53,135 nucleotides of DNA from Brevinematales bacterium (GTDB taxonomy: Bacteria > Spirochaetota > Brevinematia > Brevinematales > Thermospiraceae), in assembly GCA_013177995.1 (NCBI GenBank), contig JABLXN010000015.1, forward strand, positions 1 through 53,135, written 5' to 3'. This document shows, one piece after another, positions 1 through 53,135 of this stretch. Under the pieces are notes generated by a model. That model did not search any database, had not been told where the DNA came from, and saw only the letters and a list, made by a program, of their open reading frames with translations. The position numbers and the translations under genes are program-made. Position 1 is the first letter of the stretch; the number at the start of each line of letters is the position of its first letter.

Positions 1-34
1 CGATAGTCAAAGTGAAGGTGAATTCTTTACGCAT
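1..34 (-). CDS. 5' end of an unidentified gene (runs off the window)
   Basis: An ATG at 34-32 on the minus strand follows a strong Shine-Dalgarno sequence (AAGGAGG, 39-47 region) and opens a frame reading MRKEFTFTLTI before the window ends. Eleven residues are too few to identify the product. The start lies beyond the leader-distal end of the CRISPR array, so it is probably the next gene after the CRISPR locus rather than part of it. Confidence 0.55.
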   Translation of the reverse strand, partial: MRKEFTFTLTI

Positions 35-156
35 GGGTTCCTCCTTGTGTCCTATTATCGGCCAGGGAGGAACTTTTTTTGCTTTTCCTCATCTTCCCAC
101 TGCAGGTCTCCTGAAAAAAACGTTACCAAAAATTTGAAGGGTTTAATTAAAGATTA

Positions 157-380
157 CTTTAAATCCCACCATTGGCGGCTAAAACTCATACTCGCATGAA
201 AAGCGGGTATATGCCTGTAAACTTTAAATCCCACCATTGGCGGCTAAAACTATTTTTCCTCTAAATTTTTTAAAGAAATATTCTGCCTTTAAATCCCACC
301 ATTGGCGGCTAAAACATTATCTTTAAAAACAATAGAAACATCATCAAAAACCTTTAAATCCCACCATTGGCGGCTAAAAC
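157..380 (-). CRISPR. Short CRISPR array, 4 identical 29-nt repeats and 3 spacers of 36 nt
   Basis: Repeats lie at 157-185, 222-250, 287-315 and 352-380, exactly 65 bp apart. On the plus strand each starts CTTTAAATCCC and ends GGCTAAAAC; read on the minus strand they start GTTTTAGCC and end ATTTAAAG, resembling the 8-nt 5' handle of type I-B crRNAs. All four repeats are identical over 29 nt, with no degenerate terminal repeat. All spacers are 36 nt. The cas genes and a promoter at 420-448 lie on the minus side, so transcription runs from 380 toward 157 and the newest spacer should be 316-351. I saw no match of a spacer to another part of the window. Confidence 0.97.
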
Positions 381-387
381 CCGTGAC

Positions 388-401
388 ATAGCGTTCGCTA
401 T
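388..401. promoter_or_regulatory. Palindrome in the CRISPR leader next to the first repeat
   Basis: ATAGCG-TT-CGCTAT lies in the leader, seven bases from the leader-proximal repeat (352-380). It is the only obvious dyad in the 381-483 leader. Such a site could be a leader element recognised during spacer integration, but this is inference from position. Confidence 0.5.
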
Positions 402-419
402 CTCTTTTTCTTCTCATAC

Positions 420-448
420 ATTATATACTCTTTTTCTCAAAAAATCAA
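420..448 (-). promoter_or_regulatory. Leader promoter of the CRISPR array
   Basis: On the minus strand TTGATT (448-443) and TATAAT (425-420) are separated by 17 bp. The expected transcription start near 413 gives a leader transcript of about 33 nt before the first repeat. The array therefore has its own promoter although it follows cas2 directly. Confidence 0.75.
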
Positions 449-483
449 TCAAAATATTCTCGAACCGGCGGTAGTGCATAGAA

Positions 484-765
484 TCACAAAATATTACTGG
501 TAGGATCAAAATCAACCCCTATATTTTCCCTTTTGAGATTGTTTTTGTTGTCCATACGATAGATCACAATATAATCCTCTTTTTTGTTGATGATCTTTTC
601 AATCTCTGTCCTGAGAGCCATCAGATTGGCTTCCGTTATCTCCCCCTCAAATACCGATTTCTGGGTATGATGAAGGTATTCCCGGCATTTTTTCATCACC
701 TTGGGGAGTCTTTTCTTGCCTTCTTTCTTTTCTGTTGAGATATCATAGACCAAAATCACATACAT
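484..765 (-). CDS. cas2: CRISPR-associated endonuclease Cas2
   Basis: The 93-residue protein starts MYVILVYDIS, the ferredoxin-like first strand of Cas2 with its conserved acidic residue (D8). The length is normal. Cas2 dimers form the core of the Cas1-Cas2 spacer integrase. The gene begins 3 bp after the cas1 stop and is the last cas gene before the leader. The start ATG follows a weak GGTGG site that overlaps the end of cas1, so translation is probably coupled. Confidence 0.95.
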   Translation of the reverse strand: MYVILVYDISTEKKEGKKRLPKVMKKCREYLHHTQKSVFEGEITEANLMALRTEIEKIINKKEDYIVIYRMDNKNNLKRENIGVDFDPTSNIL

Positions 766-768
766 ATT

Positions 769-1746
769 CTACCACCATATCCTGAAAGACTCATATCTCT
801 CTTCTCCCAAAAGATGTTTGATGAGTTTGTACAATTCGAGCCTGATAATCTTCTGATAGCTCACTTTTCTCTTGAGTTTCTTATGGAAGATGGTTGTCCT
901 CATTTTTTCGTCAAAGGCCTTCACCACTATTTTTCTCCCCTCTTCTTTGAGAGAACAATAATTCAACTCCTTCTCAAAATGTTTTTCTGTGATCTGATTG
1001 GTGTTCAGTAAATCAAAAATAACCCTATCCCCGTATATAGGCTTGAATATCTCGGCTACATCAAGCGCAAGAGAAAACCGTCTATAAAACGGCTCATGAA
1101 GATAGCTAATAGTGGGATTGAGTTGTGTTCTGTAGATCTCTTTTATCACAGAGGTATAAACAAGACTATTGACAAAAGAAATGAGGGCATTCATCATATT
1201 GTTCGGTGGGTGTTTTACCCTTTTCTCAAATTCGATAATTTGCTTGATAACAAGAGGAAAAGCCCCATAATACGTATCCCTGGCATTGCCCTCAATCCCC
1301 ATCAATGAGGCAATATCTCCCTGATTGTCCACTCTTTCAGAGAAACTTTCTATCTGCTCAAGGGTGTCCTGTCCAACAGAGGGATACCTCTTGAGATTGG
1401 TGACAAAGCCGTGCATAGCCCCTCTCACAAACTCTTTGGCTATCTCAAGCCTTTTGGTAGGATCAAGATAATGTTCCGCTTGACGCACAATCACCTCACC
1501 AGAAAGTAAATTCTCCCTCGGATAAAAACTTCCCGTCCACCAGCCATAATAATTGAAGAAATGAAGGACTATTCCTTGTTGGGCAAAGAAATTTATAGCC
1601 TTTGTATTTAAGTCTATTTCTCCAAAAAAATATAAGCTATCAATATCATTTACAGGGATGGGAATATCCCCTTCTTTTGTTTCAAGAAAGATTGAATTGT
1701 CCTTGCGACTTATACGGCCGCTTTTAAAGATGTAATAGTCTTTCAT
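769..1746 (-). CDS. cas1: CRISPR-associated endonuclease Cas1 (Cas1b type)
   Basis: This is the integrase subunit of spacer acquisition. With the ATG at 1746 (MKDYYIFKSG, preceded by GAGGA) it has 325 residues; an upstream TTG would add seven but has no better support and overlaps cas4. The expected metal-binding residues are present: E152 in IEGNAR, H217 in SYLHEP and D229 in LALDVAE. The N-terminal beta domain (about 1-85) and C-terminal alpha domain are both intact. It lies between cas4 and cas2 in the usual order cas4-cas1-cas2, so the adaptation module looks complete and functional. Confidence 0.96.
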   Translation of the reverse strand: MKDYYIFKSGRISRKDNSIFLETKEGDIPIPVNDIDSLYFFGEIDLNTKAINFFAQQGIVLHFFNYYGWWTGSFYPRENLLSGEVIVRQAEHYLDPTKRLEIAKEFVRGAMHGFVTNLKRYPSVGQDTLEQIESFSERVDNQGDIASLMGIEGNARDTYYGAFPLVIKQIIEFEKRVKHPPNNMMNALISFVNSLVYTSVIKEIYRTQLNPTISYLHEPFYRRFSLALDVAEIFKPIYGDRVIFDLLNTNQITEKHFEKELNYCSLKEEGRKIVVKAFDEKMRTTIFHKKLKRKVSYQKIIRLELYKLIKHLLGEERYESFRIWW

Positions 1747-1754
1747 AAAAATCC

Positions 1755-2252
1755 TCAACAGTAACAAAACTCATAGTAGCTACACTTTTTGCAGTAGGGT
1801 TTGTTGATTGGGAGTGGGGCAATTTTTGAACTCAAGATTTTTTCAATCTTTTTTATTGAATCTTTAATCTTAATTCTATCATCTTCAGAAAGCTTAACTT
1901 TTATTACTTTTTTTTGTTTTGGATAATCTATTTCTCCAGTAAACCCGTGGACACCTTTTTTTTCAAGCTCATAAAGATAATATTTCAATTGCCATATATG
2001 CAGCTCTTCCATTTTGTTTGATTTTTTTATTTCATGAACTTTTTTTCTTTTTTTATCTATAAAGTCGATAACCACTTCACCTTCCTCGCCAAATAAGTGA
2101 ATCTCATGTTTTTTTCTCTCATAGGTATACTCAGAAATAATTTTCCCTATTTTTACATCTTCAGAAGTATCTTCCAATTTTATATTCTTTGCAAAAAGCC
2201 ATAAATGCCGCGGGCAATGAAAATAGTAATTAATATAAGTTCCTGTGATCAT
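1755..2252 (-). CDS. cas4: CRISPR-associated exonuclease Cas4
   Basis: The 165-residue RecB-like nuclease has the four cysteines of an iron-sulfur cluster (C13 near the N-terminus; C154, C157 and C163 at the C-terminus), D63, the E74-I-K76 pair and a downstream QxxxY motif (Q88). In type I-B systems Cas4 works with Cas1-Cas2 to select PAM-containing prespacers and trim them. Its ATG overlaps the cas3 stop by 4 bp (ATGA). The length is typical of compact Cas4. Confidence 0.94.
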   Translation of the reverse strand: MITGTYINYYFHCPRHLWLFAKNIKLEDTSEDVKIGKIISEYTYERKKHEIHLFGEEGEVVIDFIDKKRKKVHEIKKSNKMEELHIWQLKYYLYELEKKGVHGFTGEIDYPKQKKVIKVKLSEDDRIKIKDSIKKIEKILSSKIAPLPINKPYCKKCSYYEFCYC

Positions 2253-4870
2253 ATAATATTATCTTCATCATTTTTATTGGTTTTATTTTTATCTTTCAGA
2301 TCTACTATAAAAATATCACTACACCATTCTTTTAATTTTACTATTTTTTTGTTATCATCAGAAATTTCAATCTGCTCTATCCATTGTGTAACAACTCCAT
2401 CTTGTAATTTCTCGAGGTTCCAGTAAGGAACTGAAATAACAAACTCCGCTATGATTTCTTTTTTGAATATTGTGTAGTTTAAATCATTTCTATTAATTAA
2501 ATTTTTAACCTTTTTTATGAAATCATTTTTCTTGGCAATATCAATCACACTGGCATTCATTATTTCTCGGAACATTCTTTGAGCTTCTTCTCTTCTATCA
2601 GACATAAAGCCAGCGTCAAGAAGAGAAAGTGTTTCATAAAATTTGGATAGATATTTACCATTGGGATTTAAAATTTCATATAGCTTTTTAACTAAATCAT
2701 ATTTGCAATATTCAGACATTAAAATCTCTGAATTATCATCAGGAATGGTATCATCTTTTTTCTTTAATTTTTCTTTTTCTGTATTAAGGTTATCATAATA
2801 AGCTTGCCAATTAGTATCATTACCTTCATCTTTTAACAAAATAAGAGTTTTCTCAATCAACTCACTCTCATACACTCTCCCATTTCCAGATTCATAACCT
2901 TCTTTAAAAACCAAAACATAAATATTTGGACTGACTTTACTGGTTCCATTCTGTTTATCTAAATCGAAATTCTTTTTATACCTTCTCAAAACTCTTCCCA
3001 TTCTCTGGACAAGAGCATCCATTGGACAGATTTCGGTATAGAGAATATCTGTATCAATATCGATGGCAGCCTCGACTACCTGAGTGGCTACAAGGATTTT
3101 GCCTTCATTATCGTTTTGATCTTTTGGATTTTTGAATTTATTCTCAATCTCATTCTTGATTCTTTGTTTCTCATTCAAGGTAAATTGAGAGTGAAAAAGA
3201 ATAATGTTTTCATCTTTTATGATATTCTGAGTTTTATTCTTTTCAATATAAGATTTAATTCTTTCATAGATATTCTTTGCTTGTTTTACTGTGCTAAGAA
3301 TAACCAACACTCTTTTTTTATCTTCCGCCTTAGAAACTATATCTTTTATTATTTCCTCTGGTATTGTAAAATCTATTTTTTTGTCTTTTTTCTTGTTAGA
3401 GATATTTACAAAAGATAGCTTGTGTTTTTTAAGATTTTGATACTCTGACTTCTCTTCTTCATAAAGATTGAGTTCATCAAAATGTTTCTCCCCATTGCTT
3501 TTTATTCGATCTTCTATTTCCTTTTTCACATACTCAGGAAGAGTGGCTGTCATCAAGAGAAATTTTCCACCAAGTCTATAGATATCTTCAATAAACTTGA
3601 CAATGATAGCTGTGGCTCTCGGATCATATGCCTGGATTTCATCAATTACAACCCGTGAATAGGAAAAAGTAGCATAGATTCTCTCATATCCAGGAGGTCT
3701 CAAACCATAGGGGAAAAATTGATCCCCAGTAGATACTATAACTGGATAAGAAAGCTGTTTTGCCACATCATATACCTTGAGTCTTTCATAATTATAATCA
3801 TCTCCTAAAAGATAAACATCAGCGTCACTATGAAGAAGTCCAGTTTTGTCTTCACCAAAAATCTTTGTGGCTCTGTCGTAAATCTGCTCAACAGCAGCCC
3901 TCAAGGGAAGAGTATAGAAAAACTTCTCTTCACCACTCCACAGAAAGGCGAACTCGGTTTTCCCACTTCCAGTAGGAGCAATGAGTATAAGGTTGTTTTT
4001 GCAATTATTATCTTTAAGTTTTTCTTCCTGCCAGAGTGATATATCTTGAGTTTTCTCTGTTTTATTTGTTAACTTATTTTTTATTTCTTCTTTTATTTTA
4101 TTTACTATTTGATTATATTCAAGTTTTTCTATTTCAATATTATCTAATATCCCATTTTTTTCTTCATCATTTTTTTGAATAAAGCTATTATCTTCCTCAC
4201 AAAAAGAGGCATAATGATCACACCTCTGCAAAAATCCACTGATAAGAATCCATTTTTTCTTTCCTTCTTCATCTATTTCTAGTCTTTTAGGAAGCCAGTA
4301 GAGTTGATAAGGTGGAATAACATAATCTGCAAAAGAAAGGCCATTGGCTAAACCCTGAAGCATGGCCTTGTTTAATTGGATAATATCATTTTCACCGTTT
4401 ATCAATTCGTTAAGTTCATCTTGTAAATTTTTTACTAATTGTTCTGAAGTATAGTTCAGTAGTTTTTCAAATTTCTCACTTCCATATCTTAAATCCATTT
4501 CAAGAGAGTTTTTCCAGTGATGATAGGCGATAGCTGAAAGAACATATTTAAGATTTTTATCATTGTTTAATAGTTTTTCTTTTAGTTTTTCTTGATTTAT
4601 AAATAACACTGAAGCTAATGAATGATAAATATTAAGTTCTTTATCTACATCGCAAGGCTCGTAATTATTATTTCCCAATACAACAATTTGAAAATATGGT
4701 AAGACCTTCCCTAAATCATGTAGCGTTATAGCCAATTCAATACAATCTTTGATATCATTTTGAGTTGTTTTGTTATTCAACTTATTGAATGTATCTAATA
4801 TATCTTTTGTATGCAGTTTTAGACTTATTCCATTATCTTTTGCCAATATTTGATTTTTATTATCAGCCAT
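2249..4870 (-). CDS. cas3: CRISPR-associated nuclease-helicase Cas3 (HD plus DExD/H)
   Basis: The 873-residue effector nuclease is read from the ATG at 4870 (MADNKNQ, after AAGGGG); an upstream start at 4903 would overlap cas5 far more. The N-terminal HD domain contains LHDLGK (H51-D52). The helicase part contains the Walker A loop APTGSGKTE (K304), a DEIQ motif II, MTATLP motif III and a QRMGRVLRR motif VI. Cas3 is recruited by Cascade to unwind and degrade target DNA. Its first codons overlap the end of cas5 by 8 bp and its stop overlaps cas4. No motif is missing. Confidence 0.95.
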   Translation of the reverse strand: MADNKNQILAKDNGISLKLHTKDILDTFNKLNNKTTQNDIKDCIELAITLHDLGKVLPYFQIVVLGNNNYEPCDVDKELNIYHSLASVLFINQEKLKEKLLNNDKNLKYVLSAIAYHHWKNSLEMDLRYGSEKFEKLLNYTSEQLVKNLQDELNELINGENDIIQLNKAMLQGLANGLSFADYVIPPYQLYWLPKRLEIDEEGKKKWILISGFLQRCDHYASFCEEDNSFIQKNDEEKNGILDNIEIEKLEYNQIVNKIKEEIKNKLTNKTEKTQDISLWQEEKLKDNNCKNNLILIAPTGSGKTEFAFLWSGEEKFFYTLPLRAAVEQIYDRATKIFGEDKTGLLHSDADVYLLGDDYNYERLKVYDVAKQLSYPVIVSTGDQFFPYGLRPPGYERIYATFSYSRVVIDEIQAYDPRATAIIVKFIEDIYRLGGKFLLMTATLPEYVKKEIEDRIKSNGEKHFDELNLYEEEKSEYQNLKKHKLSFVNISNKKKDKKIDFTIPEEIIKDIVSKAEDKKRVLVILSTVKQAKNIYERIKSYIEKNKTQNIIKDENIILFHSQFTLNEKQRIKNEIENKFKNPKDQNDNEGKILVATQVVEAAIDIDTDILYTEICPMDALVQRMGRVLRRYKKNFDLDKQNGTSKVSPNIYVLVFKEGYESGNGRVYESELIEKTLILLKDEGNDTNWQAYYDNLNTEKEKLKKKDDTIPDDNSEILMSEYCKYDLVKKLYEILNPNGKYLSKFYETLSLLDAGFMSDRREEAQRMFREIMNASVIDIAKKNDFIKKVKNLINRNDLNYTIFKKEIIAEFVISVPYWNLEKLQDGVVTQWIEQIEISDDNKKIVKLKEWCSDIFIVDLKDKNKTNKNDEDNII

Positions 4871-5711
4871 TGTGTACCCCTTTGCTTTGATTAAAATCAG
4901 CAAGAAAGACTGGTATATTTAATTCTTTATCGAACAAACATTCTGTATTGATTATCTTCCCGTCATTGAGTTTTGCTCTTATGTATTTATATTCTCTCTG
5001 TCCAGTGTGATTGAAATGACTCTCATAGTTTTTTATAGAAGAAAATGTTGTCAGATTATACACAAGTCCGTCAAAATTATTCCAATTAAGAGTGTTGTTA
5101 TTTTGGGGACTGAAAATCTTTTCAGGTGTCCAAAAAAAATAAGGATATCTCCCATCCTGTCTTTTTATTTCAAAATTATTCTCATCAATAATTGATATGC
5201 CTTTATAAACTATCCAATCCTCAGCCCGTCCAATATGAAGTACCTGCAGTCTTTCTTTAGGATCTTTGAGGAGGTTTTCGAGAAATTCCAATTTATCTTT
5301 TTCATTATGATACAAATAAATAATAAGCTCTACATTTTCCAGAACATCAATCTTCATTGGTGCTTGCCCACCAATATGACCGACTTGCCCATTTTTCTTT
5401 CTATTATTTATTTCACCATAAGTACCAACATGTGCTTCTTTACTTAGATTTCTGAACCAGATCATTTCGGTTATTTTTGCCTCGAATCTTCCAGCAATAG
5501 AAATCTTTAGCTCTTTTATAATCTCGTATGGTCTTATCTTGTTTTGATTAACATCAATTTCTTTTTTTTGATCATCAATTCCACAAGCATTGCACAAAAA
5601 TCCTATTATGGTTGAATAAGGAGGAATTGGATAGGTATGCCTCCTTTGAAAAGTAAAAGGTATTCTGTAATGAGCTTGTGGTTGATATATTATAAGTCTG
5701 AGTATAGGCAT
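4863..5711 (-). CDS. cas5: Cascade subunit Cas5 (type I-B)
   Basis: The 282-residue RAMP protein starts MPILRLIIYQPQAHYRIPF and carries the family-typical IPPYSTIIGFLCNACG stretch (about residues 29-44). Cas5 caps the 5' handle of the crRNA in Cascade. A good ribosome-binding site (AAGGAG) lies about 8 nt before the ATG at 5711. It is separated from cas7 by 88 bp, the only real gap in this operon, in which no promoter is obvious. The Tneap subtype is inferred from resemblance and gene order. Confidence 0.88.
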   Translation of the reverse strand: MPILRLIIYQPQAHYRIPFTFQRRHTYPIPPYSTIIGFLCNACGIDDQKKEIDVNQNKIRPYEIIKELKISIAGRFEAKITEMIWFRNLSKEAHVGTYGEINNRKKNGQVGHIGGQAPMKIDVLENVELIIYLYHNEKDKLEFLENLLKDPKERLQVLHIGRAEDWIVYKGISIIDENNFEIKRQDGRYPYFFWTPEKIFSPQNNNTLNWNNFDGLVYNLTTFSSIKNYESHFNHTGQREYKYIRAKLNDGKIINTECLFDKELNIPVFLADFNQSKGVHNG

Positions 5712-5799
5712 CCATTTCTCTCCTTATTTTATCATTTATCCAGAAACACCTTGAGTTGCTGGTATTATGCTTTCCCTGGCCTTCCACGACGTCTTGTTC

Positions 5800-7889
<2,090 letters not shown>

Positions 7890-7906
<17 letters not shown>

Positions 7907-8999
7907 ATAGTATCCTCCTATCTATAATTGTGGCATATAACTTTAAAATCTTTTGTGCTGTTAAAATAGAGTTGTTTTGATTTTTATACATCTTAATAAA
8001 AGCAGAAATACTTTCATTCTTAAATGATGCTCTTATTATTTTATAAGAAATTTCTTGTAGAAAAGAATAATTTCCAGAAATGACAGAATCAAATATAGCA
8101 AACTCTCCTATATCTGATAATATAGATGCTATTGCTCTATCAGAAATAATATTCACTGTTTCATAAGGAAGAGTATAAAAATCAATTTCATCTCCCTTTT
8201 TTATAACTATCTCAATATTCATAGCATTCCATTGCCCCAGGGTAGTTTGAAGTCTTCTTGTATATTCGATAACACTCATTGCAAGAATTTCTCGTTTTTT
8301 AGTAGAATCCACATCTGTTTTCCCAAAAAGTTCTCTAACTAGCTTGTTGAGTTCATACATCAGTTTAAAAGAAGGGGCATTGATAAATATTTCAGAACCA
8401 TCGGAAAGTTTTGTGAAAGCCAAGTGGTGATGAATGAGAAGAAATGTACAGAAGTGGCATATTTTAAGACCAGAATTAAAATTCCAGTAGGAATTTGGGA
8501 ACTTCTCTGATGGCCCTAAAATTTTATTATGAGCCATATTTAATGTGGAAATTTTAGAAAAGAATTTTTCTTTTTGATCGTTGTCAATTCCATTATCTAA
8601 ATTATCTTTCTTAACTAATAATCCTGATTCGCATAACTCACAATTGTATTGCTCGGTTTTATTTAAATCAGAAAACGCAGCAATAAATTCTTTAAAAACT
8701 TCTTTTTGATTTCCTCCGACATCAATGAAATTAGGATAATATTGATTTTTACCTTTCAAGTTTATAACTTTACCGTTTTCAAAATAATTTTCCTCAACTT
8801 TAATTTTGCTAAACACTTCTTTATTATTTATCGTTGTTGTTCCATCTTCTTTAGTTTCATATTTTGTATTATTTTTTTTACCGTTATTATCATCCAAATA
8901 ATCCTCTCTATCCAAACAACTCAAAAACCCCACCACCCCCGCGTTATACAGCCAGTTTGAGGGATAAAGGGTAATATACTCATTATTATTGTCACTCAT
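7890..8999 (-). CDS. cas8b1: Cascade large subunit Cas8b1/Cst1 (short form)
   Basis: The 369-residue protein starts MSDNNNEYITLYPSNWLYNAGVVGFL; the NWLYNAGVVGFL segment and the two CxxC pairs (CELC near 120, CHFC near 182) are the marks of the Cst1 CXXC-CXXC family, likely a zinc site. Cas8 recognises the PAM and anchors crRNA and Cas3. It starts with a 4-bp overlap of the cas6 stop. It ends earlier than typical family members, and the next ORF probably supplies the missing helical part. Confidence 0.83.
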
Positions 9000-9727
9000 C
9001 CCACCACCTCCAGCATGCCAAAACCCTCTTCTCTCATCTCCCCTATACCCTCCTCGTAGAGCCTCTTGTGCACCTCGGGTGGCGCACTGAGAACAAAGGT
9101 TACTACAAGCCCAGGATAGGTGATATCCGCAGGTTTCGACGAAGAGGCATCTCCATGAAGGATTCGAATAGTACGAAAAACACGATATTGTGGTATCGCG
9201 ACATCATTGACATTGGGAGATAAATTTTTTATATAAAAAAACAAAGCCCCTTTCACTGCTTCATCGTTTTTTCCTATCATAACCTCATACCTTTTATTCT
9301 CTTCTTCCCACTTTTTTATGCATTCTTCTAAAGCTATATATTTCTCTCTTTTCTCTCTCTCTTTGAGAAGAAGTGGCCCTATCGTTTCGTACACAACGAT
9401 ATCAGGGAAGTACTCTCGTGCGGGCAAAAGAAAAGACCGCTCCTTTTTCACCTCTTGTCCCCCAATGGTGAGTTTACTTTCCGACAACAGGTTAGAGATA
9501 GCAATCACCACCCCAGAATCCGATGAAGAAAAGGTGAGCTGAAAAGGCTTTTGAAGAACAAGCTTGCCCCCTTCCCTTTCAAAAGGGAAATACACCGAAA
9601 AAACAAACCTCTTTTTGTACTCGTCGGGGAGGTGCTCCTGCAAAAACTGAGCTATCTCCCACCTGGCTGTTTTGACAGTATCTGCCGACACTTTCCCTGG
9701 AAAGGAAAAAAACATCCGACATCGCAT
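8996..9727 (-). CDS. cas6: CRISPR RNA endoribonuclease Cas6 (first copy)
   Basis: The 243-residue RAMP protein has the glycine-rich C-terminal loop GIGEMREEGFGMLEVVG that identifies Cas6, preceded by YPGLVVTFVLSAPPEV. Cas6 cleaves pre-crRNA in the repeat. I take the ATG at 9727; a TTG at 9739 is the alternative. The mapped-looking promoter would start RNA near 9735, so the message would be almost leaderless and no Shine-Dalgarno is visible. It heads the cas operon and overlaps cas8b1 by 4 bp. A paralogue with the same C-terminal signature lies at 10630-11409. Confidence 0.88.
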   Translation of the reverse strand: MRCRMFFSFPGKVSADTVKTARWEIAQFLQEHLPDEYKKRFVFSVYFPFEREGGKLVLQKPFQLTFSSSDSGVVIAISNLLSESKLTIGGQEVKKERSFLLPAREYFPDIVVYETIGPLLLKEREKREKYIALEECIKKWEEENKRYEVMIGKNDEAVKGALFFYIKNLSPNVNDVAIPQYRVFRTIRILHGDASSSKPADITYPGLVVTFVLSAPPEVHKRLYEEGIGEMREEGFGMLEVVG

Positions 9728-9741
9728 ATTTTTCTGCAAGT

Positions 9742-9770
9742 ATTATACACTTTTATGAGAAAAAAGTCAA
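9742..9770 (-). promoter_or_regulatory. Promoter of the cas operon
   Basis: TTGACT (9770-9765) and TATAAT (9747-9742) are separated by exactly 17 bp. It is close in sequence to the promoter of the second cas6 at 11432-11460, both reading TTGACTTTTTTC at the -35 side. Confidence 0.88.
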
Positions 9771-9926
9771 GAGGTTTTTCAAAAACAATTGAGAAGCCTC
9801 TTTGAAAAACAACGTATCACCTCTTTTCAGAGGCAAGTCAAGCGTAGTCTTGACGATAGGACACAGTAATCCCGAGATAGAAGAACTCACCTCACCCATT
9901 AAAAAGCCAATAGACAAAAAACTATC
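9771..9926. other. Gap between HEPN gene and cas promoter, with several inverted repeats
   Basis: The 156 bp hold an inverted repeat GTTTTTCAAA (9774-9783) / TTTGAAAAAC (9801-9810) directly upstream of the cas -35 box, a small CCTCT/AGAGG hairpin (9820-9833), and GTCAAG/CTTGAC arms (9837-9842, 9849-9854). They may serve as a terminator for the MNT-HEPN unit or as an operator for the cas promoter; the sequence does not decide. Confidence 0.4.
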
Positions 9927-10319
9927 TCACCCATTCTCTACCTCAAGACCAAAATATTTTCTCACCAATCTCCTTATCTCCTTGCAGGTTTCAAAGGACT
10001 CCCTTGCCTCCTCTTCTGTTGTCTCTACACCAGGATATCGAACCTCAACAGCATATTCCGAAAGATTGACTAACTTTTCTTTAAACTCTTGCACTTCTCT
10101 CAAATAAAGGATACAATCCTTCGCTATTTTCCATAAATCGTGTATTTTCCCGATATAGTGATCATTTTCTTGTAGAATAGCCTTCAAGTATTTTTCAACA
10201 CACTGTTGAGAATGAAAACAGATAGCATCGTAAATCGGCTCATCACTTTTTATTTCTTTTACAGCTATTTTAAAATCATTTTCAGCCTTCATCACCCATT
10301 GATGCGTTAGTTCTTTCAT
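9927..10319 (-). CDS. HEPN domain protein, partner of MNT (toxin-antitoxin type)
   Basis: The 130-residue protein shows the COG2250-type HEPN signatures: FHSQQCVEKYLKAIL (about 35-49), KIHDLWKIAKD and AVEVRYPG. It starts with a 4-bp overlap (ATGA) of the nucleotidyltransferase gene, the classical arrangement of HEPN-MNT pairs. I looked for the RNase motif R-x4-6-H and did not find it: no histidine follows any of its arginines at that distance. It therefore belongs to the variant lacking the catalytic pair, and which partner is toxic is open. Confidence 0.85.
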   Translation of the reverse strand: MKELTHQWVMKAENDFKIAVKEIKSDEPIYDAICFHSQQCVEKYLKAILQENDHYIGKIHDLWKIAKDCILYLREVQEFKEKLVNLSEYAVEVRYPGVETTEEEARESFETCKEIRRLVRKYFGLEVENG

Positions 10320-10633
10320 AAATGTATTCCTTTTGTCAATATCTCTTTTATAAAAAAATCATTTTTATTTATTCTTTCCGTTATAAAATCGGGTGTCCTT
10401 ACAAGAATATCCATAGGTTTATCAGGCAACATTTCGTCTATAGCAATTCTGATCCGTGCAGCCTCCTTAGAAAATTTTTCTCTGGTTTCCATAACGACAA
10501 GCAAATCTATATCACTATCCTGGGTAGGATTGCCATACGCATACGACCCAAAAAGGATCACTTTTTCGGCACCAAACTTTTGTTTGATAAAAGAGGCTAT
10601 CTCTTGGAGGGTGTTTTTTATATCTTCACTCAT
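10316..10633 (-). CDS. Minimal nucleotidyltransferase (MNT), partner of HEPN
   Basis: The 105-residue protein has the complete polymerase-beta-like motif: GSYAYG followed ten residues later by DSDIDLLV, the GSx10DxD catalytic signature. In studied HEPN-MNT pairs MNT modifies HEPN by transferring AMP; here that is a family expectation only. Its ATG overlaps the stop of the second cas6 by 4 bp and its stop overlaps the HEPN start, so cas6-MNT-HEPN is one transcription unit. Confidence 0.9.
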   Translation of the reverse strand: MSEDIKNTLQEIASFIKQKFGAEKVILFGSYAYGNPTQDSDIDLLVVMETREKFSKEAARIRIAIDEMLPDKPMDILVRTPDFITERINKNDFFIKEILTKGIHL

Positions 10634-11409
10634 TCCACCACCTCCAGCATCCCAAAGCCCTCACTTCGACGGGCCCCTATTCCCACATCATAGAGATAAC
10701 AGAGAACCTCAGGAGGAGCTTCAAGGGTAATCTCTCCCTTGAGACCAGGATACGTGGTGATATAAGGATGATCAGGGTTTCCCGAACCGTGAACAAGAGG
10801 AATAACCTCCGTTTGAAGAGAGAGAATTTTCACCTCCTGGTTCGTTAACGAAGAAAGACTCATCTCTATAGCCGAACGCAATTCATCAAAGGACGCCTTT
10901 TTCCAGACCTTCCAGTGGTCCCCTGTTTTTCCCTCATCACGGGTATGAAGGGGAGCCCCCTCAGGATAGAGATAAAAATCCCCATCCTCCGGATCCCTCA
11001 CCAAGAAGGGAGAAAGGGTTTTGAAGGTAGCCCGATGGGTAGAAAAGCTTCTCTCAGGCAACAGTCGGCACCGTTCAATCGAAAAAGGACTCCCAAACAA
11101 CACAAAATCCCCCTTCAGAGCCAAAAAGCCGTTATAAACCCGCATGAGAAACTCATAATCACTCGTCGAAAAAAAGAAGCGGAAAAAATCCCCATCTAAA
11201 ACCATATCCCTTCCCCTTTTTTTCAGGGGAAAATACGCCGAAAAGGTGAAGGGTTTCTGGCGATTGCTCGCATACCACACCTCATAAAATCTCTCTCCAT
11301 CCGGGCCACTTCTTTTGATAGCTTCCTTCACAAGAGACAAGAGATACCGTCGAGAATCCGGAGGGATCACAATCCCACGCCTGCTATGAACCTGACAAGA
11401 AAACCGCAT
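10630..11409 (-). CDS. cas6: Cas6-family endoribonuclease (second copy)
   Basis: This is a 259-residue protein from the ATG at 11409 (MRFSCQVHSRRG, preceded by AAGGAAG); a longer frame exists but begins upstream of the promoter. The C-terminus GIGARRSEGFGMLEVVE and YPGLKGEITLEAPPEV match the first Cas6 closely, while the N-terminal half differs. It is not next to cas8 but to MNT-HEPN. It could process another array elsewhere, serve a lost second module, or be a regulator. A histidine stands at position 8; catalytic residues cannot be fixed without alignment. Confidence 0.82.
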   Translation of the reverse strand: MRFSCQVHSRRGIVIPPDSRRYLLSLVKEAIKRSGPDGERFYEVWYASNRQKPFTFSAYFPLKKRGRDMVLDGDFFRFFFSTSDYEFLMRVYNGFLALKGDFVLFGSPFSIERCRLLPERSFSTHRATFKTLSPFLVRDPEDGDFYLYPEGAPLHTRDEGKTGDHWKVWKKASFDELRSAIEMSLSSLTNQEVKILSLQTEVIPLVHGSGNPDHPYITTYPGLKGEITLEAPPEVLCYLYDVGIGARRSEGFGMLEVVE

Positions 11410-11431
11410 GTTTCTTCCTTGTTTTTGTTTC

Positions 11432-11460
11432 ATTATACCTTCTCTTGTGAAAAAAGTCAA
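11432..11460 (-). promoter_or_regulatory. Promoter of the cas6-MNT-HEPN unit
   Basis: TTGACT (11460-11455) and TATAAT (11437-11432), 17 bp apart, end about 22 bp before the ATG at 11409. It is a near-twin of the main cas promoter at 9742-9770. Confidence 0.88.
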
Positions 11461-11491
11461 TGGGTGGGGAAAAATTTCCATACCAAAGCAT

Positions 11492-11587
11492 GGCTATTAC
11501 CCTGTTTCAGTAAAAAACACGTCTCCCGCCCCGGCTATTCCCATGTCTCAGCAAAGCCCCCTCGTGAGCTGAAACAAGGAAATAGCC
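11492..11587. repeat. REP-like hairpin element with an extra single arm
   Basis: A single arm GGCTATTACCCTGTTTCAG at 11492-11510 is followed by a full hairpin (11533-11587) whose arms are GGCTATT...TCTCAGC and GCTGAAACAAGGAAATAGCC. The same arms recur near 14680, 15083, 24599, 25000, 45041, 45924, 46020 and 52788. Confidence 0.75.
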
Positions 11588-11645
11588 TTCTACTATGACC
11601 AAAACGATATCCTCTTCTCATTGCCGGCCGTCTCTTGCTGATTCT

Positions 11646-11688
11646 CCAACTTTATCACCTTTACCCACCTTCAACTTTCAACTGATAC
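11646..11688. repeat. 43-bp dispersed repeat built on AACTTT units
   Basis: The segment starts CCAACTTTAT and ends TTCAACTTTCAACTGATAC. It is matched at 53086-53128 with five mismatches in 43 positions. It lies just upstream of the amylase operator. Confidence 0.6.
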
Positions 11689-11705
11689 ACGATACCTACG
11701 TTGTG

Positions 11706-11719
11706 GTTAAACGTTTAAC
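11706..11719. promoter_or_regulatory. LacI-family operator upstream of the GH13 amylase
   Basis: GTTAAACGTTTAAC is a perfect 14-bp palindrome with the central CG typical of LacI-family sites, 8 bp upstream of the -35 box. The identical sequence occurs at 41116-41129 and 42237-42250 around the lacI-type gene. Confidence 0.85.
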
Positions 11720-11727
11720 TCTTTTTC

Positions 11728-11756
11728 TTGACTTTTTCCCTCCCCTCTCGTATAAT
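11728..11756 (+). promoter_or_regulatory. Promoter of the GH13 amylase gene
   Basis: TTGACT (11728-11733), 17 bp, TATAAT (11751-11756). The LacI-type palindrome lies just upstream of it rather than over the start site, unlike at lacI itself. Confidence 0.9.
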
Positions 11757-11787
11757 CCTTCCCACACTTTCAAAACAAGAAGGAAAG

Positions 11788-14460
11788 ATGAAAAGAAAAA
11801 GTCTCTTGGTGTTAGGAATTGTTGGTGTCATCGGTCTTGTCGTGGGAACAGGATGCACTTCACCGACGAAAAAGTCCACTGAACCTCAAAAACCCATCTC
11901 CCAGACAACCCTTTCTGTCTCTCAAGAAGACAAGGCAAAGTACCTTCATGTCCCAAGCCCTGATTGGCGGGACCAGATTATCTACTTCATCATGATCGAT
12001 CGCTTCAACGACGGAAACCCAGAAAACAATGATATGAAAGCCGGTGAATATGACCCCAAAGAAAACGCCAAATTCTCAGGGGGAGATCTTGCTGGTATTG
12101 CGGCCAAACTGGACTATATCGAGGGACTGGGAGCTACCGCTATCTGGATCACTCCCCCTGTAGCCAATCAATGGTGGGATCCCCTCATCCATTATGGAGG
12201 TTATCACGGCTACTGGGCAAGAGATTTTCTCTCTGTGGATGAGCACTTTGGGACGCTCGAGGATTATCAGGCTCTCTCGGTGATGCTCCACAAGAGAGGC
12301 ATGTACCTCATCCAGGACATCGTCTGTAACCATGTAGGAAACTTCTTCACCTACACCAATACCTATAACCCCTCCAATGTCACAGAAAACCTTGTCATGA
12401 ATACGGGCTCTCTGCCTACAGACAAACCCACTCGCTATCCCTTCGATCAAATAGACCCACGAGACCCCAAACAGAGGGAATTGGGCATTTATCACTGGAC
12501 TCCACCTATCAAAAATTACCAGGATCCCTACCAGAAAATCTACTACCAGCTTTCAGACCTTGACGACCTCAACACCACCAATGAAATCGTCATCAAGGCC
12601 CTCAAAGAGGCTTATACCTACTGGATCATCAACGTCGGGGTGGATGGTTTTCGTATTGATACCATCATGTATGTGGACCACGCCTTCTGGCTCCGTTTCA
12701 TTCATGATAAGGATGAGTCTTCTCCCGGTGTGGCTCTGATGGCCAAAAAATTCAACAAAACCAACTTCTTTGCCTTTGGAGAGGCCTGGTTCAACTCTAC
12801 TCCCTACCAGGATGACTGCGAAAAAGAGGCCAGTTCCTATCTCGGGACAAAAGAAAAACCAGAACTCCACAGCGTCCTCAACTTCGCCCTCCAACAGGAA
12901 ATCAAGCGTGTCTTTGCCGAAGGTGGAGAAACAGCCCTCATGACCTATCGTTTCAACGCCCTGAAGAAGAATTTCCCCGATATTCATCTTCTTTTGAACT
13001 TCATAGACAATCATGATATGAACCGTTTCCTTCAGGGTGCCAGTGTTCCTGCTCTGAAACAGGCCCTCGTCTTTCTCTTCACCATACCCGGCATCCCTGT
13101 GATCTATTACGGAACAGAACAAAAACTCACCGAAACCCGTGCCTCACTTTTCCCAACAGGATACGGTTCCGGTGGAAAGGAACGATTCGCTACCGATGGA
13201 GAAATGTATAGATTCCTTGCCGATCTGGCCAACCTTCGAAAAACCAACGAGGTCTTCCGAAGAGGGGATATCATACCCATCAAGGATGACCCTACAGGTC
13301 CAGGGGTCTTTGCCTATCTCATGAAAACCACAAAAGATACTGCCGTGGTGATCTTCAATACCTCTGAAGAAGACACCCTTGTGGACAACCTTGACCTTGG
13401 AACAAAAAAGCCCTCTGTTCTTGAGGTGCTGTATTCCACCCGAAAGCTCCAGAAACCCCTTATCACTGACAACTCAGGGAAACTTTCCTTCCTCCTCAAG
13501 GGAAGATCCACCATCGTCGCCATGATCCGAGAGACCAATACCACCCTTACGCCTTCTGCTTCCCTTTCCTTTGATATTCCCAAGGCTCGTACCCTCTCTA
13601 CCAACATCATCCTCAAAGGCAAGGCAAGTGGTGTCTCCAACGTTCTCCTTGTCATTGATGGACGAATCAGTTCTGGTATCCCCGCCTCCCTTAACGACAA
13701 AGGAGAATGGACTGTTCTTCTCCCAGTCGAGTCATTAGACAACGGGAATCACCGCTGTACCATTTACGGAGGGATAGCCGGCGGAGATTTCGTGGTCAGT
13801 CCCACCTATACCTTTGAAGTCAAGATAGAGTACAAAAAGGTACTTTCTGTCAAAGATCCTGTGGGTGATGACAAAGGACCATTTGGAAATTATCTCTACC
13901 CTACCGATGCCTCTTTCAACCATCAGATGGATATTGAAAGTGTCGATATTTTCCGCGCCAGAAACAACCTCATGATTACCCTCACCATGGCCAAACCTAT
14001 CAGTACCGTCTGGAATCCCAAAAATGGTTTTGACCATGTCACTTTCTATATCTACTTCTCACTCCCCGGGAAAGAAGGGGGCTCTACCGTCCTTCCTCGT
14101 CAACAGGCAAAAGCCCCGGCTAACTTTGCCTGGCACTATATGAGCATGGTCGGTGGCTGGAACAACAACCTCTTCTCCAGCAAAGGCGCCAGTGAAAAAG
14201 ACTATGGAACACCGGTAAGTGCTTCTCCCAAAATCATCGTCAATGTGGAGAAGCGTCAGATCACCCTGCGCTATCCTTCTGCCGCCTTTGAAAACCCCAA
14301 AGACATTTCTGGCATGAAAATCTATATCACTACCTGGGATTATGACGGCATGGAGAGCGCCAACCGCCCCATTGAACCAGAACCCAAGGCGTATCGTATG
14401 GGTGGAGATCCTGCGGGCCCCATGATTATGGACGACGTGGGTCCTCTCACCCTGCCCTGA
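11788..14460 (+). CDS. Secreted lipoprotein alpha-amylase (GH13) with glucodextranase-like C-terminal module
   Basis: The ATG at 11788 follows AAGAAGGAAAG; longer frames would start inside the promoter. Residues 1-24 form a lipoprotein signal peptide ending VVGTGC. The GH13 barrel has region I DIVCNH, region II GFRIDT (nucleophile D291), region III GEAW (acid E332) and region IV FIDNHD (D410), so it should be active on alpha-1,4-glucans. After a beta domain and a spacer with an Ig-like character comes a C-terminal module starting DPVGDDKGPFGNYLYPTD, which resembles the C-terminal binding domain of glucodextranases. 890 residues. Probably lipid-anchored at the cell surface or in the periplasm. 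Confidence 0.93.
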   Translation: MKRKSLLVLGIVGVIGLVVGTGCTSPTKKSTEPQKPISQTTLSVSQEDKAKYLHVPSPDWRDQIIYFIMIDRFNDGNPENNDMKAGEYDPKENAKFSGGDLAGIAAKLDYIEGLGATAIWITPPVANQWWDPLIHYGGYHGYWARDFLSVDEHFGTLEDYQALSVMLHKRGMYLIQDIVCNHVGNFFTYTNTYNPSNVTENLVMNTGSLPTDKPTRYPFDQIDPRDPKQRELGIYHWTPPIKNYQDPYQKIYYQLSDLDDLNTTNEIVIKALKEAYTYWIINVGVDGFRIDTIMYVDHAFWLRFIHDKDESSPGVALMAKKFNKTNFFAFGEAWFNSTPYQDDCEKEASSYLGTKEKPELHSVLNFALQQEIKRVFAEGGETALMTYRFNALKKNFPDIHLLLNFIDNHDMNRFLQGASVPALKQALVFLFTIPGIPVIYYGTEQKLTETRASLFPTGYGSGGKERFATDGEMYRFLADLANLRKTNEVFRRGDIIPIKDDPTGPGVFAYLMKTTKDTAVVIFNTSEEDTLVDNLDLGTKKPSVLEVLYSTRKLQKPLITDNSGKLSFLLKGRSTIVAMIRETNTTLTPSASLSFDIPKARTLSTNIILKGKASGVSNVLLVIDGRISSGIPASLNDKGEWTVLLPVESLDNGNHRCTIYGGIAGGDFVVSPTYTFEVKIEYKKVLSVKDPVGDDKGPFGNYLYPTDASFNHQMDIESVDIFRARNNLMITLTMAKPISTVWNPKNGFDHVTFYIYFSLPGKEGGSTVLPRQQAKAPANFAWHYMSMVGGWNNNLFSSKGASEKDYGTPVSASPKIIVNVEKRQITLRYPSAAFENPKDISGMKIYITTWDYDGMESANRPIEPEPKAYRMGGDPAGPMIMDDVGPLTLP

Positions 14461-14475
14461 AGACATCTCAACACA

Positions 14476-14508
14476 AAAGCCCCCTGATCTCCCAGGGGGC
14501 TTTTTTTT
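14476..14508 (+). terminator. Rho-independent terminator after the amylase gene
   Basis: The stem AGCCCCCTG / CAGGGGGCT with loop ATCTCC is followed by eight T, starting 16 bp after the stop codon. Confidence 0.93.
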
Positions 14509-14550
14509 CAAAATAAAAGCTGCCACTTTCACATCTGAACAAAATCCCTT

Positions 14551-14698
14551 GTCGTTCCACATATGAAACTGAATACCTATTTTCACATTTCTTATGAACA
14601 GGGAAATAACACAAAAGCTTTCTATTCTGATGCCTATTGAAAAAAAGAGTCATGCTTAAAAACATTATGGTAAGATAGAGCTATTACCTTGTTTCAGC
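14551..14698 (+). repeat. Dispersed intergenic module A, copy 1
   Basis: The module starts GTCGTTCCACA, contains ACTGAATACCTATTTTCACA and ends with the hairpin arm GCTATTACCTTGTTTCAGC. Related copies lie at 25000-25179 (reverse) and 44699-45096 (interrupted by a MITE). No gene of its own. Confidence 0.75.
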
Positions 14699-14776
14699 CT
14701 GATGGGGGATAGCTTTCTCTTTTGTTCAAACGAGTTGTGTGTATTTGTATGTCCTGTGGTGTGTTATAGGTCTTTT

Positions 14777-14979
14777 GAGACCTTTGCACGAATGTGCAAA
14801 AGGTCTCAAAAAAGTAATAAAGAAACAAAAATTAGTATCAAAATATTCCGTGCTGTAATAAATAAACCAATTTTTTTGAATAAAAAAGACAAATCGGCCC
14901 TTGTAAACAGAAAAATCGGGGTTTCAGGGGCGTAGCCCCTGACCCAGATAGGGGAAGAAAACACCCGTGCAAGGGTCTC
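14777..14979 (+). mobile_element. MITE-like element, copy 1 (203 bp)
   Basis: It starts GAGACCTTTGCACG and ends CGTGCAAGGGTCTC, so its ends are inverted repeats. The first 31 bp also form a hairpin by themselves, and near the right end lies CAGGGGC-GTA-GCCCCTG. It has no coding capacity. CTTTT flanks it on both sides, a possible 5-bp target duplication. Other copies are at 44760-44960 and 45641-45841, with a right-end fragment at 52824-52879. Confidence 0.82.
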
Positions 14980-15055
14980 CTTTTGTGTGAGAGAAGTGGA
15001 GAGCTGGGGTGTTGCTGAAACATGGCAAGAGCTGTGGTTTTGTTCTGGATAGGGG

Positions 15056-15073
15056 AGGTTAAACATTTAACCT
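15056..15073. promoter_or_regulatory. Operator-like palindrome inside the repeat island
   Basis: AGGTTAAACATTTAACCT has the same arms as the LacI-type operators but CA instead of CG in the centre. No gene starts next to it. A partial relative lies near 24555-24568. It may be a chance resemblance or a weak site. Confidence 0.35.
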
Positions 15074-15106
15074 CTGGCTTTTGCTGAAACAAGGTCATAG
15101 CCTTTT

Positions 15107-15600
15107 CCCCGCCCCTGCCGCGGTGCCTCCTGAGAGAAGCCCCTGCAGGGGACACGTGCCCTGCGGGCTGGTAATGGAAGCCATCGTCTTTTCACCACTG
15201 TCCGAGCCACAGGAGGTGGCGAGGAAGCCCGGGGTCAGACAGGGAGGGCTGTCCCCGGGCGGCTACGGAAGAGAACGGGGCTAAAGGCTTTTCTTCCAGC
15301 CCGCCAGGGGGGATGAAGGTCGTTGGCTACAGAAACCGCCGCAGGGGCGGGGCCGGGGTTTCAAAAGGGGCGGAGCCCCTTTTGCCCTGCGCGGGAGCGC
15401 TTCTTCCGAAGTCAGGAGGACGAGTTGTGGTTGCTGAAGTCTCAAGGACGAGGCAATGTCGCTCACGGAGGAAGGACTTGCCCTTCTCAAGGGAGATGTT
15501 CTCCCATGGCCCGCAAAAGCGGCCTGTCTTCCGTCCGAGGCGCATGCGTAGCATGCGACGAGGACAACGCCCCCTTTGTCCGTACGGGATTACTTTGTGA
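15107..15600. repeat. GC-rich repeat block 1
   Basis: This non-coding GC-rich block contains a hairpin CCCGGG...CCCGGG (about 15230-15270), GAAGTCAGGAGGACGAGTTG and a GCATGC-GTA-GCATGC palindrome (about 15541-15558). Pieces recur in reverse at 24160-24560 and 52880-53070 and directly at 45110-45590. Short frames in it are not shared as proteins between copies, so I treat them as noise. Confidence 0.7.
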
Positions 15601-15604
15601 AAGA

Positions 15605-15710
15605 AGAAAAATGGGTGACAAAAATAGCCCAAAATAGAAAGAGAAAAGATGGTCGAACGAGTATTCAGTTTTTATGTGAAGATAACCATTCTGTATGAGT
15701 GTGGAACGAC
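15605..15710 (-). repeat. Dispersed intergenic module B, copy 1
   Basis: Read on the minus strand from 15710 it starts GTCGTTCCACAC, then AAAAACTGAATACTCG and CATCTTTTCTCTTTC. Other copies: 24060-24155 (plus) and 45600-45893 (minus). In the last a MITE has been inserted after the position equal to AGTAT; this copy is the empty site. Confidence 0.75.
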
Positions 15711-15749
15711 ACCCTTTCCCCTCGATTCCAAGAAGTTCTCACAAAATTG

Positions 15750-15778
15750 TTGCAAAAAGCAACCAAAACCTCTATAAT
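15750..15778 (+). promoter_or_regulatory. Promoter of coaD-pta-HD
   Basis: TTGCAA (15750-15755), 17 bp, TATAAT (15773-15778), ending 20 bp before the coaD start. Confidence 0.75.
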
Positions 15779-15797
15779 AAAAATAGGAGAGTTTTCC

Positions 15798-16277
15798 ATG
15801 CGTCTTGCTATCTATCCCGGTTCTTTTGATCCTTTTACCAATGGTCATCTCGATATTGCCAAGCGTTCTATTCATCTCTTTGATCATGTGATTATTGCCG
15901 TTCTTCACAACCGGGCCAAAAAACCTCTCTTCTCCGTTGAAGAACGTGTAGCCATGATAAAGGAGATCTTTTCGGGAGACAACCGTTTCAGCGTCGAAAC
16001 CTTTTCTGGACTCCTTGTGGATTTTGTGAGAGAAAAAAAAGCCCAGGCCATCATCCGGGGGCTACGGGCTGTCTCTGATTTTGAGTTTGAAATACAGGTC
16101 GCTTCAATGAACGCTCATCTCTGCCCTGAGGCAGAAACCGTCTTCCTCATGGCAAGCGAAGACAACCTCTTCGTGAGTTCATCGATTATCAAAGAGATTG
16201 CCCTTTTGGGCGGGGACATCTCAGACAAGGTTCCTCCTGTGGTATGGCGGGAACTCTGTCGCAAACGCAACACCTGA
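15798..16277 (+). CDS. coaD: Phosphopantetheine adenylyltransferase
   Basis: The 159-residue protein starts MRLAIYPGSFDPFTNGHLDI, the nucleotidyltransferase signature with the GHLD version of the HxGH motif, and ends with the ISSSIIKEI-type motif (here VSSSIIKEI). It makes dephospho-CoA from phosphopantetheine and ATP, the penultimate step of CoA synthesis. The ATG follows TAGGAGAG; a longer frame would begin in a repeat. It is cotranscribed with pta (26-bp gap), linking CoA supply with acetyl-CoA use. Confidence 0.96.
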   Translation: MRLAIYPGSFDPFTNGHLDIAKRSIHLFDHVIIAVLHNRAKKPLFSVEERVAMIKEIFSGDNRFSVETFSGLLVDFVREKKAQAIIRGLRAVSDFEFEIQVASMNAHLCPEAETVFLMASEDNLFVSSSIIKEIALLGGDISDKVPPVVWRELCRKRNT

Positions 16278-16303
16278 AAATACCGTTTTCAAGGAGTTGA
16301 TAT

Positions 16304-17299
16304 ATGTCATTCAAAGAGAAAATCCTCTCTATTGCCAAAGCCAATCCCCGTCGTCTTGTTCTCCCTGAGGGAAGAGACATTCGCGTCCTCAAAGCCGCTG
16401 AAATGATTATCAAGGAAAAATTCACCACCGAACTCTATGTCCTGGGAAATCCCGATGAACTCAGAGCCATGGCTGCCGCTGAAGGTGTTTCTCTGGACGG
16501 CGTTATTCTCTATGATCAAACCAAATCCCCAAAACTCGCTGATTATACCCATCGTCTTTATGAAAGTCGCAAAGCCAAAGGGATGACAGAGGCTGAAGCC
16601 GAAGAACTCATGAAGGATGACGTCTATCACGGAGCCATGATGCTCGCTGATGGGGTTGTTGACGCCATGGTCTCCGGAAGCCTCACTCCTACGGCAAAAA
16701 CCGTGAGAGCCTCTCTCATTGTTGTTCGACCAGCAGAAGGTATCAAAACCATCTCTGGGAGCTTTGTTATGGAAGTGCCCAACTGTTCCTACGGAGCCAA
16801 TGGTCAGTTTATCTATGCCGATTGTGGAGTAGTTCCAGAACCCACAGCCGAACAACTCTGTGATATTGCTATCGCCTCCGCCAAGACCTGCCGCCAGCTT
16901 TTAGGCGTAGAACCCAAGGTAGCTTTCCTCTCCTTCTCCACTCTTGGAAGTGCCACCTCCCCCTCTGTGGAAAAGGTTCGCCAGGCGGTGGAAATGATGC
17001 GCTCTCGAAACGTAGATTTTGTGTTCGACGGAGAGCTTCAGTTTGATGCCGCTGTAGAACCCTCTGTGGGCAAATTCAAAGCCCCCAATTCCCCTGTTGC
17101 CGGTGAAGCAAACGTGATGATCTTCCCGGACCTCAATGCTGGAAATATCGGATACAAAATCACCCAGCGTTTAGCGAAGGCTGAAGCGTACGGGCCACTT
17201 CTTCAGGGGCTTTCAAGACCTGTCAACGACCTCTCCCGTGGAGCCACTCCAGAGGACATCGTCGTGGTTTCTGCTATCACCATCGCCCAGTCCCTTTAA
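16304..17299 (+). CDS. pta: Phosphate acetyltransferase
   Basis: The 331-residue protein has the short Pta fold without the N-terminal P-loop domain of long Pta. LVLPEGRDIRVLKAAE, DAMVSGSLTPTAKTVRA, KVAFLSFSTLGSA and APNSPVAGEANVMIFPDLNAGNIGYK are typical. It interconverts acetyl-CoA and acetyl phosphate, for ATP formation with acetate kinase, which is not in this window. Good ribosome-binding site AAGGAG. It stands second in the coaD operon. Confidence 0.96.
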   Translation: MSFKEKILSIAKANPRRLVLPEGRDIRVLKAAEMIIKEKFTTELYVLGNPDELRAMAAAEGVSLDGVILYDQTKSPKLADYTHRLYESRKAKGMTEAEAEELMKDDVYHGAMMLADGVVDAMVSGSLTPTAKTVRASLIVVRPAEGIKTISGSFVMEVPNCSYGANGQFIYADCGVVPEPTAEQLCDIAIASAKTCRQLLGVEPKVAFLSFSTLGSATSPSVEKVRQAVEMMRSRNVDFVFDGELQFDAAVEPSVGKFKAPNSPVAGEANVMIFPDLNAGNIGYKITQRLAKAEAYGPLLQGLSRPVNDLSRGATPEDIVVVSAITIAQSL

Positions 17300-17308
17300 G
17301 GTGGTTGT

Positions 17309-18481
17309 ATGATAAGCCGAGGGCTTGTCGAACGCATCCATCAGGGAGCCTACATTCGTCGGTGGAATGACCATATCCACCCGGAGCAGGGATTTTCTGA
17401 GTTAGACAAGCAGGCTCACAAAATGGTGATCGCCTTCTTTTTGGCCAAAATCGAAGAAGTAGTCTATGACAAAGCCATAGACTACCAGAAACTCATTGAA
17501 GGCGGCATCGCCCAGTATTTTCACAGGGTGGAGCTCACCGACATCAAACCCCCTATTTTTCACCGACTCATGACAGAAAAGGGGAAAGAGCTCAATGCCT
17601 ATGTCATCAAGCAGTGTGCGAAAGACCTTTCTCTGCTTGAGGACAAAGACTTTTTTCACCGGTTCTGTGAACATCTTGAAGAAGACCTCAAAGCAACCGA
17701 TGATCTCTGTCTCGAACACAAAATCCTTTCTGTGGCTCATTACTTGGCCACCCAATGGGAATTCGACCTCATCGAATCGCCCAATCAGAAACTCTATGGG
17801 TTTCATGAAACCAAGCAAGAAATAGAAAAAAAACTTGCCGACTATCAAGGCCTGCCATCGGTTTCTTACACCATCACCCACCTTGGGTATAAAAACCTCT
17901 TTAACCTCATTGGTCAGCTTCGTTTCCAGCGCCGATGGACACAGACCGTCCGTATCCCTGAAACCTCTGTGATGGGGCATTCTCTTGTAGTAGCCATTCT
18001 TGCTTACCTTATTTCTCTCGAATTGAAACTCAATATTCAGGAACAGGCTGTCCACCATTTCTGGCTTGGGCTGTTCCATGATATTCCTGAGGTTCTCACC
18101 AGGGACATCATCTCTCCCGTGAAACAAAGCGTCTCTGAACTTGAAGAAATTATCAAGGAAATTGAAAAAGAAGAGATGGAGAAAAAGCTCAAGTCTCTCT
18201 TTGAAGGAAGTGAGAAAGACAAGAAAATTGGAGAGGACTTTTTCTGGTACATTGAAACAGAATTCTCCCAGACCATTCACCCCATAAGCAAAGGAAAAAT
18301 TCTTGGTCCCATGATCAAAAATTGCGACCGCTATGCCGCCTATGTAGAGGCCTCTCTTTCCCTTTCCCATGGGATCATCTCAAAACAACTCATCGATGCC
18401 CGAAGACGAATAGAAGAGGTGTTTGCACAAACCCCAGAAGACGGTTTCAGCTGGCGCCTTCTTCTTGACTATTTTGCTTAG
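17309..18481 (+). CDS. HD-domain phosphohydrolase (YfbR-like, COG1896 type)
   Basis: The 390-residue protein has two halves. The C-terminal half has the HD metal site: H224 in VMGHSL, H257-D258 in GLFHDIPEVLTRDI and downstream D266. GLFHDIPEVLTRDI is typical of 5'-deoxynucleotidase-like HD proteins. The N-terminal half (HPEQGFSELDKQAHKMV) looks related but lacks a clear HD pair. A nucleotide phosphatase role is plausible but unproven. Starts 9 bp after pta, so same operon. It ends 1 bp before the convergent lipoprotein gene with no room for a terminator. Confidence 0.8.
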   Translation: MISRGLVERIHQGAYIRRWNDHIHPEQGFSELDKQAHKMVIAFFLAKIEEVVYDKAIDYQKLIEGGIAQYFHRVELTDIKPPIFHRLMTEKGKELNAYVIKQCAKDLSLLEDKDFFHRFCEHLEEDLKATDDLCLEHKILSVAHYLATQWEFDLIESPNQKLYGFHETKQEIEKKLADYQGLPSVSYTITHLGYKNLFNLIGQLRFQRRWTQTVRIPETSVMGHSLVVAILAYLISLELKLNIQEQAVHHFWLGLFHDIPEVLTRDIISPVKQSVSELEEIIKEIEKEEMEKKLKSLFEGSEKDKKIGEDFFWYIETEFSQTIHPISKGKILGPMIKNCDRYAAYVEASLSLSHGIISKQLIDARRRIEEVFAQTPEDGFSWRLLLDYFA

Positions 18482-18482
18482 T

Positions 18483-18929
18483 CTATTTGGGTTCAAACCC
18501 TATCGCTGAGAGTTCTGTCATCTGATCTTCCGTACTGGCAGCCGACGAACTCTTGTTAGTGATATAGATAATATAGTTGGTGATCTCCATTTGATTGGTC
18601 ATCACTTTGCACATCACCACCCCAATTTTAGTGTCCGTGGTGGTACTGCAGTCATAAGAAACACTATTTTTCGCTTCATCGACACTCACGACCGGATAGG
18701 TCTGTTTCAGAAGGAGTTTGTTGTTGGTATAATACTGGAGGATAAAGAGACTTTTGGTTATGGTTATGGTATAGAAATCCCCGCTATAATAATAGGTGGT
18801 AGCTCCATTCTTGGCTACCTCATAGATCCGTTTCCATTCCACATCAAGCCACGGAAGAGATGTGGGAGCCACCGCACACCCTGCAAGAAAAAGGCCTATC
18901 CAGAAAAGGTATTTTTTATAAGAACCCAT
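18483..18929 (-). CDS. Small lipoprotein of unknown function
   Basis: With the ATG at 18929 (MGSYKKYLF, preceded by AAGGAGG) it has 148 residues and a lipoprotein signal ending FLAGC. The mature part is rich in Thr, Tyr and Ser (about 20-135) and has two cysteines (YDCS, VMCK) that could pair. I do not recognise a family. It is convergent with the HD gene. Confidence 0.75.
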   Translation of the reverse strand: MGSYKKYLFWIGLFLAGCAVAPTSLPWLDVEWKRIYEVAKNGATTYYYSGDFYTITITKSLFILQYYTNNKLLLKQTYPVVSVDEAKNSVSYDCSTTTDTKIGVVMCKVMTNQMEITNYIIYITNKSSSAASTEDQMTELSAIGFEPK

Positions 18930-19187
18930 GGGATCCTCCTTACCAAACATTTATATTTTCGACGTCAGGAGAAGAAAAACTTGAGAATTTCTCTACCTTT
19001 GCGAAAAAAGGAAAATTCATTTTTTCCCTTCAGAGAGGGATTCGTTTTTTAGTTTTTGCTTTCAAAAATGAGGATTTGCCACTAAAGAACCATCACATGC
19101 TGAAATATAGAAATAAACCATACATCTAGTATTCTCAAGACCATTACTTTCTTTTACCGTTAGAAAACCTCTCATTATTTATTCAAA

Positions 19188-19216
19188 TTGACTTTTTTTC
19201 TGATTTTCCTTATGAT
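19188..19216 (+). promoter_or_regulatory. Promoter of the SH3-domain gene
   Basis: TTGACT (19188-19193), 17 bp, TATGAT (19211-19216). The transcript would start near 19223, leaving only a few bases before the first ATG at 19229, or about 24 before the ATG at 19247. The 258 bp before it (18930-19187) hold nothing else I can name. Confidence 0.75.
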
Positions 19217-19228
19217 ATAAAATAAAGT

Positions 19229-20386
19229 ATGAAAAAAGATGTTCCCATGAAAAGAAAAAAATTTTTTATTTTGGGAATATTTGTCTTTCTTTATTTTGGA
19301 GAAACTTCTCTTGTATGGGCATCTCAACAATTTCACTTCAAAAGAATTGCGGCAACTAATGGACTTTTTTTAAGAAAAAAACCCGGTACACACTCCCCTA
19401 TCATCACAAAAATATCCTACTTGGAGGTTGTTAAGGTTTTTCAATACTCAGAACCCCATGAAATCATAGAGGAAAAAACAGGATACTGGGCAGAAGTAGA
19501 GTATAACAAGACAAGAGGATGGGTTTTTGATGGTTTCTTAGAAGAAACCAATGAATTCTCTTTTTCTTTAGAAGAGTATTGCAAAAAAGATATGAGTATT
19601 CTTCTAGAAAAGACAATCATCACCAATAATAAAAAAACTCTCTACCAATATACCTTTAATTTTTTGGGTTCTCTTCCCGATGAGTTCTACTCAGACCCCT
19701 CTTCATTTTTGCCTGATCTTGATTATAGTGAAGAATATATAGAAGAAATACCCCTTCCTGCATCTTTTTATGAGAAATATCTTTTTAACAACCAAGAACC
19801 TCGTTATTTTTATATAGTAAATACTCCTACCGAATATATAATTATCTCAAATTATGAGGTGGTCCTTATCAACAATGGTATGTACTTTTTCCCTGTAATT
19901 CGTGAAACAATAAAAAGAAATTTTCCTTCTCCAACAAATCTTCTTCTTATTAGACAAAGTGCCTTCATTGATTTTACTAATCGTCATGCCAGTCATTCTC
20001 TTAGCTACGAGATAATTTCTCCTCCCCTTCCTCTCAAAAACCATCAATACAAAAAAATCCTTTTTCAATTTACCATCGACCTTAACGGAGACAGAAAAAA
20101 GGAGTTAATAAGTTATGTGGAAAAAATGTACTCTCGATCCGACATACCAACTACCAAGATTACAAGTGTCATCGTAACATTCAATAATGTTCATCATATT
20201 GAACTTTTTCCTCATCGAAACGCTATGTTCAACGGTATAGTGTTTATACCTTACCATAATTACCCTGCCATCAGAGTATGGCAATACAGTTTGAATAGTG
20301 GTGATAACATGGAATACCTTATTCTTTTTGAAAAAAGTTCGATAGAACCTTGTTATATACCTATCGACAGTTCACAATCATATTAA
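19229..20386 (+). CDS. Exported protein with an N-terminal bacterial SH3 domain
   Basis: The 385-residue protein starts with a lysine-rich n-region and a hydrophobic signal peptide, cleaved probably after VWA (about residue 31). Residues 35-105 form an SH3-like domain: NGLFLRKKPGTHSPIITKI, then TGYWAEVEYNKTRGWVFDGFL, the usual pattern of a wall- or ligand-binding SH3 module. The rest is unrecognised. The ATG at 19247 (MKRKKFF) is an alternative start. Base composition is more AT-rich than the neighbours. Convergent with DUF2905. Confidence 0.75.
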   Translation: MKKDVPMKRKKFFILGIFVFLYFGETSLVWASQQFHFKRIAATNGLFLRKKPGTHSPIITKISYLEVVKVFQYSEPHEIIEEKTGYWAEVEYNKTRGWVFDGFLEETNEFSFSLEEYCKKDMSILLEKTIITNNKKTLYQYTFNFLGSLPDEFYSDPSSFLPDLDYSEEYIEEIPLPASFYEKYLFNNQEPRYFYIVNTPTEYIIISNYEVVLINNGMYFFPVIRETIKRNFPSPTNLLLIRQSAFIDFTNRHASHSLSYEIISPPLPLKNHQYKKILFQFTIDLNGDRKKELISYVEKMYSRSDIPTTKITSVIVTFNNVHHIELFPHRNAMFNGIVFIPYHNYPAIRVWQYSLNSGDNMEYLILFEKSSIEPCYIPIDSSQSY

Positions 20387-20411
20387 AAAACACTTCTCCC
20401 TAAAACCCTTT

Positions 20412-20642
20412 CTACCTTCTCAAAAGCGCCACTATCTGAAGTAGCAGGGACAAAAAAACACTCACAAGAAGCATCGAAACCCAGGGAATATACACCTCAA
20501 CACCCTTCCCCTGATAGTGAATATCCCCTGGAAGCCTTCCAAACCAGCCAAAGATATTCGTTTTGCCAGCAAGGAAAAGAAGTCCCCCCACAAGACAGAA
20601 AACAAGCCCTGTCAAAAAGACCCATTTTCCTATCTCGCTCAT
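20412..20642 (-). CDS. DUF2905 family membrane protein
   Basis: The 76-residue protein has two transmembrane helices (about 8-26 and 53-72) flanking the conserved FGRLPGDIHYQGKG segment, which identifies DUF2905. Function unknown. It is 12 bp after rfbB and is probably the last gene of the rhamnose operon. Confidence 0.88.
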   Translation of the reverse strand: MSEIGKWVFLTGLVFCLVGGLLFLAGKTNIFGWFGRLPGDIHYQGKGVEVYIPWVSMLLVSVFLSLLLQIVALLRR

Positions 20643-20654
20643 GGGATCTCCCTC

Positions 20655-21683
20655 CTACGAAGACTTTGAAAGATAACGCCTGAGATACCAGTCTATGGTT
20701 TTCACAATCCCTGTGTCAAAGGTTTCTTCCGCCTTCCAGCCAAGTTCTGTTTCAATTTTGGTGGGATCAATGGCATAGCGTCTATCATGCCCGGGCCTAT
20801 CCTTCACAAAGGTGATGAGTTCCGCATACGATTTGCCTCCTGCTCGGGGATGTTTTTCATCCAAAATCCGGCAAATCGTCTTCGCAATCTCAATATTGGT
20901 TCTCTCGTTATGTCCACCAATATTGTAGGTTTCTCCCGTCTTCCCCTTGTGAAACACCAAATCTATCCCCTTGGCATGATCAAGCACATAGAGCCAATCA
21001 CGAACATTCTTGCCATCACCATAAATAGGAATAGGCTTTTCAGTAAGCGCATGACGAATGATAGTGGGAATGAGCTTCTCATCATGCTGCTTGGGCCCAT
21101 AGTTATTCGAACAATTGGTGGTCACCGTATTCAGGCCATACGTATGGGTATAGGCCCTCACCATGAGATCGCTTCCCGCCTTGGAAGCACTATAAGGGGA
21201 GTTTGGCGCATAGGGCGTGGTCTCTGTGAAATACCCCGTCTCCCCCAATGTCCCATACACCTCGTCCGTCGAGATGTGGTGAAAACGACAGTCTTCATAA
21301 CCAGCTCGGGGCTTGTGAGGTTCAGCAAGCCAGTAGCGTCTGGCCACATCAAGAAGAATATAGGTCCCAAGCACATTCGTTTCCACAAAAACCCCAGGAT
21401 TATGAATGGAATTGTCCACGTGTGACTCCGCCGCAAAATGAATCACTCCACGAATGTCATACAGTTCAAAAAGATACTCTACTAAATCACGACTCCGGAT
21501 ATCCCCTCTCACAAAGTGATAACGTGGATGATTCGCCACCTCAGAGAGATTGGCCACATCCCCCGCATAGGTGAGCTTGTCAAGATTGATAACCCTATAG
21601 TGGGGATATTTTTCCAGAAAGTAAGGAATAAAATTGGAGGCAATAAACCCGCACCCCCCGGTAACAAGAATACTCTTCTCCAT
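20655..21683 (-). CDS. rfbB: dTDP-glucose 4,6-dehydratase
   Basis: The 342-residue short-chain dehydrogenase-type enzyme binds NAD with TGGCGFIASN at its N-terminus and has the active-site STDEVYG and YSASKAGSD (YxxxK) motifs. It makes dTDP-4-keto-6-deoxyglucose, the second step of dTDP-L-rhamnose synthesis. It follows rfbD with a 2-bp gap. Also known as rmlB. Confidence 0.97.
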   Translation of the reverse strand: MEKSILVTGGCGFIASNFIPYFLEKYPHYRVINLDKLTYAGDVANLSEVANHPRYHFVRGDIRSRDLVEYLFELYDIRGVIHFAAESHVDNSIHNPGVFVETNVLGTYILLDVARRYWLAEPHKPRAGYEDCRFHHISTDEVYGTLGETGYFTETTPYAPNSPYSASKAGSDLMVRAYTHTYGLNTVTTNCSNNYGPKQHDEKLIPTIIRHALTEKPIPIYGDGKNVRDWLYVLDHAKGIDLVFHKGKTGETYNIGGHNERTNIEIAKTICRILDEKHPRAGGKSYAELITFVKDRPGHDRRYAIDPTKIETELGWKAEETFDTGIVKTIDWYLRRYLSKSS

Positions 21684-21685
21684 AG

Positions 21686-22543
21686 CTATGCTCCTTGTGA
21701 AAGTTCATGTATGGTTTTTTCAAGAGGCTCCATCCAGTGAGGTATTTTGATACCCAATGTTTCTTTGATCTTGGTTTTGTCCAGCACACTGTAGTGCGGT
21801 CGTTTGGCCGGCGTCGGATATTCCTCCGTATGAATGGGCAAAACAGGAGTGGAAAGCCCAAAAAACCTGCCTATGGCCACAGCAAAATCGTACCAGCTGG
21901 CCACCCCCTCATTCGAATAGTGGTAAATGGCATTGGAGGCCTGTTCCCAGAAGTCTATATGATTCACTATCACCTCCGCTAAGGTCCTCGCCGAGGTAGG
22001 TGTCCCCACCTGGTCGAAGATCACCCGCACTTCCGGTTTTTCGGCCAGAAGACGCCCAATGGTTTTCACAAAGTTATTCCCATATTTTGAATACAACCAG
22101 CTTGTTCGTATCACACTCACCCTATCATGGGCGGCAAATGCCCGTTCCTCTCCCTCAAGTTTACTTGCCCCATAGACAGAGAGAGGATTGGGATCATCCG
22201 TCTCCCTGTAGGGAAGAAACTGTCTCCCATCAAACACAAAATCCGTCGAAATATGCACAAGAAAAGCCCTGTGTTTATGACAGGCTCTGGCCAGGATCTC
22301 CACCGCCTCACTATTCAAAGTATAACAAAGAGATTTTTCTGTTTCTGCCCTGTCCACAGCGGTGTAGGCCGCACAGTTAATAACCCCCTCAAAACCCGAA
22401 GAAAGCATTTCCTCCACCGCTTTCGCACTCGTGATATCCAGCTCATCCCTATCAGTAAACACAAACTCGTGGGAAAAGTCTTCACTGAGACTCCTGATCT
22501 CCTGCCCAAGTTGACCCAGAGCTCCTGTGATGAGAATCCTCAT
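21686..22543 (-). CDS. rfbD: dTDP-4-dehydrorhamnose reductase
   Basis: The 285-residue protein starts [16 protein letters not shown], the NADPH-binding glycine motif, with STDFVFDG and YGASKLEGE (YxxxK). It does the last step to dTDP-L-rhamnose. Its ATG overlaps the rfbC stop by 4 bp. Also known as rmlD. Confidence 0.97.
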   Translation of the reverse strand: MRILITGALGQLGQEIRSLSEDFSHEFVFTDRDELDITSAKAVEEMLSSGFEGVINCAAYTAVDRAETEKSLCYTLNSEAVEILARACHKHRAFLVHISTDFVFDGRQFLPYRETDDPNPLSVYGASKLEGEERAFAAHDRVSVIRTSWLYSKYGNNFVKTIGRLLAEKPEVRVIFDQVGTPTSARTLAEVIVNHIDFWEQASNAIYHYSNEGVASWYDFAVAIGRFFGLSTPVLPIHTEEYPTPAKRPHYSVLDKTKIKETLGIKIPHWMEPLEKTIHELSQGA

Positions 22544-23100
22544 CTCTCACCCCCAAATACATCCCCTATCTCTCGCAAAAAGGGGAGTTTTCTGTCCTTT
22601 GGTGAAAGAAGACTCTCATCAATAGCCACTGGCCAGGTAATCCCCACCTCTGGATCATCATACCTGATCCCCCCATCAGCCTCGGGGTGATAGAAATTGT
22701 CCGTTTTGTAGGCCACAATAGCCGCCTCTGAGAGCACCACAAACCCATGAGCAAACCCCCGGGGAATATAGAGCTGGCGAAAATTGGTATCCGAAAGCTC
22801 TATGCCAAACCACTTTCGATACGTGGGAGAAGAGGGTCTCAGATCGACCACCACATCCCATATAGTCCCCCAAATAACGCGAACCAGCTTTGCCTGAGCA
22901 TAGGGCGGCTTTTGAAAATGAAGCCCTCGAAGAACACCTTTTTTCGAGAAAGATTGATTATCCTGGACAAAAGAAGTGCTAATCCCCTGCTGGCGAAACA
23001 CCTCTTCGTTATAACTCTCAAAAAAATACCCCCGTTCGTCCTGAAAAACCCGGGGTGTATATATCCACACCCCCTCAAGAGGGGTAGATTCAAATCCCAT
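22540..23100 (-). CDS. rfbC: dTDP-4-dehydrorhamnose 3,5-epimerase
   Basis: The 186-residue cupin-fold enzyme has the markers [23 protein letters not shown] and [15 protein letters not shown], including the catalytic histidine in GLHFQ. Third pathway step. The first codons overlap the end of rfbA by 11 bp. Also known as rmlC. Confidence 0.97.
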
Positions 23101-23971
23101 GCTCTATCTCCTGTGCTCGTTTCAGAATATACTGACCGTATTGATTGTTTTTCATAGCCTCTCCCAAACGACGAAACTCCTCAAGAGAGATAAACCCCTT
23201 GAGAACCGCTATCTCTTCAAGGCAAGCAACCTTGAGTCCCTGCCGGTGCTCAATGGTCTCAATAAAGGTAGAAGCCTCAAGAAGGCTCTCATGGGTCCCT
23301 GTATCAAGCCAGGCAAAACCACGACCCAAGATTTCTACCTGGAGAGTTCCTTCTTCAAGATAGAGTCGATTCAAATCCGTAATCTCCAGTTCCCCACGAG
23401 CTGAGGGTTTCAACGTTTTGGCCTTGTCCACCACCGTATTATCATAAAAATACAGCCCTGTGACCGCGTACGAAGAACGGGGATGCTGGGGCTTTTCCTC
23501 AAGAGAGATAGCCCGACCATTTTTGTCAAACTCCACCACCCCATACCGCTCGGGATCCTCCACATGATAGGCAAAGACCATGGCCCCCTTCGTTAACTGT
23601 GCCGCTCGACCAAGCTTTTCTGAAAACCCGTAACCATAGAAGATATTGTCCCCAAGCACAAGACAGGCACTCTCCTTGCCGATAAACGTCTCCCCAATGA
23701 GAAACGCCTGGGCAAGACCCTCTGGTTTCGGTTGCTCCCGGTACTCAAAACGAACCCCCCACTGAGAACCATCCCCCAAAAGACGCTGAAAAAGGGGTAG
23801 ATCCTGCGGTGTGGAGATGATGAGAATCTCCCGGATACCCGCAAGCATAAGAACCGAAATGGGATAATACACCATCGGCTTATCAAAAAGGGGAAGAAGC
23901 TGCTTGGAAACCGCCCGGGTAATCGGATACAGTCTCGTCCCGCTCCCCCCGGCCAACACAATACCTTTCAT
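23090..23971 (-). CDS. rfbA: Glucose-1-phosphate thymidylyltransferase
   Basis: The 293-residue nucleotidyltransferase has the [20 protein letters not shown] signature, [10 protein letters not shown] and [20 protein letters not shown]. It makes dTDP-glucose and opens the rfbA-rfbC-rfbD-rfbB operon. The end product, dTDP-L-rhamnose, feeds envelope polysaccharide. No rhamnosyltransferase is present in the window. Also known as rmlA. Confidence 0.97.
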
Positions 23972-23991
23972 ATCACCCTCGTTTTTCTACA

Positions 23992-24020
23992 ATTATAAGG
24001 GGAAAAACAGGAAAAAGCAA
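23992..24020 (-). promoter_or_regulatory. Promoter of the rfbACDB operon
   Basis: TTGCTT (24020-24015), 17 bp, TATAAT (23997-23992), about 20 bp before the rfbA ATG at 23971. Confidence 0.72.
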
Positions 24021-24025
24021 ACAAG

Positions 24026-24047
24026 AAAGCCCCCATAACGGGGGTTT
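24026..24047. terminator. Small GC hairpin upstream of rfbA
   Basis: CCCCC (24030-24034) pairs with GGGGG (24040-24044), flanked by AAAG and TTT. It resembles a weak terminator but no gene reads into it in the window. Confidence 0.35.
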
Positions 24048-24059
24048 GTCTTTCTCAGT

Positions 24060-24155
24060 GTCTTTCCACAAATTTACAGAAGGGGTATTTCCACATAAAA
24101 ACTGAATACCTATTTAACCATCTTTTCTCTTTCAGGTTTGGGCTATTTTTGTTAC
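24060..24155 (+). repeat. Dispersed intergenic module B, copy 2
   Basis: It starts GTCTTTCCACA, has AAAAACTGAATACC and CATCTTTTCTCTTTCAGG, and runs into a GC-rich block as in the other copies. Confidence 0.72.
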
Positions 24156-24159
24156 CAAC

Positions 24160-24560
24160 ATTCCTTTTTTCACGAAGCGCTCCCGCGCGGGGCAAAAGGG
24201 GCTTCGCCCCTTTTGAAAACCCCACCCCGCCCCTGCGGCGGTTTCTGTAGCCACCCACCTGTCTCCTGTAGTGCGGGCTAGAACAAAAAACTGTAGCGCC
24301 GCTTTCTTCTGTAGCCGCCCGGGGACAGCCCTCCATGTCTGACCCCGGGCTTCCTCGCCACCTCCTGTGGCTCGGCCATCGGCAAGAGAATGAGGCCTTC
24401 TCCCACCAGCCCACAGGGCTTCTGTTCCCACGGGGCTTCTCTAACGGCGCACCGCAGGCAGGGGCGGGGGCTATGGCGATGTTTCAGCAAGAAAAAGACT
24501 TTCCGGGACACGAGGGTTCAGGAACTATGCCCTTCTTTCAGCAAAAGTCCTCTGGTTAAA
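24160..24560. repeat. GC-rich repeat block 2 (reverse relative to block 1)
   Basis: It contains GCCGCCCGGGGACAGCCCTC and CTGACCCCGGGCTTCCTCG, which are the reverse complement of parts of block 1. Hairpin arms with TGTTTCAGCAAG occur near 24480 and TTTCAGCAAAAG near 24540. No credible gene. Confidence 0.68.
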
Positions 24561-24598
24561 CATTTAGCCCGTGTCTATACAAACACCACATCTCTCTT

Positions 24599-24654
24599 GC
24601 TATGACCATTTCTCAGCAAAAAACCTTCTCCCTGAGCTGAAACATGGTGATAGC
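24599..24654. repeat. REP-like hairpin element
   Basis: Arms GCTATGACCATTTCTCAGC and GCTGAAACATGGTGATAGC face each other across a short loop. The two arms carry matched changes relative to other copies (ATGACC with GGTGAT being nearly complementary), which suggests the folded form matters. Confidence 0.7.
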
Positions 24655-24688
24655 AAAAAACATCCTCCACCCCAGTGAAGAATGAAAA

Positions 24689-24995
24689 GCCCTATCACCA
24701 TGTCTCAACAAAAGCCCCGCGGCTACACTTCGGTGGGCTTGTGGGGAAAAGCAACAGAAGATATCGCCCCGGGTGCCTCCTGCACCCTCACTTCAAAAGG
24801 ACTTCCCCCTTATGACAAAGGGCACACGACCACAAAAGCGGCCCGGTAAGCCTCCTGAGCAAAGTCGAAGGGAATATTGAGCGAAGTCGAAGTGGATTAC
24901 AGAAAAAAGGAGTAAAAGAACAGGTCCTTCTCTCACCAGCTTGTAGGGCTTTTTCCCCAGCAGGGTCTTTTTAGATATGGCACCGCGATAGGGGC
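24689..24995. repeat. Mosaic repeat block with single hairpin arm
   Basis: It starts with an arm CCCTATCACCATGTCTCAAC, then carries a GC-rich stretch and a GAGCGAAGTCGAAGTGG direct repeat (near 24868 and 24890) that is also seen in reverse near 45195-45220. No gene seen. Confidence 0.55.
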
Positions 24996-24999
24996 GATA

Positions 25000-25179
25000 G
25001 CTATTCCTTTGTTTCAGCAAAAACCAATTGTTTTGCTGAAACAGGGTAATAGCCATATCTTGCTGTAGTGTTTTCAAACGCAACTCTTTTTTCACCTGAC
25101 ATCAGAACAGAAAGCTTTTGTATTATTTCCCTATTCAGGAAATGTGAAAATAGGTATTCAGTTTCATGTGTGGAACGAC
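25000..25179 (-). repeat. Dispersed intergenic module A, copy 2, with REP-like hairpin (25000-25053)
   Basis: The hairpin has arms GCTATTCCTTTGTTTCAGC and GCTGAAACAGGGTAATAGC. Adjoining it, read on the minus strand from 25179, is module A: GTCGTTCCACACATG, ACTGAATACCTATTTTCACA, ACAAAAGCTTTCTGTTCTGATG. Confidence 0.75.
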
Positions 25180-25185
25180 AACAAT

Positions 25186-25369
25186 TCAATAGAAATGTCC
25201 TCTGTTAGGAAGGGATAGAGAACATTTCCCATCTGAATCACCCCAAAAGGAAGACTTTCTCGTCACACGTATCACCTTTTGATGATGACTTCTTTTTTGT
25301 GGTTACCTTTATGCTAAAGGCCACACTTTTATGGTGAGAAAAGACGTCATTTTAAATGCGTTTTAACAC
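25186..25369 (+). repeat. 184-bp direct repeat flanking the restriction island, left copy
   Basis: It starts TCAATAGAAATGTCCTCTG, contains CCCATCTGAATCACCCCAAA and TTTCTCGTCA, and ends TTTTAACAC. It aligns over its full length with 36293-36476 in the same orientation. The hsdR stop codon (25363-25365) lies in its last bases. Confidence 0.85.
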
Positions 25370-28300
25370 TTTGTCACCTCATTCAAATGAGGTAGTGAGT
25401 TCAATTCCTCAGCTATCAATTCTGCCTGCTTTAACACTGTCTCGGTCGCTAAGGTTTGCATATCTGGAGGATAACCATACTGACGTAATACACGTTTCAC
25501 AATAACTCTTAATTTTGCCCTTACACTTTCTTTTATTGTCCAATCAATCGATGCATTTTCGCGTACTTTATTGTAAAGAACAACAGCTAATTCTCTAAGT
25601 TTTTCCTTTCCCATTAACTCGCGTGCACTTTCATTGTTTGCCACTGCGGTATAAAAAGCGTATTCATAATCCGAAAGACCCAACTCCTGTGGTTCTTTAT
25701 CCATCGCCTTGATTTCTTTGCCGAGTTTGATTAATTCCTCAATAACTTCTGCGGCTGTTAATATTTTGCTATGGTATTTTTTTATTGAATTCTCAAGCAT
25801 TTCCATCAGGGTTTTGCCCTGGACAAGATTTTTCTTTAACCTTGCTTTTATTTCATCGTTGAGAAGTTTTTGAAGTACCTCCAGTGCAAGGTTTTTGTGT
25901 TCCATATTTTTGACTTCCAGTAGAAATTCTTCCGAAAGAATAGAAATATCAGGCTTTTTAATACCAGCGGCATCAAATACATCAATCACCTTATCCGTTA
26001 CCAGAGCTTTATCAATTACCTGTCTGATGGCTGTTTCGATTTCCTCATCGGTTTTACCCGTACCGGTTTTGTCAAATTTGGCAAGTCTTGCCTTGACGGC
26101 TTGAAAGAAGGCAATTTCCTCTTTTACTGCCATAGCCTGTTCATGTGGAACAGCAATGGAAAATGCTTTTGACAGGGCTGTTACCTCATCAATAAAACGT
26201 TTTTTGCCATCTTCGAGACCAAGAATATGTTCTTCGGCTTCAAGAATCATTGAAAGTTTCCTGCTCGTATCTGCCCTGAAATACTCCTCATAAGCAAAAC
26301 CGTGAAACATTTGTTTTACAATCTCCAGTTTTTCAAGCATAAGTTCAACTGCTTGCTCCTGAGCTACAGCCGGGTCACCCCTGCCGCCAGAACTTGAGTA
26401 GAACGAAAGTGCCTTTTTCAGATCAGCCGCTATGCCCAGATAATCGACAATCAGCCCACCGGTTTTATCTTTGTACACCCGGTTGACCCGTGCAATTGCC
26501 TGCATGAGATTGTGTCCCTGCATAGGTTTGTCGATATACATGGTATGCAGACAAGGGACATCAAACCCCGTAAGCCACATATCACAGACAATGACCAGTT
26601 TTAGTTCGTCGTCAGGATTTTTCATGCGGTCGGCAAGGATACGGCGCTCTTCTTTGGTAGTGTGATGTTTGGCAATTTCAGGGCCGTCAGACGAAGCCGA
26701 AGTCATCACTACCTTGATGACACCTTTTTTCAGGTCGTCATTGTGCCACTCAGGCCTTATTTTGATGATTTCTTCATAAAGGGCAGCTGCAATCCGACGC
26801 GACATTGTTACAATCATGCCTTTACCTTCAAAAACTTCCTGACGTTGTTCAAAATGAGTTACAATATCCTGAGCCAGATGTTTTAATCTGTCGGCACTAC
26901 CAACAAGTGCTTCCAGTTGTGTCCATCTGGCTTTTGCTTTCTGAGTTTCCGAAAGATCATCCTGTTTTAATTCTTCATCGAGCTCTTTCACCAGTTTTTT
27001 CCCTTCTTCACTCAGGCCGATTTTTGCCAGACGGCTTTCGTAATAAATCCGTACAGTTGCACCGTCTTCTACCGCGTGGGAGATATCGTAAATATCGATG
27101 TAATTGCCGAAAACAGCCGGGGTATTTTTATCGGTGCTTTCGATGGGCGTACCGGTAAAACCCAGATAGGTGGCGTTGGGCAAGGCATCTCGCATATATT
27201 TGGCAAAACCGTATACAGTTTTTTTGCCGATTACATTACCGTTTTCATCCTTTGCATCAACAATCTTTGCCTTGAATCCATATTGCGTGCGATGAGCCTC
27301 ATCGGCGATTACCACGATATTTTTTCTTTTAGAAAGGGTTTCAAAAACATTACCCTCTTCAGGCATAAATTTATGGATGGTGGTAAAAACGATACCCCCA
27401 GAAGCAACTTTGAGCAACTCTTTAAGATGTTCACGGCTTTCGGCTTGGATAGGTTCCTGTCGCAAAAGCTGGCGACATGCAGCGAAGGTATCGAAAAGCT
27501 GGTCATCGAGGTCGTTTCGGTCAGTGATAACCACAATAGTTGGGTTGTCCATCGCAAGCACAATCTTACCTGTAAAGAAAACCATAGAGAGCGATTTGCC
27601 TGAACCCTGCGTGTGCCATACCACTCCACCTTTTCTATCGCCCACACTCTGGCTTTTCACCCCCGGCAAGCCATAGCTCTCGGGCGATTCCATCACTACG
27701 GTGGCTTCGACAGGCTCAGCCACCATAGCTAAATTGGGTACTGAGCTTGTAGAATTACCAGTAAATTTATAACCAGCCGCCCTCAGTGTTGATTCTACAG
27801 CACGATTCACTGCATAATACTGGTGATAGGCTGCCATTTTTTTTACAGTTTCCACGGTAATCTGGCCGGTTTTTTTATCTTCTTTTTTCGATTTTTCGAA
27901 CACGATAAAATGGCGTATCAGGTCGAGAACCGTATGTTTTTGCAGCATTCCTTTGATGAGCGTTTCGAGTTGGCCTATAAGCGGCGATGCCTCTACCTTG
28001 CCATCAGCAGTTTTCCAGGCGGAAAAACGGCTGATATTTGCCGATATAGTACCGGCTTTGGCTTCGAGTCCATCGGAAATAACTATAAAACCATTGTATG
28101 CAAACAACCTCGGTATAGCCTCTTTGTAGGTCTGTATTTGCCTGAATGCCGAATTGATGGTGGCGTTTTCATCGGCCGGATTTTTAAGCTCAATGACAAC
28201 CAGCGGTAAACCGCTTACAAACAAAACAATGTCGGGGCGCTTGTTTATATTGTTTTCGATAACGGTAAACTGATTCAATACTAGAAATTCGTTGTTATCG

Positions 28301-28662
28301 ATATTGTTGAAATCAACCAGCCACACGAGGTCGCCGCGGCTGTGGCCATCCTTCTGGTAGCTCACATTTATGCCTTCGGTAAGCATACGGTGAAAATTTT
28401 CGTTGTTGGCGATGAGCTCTGGCGAATTGAGGCGAAGAATCTGTTTGATGGCATCCTCGCGCGCATCAGTTGGCACACCAGGATTTATACGTCCCACAGC
28501 CTGCCGCAAACGATCTATGAGAATCACATCCTCAAACGATTGACGTTCGGGTGTTATGCCATCAGGTGCAATGTCAGGACCGTACACATATTGAAAACCC
28601 TGATTTTCAAGAAGTTCGATGGCTAATTTTTCGATATCTGATTCAGTGATTTTAGTGGTCAT
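25363..28662 (-). CDS. hsdR: Type I restriction enzyme subunit R
   Basis: The 1099-residue motor-nuclease has the N-terminal nuclease residues D144...E158-L-K160, Walker A GSGKS (353-357) within GGVVWHTQGSGKSLSMVF, DEAH motif II and FTGTP. It translocates and cuts DNA with HsdM and HsdS. Just before Walker A, residues about 298-340 (including AMVAEPVEATVVMESPESYG) look like an in-frame insertion made by a palindromic repeat at 27696-27728. The start overlaps the stop of the ATPase gene by 4 bp. Last gene of the hsd operon. Confidence 0.95.
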   Translation of the reverse strand: MTTKITESDIEKLAIELLENQGFQYVYGPDIAPDGITPERQSFEDVILIDRLRQAVGRINPGVPTDAREDAIKQILRLNSPELIANNENFHRMLTEGINVSYQKDGHSRGDLVWLVDFNNIDNNEFLVLNQFTVIENNINKRPDIVLFVSGLPLVVIELKNPADENATINSAFRQIQTYKEAIPRLFAYNGFIVISDGLEAKAGTISANISRFSAWKTADGKVEASPLIGQLETLIKGMLQKHTVLDLIRHFIVFEKSKKEDKKTGQITVETVKKMAAYHQYYAVNRAVESTLRAAGYKFTGNSTSSVPNLAMVAEPVEATVVMESPESYGLPGVKSQSVGDRKGGVVWHTQGSGKSLSMVFFTGKIVLAMDNPTIVVITDRNDLDDQLFDTFAACRQLLRQEPIQAESREHLKELLKVASGGIVFTTIHKFMPEEGNVFETLSKRKNIVVIADEAHRTQYGFKAKIVDAKDENGNVIGKKTVYGFAKYMRDALPNATYLGFTGTPIESTDKNTPAVFGNYIDIYDISHAVEDGATVRIYYESRLAKIGLSEEGKKLVKELDEELKQDDLSETQKAKARWTQLEALVGSADRLKHLAQDIVTHFEQRQEVFEGKGMIVTMSRRIAAALYEEIIKIRPEWHNDDLKKGVIKVVMTSASSDGPEIAKHHTTKEERRILADRMKNPDDELKLVIVCDMWLTGFDVPCLHTMYIDKPMQGHNLMQAIARVNRVYKDKTGGLIVDYLGIAADLKKALSFYSSSGGRGDPAVAQEQAVELMLEKLEIVKQMFHGFAYEEYFRADTSRKLSMILEAEEHILGLEDGKKRFIDEVTALSKAFSIAVPHEQAMAVKEEIAFFQAVKARLAKFDKTGTGKTDEEIETAIRQVIDKALVTDKVIDVFDAAGIKKPDISILSEEFLLEVKNMEHKNLALEVLQKLLNDEIKARLKKNLVQGKTLMEMLENSIKKYHSKILTAAEVIEELIKLGKEIKAMDKEPQELGLSDYEYAFYTAVANNESARELMGKEKLRELAVVLYNKVRENASIDWTIKESVRAKLRVIVKRVLRQYGYPPDMQTLATETVLKQAELIAEELNSLPHLNEVTKC
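27696..27728. repeat. Palindromic repeat inside the hsdR reading frame
   Basis: GGTGGCT and AGCCACC (27700-27706, 27718-27724) frame TCGACAGGCTC, and the arms extend outward as CTA and TAG with one mismatch. It encodes the AEPVEATVV segment of HsdR and interrupts the usual junction of VNRAVESTLRAA with DRKGGVVWHTQGSGKS. Confidence 0.7.
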
Positions 28663-31226
28663 TTTATAAACTCCCTCCTTATAGTCTGATAGGTCTCGAA
28701 ATCATTTTTAAGTTGTTTCATGGTAGGAGTACTTGCGACTTCGGTAGGATTACTGTGGGCGTTAATGTAACCACAGCATTTTTCAAAGATATCGTTGAGG
28801 GTTGTTTTGCATTTGTCAATCGCTTCACCGGAAACCCTGGCCAAATTTGTGAGAGCGATATTTTTTTGATATCTCTTAACTGTACCCTGAAATATTTCAT
28901 GCTCAACAGTTAACTCGATGGCGCTTCTCAAATACCCGTATCCCTCTGCGGCTACTTCTTCTTCAGGTCTATTTTTTGGAGAGTTATTAATTAGTTCATT
29001 TAGTCTTGATATGTATGATTTGGGGCTATTGATTTCTTCATCAGCGTCAGTAATAACACCACATAATTCGTACTGATTTTTTGTGTGGTAAAACCTGGAT
29101 TGAATATCTTTGTTATACGGCAATTTTACCTGAGCTAATAAAGAGTTAAACAAAAGAATACTATGCGTAAATATGACGGTTTGGCGTTCTTTTGATAGAG
29201 TTAGCAGTCTCTTAGCGGTTTCCTCAATGATATGGTGATCCAAACTATTTACAGGGTCGTCAAATACAACGGTAGATTTACCACCGTCTATGCTTAATTC
29301 CGTAAAAAACTCAGCAAGTGAGATTGCTTTTTGTTCTCCTTCACTTAGTATGGCTGATAGTTCATAACGCTCTTGCAAGCGTTGCTGAATGTTATTAGCT
29401 CCTTTTTTTGTACCAAAATCAATATCTACCTGAATATGGTCCTTTCTGAGATTCTTTAACTCTTCCTTAAAAGTTTGTGAAAAAGAATTCTCGATCAGTT
29501 CCTTTCTCGCTTTAGTTGTTAGGTCGCTGATAGATTTTGTATTAAAAGCCCCTTCATTTTGGGTTAATTTCTTTTTCAATGAATAATTATTTATGACTTG
29601 TAAAACAGTCTTTTTGTTTTGAGCAAATAATTTTTTGTCTTTTAGTGTATTAATCTCTTTGGCAAGCCTAACTCTTTCAGAATCGATGTCTGCAAGAAGT
29701 TTTTCCTTGGCAACAATCAATTGGTTTATTTCTTCTAACTTTTGCTGTAATGAATTGATTATAGTTTCGTAATCAACAGAAAAATCAACAGTGCCAAAGT
29801 CTTTCTTTTCAGAAGCGCGATTCAATTTTACAAGGACTTCATTATAGGTTTTAATAAATTCAGGCTGAATGGGGCGCTGATTATCATCCATTCCATACGA
29901 TGGGTGGTGTAATTGTAAGTTTTGAGGTATCTTATTAAATTCCCCTTTTAAATTTTCGAATAATTGCTTTTGCGTTTCAAGTTCTTGTCTGGTTGTGTCT
30001 CTTAGAATCTCTTTATATCTTCGAATCAATTCAATGCTGCTATAATCACTTAAAGGCTGATTACAATAAATACACTTTGCGTTTTCTAAATCAGGATAAT
30101 TAGGATCTGAGAGAGTAGATATATATTTATCCGCTGCTCTTATAAAAGATTCGAATTCTGTTTTCCCATATAATTCGATCCCTTTTTCTTTGGCTAATTC
30201 CTCAAGACTTCCATATCCTTTTTCTTCAAGAGTTTTTATTTTATTGGCGATTTTCCCGAGTTCCCGCCATTGGTCAACACCAAAAATTGTTTTCGCTTTC
30301 TCTATAGAATCTTTTATTTCTTCAAGTTCATGATTTTGGATATATAAATCGTTGATTTCTTTTTTAATAAGTTCTTTATTCGTGTTGGAATATGCTTTTT
30401 CAAGTCCTGCGAGTTTTGTTTCATCTTCCAGAGTAAAATCAGATAATTTTTCGATATCTTCGTTTGATAATTTCTCGAATTTTTGAATTATATCAAAGTA
30501 TTCTGTTCCCTCGTGGAATAAGCCAAACCACTCGTAGGTAGTTATTAAAGATTCTTTTTCTTTACTTAATAAATTGGCCAGAGCATCCAGTTCACGAGAA
30601 ACACGATCAAAAAGTGAGAAACCAAGAGGCGTTACAATAAGATTTCTGTTTGCTGATAACGAAATCGCCACGCAAGAGCTGTTATACACGGAAATATTTT
30701 TTAAGTCCTCCTGTTTCTTCCCGGGTTCCCAAGAATATGATTGAGTTGTTCCATCACAGGTGTATTCTATTTCAGCGGAAATTTTAGGGTTCTCTTTAGA
30801 ATAAATATTGGGAAGAATTTTTGTTTCCGATTCGTAACTATAACCGATATCTTTCAGAATTCTGCAAAAACCTGATTTGCCGGTTCCGTTTTCACCATAT
30901 ATCACTGTGAGGTTAGGCGAGAATTCGATTACAGATTTTGATGATAACCGGTTAAGACCCTGTATATTACCAAGTTTTTTAAGCTGGATTGATTTACCTG
31001 TAAATGCGACATTAGGTTTTGGTATTTCTATCTCTTCAACCTCATCAGGAAGACCTATGCTTTTGCGAAAATGTCGATAAACTGTATTTCGCTTCTCAAG
31101 AGGCAACGGCTCTGTGGTTTGTGATACTTCGTGAAGGAGTAATTTTGCCCAATTTCCTTTTTCTTCTGCCCATTTCCAGAGGAATTCCAATACATCTCTT
31201 TTGCTTCCAAGATGCTCTTTACTCAT
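28659..31226 (-). CDS. Rad50/SMC-like ATPase of the hsd operon, RloC-like
   Basis: The 855-residue protein has an ABC-type ATPase split by coiled coils: Walker A GENGTGKS (111-118), two coiled-coil arms (about 250-380 and 400-580), a single CxxC hook CIYC (385-388), the signature LSEGEQKAISL and Walker B TVVFDDPVNSLDH. The hook and its position between hsdR and hsdS resemble RloC, an anticodon nuclease found in type I loci. The last 100 residues have R767-x3-E771 (RSAIE) and H824, which recalls the R-E-H triad of PrrC/RloC, but the E-to-H spacing is larger than in PrrC. Nuclease activity is therefore a hypothesis. Confidence 0.7.
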   Translation of the reverse strand: MSKEHLGSKRDVLEFLWKWAEEKGNWAKLLLHEVSQTTEPLPLEKRNTVYRHFRKSIGLPDEVEEIEIPKPNVAFTGKSIQLKKLGNIQGLNRLSSKSVIEFSPNLTVIYGENGTGKSGFCRILKDIGYSYESETKILPNIYSKENPKISAEIEYTCDGTTQSYSWEPGKKQEDLKNISVYNSSCVAISLSANRNLIVTPLGFSLFDRVSRELDALANLLSKEKESLITTYEWFGLFHEGTEYFDIIQKFEKLSNEDIEKLSDFTLEDETKLAGLEKAYSNTNKELIKKEINDLYIQNHELEEIKDSIEKAKTIFGVDQWRELGKIANKIKTLEEKGYGSLEELAKEKGIELYGKTEFESFIRAADKYISTLSDPNYPDLENAKCIYCNQPLSDYSSIELIRRYKEILRDTTRQELETQKQLFENLKGEFNKIPQNLQLHHPSYGMDDNQRPIQPEFIKTYNEVLVKLNRASEKKDFGTVDFSVDYETIINSLQQKLEEINQLIVAKEKLLADIDSERVRLAKEINTLKDKKLFAQNKKTVLQVINNYSLKKKLTQNEGAFNTKSISDLTTKARKELIENSFSQTFKEELKNLRKDHIQVDIDFGTKKGANNIQQRLQERYELSAILSEGEQKAISLAEFFTELSIDGGKSTVVFDDPVNSLDHHIIEETAKRLLTLSKERQTVIFTHSILLFNSLLAQVKLPYNKDIQSRFYHTKNQYELCGVITDADEEINSPKSYISRLNELINNSPKNRPEEEVAAEGYGYLRSAIELTVEHEIFQGTVKRYQKNIALTNLARVSGEAIDKCKTTLNDIFEKCCGYINAHSNPTEVASTPTMKQLKNDFETYQTIRREFIK

Positions 31227-31228
31227 TT

Positions 31229-32410
31229 TTAATCTCCATTATATTCCACTCTCACCTCACCGCTCATTAGTTTGGGCAACAACAGGTCGCGGAGTTTTTC
31301 TAGGGTGTAGATTTGAATTTGATTTTCTCGTATTTTTTTAAATAATGGTGCTACAAAATGATTGAAGCGATCCATTATTGTGTTTTCTGGTATCAGTATT
31401 GTGATTTGTTTAATCATATTAGAATTAATTGCTGTTACTATTGATGAAGTACTTCCCAATGTATCGTATTGATAAAGCTTTAGGAATAAATACAGATATT
31501 CTAATGAAAAAGGTGTTTTTTGATTAAATTTAAAATGCGCAATTGCTTCGTTTGAAACCATGTCTTCGCTTGTTATTCCAACTCGTCCAATAGTCATTTT
31601 GAAACTGAGAACAACTGTATCTTTGGGTATGATAGGAATATTGAATTTTTCTACTGCTTCATGTGTTAAATTTTCATCTGTATCAAATATATAAACACCA
31701 TTATTGCCTAAATCTTTTATTGATATCCATTTAATACCTTTGGGATCTTCAGTAAACCATTGATATTCTTGCCTTGGAGGAGTACGCCCAATACCTATGT
31801 TTACACATTCTTCCAAGCTTTTCTCCTCCCACCCCTCCGGCAAGCCGTTTTTGCAGGGTTCCACGAACCACTGCCGAAACAGCGTCTCGGCCATGGCTTC
31901 GAGGGTTTTGTTTTGGCGGTGCAAGAGGTCTATTTTGTCGTCGAGGCTGGAGAGCACGGCGGCGATGGCCTTTTGTTCGGGGAGTGGGGGGAGTAACCAT
32001 TTGGTTTTGCTAAGAAACTTCCAATCAGCACGAGGCATTCTTGTACCACCTTCACCACTACTTGCTGTATTTACAAAATCCCAGTTCGCTAAGAAGTAAA
32101 ATAAGAAATCTTGTGAAAACCCTTCTTTAGCCCTAAAAACCCATATGTCTGTTGAGCAAATACCTGAAAATTTAGGTTTAATTACCTTTCGAAAATAAGG
32201 ACGAAGTTTTCCAAACAGAATATCATTTGCTTGAAATAGAAATTTATTGCTAATGACATCAGTTGAATTCCCTACTGAATTTAAACGTAATGTTTCTTGT
32301 TCAATATGTTCTAGTCCAATATATTTTTGTTCGTCTTTTCCGTTTGGCTTGTAGATATCTTTCACCAAAATTGCAAACTGCTCAAGCCTATACTCCCTCC
32401 ATCCCTTCAT
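31229..32410 (-). CDS. hsdS: Type I restriction enzyme specificity subunit
   Basis: From the ATG at 32410 (MKGWREYRLEQF) it has 393 residues; a longer frame starts inside a GC-rich repeat. It has two target-recognition halves, each ending in a helical conserved region: LPPLPEQKAIAAVLSSLDDKID (about 145-165) and the C-terminal IYTLEKLRDLLLPKLMSGEV. It sets the DNA target of methylation and restriction. It ends 2 bp before the ATPase gene start. Confidence 0.93.
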   Translation of the reverse strand: MKGWREYRLEQFAILVKDIYKPNGKDEQKYIGLEHIEQETLRLNSVGNSTDVISNKFLFQANDILFGKLRPYFRKVIKPKFSGICSTDIWVFRAKEGFSQDFLFYFLANWDFVNTASSGEGGTRMPRADWKFLSKTKWLLPPLPEQKAIAAVLSSLDDKIDLLHRQNKTLEAMAETLFRQWFVEPCKNGLPEGWEEKSLEECVNIGIGRTPPRQEYQWFTEDPKGIKWISIKDLGNNGVYIFDTDENLTHEAVEKFNIPIIPKDTVVLSFKMTIGRVGITSEDMVSNEAIAHFKFNQKTPFSLEYLYLFLKLYQYDTLGSTSSIVTAINSNMIKQITILIPENTIMDRFNHFVAPLFKKIRENQIQIYTLEKLRDLLLPKLMSGEVRVEYNGD

Positions 32411-32429
32411 GGCCGCACCCCCAGAAATA

Positions 32430-32541
32430 AGCGGAACGGGGGCGTTGCGGGGGTGTCCCCCGCAGAGGGGGTAGCGCAAGACCCCGCAGGGAGCCTGGCG
32501 ACCGAGGAGGCTTGCGCGAGGGGGAGACTTCCCCCTTTAAA
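32430..32541. repeat. GC-rich palindromic cassette between abi and hsdS
   Basis: It contains GCGGGGG-TGT-CCCCCGC (32447-32463), AGGAGGCTTGCGCGAGGGGG and a GGGGGAGACTTCCCCC hairpin. The composition differs sharply from the adjacent AT-richer genes. It looks like a dispersed repeat that arrived with the island and lies within the operon's transcribed region. Confidence 0.55.
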
Positions 32542-32584
32542 ACTTTTCCATAACTTTACATAAGCATTCATGGTCGATCCTCTT

Positions 32585-33613
32585 TCAAGGCCATTTGGAG
32601 AGGCCCATATCTTTGGGTTTTATTAAGGGTTGTGAACGCAGAAATTGGAGTAAGTCCGTTTGGCAGACCTGGTTTTTATGCAAAATACGCATTAGGTGAA
32701 ATATCATGGGAAGGAAACTTCCCAGGCGGTTTTTCTGGTCCGGTATAATAGGGAAGGATTCGTCTGCTTTACGGATTTTCGGATAGTTCACAAAGACTTT
32801 ATTCCAGAGCCGCATGTGATGGGCGCAGGTGTTCCGTAATTCGGTGAGGGCTTTGAGCCAGGAGACGAGAATCATATGGTCAACCGAAAAGTCTTTCGCA
32901 ATGGTTTTTTGAAGATCCGTTCGCAGTTGACTATAAAGCCAGGAAATGTTTCCTAGGGTAATCAGTTCTACCATAACCCAGGCGGGGGGAATGGGTTCCT
33001 GGTAAGTTCGGGTAAAATGCGCAACAAAGGGTTCTTTGTCATGAGCCGCGAGGGCTTTTAAAAGTATTTCCTTGAATGGTTGGGCTTGTTCAGGATAACG
33101 AAAAATGTCTGGATTTTCAAAACAAAACGGTCCATAGGCCTGGGAGAGTCTATAAGCCACAGAACAGCGCAGGGCTATTTCTATTTCGGTAGTCAACTTA
33201 AAAAAGATGAATCGAAGCTCCTGGTCAAAGCAAACAAGAGATATTAAATCGCTGAATGAAATCGGCTGGGCTAACCGATGGGTTCTCGATGGGCCTTTTA
33301 CTTCGAAATAATAAACATAACCGCTGATTTGATAGTAGTTATGGTAGCGCAGGAAATGTTCGGCTTCTTCCCGATCATAGACTTGTACACCACGGCTTTC
33401 TAGGAGAGCCACTTGTTGCTGTGGTGAACGGCTTGGCTTTGAAAAGGAGATTTTTTCAGCCATGATGCCCCCATGGCCCAGGGTATAAAAAACAACCCGC
33501 CCTGGTGCGGTATCCGAAGATATCCCGTGGCGAGTCTTATTAAGAATAATATAATTCGTAAATACCTTGTTGTCAATGTCAACAAGGGGCGGCGCGGGTT
33601 GTTCGTGATTCAT
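32585..33613 (-). CDS. Abi_2-type abortive infection protein (AbiD/AbiF-like HEPN)
   Basis: The family pattern is clear: QQQVALLESRGVQVYDREEAEHFLRYHNYYQISGYVYYF, split here at residues 65-103, and a C-terminal ELRNTCAHH in which R260 and H265 form the HEPN R-x4-H RNase motif. Start-codon choice: the ATG at 33613 overlaps the upstream stop (TAATG) and gives 342 residues; the ATG at 33463 (MAEKISF) would give the usual family start. AbiD/F proteins stop phage growth, probably by RNA cleavage. Position inside hsd suggests an accessory defence role. Confidence 0.85.
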   Translation of the reverse strand: MNHEQPAPPLVDIDNKVFTNYIILNKTRHGISSDTAPGRVVFYTLGHGGIMAEKISFSKPSRSPQQQVALLESRGVQVYDREEAEHFLRYHNYYQISGYVYYFEVKGPSRTHRLAQPISFSDLISLVCFDQELRFIFFKLTTEIEIALRCSVAYRLSQAYGPFCFENPDIFRYPEQAQPFKEILLKALAAHDKEPFVAHFTRTYQEPIPPAWVMVELITLGNISWLYSQLRTDLQKTIAKDFSVDHMILVSWLKALTELRNTCAHHMRLWNKVFVNYPKIRKADESFPIIPDQKNRLGSFLPMIFHLMRILHKNQVCQTDLLQFLRSQPLIKPKDMGLSKWP

Positions 33614-34500
33614 TAGCTATCTCCCAGTTTTACCTTGTTGAGGTTTTCCAGGATCGCCACGACCTGCATGTCCATTTTCGAGAAGGCAAACCATTTTTTC
33701 CCCAAGTCTTTGAGCGAAGCGCCGATATGGTACAGATCGGTTTCATCAATAATTAAAAACCGATCATGTGCCGCAGAAAAATCTTTGAGTATAATGGGTT
33801 CATATTGGGCGTTGAATTTTTGTACATCTGTTTTGAGTTGCTGGCTTGGATTTTTGGTCAATAGTGTAACCGTAACTCCTTTGCTTCGCTTGGCAAAAAG
33901 AGAGAGCACCGTATCATCGATATAATTATCGATCAAAATGATTGATTTTTTAGCAGATCTAATGAGATTGCTTATAAAATTCCATGCATCAAAAATCTGT
34001 CCATCATAAAAAATACCTTGTTTGGGGATTACTGTTTTTTGTTCAATAGCGTTTAAAATGGTATCCACCTTTTGGTCTGTTTCAATCTGCTTTAATTCCA
34101 GGCTGTCGAGGCGTTGAAATATTTGTGCGTTTGTTTGCAGAAAACGCCGCATAGCAACAAATGCATTCATAATTTGAATGCTAACTTGAATGGCTGTTTC
34201 ACTCCTTAAAACAGCCGATAACATAGCTACACCTTGTTCTGTAAAGGCAAAAGGAAGGTATCGTCTTCCACCCCAACTTGAGGTCACAAACTGTGATCTC
34301 AAGTTTTCCATATCCTCTTTGGTCAGTTGAAACATAAATTCGGGTGGAAAGCGTTCGATGTTTCTTTTTACAGCCTGATTCAGCACCCTGGTTTCCACAC
34401 CATATAAAACAGATAGATCCTCATCCAACATCACTTGAACATTCCGTATAGAATAAATCCGTTTTTGGATATCATCTATTTTAACAAGGTCGGTGCTCAT
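33613..34500 (-). CDS. ORF6N-domain protein with a phospholipase-D-like C-terminus
   Basis: Residues 1-120 match the ORF6N (KilA-N-like) DNA-binding domain: [49 protein letters not shown] coiled linker (125-155) leads to a PLD-like half site with H245-D-R-FLIID and preceding [18 protein letters not shown] nucleases normally use HxK; here the lysine is arginine. Proteins of this kind are common in type I loci. Its start overlaps the hsdM stop by 4 bp. Role unknown; DNA binding is likely. Confidence 0.82.
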
Positions 34501-36065
34501 TCTAGTTTCAGCCTTTTCAGATTTTCAATGATCGCCTGATTCAGTCGTTGTTCTTCTTCCAGTTGCGCCTCGAACTCTTTTTTGAGTTGTGTAAATCGCT
34601 CGTTGAAGTCGAAGTCGTCTTCTTCGTCGGGCAGGCCCACATAGCGGCCGGGAGTGAGCACATAGTCGAGTTCGCGCACCCGTTCAATGGAGGCGGAATT
34701 GCAAAAGCCTTTGATGTCCTCGTATTTTCCGTTGGGGTTTCGCCATTCGTGATAGGTGCGGGCGATTTTTTGGATATCCTCGGTGGTGAGTACGCGGGTT
34801 CGGCGGTTAATGAGTTGGCCCATGTTGCGGGCGTCGATGAAAAGGATTTCATCGGTGCGGTTGCGGTAGCCGCCGTTAGCCTTATTACGGGACAAAAACC
34901 AGAGGCATGCGGGGATTTGGGTGTTCAAAAAGAGTTTGGCGGGCAGGTTCACAATACAATCCACAAGCCGCGCTTCGATAAGAGCTTTGCGGATTTCACC
35001 TTCGCCGGATGTTTTGGAGGTAAGTGAGCCTTTGGCCAGCACAAAGCCCGCGATACCGGAGGGGCTTAAGTGATAGATAAAGTGCTGGATCCAGGCGTAG
35101 TTGGCGTTGCCCGCGGGAGGGGCGCCGTATTTCCAGCGGCCGTCGGTGCGGAGCAGGTCACCGCCCCAATCACTGTCGTTAAACGGCGGGTTGGCAATGA
35201 CAAAATCGGCTTTCAGGTCCTTGTGGGCATCGTTGAGGAACGAGCCTTCGCTGTTCCACTTGACCTGCGAGCTATCAATACCGCGGATGGCCAGGTTCAT
35301 TTTGCACAGTCGCCAGGTGGTCTGGTTGCTTTCCTGGCCGTAAATGGAAATGTCGTTGATTTTGCCCTGATGGCTTTGCACAAATTTTTCGGACTGCACG
35401 AACATACCGCCCGAGCCACAGCAAGGGTCAAAGACGCGGCCTTTATAAGGTTCGAGCATTTCGACGAGGAGCTCAACCACACAGCGCGGGGTATAGAATT
35501 GTCCGCCTTTTTTGCCTTCCGCCAGGGCGAACTCGCCGAGGAAGTACTCAAACACATGGCCTAAAATGTCGGCGCTGCGGGCTTTGGCTTCGCCCAGGGC
35601 GATGTTGGATATAAGGTCAATGAGGCCCCCCAGGCTGGTGGGGTCCAGGTTCCCGCGGGCATAGACTTTGGGCAGCACATCTTTGAGGGAGGGGTTTTCC
35701 TTTTCGATGGCGTCCATCGCCTCGTCTATTTCTTTGCCAATGGTGGGCTGTTTTGCCCTCGACTGCAGGTATGACCAGCGGGCTTTTTCGGGGACAAAAA
35801 AAACATTTTCGGCTTTGTACTCGTCCTTATCTTCCGGGTCAGCGCCGGCATATTCGCCCTGGCCGCTTTTGAGTTTCGCGTGGAGTTCCTCAAAAGCGTC
35901 GGAGATGTATTTCAGGAATATTAAGCCCAGCACGACATGCTTGTATTCGGCGGCGTCAATATTTTTGCGGAGCTTGTCGGCGGCTTTCCAGAGTGTTACC
36001 TCGAGCCTGTCGAGAGGCTGTTTTTCGAGAGGTTCGAGGTTATTGTTTTCTTTTTTCTTTGCCAT
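34497..36065 (-). CDS. hsdM: Type I restriction enzyme methyltransferase subunit
   Basis: The 522-residue protein has an N-terminal helical domain ([20 protein letters not shown]), the SAM-binding motif [11 protein letters not shown] and the catalytic NPPF, so it is an adenine-N6 methyltransferase. Together with HsdS it methylates the host sites. The base composition is clearly more GC-rich than the other hsd-operon genes. First gene of the operon, with a 140-nt untranslated leader and a weak ribosome-binding site. Confidence 0.95.
35999..36039. repeat. Inverted repeat in the 5' coding end of hsdM
   Basis: CCTCGAGCC (35999-36007) and GGTTCGAGG (36031-36039) match with one mismatch, with TCGAGAGG repeated between them. 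It encodes the [13 protein letters not shown] region of HsdM and recalls the palindrome inserted in hsdR. Confidence 0.45.
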
Positions 36066-36212
36066 ATCTTAACCCATCCATGGTCTCTCTTTTATTGTGA
36101 GACATATCACCATCGCACTCTCTCAGAGGGTCCCAATACCTTGGGGCATTACCTTTTGCAGAATGCTTTGCAAATAAGTGAAGTTACCAACTTTGATGAA
36201 GTCACCAATTTT

Positions 36213-36241
36213 ATTATAAAAAATAATTTTAAATTTGTCAA
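36213..36241 (-). promoter_or_regulatory. Consensus promoter of the hsd operon
   Basis: TTGACA (36241-36236), 17 bp, TATAAT (36218-36213), a perfect consensus. Just downstream on the minus strand TTGGTGACTTC and TTGGTAACTTC form a direct repeat (about 36183-36212) which could be an operator. Confidence 0.9.
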
Positions 36242-36266
36242 GTCAATTTTTTATTCTTCTCGCAAC

Positions 36267-36310
36267 TCAATAGAAATGTCGTCATATTTATCTCAATAGA
36301 AATGTCGTCT
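36267..36310 (+). repeat. Tandem pair CTCAATAGAAATGTCGTC at 25-bp spacing
   Basis: The 18-bp sequence occurs twice, 36267-36284 and 36292-36309; the second copy opens the right 184-bp repeat. Regularly spaced repeats at one end are typical of transposase binding sites. Confidence 0.65.
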
Positions 36311-36476
36311 TTTGGAAAGAGATAGAGAACTCTTCCCATCTGAATCACCCCAAAGGGAAGGCTTTCTCGTCATACGTATTACCTTTTTCATGGTAAATCC
36401 TTTTTTTTGGTTACCTTACGCTAAAGGCGACATTTCTATGGCGATAGAAAACGTCATTTTGAATGTGTCTTAACAA
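36293..36476 (+). repeat. 184-bp direct repeat flanking the restriction island, right copy
   Basis: It is the full-length partner of 25186-25369 in the same orientation. Inside it ATAGAAATGTCG near the left and CGACATTTCTAT near the right (36428-36439) are inverted, as in an insertion sequence remnant with its middle gone. Confidence 0.85.
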
Positions 36477-36479
36477 CAA

Positions 36480-36506
36480 AAAAGCCCCCACAAGGGGGGC
36501 TTTCTC
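36480..36506 (-). terminator. Terminator of the lacI-GH31-GH13 operon
   Basis: AAAGCCCCC-ACAA-GGGGGGCTTT followed on the minus strand by T-rich sequence, immediately after the GH13 stop at 36511. Confidence 0.88.
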
Positions 36507-36510
36507 TTTC

Positions 36511-38577
36511 TCACCTCTTCACTAAATACCGAAACTCCTTTGGTCCCAGGACAATCTCTCCCTTGAGAGAAACATTCTCCCCGGTCAGGGGATCAACAAA
36601 ATTCCCCTCAAGTTCACGGCAGGTGATGGTAGCCTTTTGCGTGCCGTTATTCATCGCAAAGTAAAACACACTCTCTTTTAACCGCCTCTCAAAGACAAGG
36701 GTATGCTCTGCCACATGCCGATAGGTGAGATCCCCCTGTGAAAGCACCGGAAGGGTATGCCGTAGTTTCCCAAGCGTCTGGAAAAAAGAGACAAGGCCCG
36801 GATCCCCATAGGGAGCCCCCGTGTCAGTCCAGGGATAAGGCCCACGATTGAAGGGATCCCCACCGCCTGTCATCCCGATTTCATCCCCATAGTAGATAGT
36901 AGGAGCCCCGGGAAACGCAAACTGAAAGGCCACCACAAGCTGGAAACGCCTCTTGAAGGTCTCATACCCCTCCTGCCCATAACGCTTATACCCGAGTTCA
37001 TAGAGCATACGGGGAAGATCATGGCTTGAGATGAGATTCATGAGACGATAAAACACCTGCGGCGGATAGTTTTCCCGCATCATTTCAAGGGTTTCAAGTG
37101 GCAAAGTGAGATTGGTCCCAAGTCCCACCTGAATCATAGCCGAACGGAAAAGGTAGTTCATCGTGGAATCATACATATCCCCCAAGAAATAGAACGACGC
37201 ATCAAACCACACCTCCGCAATCGTAAAGGCCTCGGGATCCGTTTCCTTTACCGCCTTTCTCCACTCCCTCCAGAAATCATCCGACTTCCATGGGGTCACA
37301 TCCATCCGCCAGCCAGACGCTCCCTGACGAAGCCAGTAGCGAGTCACCGAATTTGTCCCCCGATAGGCAAACTCCTTGTAGCTATCCACTTCCCGCAGGG
37401 TGGCAAGGGTGGGATTTGCCCACTGATCGTAGGCTTCATCGGGCTTTTTGAAATTGGGCTTGAACAAAAACCACTCATAGTAGGGAGAATCCTTTCTGAT
37501 GGTCTCATTTTCAAAGGCCCCCAACGTCGGATATTTCCCATAACGGTCCATATACACCGAATCTGAACCACAGTGGTTGAGTGACGTATCAAGAATAATC
37601 CGTATTCCTCGCTTTTTGGCTTCAGATACTAGTCTACGAAATGTTTCCAGATCCCCAAAAGCCGGATCAATTTTCATATAATCCGCCGTGTCATACTTGT
37701 GATTGGAAGGAGCCTCAAAGATGGGATTGATATAAATCACCGTCACTCCTAAGGAAGCCAGATAGTCTAACTTTTCAATAATACCCTCAAGATCCCCTCC
37801 GTAGAAGTCATTACAGTACTCATTGTCATCCGTCGTATTCTTGTCAGCAGGACCGGGAACATAGGGATACGGATCCCACCAGTTGGTATGAAATTCAATG
37901 GGCTTTCGGTTGTAGAAAAGACGTTTGCCTACGATGGGATCGTTTTTCTTGTTGCCATTTCGGAAACGATCAGGAAAGATATAATAAATCACCATATTGG
38001 ATGTCCAGGAAGGCATCACAAAATCCTTGCGATACACCGTCAGCGTATACGGCACAGGATACCTATCTCCCTGAATACGACCAATACCTCCCGTTCCCAC
38101 TACCGAATTGTAGGGCACCTCCACCACCCGTCGATTGTTGGCATACACAATCACATCACGCTCATTTTTCACCAGTCGAAATCCATACCCATACACCATG
38201 GGTTTCTCAGGGGTATAGGTGATTTCCCAGATATCCAGCCCGTTGGTTGTCATCACCACCCTCATGGGGAGATTGGTAATACTTTTGATCATCTTTTTCC
38301 CACCGGTGCCACTTTTCTCCTGCCGATAGAGAAGAAACTCTACCGATTTCACATCACCCTTTTTGGTCTGAATACGAAACCGAACCGGCGTCCCTTCCAC
38401 CACAGCCCCAAAGGGACTTTTGTAAAAATCCTCCCGGGAATTGAAATAGACACGAGAGATATCAATCGATGTTTTGAGATCACTTTCCATCTCAATCCCC
38501 GCCTGCGGTGTAGGACGGGATACACATCCTGCAAGTCCAATGAGAACCACACTCCACCATAGCCATAACCTCTTCAT
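36511..38577 (-). CDS. Lipoprotein GH13 maltodextrin hydrolase (cyclomaltodextrinase/neopullulanase-like)
   Basis: The 688-residue protein has a lipoprotein signal (LIGLAGC, cysteine at 18), an N-terminal beta domain (about 35-185), then the GH13 barrel with region I DTSLNH, region II GWRMDV (nucleophile D426), region III AEVW (acid E455) and region IV SSHD (D520). GDEIGMTGGGDPFNRGPYPW is typical of the neopullulanase/cyclomaltodextrinase group. It should open or shorten maltodextrins at the envelope. Its ATG overlaps the GH31 stop by 4 bp. Confidence 0.92.
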   Translation of the reverse strand: MKRLWLWWSVVLIGLAGCVSRPTPQAGIEMESDLKTSIDISRVYFNSREDFYKSPFGAVVEGTPVRFRIQTKKGDVKSVEFLLYRQEKSGTGGKKMIKSITNLPMRVVMTTNGLDIWEITYTPEKPMVYGYGFRLVKNERDVIVYANNRRVVEVPYNSVVGTGGIGRIQGDRYPVPYTLTVYRKDFVMPSWTSNMVIYYIFPDRFRNGNKKNDPIVGKRLFYNRKPIEFHTNWWDPYPYVPGPADKNTTDDNEYCNDFYGGDLEGIIEKLDYLASLGVTVIYINPIFEAPSNHKYDTADYMKIDPAFGDLETFRRLVSEAKKRGIRIILDTSLNHCGSDSVYMDRYGKYPTLGAFENETIRKDSPYYEWFLFKPNFKKPDEAYDQWANPTLATLREVDSYKEFAYRGTNSVTRYWLRQGASGWRMDVTPWKSDDFWREWRKAVKETDPEAFTIAEVWFDASFYFLGDMYDSTMNYLFRSAMIQVGLGTNLTLPLETLEMMRENYPPQVFYRLMNLISSHDLPRMLYELGYKRYGQEGYETFKRRFQLVVAFQFAFPGAPTIYYGDEIGMTGGGDPFNRGPYPWTDTGAPYGDPGLVSFFQTLGKLRHTLPVLSQGDLTYRHVAEHTLVFERRLKESVFYFAMNNGTQKATITCRELEGNFVDPLTGENVSLKGEIVLGPKEFRYLVKR

Positions 38578-41150
38578 CGTTTTCCTCCTTTGTAGAGAAT
38601 TTCAACATAAAAATCTTTTTCCTGTATTTCTTCTTCTGAAAAAGAAATAATCACCCTTCCCTGTCTCCTTTCAAAAGGCAATATCTTCCCATTCCATACG
38701 ACAGAATCTACCTCTGAGAGCCCCTCTACCACAAGCCTTGTTATAGGAACCTTGGCCACACCCTTGAAGTTACCCTCCTTGTGAAAAGAAAGAGAAGCCT
38801 TTGTTTCTGTTTCCTGCCACACAAAACGAAACTTCATACCTTCCCCACGAAGGTAGTCAGAAGATTCTCCATCATCCCAGTACAGCTCTCCTTCTCCGTC
38901 CTCTCCAGCAAAGACCCAGAGGGTTATGTCACGAATATCCTTTGTAGAACGAAGTTGGCCTTCCGGTAACTGAAGAAGGGTGGCAAGTGATCCTCCCTCC
39001 CTCAATAGTTTCTCAGGGATATTTGCCAGAGGCAAAACCCGTCCCCGCCTCACAAGAACCGGAATATCCTCAAGACTTACGGTTCCTGTAAAAGAATTGG
39101 AATAAAGCTTATGACTTTTCCATTCCACATAGTTTCCGAGAGGTAATCCACAAGAAAGGTTGGTTTTTCCACTTTCCAGAACAGGAATCACCACAAGATC
39201 CCTGCCCACCAGAAAAGCCTCATCTGTGACCGGACCACCCTCCCACAAAAGAGGTCTCACAAGAGGAAGCCCTATTCTATGGGCCTCATACGCCAAGGTA
39301 TACCACAAAGGCAAAAGCCTGTATCGGGCAAAGAGATAACGGCGGGAAATCTCTTCTGCTCGCTTCCCAAAAGCCCAGGGCTCCTGTGGCGCCGTTCCCT
39401 GCTCTGTATGATTGCGCACAAAAGGCAAAAATACCCCCATCTGCATCCAGCGGATAAAAAGTTCTTCAGAGGGTGTTCCCGTATATCCGCCAATATCAGC
39501 CCCGGCAAAAGGCACACCAGAAAGCCCAAGACCCAACACCATAGAAAGGTTGAGCTTCAGATGATCCCAACTCGCGGTGTTATCCCCCGTCCAGACAAAA
39601 GCATACCGCTGAATCCCTGCATAGCCTGCCCTTGCCAAAACAAAAGGTCGTTTCTCAGGAACTAAATTGGTTAAACCCTCATACGTGGCCTGGACCATAC
39701 CAAGGCCATAGGCATTATGAACACGAGAATGAGAAGACATCCTCCCAAAGTCATAGTGAATGGCAGTCCTCTCTAAGGTACCATCCTTTCCATTGAAAAC
39801 AGAAGGCTCATTCATGTCATTCCAGAAACCATCAAAACCCATCGAGAGCAAATTGGTATAGAGCCTCCCCCACCACCATCGTGTTTGAGGCAGAGTATAA
39901 TCCGGAAAGACACATAATCCTGGCCACACCGTACCCTGTGCATTCATCCCATTGGAGAGCTTCACAAAAACATCCTCTTTTATCCCGCTCTCATACGGAG
40001 CATAACCCTTGCGAATCGCTATACCCGGATCAATAATAGTCACCACCCTGAAATCCAGAGTGTGAAGATCCTTCACAAGTCCCACTGGATCCGGAAACCG
40101 ATTGGTATCATAGGTAAAACTCTTCCTCCCATCCATAAAATCAATGTCTAAATACATCGCATCGGCAGGCAAGTTCTTTTCCCGAAAAGTTTTAGATACC
40201 TCCATCACTTTCTGCTGAGGAAAATAACTGAAACGAGACTGCTGATATCCTAATGCCCATCGCGGTGGAAGAGGGGATCTGCCCGTGAGATGAGTGTATG
40301 CCTCTATAACACCGGAGACATGGGGAGAAGAAAAGAGATACAGAACCGCCTCACCCTCTAAAGCCCCGACACGAAAGCTTTCGCTTCTCCCAGATCCCAT
40401 ATCCCAGAAAGACTGCGCAGGATTATCTAAAAAAATACCCACCGTGAGGTTTGTCTCCCAGAGAAGGGCTAAAGGAATAGAAAGATACAACGGATCTGTT
40501 CCCCGCTGGTATTTGTAGGTATCTTTATTGTAGAACGTCAACCTCTTCCCTTTGAGGCTAAGCGTATCCGCTTTTTCTGCCAGACCAAAGACGTCCTGTG
40601 AATGAGAAAAATCAAACTCCATGACAAAGCGCTCTTTTTCAAACCGAAAAGCCCCCCGTTGAGAGAGAAGTTTTTTCCCCTTTTTTGTCCAGGAAAAACT
40701 CCCATCCTTTCGCATAACCACAAAATGTTCATCTCCTCGTACAAAAATAACCGCTTCTTTCGTATTGGAGATACTGACCCCATTGGTGTCAAAAACTGGC
40801 AAGACCACCGCATAAGAAAATAACTCATTGGTCAGAAGGGAGGTGGTCCAGTTCACCTGCCATCCCTCTTTGGCAAGAGGACGAACAACAAGAATCTTTC
40901 GTTTGAAAGCTATTCGCCAGCCGTTTTCAAAAGGAGAAAGAGACACAAATTCCCCAGGGGTCTGAGAAGGAAGCATTTGCCAGAACTCGTTTGACAGAAC
41001 CATTCTCTGAGGCAATGGCTTCACCGTTTTCTCACAGGAAAGAAACACGAATCCCAGACAGAAAAAAACAAAAACACCAATCCATCCCTTGACGTTGGCA
41101 AAAACAGAAGGTTTAGTTAAACGTTTAACCAAAGCAACCTTTCTCCTCAT
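38574..41150 (-). CDS. Lipoprotein alpha-glucosidase (GH31)
   Basis: From the ATG at 41150 (MRRKVALVKR, after AGGAGGAG) it has 858 residues. The signal peptide ends FVFLSC, so it is a lipoprotein. The GH31 core has LPPRWALGYQQSRFSY, DAMYLDIDFMDG, the nucleophile D445 in WNDMNEPS, GDN (acid/base region) and GVPFAGADIGGY. It releases glucose from maltose and short dextrins. A LacI-type operator (41116-41129) lies inside the codons for residues VKRLT of the signal region. It stands between lacI and the GH13 gene. Confidence 0.94.
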   Translation of the reverse strand: MRRKVALVKRLTKPSVFANVKGWIGVFVFFCLGFVFLSCEKTVKPLPQRMVLSNEFWQMLPSQTPGEFVSLSPFENGWRIAFKRKILVVRPLAKEGWQVNWTTSLLTNELFSYAVVLPVFDTNGVSISNTKEAVIFVRGDEHFVVMRKDGSFSWTKKGKKLLSQRGAFRFEKERFVMEFDFSHSQDVFGLAEKADTLSLKGKRLTFYNKDTYKYQRGTDPLYLSIPLALLWETNLTVGIFLDNPAQSFWDMGSGRSESFRVGALEGEAVLYLFSSPHVSGVIEAYTHLTGRSPLPPRWALGYQQSRFSYFPQQKVMEVSKTFREKNLPADAMYLDIDFMDGRKSFTYDTNRFPDPVGLVKDLHTLDFRVVTIIDPGIAIRKGYAPYESGIKEDVFVKLSNGMNAQGTVWPGLCVFPDYTLPQTRWWWGRLYTNLLSMGFDGFWNDMNEPSVFNGKDGTLERTAIHYDFGRMSSHSRVHNAYGLGMVQATYEGLTNLVPEKRPFVLARAGYAGIQRYAFVWTGDNTASWDHLKLNLSMVLGLGLSGVPFAGADIGGYTGTPSEELFIRWMQMGVFLPFVRNHTEQGTAPQEPWAFGKRAEEISRRYLFARYRLLPLWYTLAYEAHRIGLPLVRPLLWEGGPVTDEAFLVGRDLVVIPVLESGKTNLSCGLPLGNYVEWKSHKLYSNSFTGTVSLEDIPVLVRRGRVLPLANIPEKLLREGGSLATLLQLPEGQLRSTKDIRDITLWVFAGEDGEGELYWDDGESSDYLRGEGMKFRFVWQETETKASLSFHKEGNFKGVAKVPITRLVVEGLSEVDSVVWNGKILPFERRQGRVIISFSEEEIQEKDFYVEILYKGGKR
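41116..41129. promoter_or_regulatory. LacI-family operator inside the GH31 coding sequence
   Basis: GTTAAACGTTTAAC, identical to the sites at 11706 and 42237, 21-34 bp after the start codon. Bound repressor here could act as a roadblock for readthrough from the lacI promoter. Confidence 0.78.
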
Positions 41151-41172
41151 AGGCCCTCTCCTCCTCTTTTTT

Positions 41173-42225
41173 TTAGTGAGAATGTTTATACGGTGCTGTG
41201 GAGTGACGAAGCACAAGTTCCACAGGCATCTGGAAAGATTGAAGGGTTTTCCCCTGATAAGCTCCTTCTATAAGATCCACACACAAAGCAGCACGCCGAA
41301 CGACATCCTGCTTCACCGTGGTGAGTTCCGGCTCAAGAAGCGTGGCGATAAAGAGATCGTCAAAACCCGTTATCGAAATATCCTCCGGGATACGCTTCCC
41401 GACCCTGAGAAGGGTCTTGTAGATACCTGCCGCTAAAATATCCGCCACACACACCACAGCCGAAACCCCGTGATTTTTCATCAAACGGAGAAGCCTTTCT
41501 CCAATACGTTTTCCCCCCTCAAGCGACACCTCATCAACAAGCACAAGCTCCTCACCCCCAAAAAGATTGGCCTCCGTGAGTGCCTGTTTGTAGGCTGCGT
41601 ACCGTGCGGCATTTACTGGCGAGGTATGATAATCTCCTGTCGCCAAGGCAATACGCCTGTGTCCAAGTCCCACAAGATGAGAAACCGCCTGACCAATACC
41701 AGACACCTCATCAATAGTCACCGACGCATCCACAAAATCAGTCAAAACATCCAACCCAATGAAAACTGTCTGTAGCTCCAATCTTTTGCGCTTTGCTTCT
41801 TCCCGAATCTTTTTCCCCATTTCCGCAGAGAACAAAATCACCCCATCTAATTGATAGGAAAGCACCCACTCAAGTACCTTCTCATCATTCTCATACCCTG
41901 TCAAAACCACATCCGTATCATATTCCCAGGCTCTGGCCTGAACCCCCGCCACAAATTCGTTATAAAAGGGGTTATCCCGCAAGAGACTCGCGGGAAGAAT
42001 ATCTTCCGGAGCCGGCGGAAGAACAATCCCAATGGTATAGGAACGCCTTCTGGCAAGCTTTCTTGCCGCCCGGTTGGGGATATAGCCTAACTTTTTGATC
42101 GCCGCCTCAATACGAGCGGCCGTCTCAAGAGAAAACTTCTCCCCGCGCTTATTGAGATAATGAGAAACAGTCACATAAGAAGTACCCGCTTCCCGGGCAA
42201 TATCCTTGATGGTAACCCTCTTCAT
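41173..42225 (-). CDS. LacI-family transcriptional regulator of the starch operon
   Basis: The 350-residue protein has the N-terminal helix-turn-helix VTIKDIAREAGTSYVTVSHYLN and hinge IPNRAARKLARR, then a periplasmic-binding-protein-like effector domain. Encoded directly upstream of GH31 and GH13, with one operator over its own start site, one in the GH31 gene and one at the GH13 gene 30 kb away, it is very probably the repressor of maltodextrin use. The inducer cannot be read from the sequence. Confidence 0.93.
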   Translation of the reverse strand: MKRVTIKDIAREAGTSYVTVSHYLNKRGEKFSLETAARIEAAIKKLGYIPNRAARKLARRRSYTIGIVLPPAPEDILPASLLRDNPFYNEFVAGVQARAWEYDTDVVLTGYENDEKVLEWVLSYQLDGVILFSAEMGKKIREEAKRKRLELQTVFIGLDVLTDFVDASVTIDEVSGIGQAVSHLVGLGHRRIALATGDYHTSPVNAARYAAYKQALTEANLFGGEELVLVDEVSLEGGKRIGERLLRLMKNHGVSAVVCVADILAAGIYKTLLRVGKRIPEDISITGFDDLFIATLLEPELTTVKQDVVRRAALCVDLIEGAYQGKTLQSFQMPVELVLRHSTAPYKHSH

Positions 42226-42236
42226 ACACCCTCTTG

Positions 42237-42250
42237 GTTAAACGTTTAAC
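42237..42250. promoter_or_regulatory. LacI-family operator at the lacI promoter
   Basis: GTTAAACGTTTAAC begins 3 bp downstream of the -10 box and so covers the transcription start, the classical position for autorepression. Confidence 0.88.
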
Positions 42251-42253
42251 TAA

Positions 42254-42282
42254 AGGATAAAGGAAAACGTTTTTTTTGTCAA
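42254..42282 (-). promoter_or_regulatory. Promoter of the lacI-GH31-GH13 operon
   Basis: TTGACA (42282-42277), 17 bp, TATCCT (42259-42254). The -10 is weaker than at the other promoters here. Confidence 0.82.
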
Positions 42283-42316
42283 GAGAAAGAGCGTTTCCCC
42301 CTGCATTTTTTTAGGG

Positions 42317-44053
42317 TTACCAGCTTCCTCCGCCTCCCCCGCCACCACCTCCTCCAGAGAATCCCCCTCCCCCAGAGCTACTACTCGAGGGCGAAGATGT
42401 CATCACCACACCCATACTCTGGATAGAAGAGTGAATCGCACTGGAAAGATAGAGCGGGGAAAAATGCCCTGTTCCTACATACCACGCCGGGGCTGTCGTA
42501 AGTACAGGAGAAAACTTCTTCGTCCACTGCTTCTCAAGCCCAAAGATAATCGCGTAGGGAAGCGTCTTGTCAAAATAAAGGGGATCATCCTTGAGTATCC
42601 TCTCTAGCCTCGGCCAATCAGCCCGCCTGATAAACTCTCGAAAACCCACCAGCTGTTCGTAGTATTTCTGGCCTATCTCTGTCCTGGCCGGCATAATAGC
42701 CCCGAAGAAAAACGACACCACACTCAACAGAAGAGCGATCGGCAGAAAATACCAGCTCTCCGTCGCAAATCCAAAAGGAAAACCGGCAGCAATCCACAAA
42801 ATCCCCAAAAAAAGACACAACCACCCCAGCTCTCTTGAATAAGGCTTGTAAAGGGATTTATCCTTGACACTGTCCGAGATCTCCTCTTTGGCCAGTTCAA
42901 AAGCGGTATAAAACTCCTCCTTGAGCGAAGAGAGTTTCACACTTTCCCGCTCCTCAAGCCCAAAATCAGAAGGAACAAACACCTTCGCTAACGAACGAAA
43001 AGAGGTGTGGGTTCCTCCTTTGACAAACAACCCAGCCCAGAGAACACGTTCATAGTCCTTGGGATTTTCAAGCGGCTTTTTCTTGTGGAAGACAAAATCC
43101 TTTCCTATCCCAAAGGTCCCTCGGGTTTCCTCAATGGTGATATAACCTTCTGTGGCCCACTTGAAAATTGTCGCAATTACATCCCTCTGATCAATACTAT
43201 TGTCAATCAGCATCCCCGCTTCAGCAGGATGAAGATCAGCAGGGGGATAAAAATGCACCATCCTGACAAAAGGTTTGTCCTTGCCAAAACGCATCCAGAG
43301 AAGAAAAAGTCCCACGGTATAGAGAATAGCCACCATCCAAGAAATAATATAGCCATACTTCTGCCAGAAAGTCCTTCCATCACGAACTGGCCAGAAACCA
43401 AAAGGAAAAGAGGCAACAATAGTCATCCCTTCTCCTGGAGCGAGTTCTCCAATGAGATGTCCCTTGAGAGTACGGGTGACCTCATCATACCAGGCTTCCA
43501 CACGACTGTCATTCGTTGATCCGTAACTTCCCACAAACACCGTAAACTCCGGTTTTTGCCAGGCTTTCTCAAGCACCACCTCAAAGGACGCCCGTCTGAT
43601 AGGAACCTCCCAGTCTGTCCCTATCAGGTTCCAGTAAAACGCCTGCCAGGGAATCTTCTGTTCATTGGAAAATATCAGAATCGGATTTTGAACTCTATAA
43701 GAGAGGTGATACACCTGCGTTCCCTCTACATAACGAGAAGGAGACCCTATCCGAATCTTGAGTAGACTCCCCTCAAACGAACTGGTAAAGTCAAAATCCT
43801 TCACCCATACCCTATCTATCCGAAAACGATGATCAAACGTGTCCCCCTTCAGTCTGGTGGGAATGGTGCGGTAGATCCCATGGCGAGGTTCATAAAACAG
43901 AACGGTAATCGTTTCTTCCATGGTGAGCATCCCATTGGAAGAGAGAAGCGCTCTCACCCCATAGTCGGTAATCTCAAAATACTCCCCCCAGGCTACCATC
44001 GGCCACAGAAGAAGACTCCACAAAAACCATTGCCATCCCTTTCCCTTCGCCAT
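42317..44053 (-). CDS. DUF2207 family membrane protein
   Basis: The 578-residue protein has a signal peptide ending MVAWG, an exported DUF2207 domain (about 25-225), a transmembrane helix near 240-258, a cytoplasmic part, two further helices (about 410-455), and a tail that ends in a glycine-rich FSGGGGGGGGGGSW. This design and the partnership with LemA are typical of the family. Function unknown; an envelope role is likely. It starts 9 bp after lemA; the ribosome-binding site TGAGG uses the lemA stop codon. Confidence 0.9.
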   Translation of the reverse strand: MAKGKGWQWFLWSLLLWPMVAWGEYFEITDYGVRALLSSNGMLTMEETITVLFYEPRHGIYRTIPTRLKGDTFDHRFRIDRVWVKDFDFTSSFEGSLLKIRIGSPSRYVEGTQVYHLSYRVQNPILIFSNEQKIPWQAFYWNLIGTDWEVPIRRASFEVVLEKAWQKPEFTVFVGSYGSTNDSRVEAWYDEVTRTLKGHLIGELAPGEGMTIVASFPFGFWPVRDGRTFWQKYGYIISWMVAILYTVGLFLLWMRFGKDKPFVRMVHFYPPADLHPAEAGMLIDNSIDQRDVIATIFKWATEGYITIEETRGTFGIGKDFVFHKKKPLENPKDYERVLWAGLFVKGGTHTSFRSLAKVFVPSDFGLEERESVKLSSLKEEFYTAFELAKEEISDSVKDKSLYKPYSRELGWLCLFLGILWIAAGFPFGFATESWYFLPIALLLSVVSFFFGAIMPARTEIGQKYYEQLVGFREFIRRADWPRLERILKDDPLYFDKTLPYAIIFGLEKQWTKKFSPVLTTAPAWYVGTGHFSPLYLSSAIHSSIQSMGVVMTSSPSSSSSGGGGFSGGGGGGGGGGSW

Positions 44054-44062
44054 ACGAAAACC

Positions 44063-44614
44063 TCAGAACTGTACTTTTACGTTCTGCCGCTCTGACTCCG
44101 CCGCCTCAAAGTATGGTCTCTTGCGAAAACCTGTCATATTGGCAATAATCACAGAAGGAAAACTCTCACAGAGAATATTATAATCCCTGGTCACCGCATT
44201 GTAATACCGACGGGCAAGAGAAATCTGTTCTTCAATATCGGTGAGATTTTTCTGCAGGTCAAGAAAATTGGTGTTGGCTTTGAGATCAGGATAGTTCTCG
44301 CTGAGAGCAAAAAGGGTCTTGAGGGTAGCGGTGAGTTGATTCTCTGCTGCCATCTTGTCCTCAAGACCTGTGGCATTCATCGCCATATTTCTTGCCTGAA
44401 TCACCCTCTCAAGGGTTTCTTTTTCGTGTTTGGCGTATCCTTTCACCGTTTCCACAAGGTTTGGGATGAGATCATACCTTCGTTTCAATTGCACATCAAT
44501 CCCCGACCAGGCCTCATCTCCCTGGTTTCTGAGACTCACCAAACGATTGTAGACAAAGATGCCATACCCCACCATGAGCACAGCTACCCCTAAAACAATC
44601 CCTCCAATAAGCAT
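44063..44614 (-). CDS. lemA: LemA family protein
   Basis: The 183-residue protein from the ATG at 44614 (MLIGGIVLGV, after AAGGAGGAG) has one N-terminal transmembrane helix, then the LemA helical domain: NRLVSLRNQGDEAWSGIDVQ and LKRRYDLIPNLVETVKGYAKH and ARRYYNAVTRDYN. It pairs with the DUF2207 gene in one operon. Confidence 0.95.
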   Translation of the reverse strand: MLIGGIVLGVAVLMVGYGIFVYNRLVSLRNQGDEAWSGIDVQLKRRYDLIPNLVETVKGYAKHEKETLERVIQARNMAMNATGLEDKMAAENQLTATLKTLFALSENYPDLKANTNFLDLQKNLTDIEEQISLARRYYNAVTRDYNILCESFPSVIIANMTGFRKRPYFEAAESERQNVKVQF

Positions 44615-44642
44615 ACTCTCCTCCTTGTCGCCTTGATAACTC

Positions 44643-44671
44643 AGTATAACGAAGAACCAAGCCTTTTGCAA
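44643..44671 (-). promoter_or_regulatory. Promoter of lemA-DUF2207
   Basis: TTGCAA (44671-44666), 17 bp, TATACT (44648-44643), about 29 bp before the lemA start. Confidence 0.75.
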
Positions 44672-44698
44672 GTTTTCCCAAACCAAGCAAAAGAAGTA

Positions 44699-45096
44699 GG
44701 TATCGTTCCACAAAGCAAATCGAATACCTATGTTCCCCTTTCATAAAAAGAGAAATATCGAGACCTTTGCACGAATGTGCGAAGGTCCCAAAAAAGTAGT
44801 AAAAAACAAAAAATAGTATAAAAATGTTCCTTAACGTAATAAATAAAATTATTCCTTTGAACAAAAAAAGACAAATAAGCCCTTGTAAATGGAAAAAGCG
44901 GGGAAGAGGGGCGTAGCCCCTGACCCAGATAGGGGAAGAAAACACCCGTGCAAGGGTCTCAAAAAGAGAAATATCACAAAAGTTTTTCTGTTATGGTGCT
45001 TATTGAAAAAAGTTGCCCTTGAAAGCATTACGGCAAGATAGGACTATTATCCTGTTTCAGCTAAACCATTGTTCTTTGCTGAAACAAAGTCATAGC
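44699..45096 (+). repeat. Dispersed intergenic module A, copy 3, split by a MITE
   Basis: The left part (44699-44759) has ATCGTTCCACA and GAATACCTATG; the right part (44961-45096) has ATCACAAAAGTTTTTCTG and ends with a hairpin (45041-45096; arms CTATTATCCTGTTTCAGC and GCTGAAACAAAGTCATAGCC). The MITE at 44760-44960 lies between. Confidence 0.75.
44760..44960 (+). mobile_element. MITE-like element, copy 2 (201 bp)
   Basis: Same ends GAGACCTTTGCACG...CGTGCAAGGGTCTC as copy 1. The sequence AAAAAGAGAAATATC is found on both sides (44745-44759 and 44961-44975), which would be a 15-bp target duplication. Confidence 0.85.
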
Positions 45097-45109
45097 CATT
45101 GCCCTGCCG

Positions 45110-45590
45110 TGGTGCCATATCCACAAAGCCTCTCCCGAAAAAGAAGTTTTGAAGGCTAGTGAGAGAAGGTCCTGTTCTTTTATCTTTCTTCTGTACTCCA
45201 CTTCGACTTCGCTCAGTATCTACCTGGCCGCTTTTGCGGTGGTGAAAAGAACTTTTTGTACTGCTAAAACGGGGAAGTCCTTCCGAAGTGAGGGTGCAGG
45301 AGGCATCCGGGGCGACATCTTCTGTTGCTTTTCCCCACAAGCCCACCGAAGCGTAGCCGCGGGGACCCCGCCTGAGCGGGGAATCGGCGAAGCAAGGTGG
45401 GCGCTATGCTTCCGAAGTCAGGAGGACGAGTTGATGTCGCCCCGGAGGAAGGACTTCCCCTGGAAGAAGAAGTTTTTCTTTGCCCGCAAAAGCGGCCTAT
45501 TGTCCGTCCGAGGCGCATGCGTAGCATGCGACGAGGACAACTCCCCATTTGTCCCGCGCGGAAGCGCTTCGTAGAAAAAAAAGAAAATAA
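45110..45590. repeat. GC-rich repeat block 3
   Basis: It shares GAAGTCAGGAGGACGAGTTG, GGAGGAAGGACTT and GCATGC-GTA-GCATGC (about 45519-45533) with block 1 and the right-edge block, and the TTCGACTTCGCTCA motif with 24868-24890. No credible gene. Confidence 0.68.
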
Positions 45591-45599
45591 GTAACAAAA

Positions 45600-45893
45600 A
45601 GAGCCCAAAACTGAAAGAGAAAAGATGGTTGAACAAGTATGAGACCTTTGCACGAATGGGCAAAGGTCTCAAAAAAGCAATAAAGAAACAAAAAGTAGTA
45701 TCAAAATACTCCTTGCCGTAATAAATAAACCAATTTTTTTGAATAAGAAAGACAAACCAGCCCTTGTAAAAAGAAAAATCGGGGAAGAGGGGCGTAGCCC
45801 CTGACCAAGACAAAGGAAGAAAGCACCCGCGCAAGGGTCTCAAGTATTCAGTTTTTGTGTGAAGATATCCATTCTGTATGAATGTGGAACGAC
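45600..45893 (-). repeat. Dispersed intergenic module B, copy 3, split by a MITE
   Basis: It is the same module as 15605-15710; the MITE at 45641-45841 lies inside it and the sequence AAGTAT is present on both sides. Confidence 0.8.
45641..45841 (+). mobile_element. MITE-like element, copy 3 (201 bp)
   Basis: Ends GAGACCTTTGCACG and CGCGCAAGGGTCTC, flanked by AAGTAT on each side (45635-45640 and 45842-45847). Comparison with the uninterrupted module at 15605-15710 gives the empty site. Confidence 0.88.
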
Positions 45894-45923
45894 AATGCTC
45901 TTGAAAAGATAACCACAAAACAC

Positions 45924-45979
45924 GGCTATTATCATGTTTCAGCAAAAACCTCTCTGGTTCGCTGAGATAGGGTAATAGC
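45924..45979. repeat. REP-like hairpin element
   Basis: Arms GGCTATTATCATGTTTCAGC and GCTGAGATAGGGTAATAGC around a short loop. Confidence 0.7.
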
Positions 45980-46019
45980 AAAAGCATGCCTTGTCCCTCG
46001 AAAGCCCTTAGCGAGGTAC

Positions 46020-46084
46020 AGCTATCCCCTTATTTCAGTAAAACACTCCCGAAACACTCCACAAGCTGAAACAAGGGAATAGCC
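46020..46084. repeat. REP-like hairpin element
   Basis: Arms AGCTATCCCCTTATTTCAG and GCTGAAACAAGGGAATAGCC; it lies between the repeat island and the pheT terminator. Confidence 0.7.
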
Positions 46085-46111
46085 TTTCTGAAACCACCCC
46101 CTTTCCCCAAC

Positions 46112-46140
46112 AAAAAAGGCCCCCTTGCGGGAGCCTTTTT
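46112..46140 (-). terminator. Terminator of the gyrA-HAD-pheS-pheT operon
   Basis: On the minus strand AAAGGCTCCC-GCAA-GGGGGCCTTT is followed by a run of T, directly after the pheT stop. Confidence 0.9.
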
Positions 46141-48495
46141 CTATCTCAACTCTGCACCAAAACTCTTCCGCAAGAGTTCCACCACCTCATCACGAATAGC
46201 ATTGGCCTCTTCATCGGTAAGCGTCCTGTCCTTTTCCTGCACAAGAAAAGAGAAGGTCACACTCTTTTTACCGGCAGGAAGCTGGGGACCCACATACACA
46301 TCGGTAAACTCCACCTGTCTGATAAGAGGATGAGCAAGTTTGATGGCATTCATCAGTTTTCGACCAGGAACCCCCCGATCCACCACCACAGAAATATCCC
46401 GCGGAATAGGTGGCATAGTAGGAATCTCCTCCAACCGACCAAACGGCTTTTTCAAGCCCTCCAGTACCCCCATATCCAGTTCCGCCACATAGGCAGGATA
46501 ACGGAGTTCAAAGGATTCCACTACATCAGGATGAAGTTCCCCGGCAAAACCAAGCACCTTCCCATCCACCTCAAAAAGAGCCGAGTTTAACGGATGCAAG
46601 AAAGGAATATTCGCAGGGAGCACATCCACAATCCATTCCCCCTGCATCTTGACCAGTCTCTCCACCTCGGCCATCACATCATACACATCCCCACCTTTCC
46701 CATACCGCAAGAGGGCAAGGCAGGATTTCTCCCAGCTTTCCACGGCTTTTCCCTGTTTGCTAAAGGTCTTGCCAATCTCATAAAAAAGAAAGTGCTCTCG
46801 ATAGGTACGACGAATATTCCTATCCAGGGTCTCCACCATCTGTGGCGTAAGATACGGTCTCAAAACAGAAGCATCACTACTCAGGGGATTGCGAAGCTTT
46901 ACCAGCGTATCACTCACAAGGCCAAAACGAGAGAGAAGCTCCTCACTGGTAAAGGTAAAGTTAAACACCTCACTATACCCAAGCGACCTCATAATAGGAC
47001 GAAGCGTATACTCAAAACGCCCTGGTTTTTGCATGGCTTCCACATCCACAGGCGGCTTAAAAAGCCTTGTAGGGATGTTATTATACCCATATACGCGGGC
47101 AATCTCCTCCACCAGATCTACCGGCCGGGAAACATCAGAACGAAATGAAGGAACCCTCACCTCACACCCATCATCAAGACTCTTCATGATGGTAAACCCA
47201 AGACGGCTGAGGTAACCCTCCACCTCATCCGTTTCCAGTTCCAGTCCAAGGTAGGTATTCACAAACTCTGTAGAGAGAGAAACCACCTTCTCCTTGAATG
47301 GCAGAGGATACTCATCACGGATTTCAGAGACCTGGATATCCGGTACCGTGAGACCAAGAAGTTGGGTCAGTCGCTGAATCACCGTAACAGTGATCCCATA
47401 ATCCGCCGTTCTCTCAAAACGATAGGATGATTCGGTACGAATCCCATACCTTTTGGCTGTTTGACGAATCGCTATCGGATCAAAAAAGGCAGACTCAAGA
47501 AGCACATTGGTCGTGGTTTCTCGAATCTCGGTATTCTCTCCCCCCATAATACCTGCAAGCGCCACCGCCTTCTTCCCATCAGCGATGACAAGCACATCCT
47601 CATTGAGAGTATGCGTTTCTCCATCGAGGGTAGTAAGCGTCTCCCCATCCCCCGCACGACGAACCACTATCTTTTTGCCATCTAAAAGGTCCAAATCAAA
47701 GGCATGTGTCGGATGACCAAACTCAAGAAGCACATAGTTCGTTGCATCCACCACATTGTTGATAGAACGAATCCCGCACACCTCAAGCCGTTTGGCCATC
47801 CAGGCAGGAGAGGGCATCACCTTCACCCCCCGAACAATCCGGCCACTGTAACGAGGACAGAGTTTTCTCTCCTCAATGGTGATATCCGGCATCTCAGCAA
47901 GCTTCTTGAAATTATCTACAATAACAGGCATCTTGAGAGAAAGTCCCAGCATAGCGGCAATCTCCCTCGCAATACCAATCACCGAGAGACAATCCGAACG
48001 ATTGGCGGTTAACTCCACCTCAATACGATAGTCTGCTTCCGTATATACCTTGAAAGCTTCCTTTGCGAAACCCGCCTCCTTTCCAAGGATCCAGATGTCC
48101 GAACTCTTTGCTTCCAGCCCAAGGTGTTCCTTGGCAATAAGCATACCCTTTGAAACCGTACCAGAGAAGTTCTTCTCCCCCACGGTCATTCCACCAACCG
48201 TCGCCCCGGGTTTTGCCCATACCACAAAATCCCCCTCTTCCACCTGCGGACTATTGGTCACAAGAACCCCATCCTTCAAGGCATCAACGGTCACCACCTT
48301 GAGGTGAGCGAGCTTCGGGTGAGACGCAACCTTGAGCACCTTGGCAAGCACAATCTTGTCCTTGTTCTCTTCATGGATACCAATGGGGGTAACCGACACC
48401 ACCTCAGGTCCCATCTGCGTAAGACGGGTTCTGAGTTCCTGCGGAGAAAGATTCATATCCACATATTCTTTCAGCCAGTTATAGGTCACTATCAT
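46141..48495 (-). CDS. pheT: Phenylalanine-tRNA ligase beta subunit
   Basis: The 784-residue protein has the full domain order: N-terminal start MIVTYNWLKEYVD, the EMAP-like tRNA-binding domain (about 40-150), B3/B4 editing domain, B5, the core DLVEEIARVYGYNNIP region and the C-terminal anticodon-binding ferredoxin-like domain (PPIPRDISVVVD). It charges tRNA-Phe together with PheS. Good ribosome-binding site AAGGAG; 11 bp after pheS. Confidence 0.97.
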   Translation of the reverse strand: MIVTYNWLKEYVDMNLSPQELRTRLTQMGPEVVSVTPIGIHEENKDKIVLAKVLKVASHPKLAHLKVVTVDALKDGVLVTNSPQVEEGDFVVWAKPGATVGGMTVGEKNFSGTVSKGMLIAKEHLGLEAKSSDIWILGKEAGFAKEAFKVYTEADYRIEVELTANRSDCLSVIGIAREIAAMLGLSLKMPVIVDNFKKLAEMPDITIEERKLCPRYSGRIVRGVKVMPSPAWMAKRLEVCGIRSINNVVDATNYVLLEFGHPTHAFDLDLLDGKKIVVRRAGDGETLTTLDGETHTLNEDVLVIADGKKAVALAGIMGGENTEIRETTTNVLLESAFFDPIAIRQTAKRYGIRTESSYRFERTADYGITVTVIQRLTQLLGLTVPDIQVSEIRDEYPLPFKEKVVSLSTEFVNTYLGLELETDEVEGYLSRLGFTIMKSLDDGCEVRVPSFRSDVSRPVDLVEEIARVYGYNNIPTRLFKPPVDVEAMQKPGRFEYTLRPIMRSLGYSEVFNFTFTSEELLSRFGLVSDTLVKLRNPLSSDASVLRPYLTPQMVETLDRNIRRTYREHFLFYEIGKTFSKQGKAVESWEKSCLALLRYGKGGDVYDVMAEVERLVKMQGEWIVDVLPANIPFLHPLNSALFEVDGKVLGFAGELHPDVVESFELRYPAYVAELDMGVLEGLKKPFGRLEEIPTMPPIPRDISVVVDRGVPGRKLMNAIKLAHPLIRQVEFTDVYVGPQLPAGKKSVTFSFLVQEKDRTLTDEEANAIRDEVVELLRKSFGAELR

Positions 48496-48506
48496 ACCTT
48501 CACTCC

Positions 48507-49532
48507 TTACGCCCTGAACTGTTCAAGAAGGCGTATGTCGTTTTCATAGAAGTGCCGGATATCCTTCACGCCATACACCGTCATAGCGACACGTTCAATC
48601 CCAAGCCCAAAGGCAAACCCGGAATATTTCGAGGGATCAATCCCACAATTTTTGAGCACGGTAGGTTCAACCATACCACATCCCATGAGTTCCACCCACC
48701 CGGTATGCTTACATACAGGACAACCAGGTCCATGACACACAGGACAGGTAACGGCAAGTTCCGCCGACGGTTCAGTAAAAGGGAAATAATCTGGTCTCAA
48801 ACGGATCTGGGTGTTTTCTCCAAACATCAGCTTGGCCCAGAGAAGAAGCGTTCCCTTGAGATCGGCAAAGGAAATATTCTCTCCAACCACCAGCCCTTCC
48901 ATCTGATGAAAGGTATGGGAATGAGTGGCATCCACCGCATCCCGCCGATAACAGCGCCCGGGGACAATAACCGCAATCGGTGGCTTCTTGGCAAGCATGG
49001 TACGAATCTGCACAGGAGAGGTATGGGTTCGCATAAGCCATCCCTCAATCACATAGAACGAATCATGGTCATCCCTTGCCGGATGGTGCTTCGGAATATT
49101 GAGCATATCAAAATTGTATTCTTCCTTCTCAAGCTCTGGTCCTTCTACCACGGTATAGCCCATACTCTGGAATATAGAAACCATCTTCTGGGTCACCAAT
49201 GTCAAAGGATGCGGATAACCCACAGGAAAACTCTTCACAGGAAGCGAGATGTCAACCACTCCTTCCTTCAATTTGGCTTCTCGCTTCAAGGATTTCAGAC
49301 GATTTTCCGCCTCTTCTAAAAGACGTTCCACCTCATCTTTCACCTCATTGGCAATACGACCTAACTCCTTTCTCATCTCAATCTCGAGTGAGCCGAGTTG
49401 GCCTAAAAATTCTTTAATCACACCCTTTTTCCCCAAGTATTTCACCCGGAGTTCCTCAAGGGTTTTCTCATCCGTTACGGCCTGTAAACTCTGCCGTGCC
49501 TCTTCTAAAATCTTCTGTAGTGTATCCTTCAT
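48507..49532 (-). CDS. pheS: Phenylalanine-tRNA ligase alpha subunit
   Basis: The 341-residue class II synthetase subunit has an N-terminal coiled coil (about 1-90), motif 2 region HTSPVQIRTM and PGRCYRRDAVDATHSHTFHQMEG, and motif 3 GFAFGLGIERVAMTVYG. The C-terminal segment has a CPVCHGPGCPVCKHTGW stretch with four cysteines, a zinc-like knuckle in a position where some PheS have CxxC...CxxC. Stands between the HAD gene and pheT. Confidence 0.97.
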   Translation of the reverse strand: MKDTLQKILEEARQSLQAVTDEKTLEELRVKYLGKKGVIKEFLGQLGSLEIEMRKELGRIANEVKDEVERLLEEAENRLKSLKREAKLKEGVVDISLPVKSFPVGYPHPLTLVTQKMVSIFQSMGYTVVEGPELEKEEYNFDMLNIPKHHPARDDHDSFYVIEGWLMRTHTSPVQIRTMLAKKPPIAVIVPGRCYRRDAVDATHSHTFHQMEGLVVGENISFADLKGTLLLWAKLMFGENTQIRLRPDYFPFTEPSAELAVTCPVCHGPGCPVCKHTGWVELMGCGMVEPTVLKNCGIDPSKYSGFAFGLGIERVAMTVYGVKDIRHFYENDIRLLEQFRA

Positions 49533-49551
49533 GGGTATCTCTCCCTTTCTA

Positions 49552-50238
49552 TTATCCTATATCAAAATATCGAACTATAAGTTCATAAAGATTTTCCTCA
49601 GCAGGCTTAAAAAGATGAGCCTGAAAATGAGCGGCCAATGCCCCCTCATAATCAATTGTCTCCGTATCCCCAATGAAAAGAATCTCCTCTGGAGAAAGCC
49701 CCATCCGAAAAGCCATAATCTCAAAAATCAACGGATTGGGTTTGAGTACCCCCACCTCGTCAGAAAAAAGCATGCTATGAAAATGGTCAGAGAGCTTTTT
49801 CTCAGCGAGCCAGAGACGAAGAGCAAAGCCCGGTGTCACCCCAGTATTGGAAATAAGTCCCGTTTTGATAGCATGTTCTCTCAAGAGATCAAGGGCTTCA
49901 AGGGCATGGGGAACAAAGCGGGGAGAGAGATGAAGCACCGCCGTCGCATAGATATCAAACATCTTGTGAAGAAGCACATGATCATTGACATGGAGTTTGT
50001 CTGCTAAAAACTTCACCTGAGAGAACACCCCATACGCTACCTGGCGTTTGTGATGCTCCTCCATGGTTTCTTTCATCTCTCGATAGGCCTCTACTACATC
50101 CTTGTGTTTGACGGGATAGAGATTTTTTTCAAGAAGGGTATAGATACTCTCCTGGACGTACCTTTCCCTCTCTCCTTCTACACCAGAATCGTCAACAAGG
50201 GTGCAATACAGGTCAAAGACTACCGCCTTTGGTCTCAT
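49552..50238 (-). CDS. HAD-superfamily hydrolase (haloacid-dehalogenase-like)
   Basis: The 228-residue protein has motif [11 protein letters not shown] (nucleophile D9; the second acidic residue of DxD is Tyr, as in the haloacid dehalogenase branch), motif II LISNTG, a lysine in KPNPLIFE and motif [11 protein letters not shown]. The cap domain lies between 20 and 110. The substrate cannot be told; small phosphate esters are usual. It overlaps the gyrA stop by 4 bp, so it is cotranscribed with gyrA and pheS. Confidence 0.9.
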
Positions 50239-52694
50239 TCCTCTCCTCCGGGAATTGTGGCTACGCTAATCACCTCATCTCCAGGGCGAAGATCAATGAG
50301 TTTCAGAAGGCTGGTTGACACCTCACTTTCCGGGAAAACCACCCTGCTCCCCTGTTTGGTAATAATCATCACCCTGTCCTGTTTCTCCACAACAGTAAAC
50401 CCCGCCAAGGTTCGGTTCTTGCCAAGGTCAACAAGCTTAAAGCCTTTCCCACCTCTGTTGACAAGTTCAGAAAATTCGGAAGGGTTGACCCGTTTTCCAC
50501 GCCCATCCTTGGAGACAAAGATCACATCCAGGTTTTCATCCGCGATAGCCATACCCATGAGTTCTTCCTCGCTTGTCGTGACACTGGTGGCTTTTTCTCC
50601 CCCAACGCCACGGTTATGTACGGGGAAAAGATCCTCACGACAACGAAAACCACGGGCATTGTGTTTCACAAGGAAAAGTTTTGCCTTGCCATCCGTAACT
50701 AACGCACTGACCACATGATCACCCGCTCGAAGCTTAATACCAATAATCCCGACTCTGGTAATACCGGCAAAATCTGAAAGCATGATCCTGGCCATTCGCC
50801 CCTTTCTTGTCAAAAAGAGAATATACTGATCCTCTCGAAACTCACTGACCGCAAGCACAGCCGTTATACGTTCGTTTTTCTTCTCGATTTCCTCTAAACG
50901 AGCAATGTTTTTGATATAGGTTCTGGTAATACGCCCCTCTGTAGCACCCGTAATCTCATATCCTTTCACAGAATACACTCTTCCACTATCGGTGACAAAG
51001 AGATAAGAGTCCTTGAGATTGCCACTCACCGTGGTGAGAATATAATCATCAGCCTCAAGCCTATTCATATCCGTAATATCGCCTTTCTTGCCACGTAGAC
51101 CACGGCTTCCCACCTTGAAACTTCTTCCGGTCTCCCTCACCAAAAACCCTTTGTGGGTAAGCATGAGAAGCATGGGTTCATCTTCGATGAGTTCTTCTAC
51201 CTCGATCTTGGCTGTAGAAAGGGTATCAAACCTCGTCCTTCTCTCGTCTCCTATCACTTCCACCATCTCATCAAGTTCCTTCCCAATGAGGGCATCCCTT
51301 TTGGCAGGTTTTTCAAGGATCTCTTTGAGTTCCTTGATGAGTGCCTTGAGAGAGTCTCTCTCTTCCTGAAGTTTGTGTACCTCGAGACTCGTGAGTTTCT
51401 GGAGTTTCATGTCAAGGATAGCCTCTGCCTGAATCTCGGTGAGTTTGAACTTCTTCATCAAAGATTCCTTGGCCGTCGGCGTATCTTTGGAAGAACGAAT
51501 CGTGTGGATCACCTCATCAATCGCATCAAGGGCAATGAGAAGTCCTTCTACAATATGAAGCCTTTTCTCAGCCTTGTCCAGTTCAAAGCGAGTACGACGG
51601 GTGATCACCACGCGTCTATAATCAATATAATGCTGTATCAAATCCTTGAGACTGAGTACCTTGGGCTGGTTATTCACAAGGGCAACCATATTGACCTTGA
51701 GTCGAGAACGAAGCGCCGTCTGCTGGAAGAGAACCGTTTTGATACTCTCAACATTGGCATCCTTGTGAAGTTCTATCACAATGCGGAGACCTTCCTTCGA
51801 AGATTCGTCTCTGATTTCCTTGATGCCGCGAAGAATATTGGCATACTTGGTATTATTGAGATAGAGGTTGGTCATTTCCTCGATGAGAGAAGCCTTGATC
51901 ACACGATAGGGTATCTCGGTGATCACAAGGGAGGGTTTACCCCCTTTCTCTTCATAAACCATGGTACCGGCCAACTCTACAGAACCGTAGCCATTTCTGT
52001 AGAGATCCTTCATCTCCTCTTTGTTGAGAATCACTCCTCCGGTAGGAAAATCCGGCCCGGGAACCATTTTTACCAGTTCATCTATGGTAATTTTTGGATT
52101 GGCAAGGGTCGCCTTGATGGCTGCGGCAATCTCTTTGAAATTGTGAGGAGGTATATCTGTAGCCAGTCCAACGGCAATACCTGTTGTTCCATTGCAAAGG
52201 AGATTGGGAAAACGGCCCGGAAGGACCTTTGGCTCCTTCAACGTGTCATCAAAATTGGGCTTGAAATCTACAGTGTCCTTATCAAGATCCTCAAGCATAA
52301 ACTCCGCTACACGGGAAAGCTTGGCTTCAGTATATCGCATAGCGGCTGGAGGATCATCATCAATGGACCCAAAATTTCCCTGTCCAATCACAAGGGGATA
52401 GCGCATATGAAAATCCTGCGCCATTTTCACCATGGCCATATAGACAGAGGAATCACCATGGGGATGATATTTACCAAGCACGTCTCCCACAATACGGGCA
52501 CTTTTTCGTGTTGGTTTATCATGCCAGAGTCCAAGCTCAGCCATGACATACAGGATGCGCCGCTGGACAGGTTTGATCCCATCAGAGACATCTGGAATAG
52601 CGCGTCCGGTGATCACACTATAGGCATAATTGAGATAGGATGTCTTGATCTCATCCTCAAAGTATGCCTGAGTTATGCCCTTTTCTTTTTCCAT
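50235..52694 (-). CDS. gyrA: DNA gyrase subunit A (topoisomerase IV subunit A not excluded)
   Basis: The 819-residue type IIA topoisomerase subunit has [33 protein letters not shown] and the catalytic tyrosine Y121 in AMRYTEAKL. The C-terminal half is a six-bladed beta-pinwheel. The GyrA-box (Q-R/K-RGG-R/K-G) is not intact at its usual place: [10 protein letters not shown] stands there instead, while NRGGKG occurs near the C-terminus. This leaves some doubt between GyrA and ParC. No gyrB or parE is nearby. First gene of the operon; ribosome-binding site AGGAAG. Confidence 0.88.
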
Positions 52695-52726
52695 GGCTTC
52701 CTACCTTTTGCTAGTTTCAGCTTTTT

Positions 52727-52755
52727 ATTATACAGGAAAAAAGCATTTCTGTAAA
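52727..52755 (-). promoter_or_regulatory. Promoter of gyrA-HAD-pheS-pheT
   Basis: TTTACA (52755-52750), 17 bp, TATAAT (52732-52727), about 33 bp before the gyrA start. Confidence 0.82.
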
Positions 52756-52762
52756 GAAAAAA

Positions 52763-52780
52763 GAGAGGGAATACCCTCTC
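52763..52780. other. Small perfect hairpin upstream of the gyrA promoter
   Basis: GAGAGGG-AATA-CCCTCTC, 7-bp arms. It lies just upstream of the -35 box; it could be a terminator of something to the right or an operator. Confidence 0.4.
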
Positions 52781-52787
52781 GCACCAG

Positions 52788-52811
52788 GGCTATTCCCTTG
52801 TTTCAGCAAAA
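52788..52811 (+). repeat. REP-like single arm
   Basis: GGCTATTCCCTTGTTTCAGC followed by AAAA, without a matching right arm in the window. Confidence 0.65.
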
Positions 52812-52823
52812 ACACTCCATTTT

Positions 52824-52879
52824 GAGACCTTTACACGGGTGTTTTCTTCCCCTATCTGGGTCAGGGGCTACGCCCCCTG
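52824..52879 (-). mobile_element. MITE-like element, right-end fragment
   Basis: Read on the minus strand it equals the right 55 bp of the 201-bp element, ending ...GGGTGTAAAGGTCTC-like (plus strand GAGACCTTTACACGGGTG). The left end is missing; a GC-rich block takes its place. Confidence 0.7.
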
Positions 52880-53085
52880 TGAACCCCCGCTCCCGCCCCT
52901 GCACCGACTCCAGAAGAGCGTTGTCCTCGTCGCATGCGTAGCATGCGACGAGGACGGAACATGGGCCGCTTTTGCGGGCCATGGGAGAACATTTCCCTTG
53001 AGAAGGGCAAGTCCTTCCTCCGTGGGCGACATTGCCTCGTCCTTGAGACTTCAGCAACCACAACTCGTCCTACTGAACCTTGCAG
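52880..53085. repeat. GC-rich repeat block 4 (reverse relative to block 1)
   Basis: It contains the 33-bp palindrome at 52923-52955 and CCTCGTCCTTGAGACTTCAG, the reverse complement of a stretch in block 1 near 15436-15455. Confidence 0.68.
52923..52955. repeat. Perfect 33-bp palindrome
   Basis: GTCCTCGTCGCATGC (52923-52937), GTA, GCATGCGACGAGGAC (52941-52955): 15-bp perfect arms. Imperfect versions occur near 15534-15566 and 45512-45537. Confidence 0.9.
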
Positions 53086-53128
53086 CCAACTTTATAAACT
53101 TTACAAACTTTCAACTTTCAACTGATAC
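53086..53128. repeat. 43-bp dispersed repeat built on AACTTT units, copy 2
   Basis: CCAACTTTAT...TTCAACTTTCAACTGATAC, five mismatches to 11646-11688. It lies at the end of the window next to a GC-rich block. Confidence 0.6.
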
Positions 53129-53135
53129 GCACCCT

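Follow-up and report, generated by a model that had tools for sequence, protein, structure and literature searches.

A minimal nucleotidyltransferase (MNT) gene and a HEPN gene follow a cas6 gene beside a complete type I-B CRISPR locus in the stretch of DNA analysed here (the window, 53,135 nt, from a Brevinematales bacterium). Our preferred reading, which draws on comparative evidence and to which we give a probability of slightly more than one half, is that a class II HEPN/MNT pair became lodged at the type I-B cas6-cas8 joint and persists there as a toxin-antitoxin-like passenger, with the joint itself acting as a recombination port. That the arrangement exceeds chance is confirmed: a genome-wide search found no PF05168 HEPN besides that of the window, other families show the layout again, and a cas-like ORF within 1.5 kb is absent from all 43 related HEPN loci, relatives in Acidobacteriota being likewise standalone. 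If this reading holds, the widespread, biochemically uncharacterised class II HEPN/MNT modules would gain a concrete, testable setting, protein-based toxin-like pairs would be placed at the same cas6-cas8 seam as the archaeal RNA guard CreTA, and a ribosome-binding recombination joint could be proposed as a mechanism for the shuffling of type I-B effector modules.

The locus and its type I-B context

The three genes lie on the minus strand where the initial annotation had placed them, each matching its family above the cut-off (58.65 bits for TIGR01877, 21 bits for PF01909 and 22 bits for PF05168), and are chained by 4-bp ATGA overlaps, i.e. cas6-2 with MNT at 10630-10633 and MNT with HEPN at 10316-10319. 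The features of the locus are:

11432-11460, minus strand: putative promoter of cas6-2, MNT and HEPN, TTGACT-17-TATAAT, 11/12 in a consensus scan
10630-11409, minus strand: cas6-2, the 'second cas6' of the initial annotation (TIGR01877, 93.7 bits)
10630-10653, minus strand: cas6 tail or joint, GGGATGCTGGAGGTGGTGGAATGA, with Shine-Dalgarno GGAGGTG at 10639-10645 and the ATGA stop-start overlap (pattern search, codon conservation)
10316-10633, minus strand: MNT (PF01909, 53.5 bits, and alignment)
9927-10319, minus strand: HEPN of the PF05168 type, class II (88.3 bits)
9817-9836, minus strand: weak terminator-like hairpin 3' of HEPN, from a scan with about the same number expected by chance
9742-9770, minus strand: putative promoter, TTGACT-17-TATAAT, ahead of cas6-1 and the effector operon (seen in the scan and as 34-nt repeat D7)
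8996 to about 9727, minus strand: cas6-1, a divergent Cas6 adjoining cas8b
8987-9028, minus strand: the joint in a second copy, where cas6-1 ends and cas8b starts; its 42 nt match 10621-10662, around the cas6-2/MNT seam, at 88% identity
7890-8999, minus strand: cas8b, here named type 1 (PDLC01204, E 5e-101)
484-7906, minus strand: cas11b, cas7, cas5, cas3, cas4, cas1 and cas2 (domain searches)
156-381, no strand: CRISPR array, 4 repeats of 29-31 nt, spacing 65

The complete type I-B locus claimed alongside the triplet was likewise recovered, domain searches of the window giving the order cas6-cas8b-cas11b-cas7-cas5-cas3-cas4-cas1-cas2 plus the array; with cas8b, cas7, cas5, cas3, cas6, cas4, cas1, cas2 and an array all present, it belongs to type I-B. 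A whole-genome search found two Cas6 genes, both in this locus. The gene heading the MNT-HEPN operon, which had been taken for the second one, is in fact the ordinary cas6, with orthologues elsewhere (66% identical to G001, of the same genus, and 52% to G262), while cas6-1, located between HEPN and cas8b, is divergent, with 31% identity at best and a long branch in the Cas6 tree; to cas6-2 it is 32% identical. The strong promoter ascribed to this operon is indeed near consensus, but since the promoter of cas6-1 is equally good, it is not peculiar to the MNT-HEPN genes.

The GC content of the locus is a mosaic, with 48% in cas6-2, 35-36% in MNT and HEPN, 44% in cas6-1, about 30% from cas8b to cas4 and 39% in cas1. 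As a separate observation, an interspersed repeat, GCTGAAACAnnGnnATAGCC, is present in 15 copies against 0.02 expected, often as inverted pairs, at window positions 11492-11587, 14679-15102, 24469-25054, 45042-46084 and 52788, three copies lying immediately upstream of the cas6-2 promoter. The same genome also carries a second CRISPR locus (G000:C1:115000-133000, L150), whose repeats, about 36 in number, are of another type, and which has cas1 and cas2.

Recurrence of the pair and its gene partners

The initial annotation had proposed a genome search for the cas6-MNT-HEPN triplet together with I-B operons. Such triplets occur again in I-B loci from three families of spirochaetes, and therefore the objection raised there, of a triplet present only here by a recent rearrangement, fails. 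The same MNT-HEPN lineage was found at the cas6-cas8 seam in five genomes, all of one phylum (Spirochaetota); the pair is intact in three (the window, G055 and G122) and decayed in two (G001 and G047). Most of the genomes were assembled from metagenomes, and the joint is where some of the contigs stop. In G001, what follows cas6 is a remnant of MNT and HEPN carrying two in-frame deletions, and after it comes promoter-like sequence at the contig end, the I-B array and cas1-cas2 sitting on a different contig. The gene order is cas6, an MntA-type MNT, MNT, HEPN, cas8b, cas11b, cas7, cas5, cas3 and cas4 in G055; cas6, MNT, HEPN with an internal deletion, MntA, HepT and cas8b in G047; and cas6, MNT, HEPN and another cas8 in G122.

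Across 393 Spirochaetota genomes the HEPNs of the intact pairs scored 153-261 bits and the next HEPN 98. In a tree of concatenated MNT and HEPN, the four pairs with an intact MNT formed one clade (99.5/99) versus 22 relatives, and this tree shows the pair to be monophyletic among the relatives sampled; in a larger, quick HEPN-only tree the pairs also group together, there without support, i.e. with the clade unresolved. No member of the lineage linked to cas genes turned up in the 136 Aquificota and 396 Acidobacteriota genomes searched. Viral contigs and plasmids were considered as carriers and rejected, the viral contigs searched yielding no Cas6 or HEPN relative and the plasmid collection one weak partial HEPN match and two weak Cas6 matches, both of the latter in chromosome-sized records. 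No earlier description of this arrangement was found in the open-access literature searched.

The phylogenetic relationship of the Cas6 proteins differs from that of the pair. In the Cas6 tree the window groups with G055 and G047 groups with G122, the two groups separating at 100/100, and MNT is 56% identical between the window and G047 versus 30% for Cas6, while G047 and G122 share 58% in Cas6 and 49% in MNT. Furthermore, most Cas6 relatives within the same clades lack the pair. These comparisons show the pair switching between Cas6 clades, i.e. not forming a Cas6-specific trio; the ATGA coupling to Cas6 stressed in the initial annotation is real, but a module specific to Cas6 is weakened by the presence of MNT-HEPN behind two divergent clades. 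The constant downstream partner is the type 1 cas8b, which the window, G055 and G047 all have; in G122 a remnant of it, IKLYPSNWLYNAGVVG, then a stop, stands immediately 3' of HEPN. The pair thus appears, on gene order, to be tied to the seam ahead of the type 1 cas8b rather than to Cas6.

Other HEPN/MNT pairs reside elsewhere in such operons. A PF05168 HEPN and its MNT lie between cas1 and cas2 of a I-B operon in G134 (L119:1328-2043), and a class I-like pair lies between cmr1 and cmr3 of a type III-B module in G055 (L152:5680-6458), where the HEPN has RNTITHDY, fitting RX4HXY, with a Pfam match below the cut-off; this module precedes cas1, on contigs apparently following the G055 cas4. Together with the MntA-HepT pair that is also inside the operon of G047, they indicate that HEPN/MNT pairs entered these operons independently and repeatedly.

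The cas6 tail as a probable ribosome-binding site and joint

The last 24 bases of cas6 (pattern GGcATGCTGGAGGTGGTGGrATGA) are conserved at the DNA level. When one mismatch was allowed, the pattern was found at nine sites in 8 of the 393 genomes, compared with none for the reversed pattern used as a control; all nine are cas6 3' ends, behind both Cas6 clades, and are followed by MNT or by one of three unrelated cas8 types. The tail codons are identical in 58-100% of pairs (100% for Glu GAG, 76% for Val GTG and 68% for Leu CTG), the median for conserved columns being 41%, and this constancy holds even in a gene with a GC3 of 0.18. GGAGGTG is complementary to the anti-Shine-Dalgarno sequence, and since this perfect Shine-Dalgarno stands five bases upstream of the ATG, the final cas6 codons probably serve to bind the ribosome for the gene that follows. 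The tight cas6-MNT coupling would then arise because the cas6 3' end carries a conserved ribosome-binding site that serves any downstream gene.

There are several signs of exchange at this joint, among them the likeness of the two seams in the window and the mosaic GC content given above. The 1742 bp at window positions 7287-9028 are 99.7% identical to G262, a genome of another family, and the identity breaks off within the cas6 tail, at 9028; upstream of the shared block G262 has a cas6-2-like gene. Alternatively, the match to G262 could reflect an assembly chimera formed at the tail that both share. In G055, a 5' remnant of cas8b between the cas6 and MNT genes ends in GGGGGTGGTGGGATGA, which resembles the cas6 tail, and the end of the HepT gene in G047 is a copy of that tail, identical to the window in 24/24 bases. 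In G015 a GGCT/AIG2-like ORF (L117:735-1232; family assigned by eye) separates a damaged cas6 from a broken cas8b. Because of these remnants and the nearly identical block ending at the cas6 tail, the joint looks like a site of recombination at which cassettes are swapped in and out. The end of the HEPN in the window (FGLEVENG) was also compared with the cas6 tail, but their similarity was dropped as unproven.

Class of the pair and competing explanations

The catalytic motif of MNT is intact in the alignment, i.e. GSX10DXD (D41, D43) and D75. Residue counts over 42 HEPNs show that the window HEPN has no R-X4-6-H, and thus lacks RX4HXY; H60, R94, Y95 and P96 are each invariant in all 42 relatives and H36 is present in 34, the window HEPN keeping all of them. 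A single-sequence structure prediction of HEPN reached a pLDDT of 43 and was not used. In class I HEPN/MNT systems, MntA AMPylates the Tyr of RX4HXY in the RNase HepT, whereas class II systems (PF05168) keep GSX10DXD and the Tyr but not the RNase motif, and as of 2020 had not been studied biochemically (Yao et al., PMC7641770); a conserved His ahead of the motif has been suggested as a possible alternative HEPN active site (Anantharaman et al., PMC3710099). The window pair, a PF05168 HEPN next to a PF01909 MNT with GSX10DXD and the conserved Tyr, belongs to class II (PF05168/PF01909; COG2250/COG1708), sharing also the MNT-first order and the ATGA overlap; unlike the class II pairs described in the papers searched, it lies inside a cas locus at the cas6-cas8 joint. 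It resembles type VII toxin-antitoxin systems (HepT/MntA) in gene order and MNT motif but differs from them in lacking RX4HXY, scoring 33.6 bits with the MntA model (cut-off 60) and giving no HepT match. The initial description as a toxin-antitoxin-type module has to be qualified accordingly: for a class without the RNase motif or a biochemical test known in 2020, 'toxin' is an inference.

Compared with CARF-HEPN effectors (Csx1/Csm6), which also bring HEPN into CRISPR loci, the window HEPN has no CARF domain, belongs to a separate HEPN family and is found in a type I locus. CreTA/CrePA is likewise a toxin-like module in a cas operon, and in H. hispanica CreTA lies between cas6 and cas8 (PMC8501985); unlike there, the antitoxin candidate of the window is a protein, and no antitoxin RNA resembling CRISPR turned up. 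A guide with degenerate CRISPR repeats on its flanks (creA) was not detected above simulated sequence in 8900-12000, where the best repeat-like match was 17/29 and simulated maxima were 15-19, although very degenerate repeats could escape; CRISPR spacers gave no strong match to the module, and weak short ones at most.

Under the preferred reading, a toxin-antitoxin-like passenger at the joint, MNT would be translated together with Cas6 from the Shine-Dalgarno/ATGA signal in the cas6 tail and would adenylylate HEPN, probably at the conserved Tyr of RYP, rendering it harmless. If the locus were lost or disrupted, MNT would be exhausted first and HEPN would arrest growth, so that the locus would be retained in the population; the pair would be bound to the operon, not to Cas6 activity, and the joint would serve as a port for the exchange of effector cassettes and HEPN/MNT cassettes alike. 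Decay took the HEPN and spared the MNT in G047, and G055 kept MntA without HepT. This is the pattern that a toxin and its antitoxin would leave, though two cases are few, and it favours a passenger of the addiction or abortive type whose translation starts from the tail of cas6. Alternatively, the pair might be a mere passenger, hitch-hiking at a recombination-prone joint and benefiting neither CRISPR nor the host. Two of the five genomes, G001 and G047, carry it in decayed form, which shows that the pair is dispensable, and both the GGCT-like ORF occupying the same joint in G015 and the HEPN/MNT pairs located elsewhere in operons fit this explanation; yet one lineage has been held at the same joint at 44-56% identity with its MNT catalytic residues intact, which suggests long-term selection, and we regard the absence of any benefit as unlikely.

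We see still less reason to favour a guard of CRISPR, in which a working Cascade and crRNA would silence the pair, as in CreTA/CrePA, and phage or mutation disabling Cascade would lead to death or arrest. Such CRISPR control is possible and is suggested by position alone, the pair sitting at the seam used by the H. hispanica CreTA; RNA guards require Cas6 and Cascade, and the window pair has its own predicted promoter. However, neither the repeat search nor the spacer comparison gave the signals expected of such a guard, and since MNT is itself a plausible antitoxin, repression by CRISPR would be unnecessary. Least probable of all is a tripartite module in which Cas6, MNT and HEPN jointly act on RNA, e.g. 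on crRNA ends: the ATGA overlaps amount to translational coupling and all three families handle RNA or nucleotides, but the pair moves between Cas6 clades that share only about 30% identity, is missing beside most Cas6 relatives in them, and owes its coupling to the cas6 tail, whichever gene follows.

Extending the preferred reading of a passenger at an exchangeable joint, one may tentatively speculate, against the odds, that the cas6 3' end is a dedicated exchange port, its LEVV codons doubling as ribosome-binding site and as recombination joint for cas8 and HEPN/MNT cassettes, and that the resident pair is a protein counterpart of CreTA making the swapped-in immunity addictive.

As separate observations on cas6 genes, I-B operons headed by two tandem cas6-like genes were seen in Bacteroidota and Bipolaricaulota (L042, L043 and L045), and an identical cas6 occurs in MAGs labelled as two different phyla (L031 and L032), possibly through contamination or very recent transfer.
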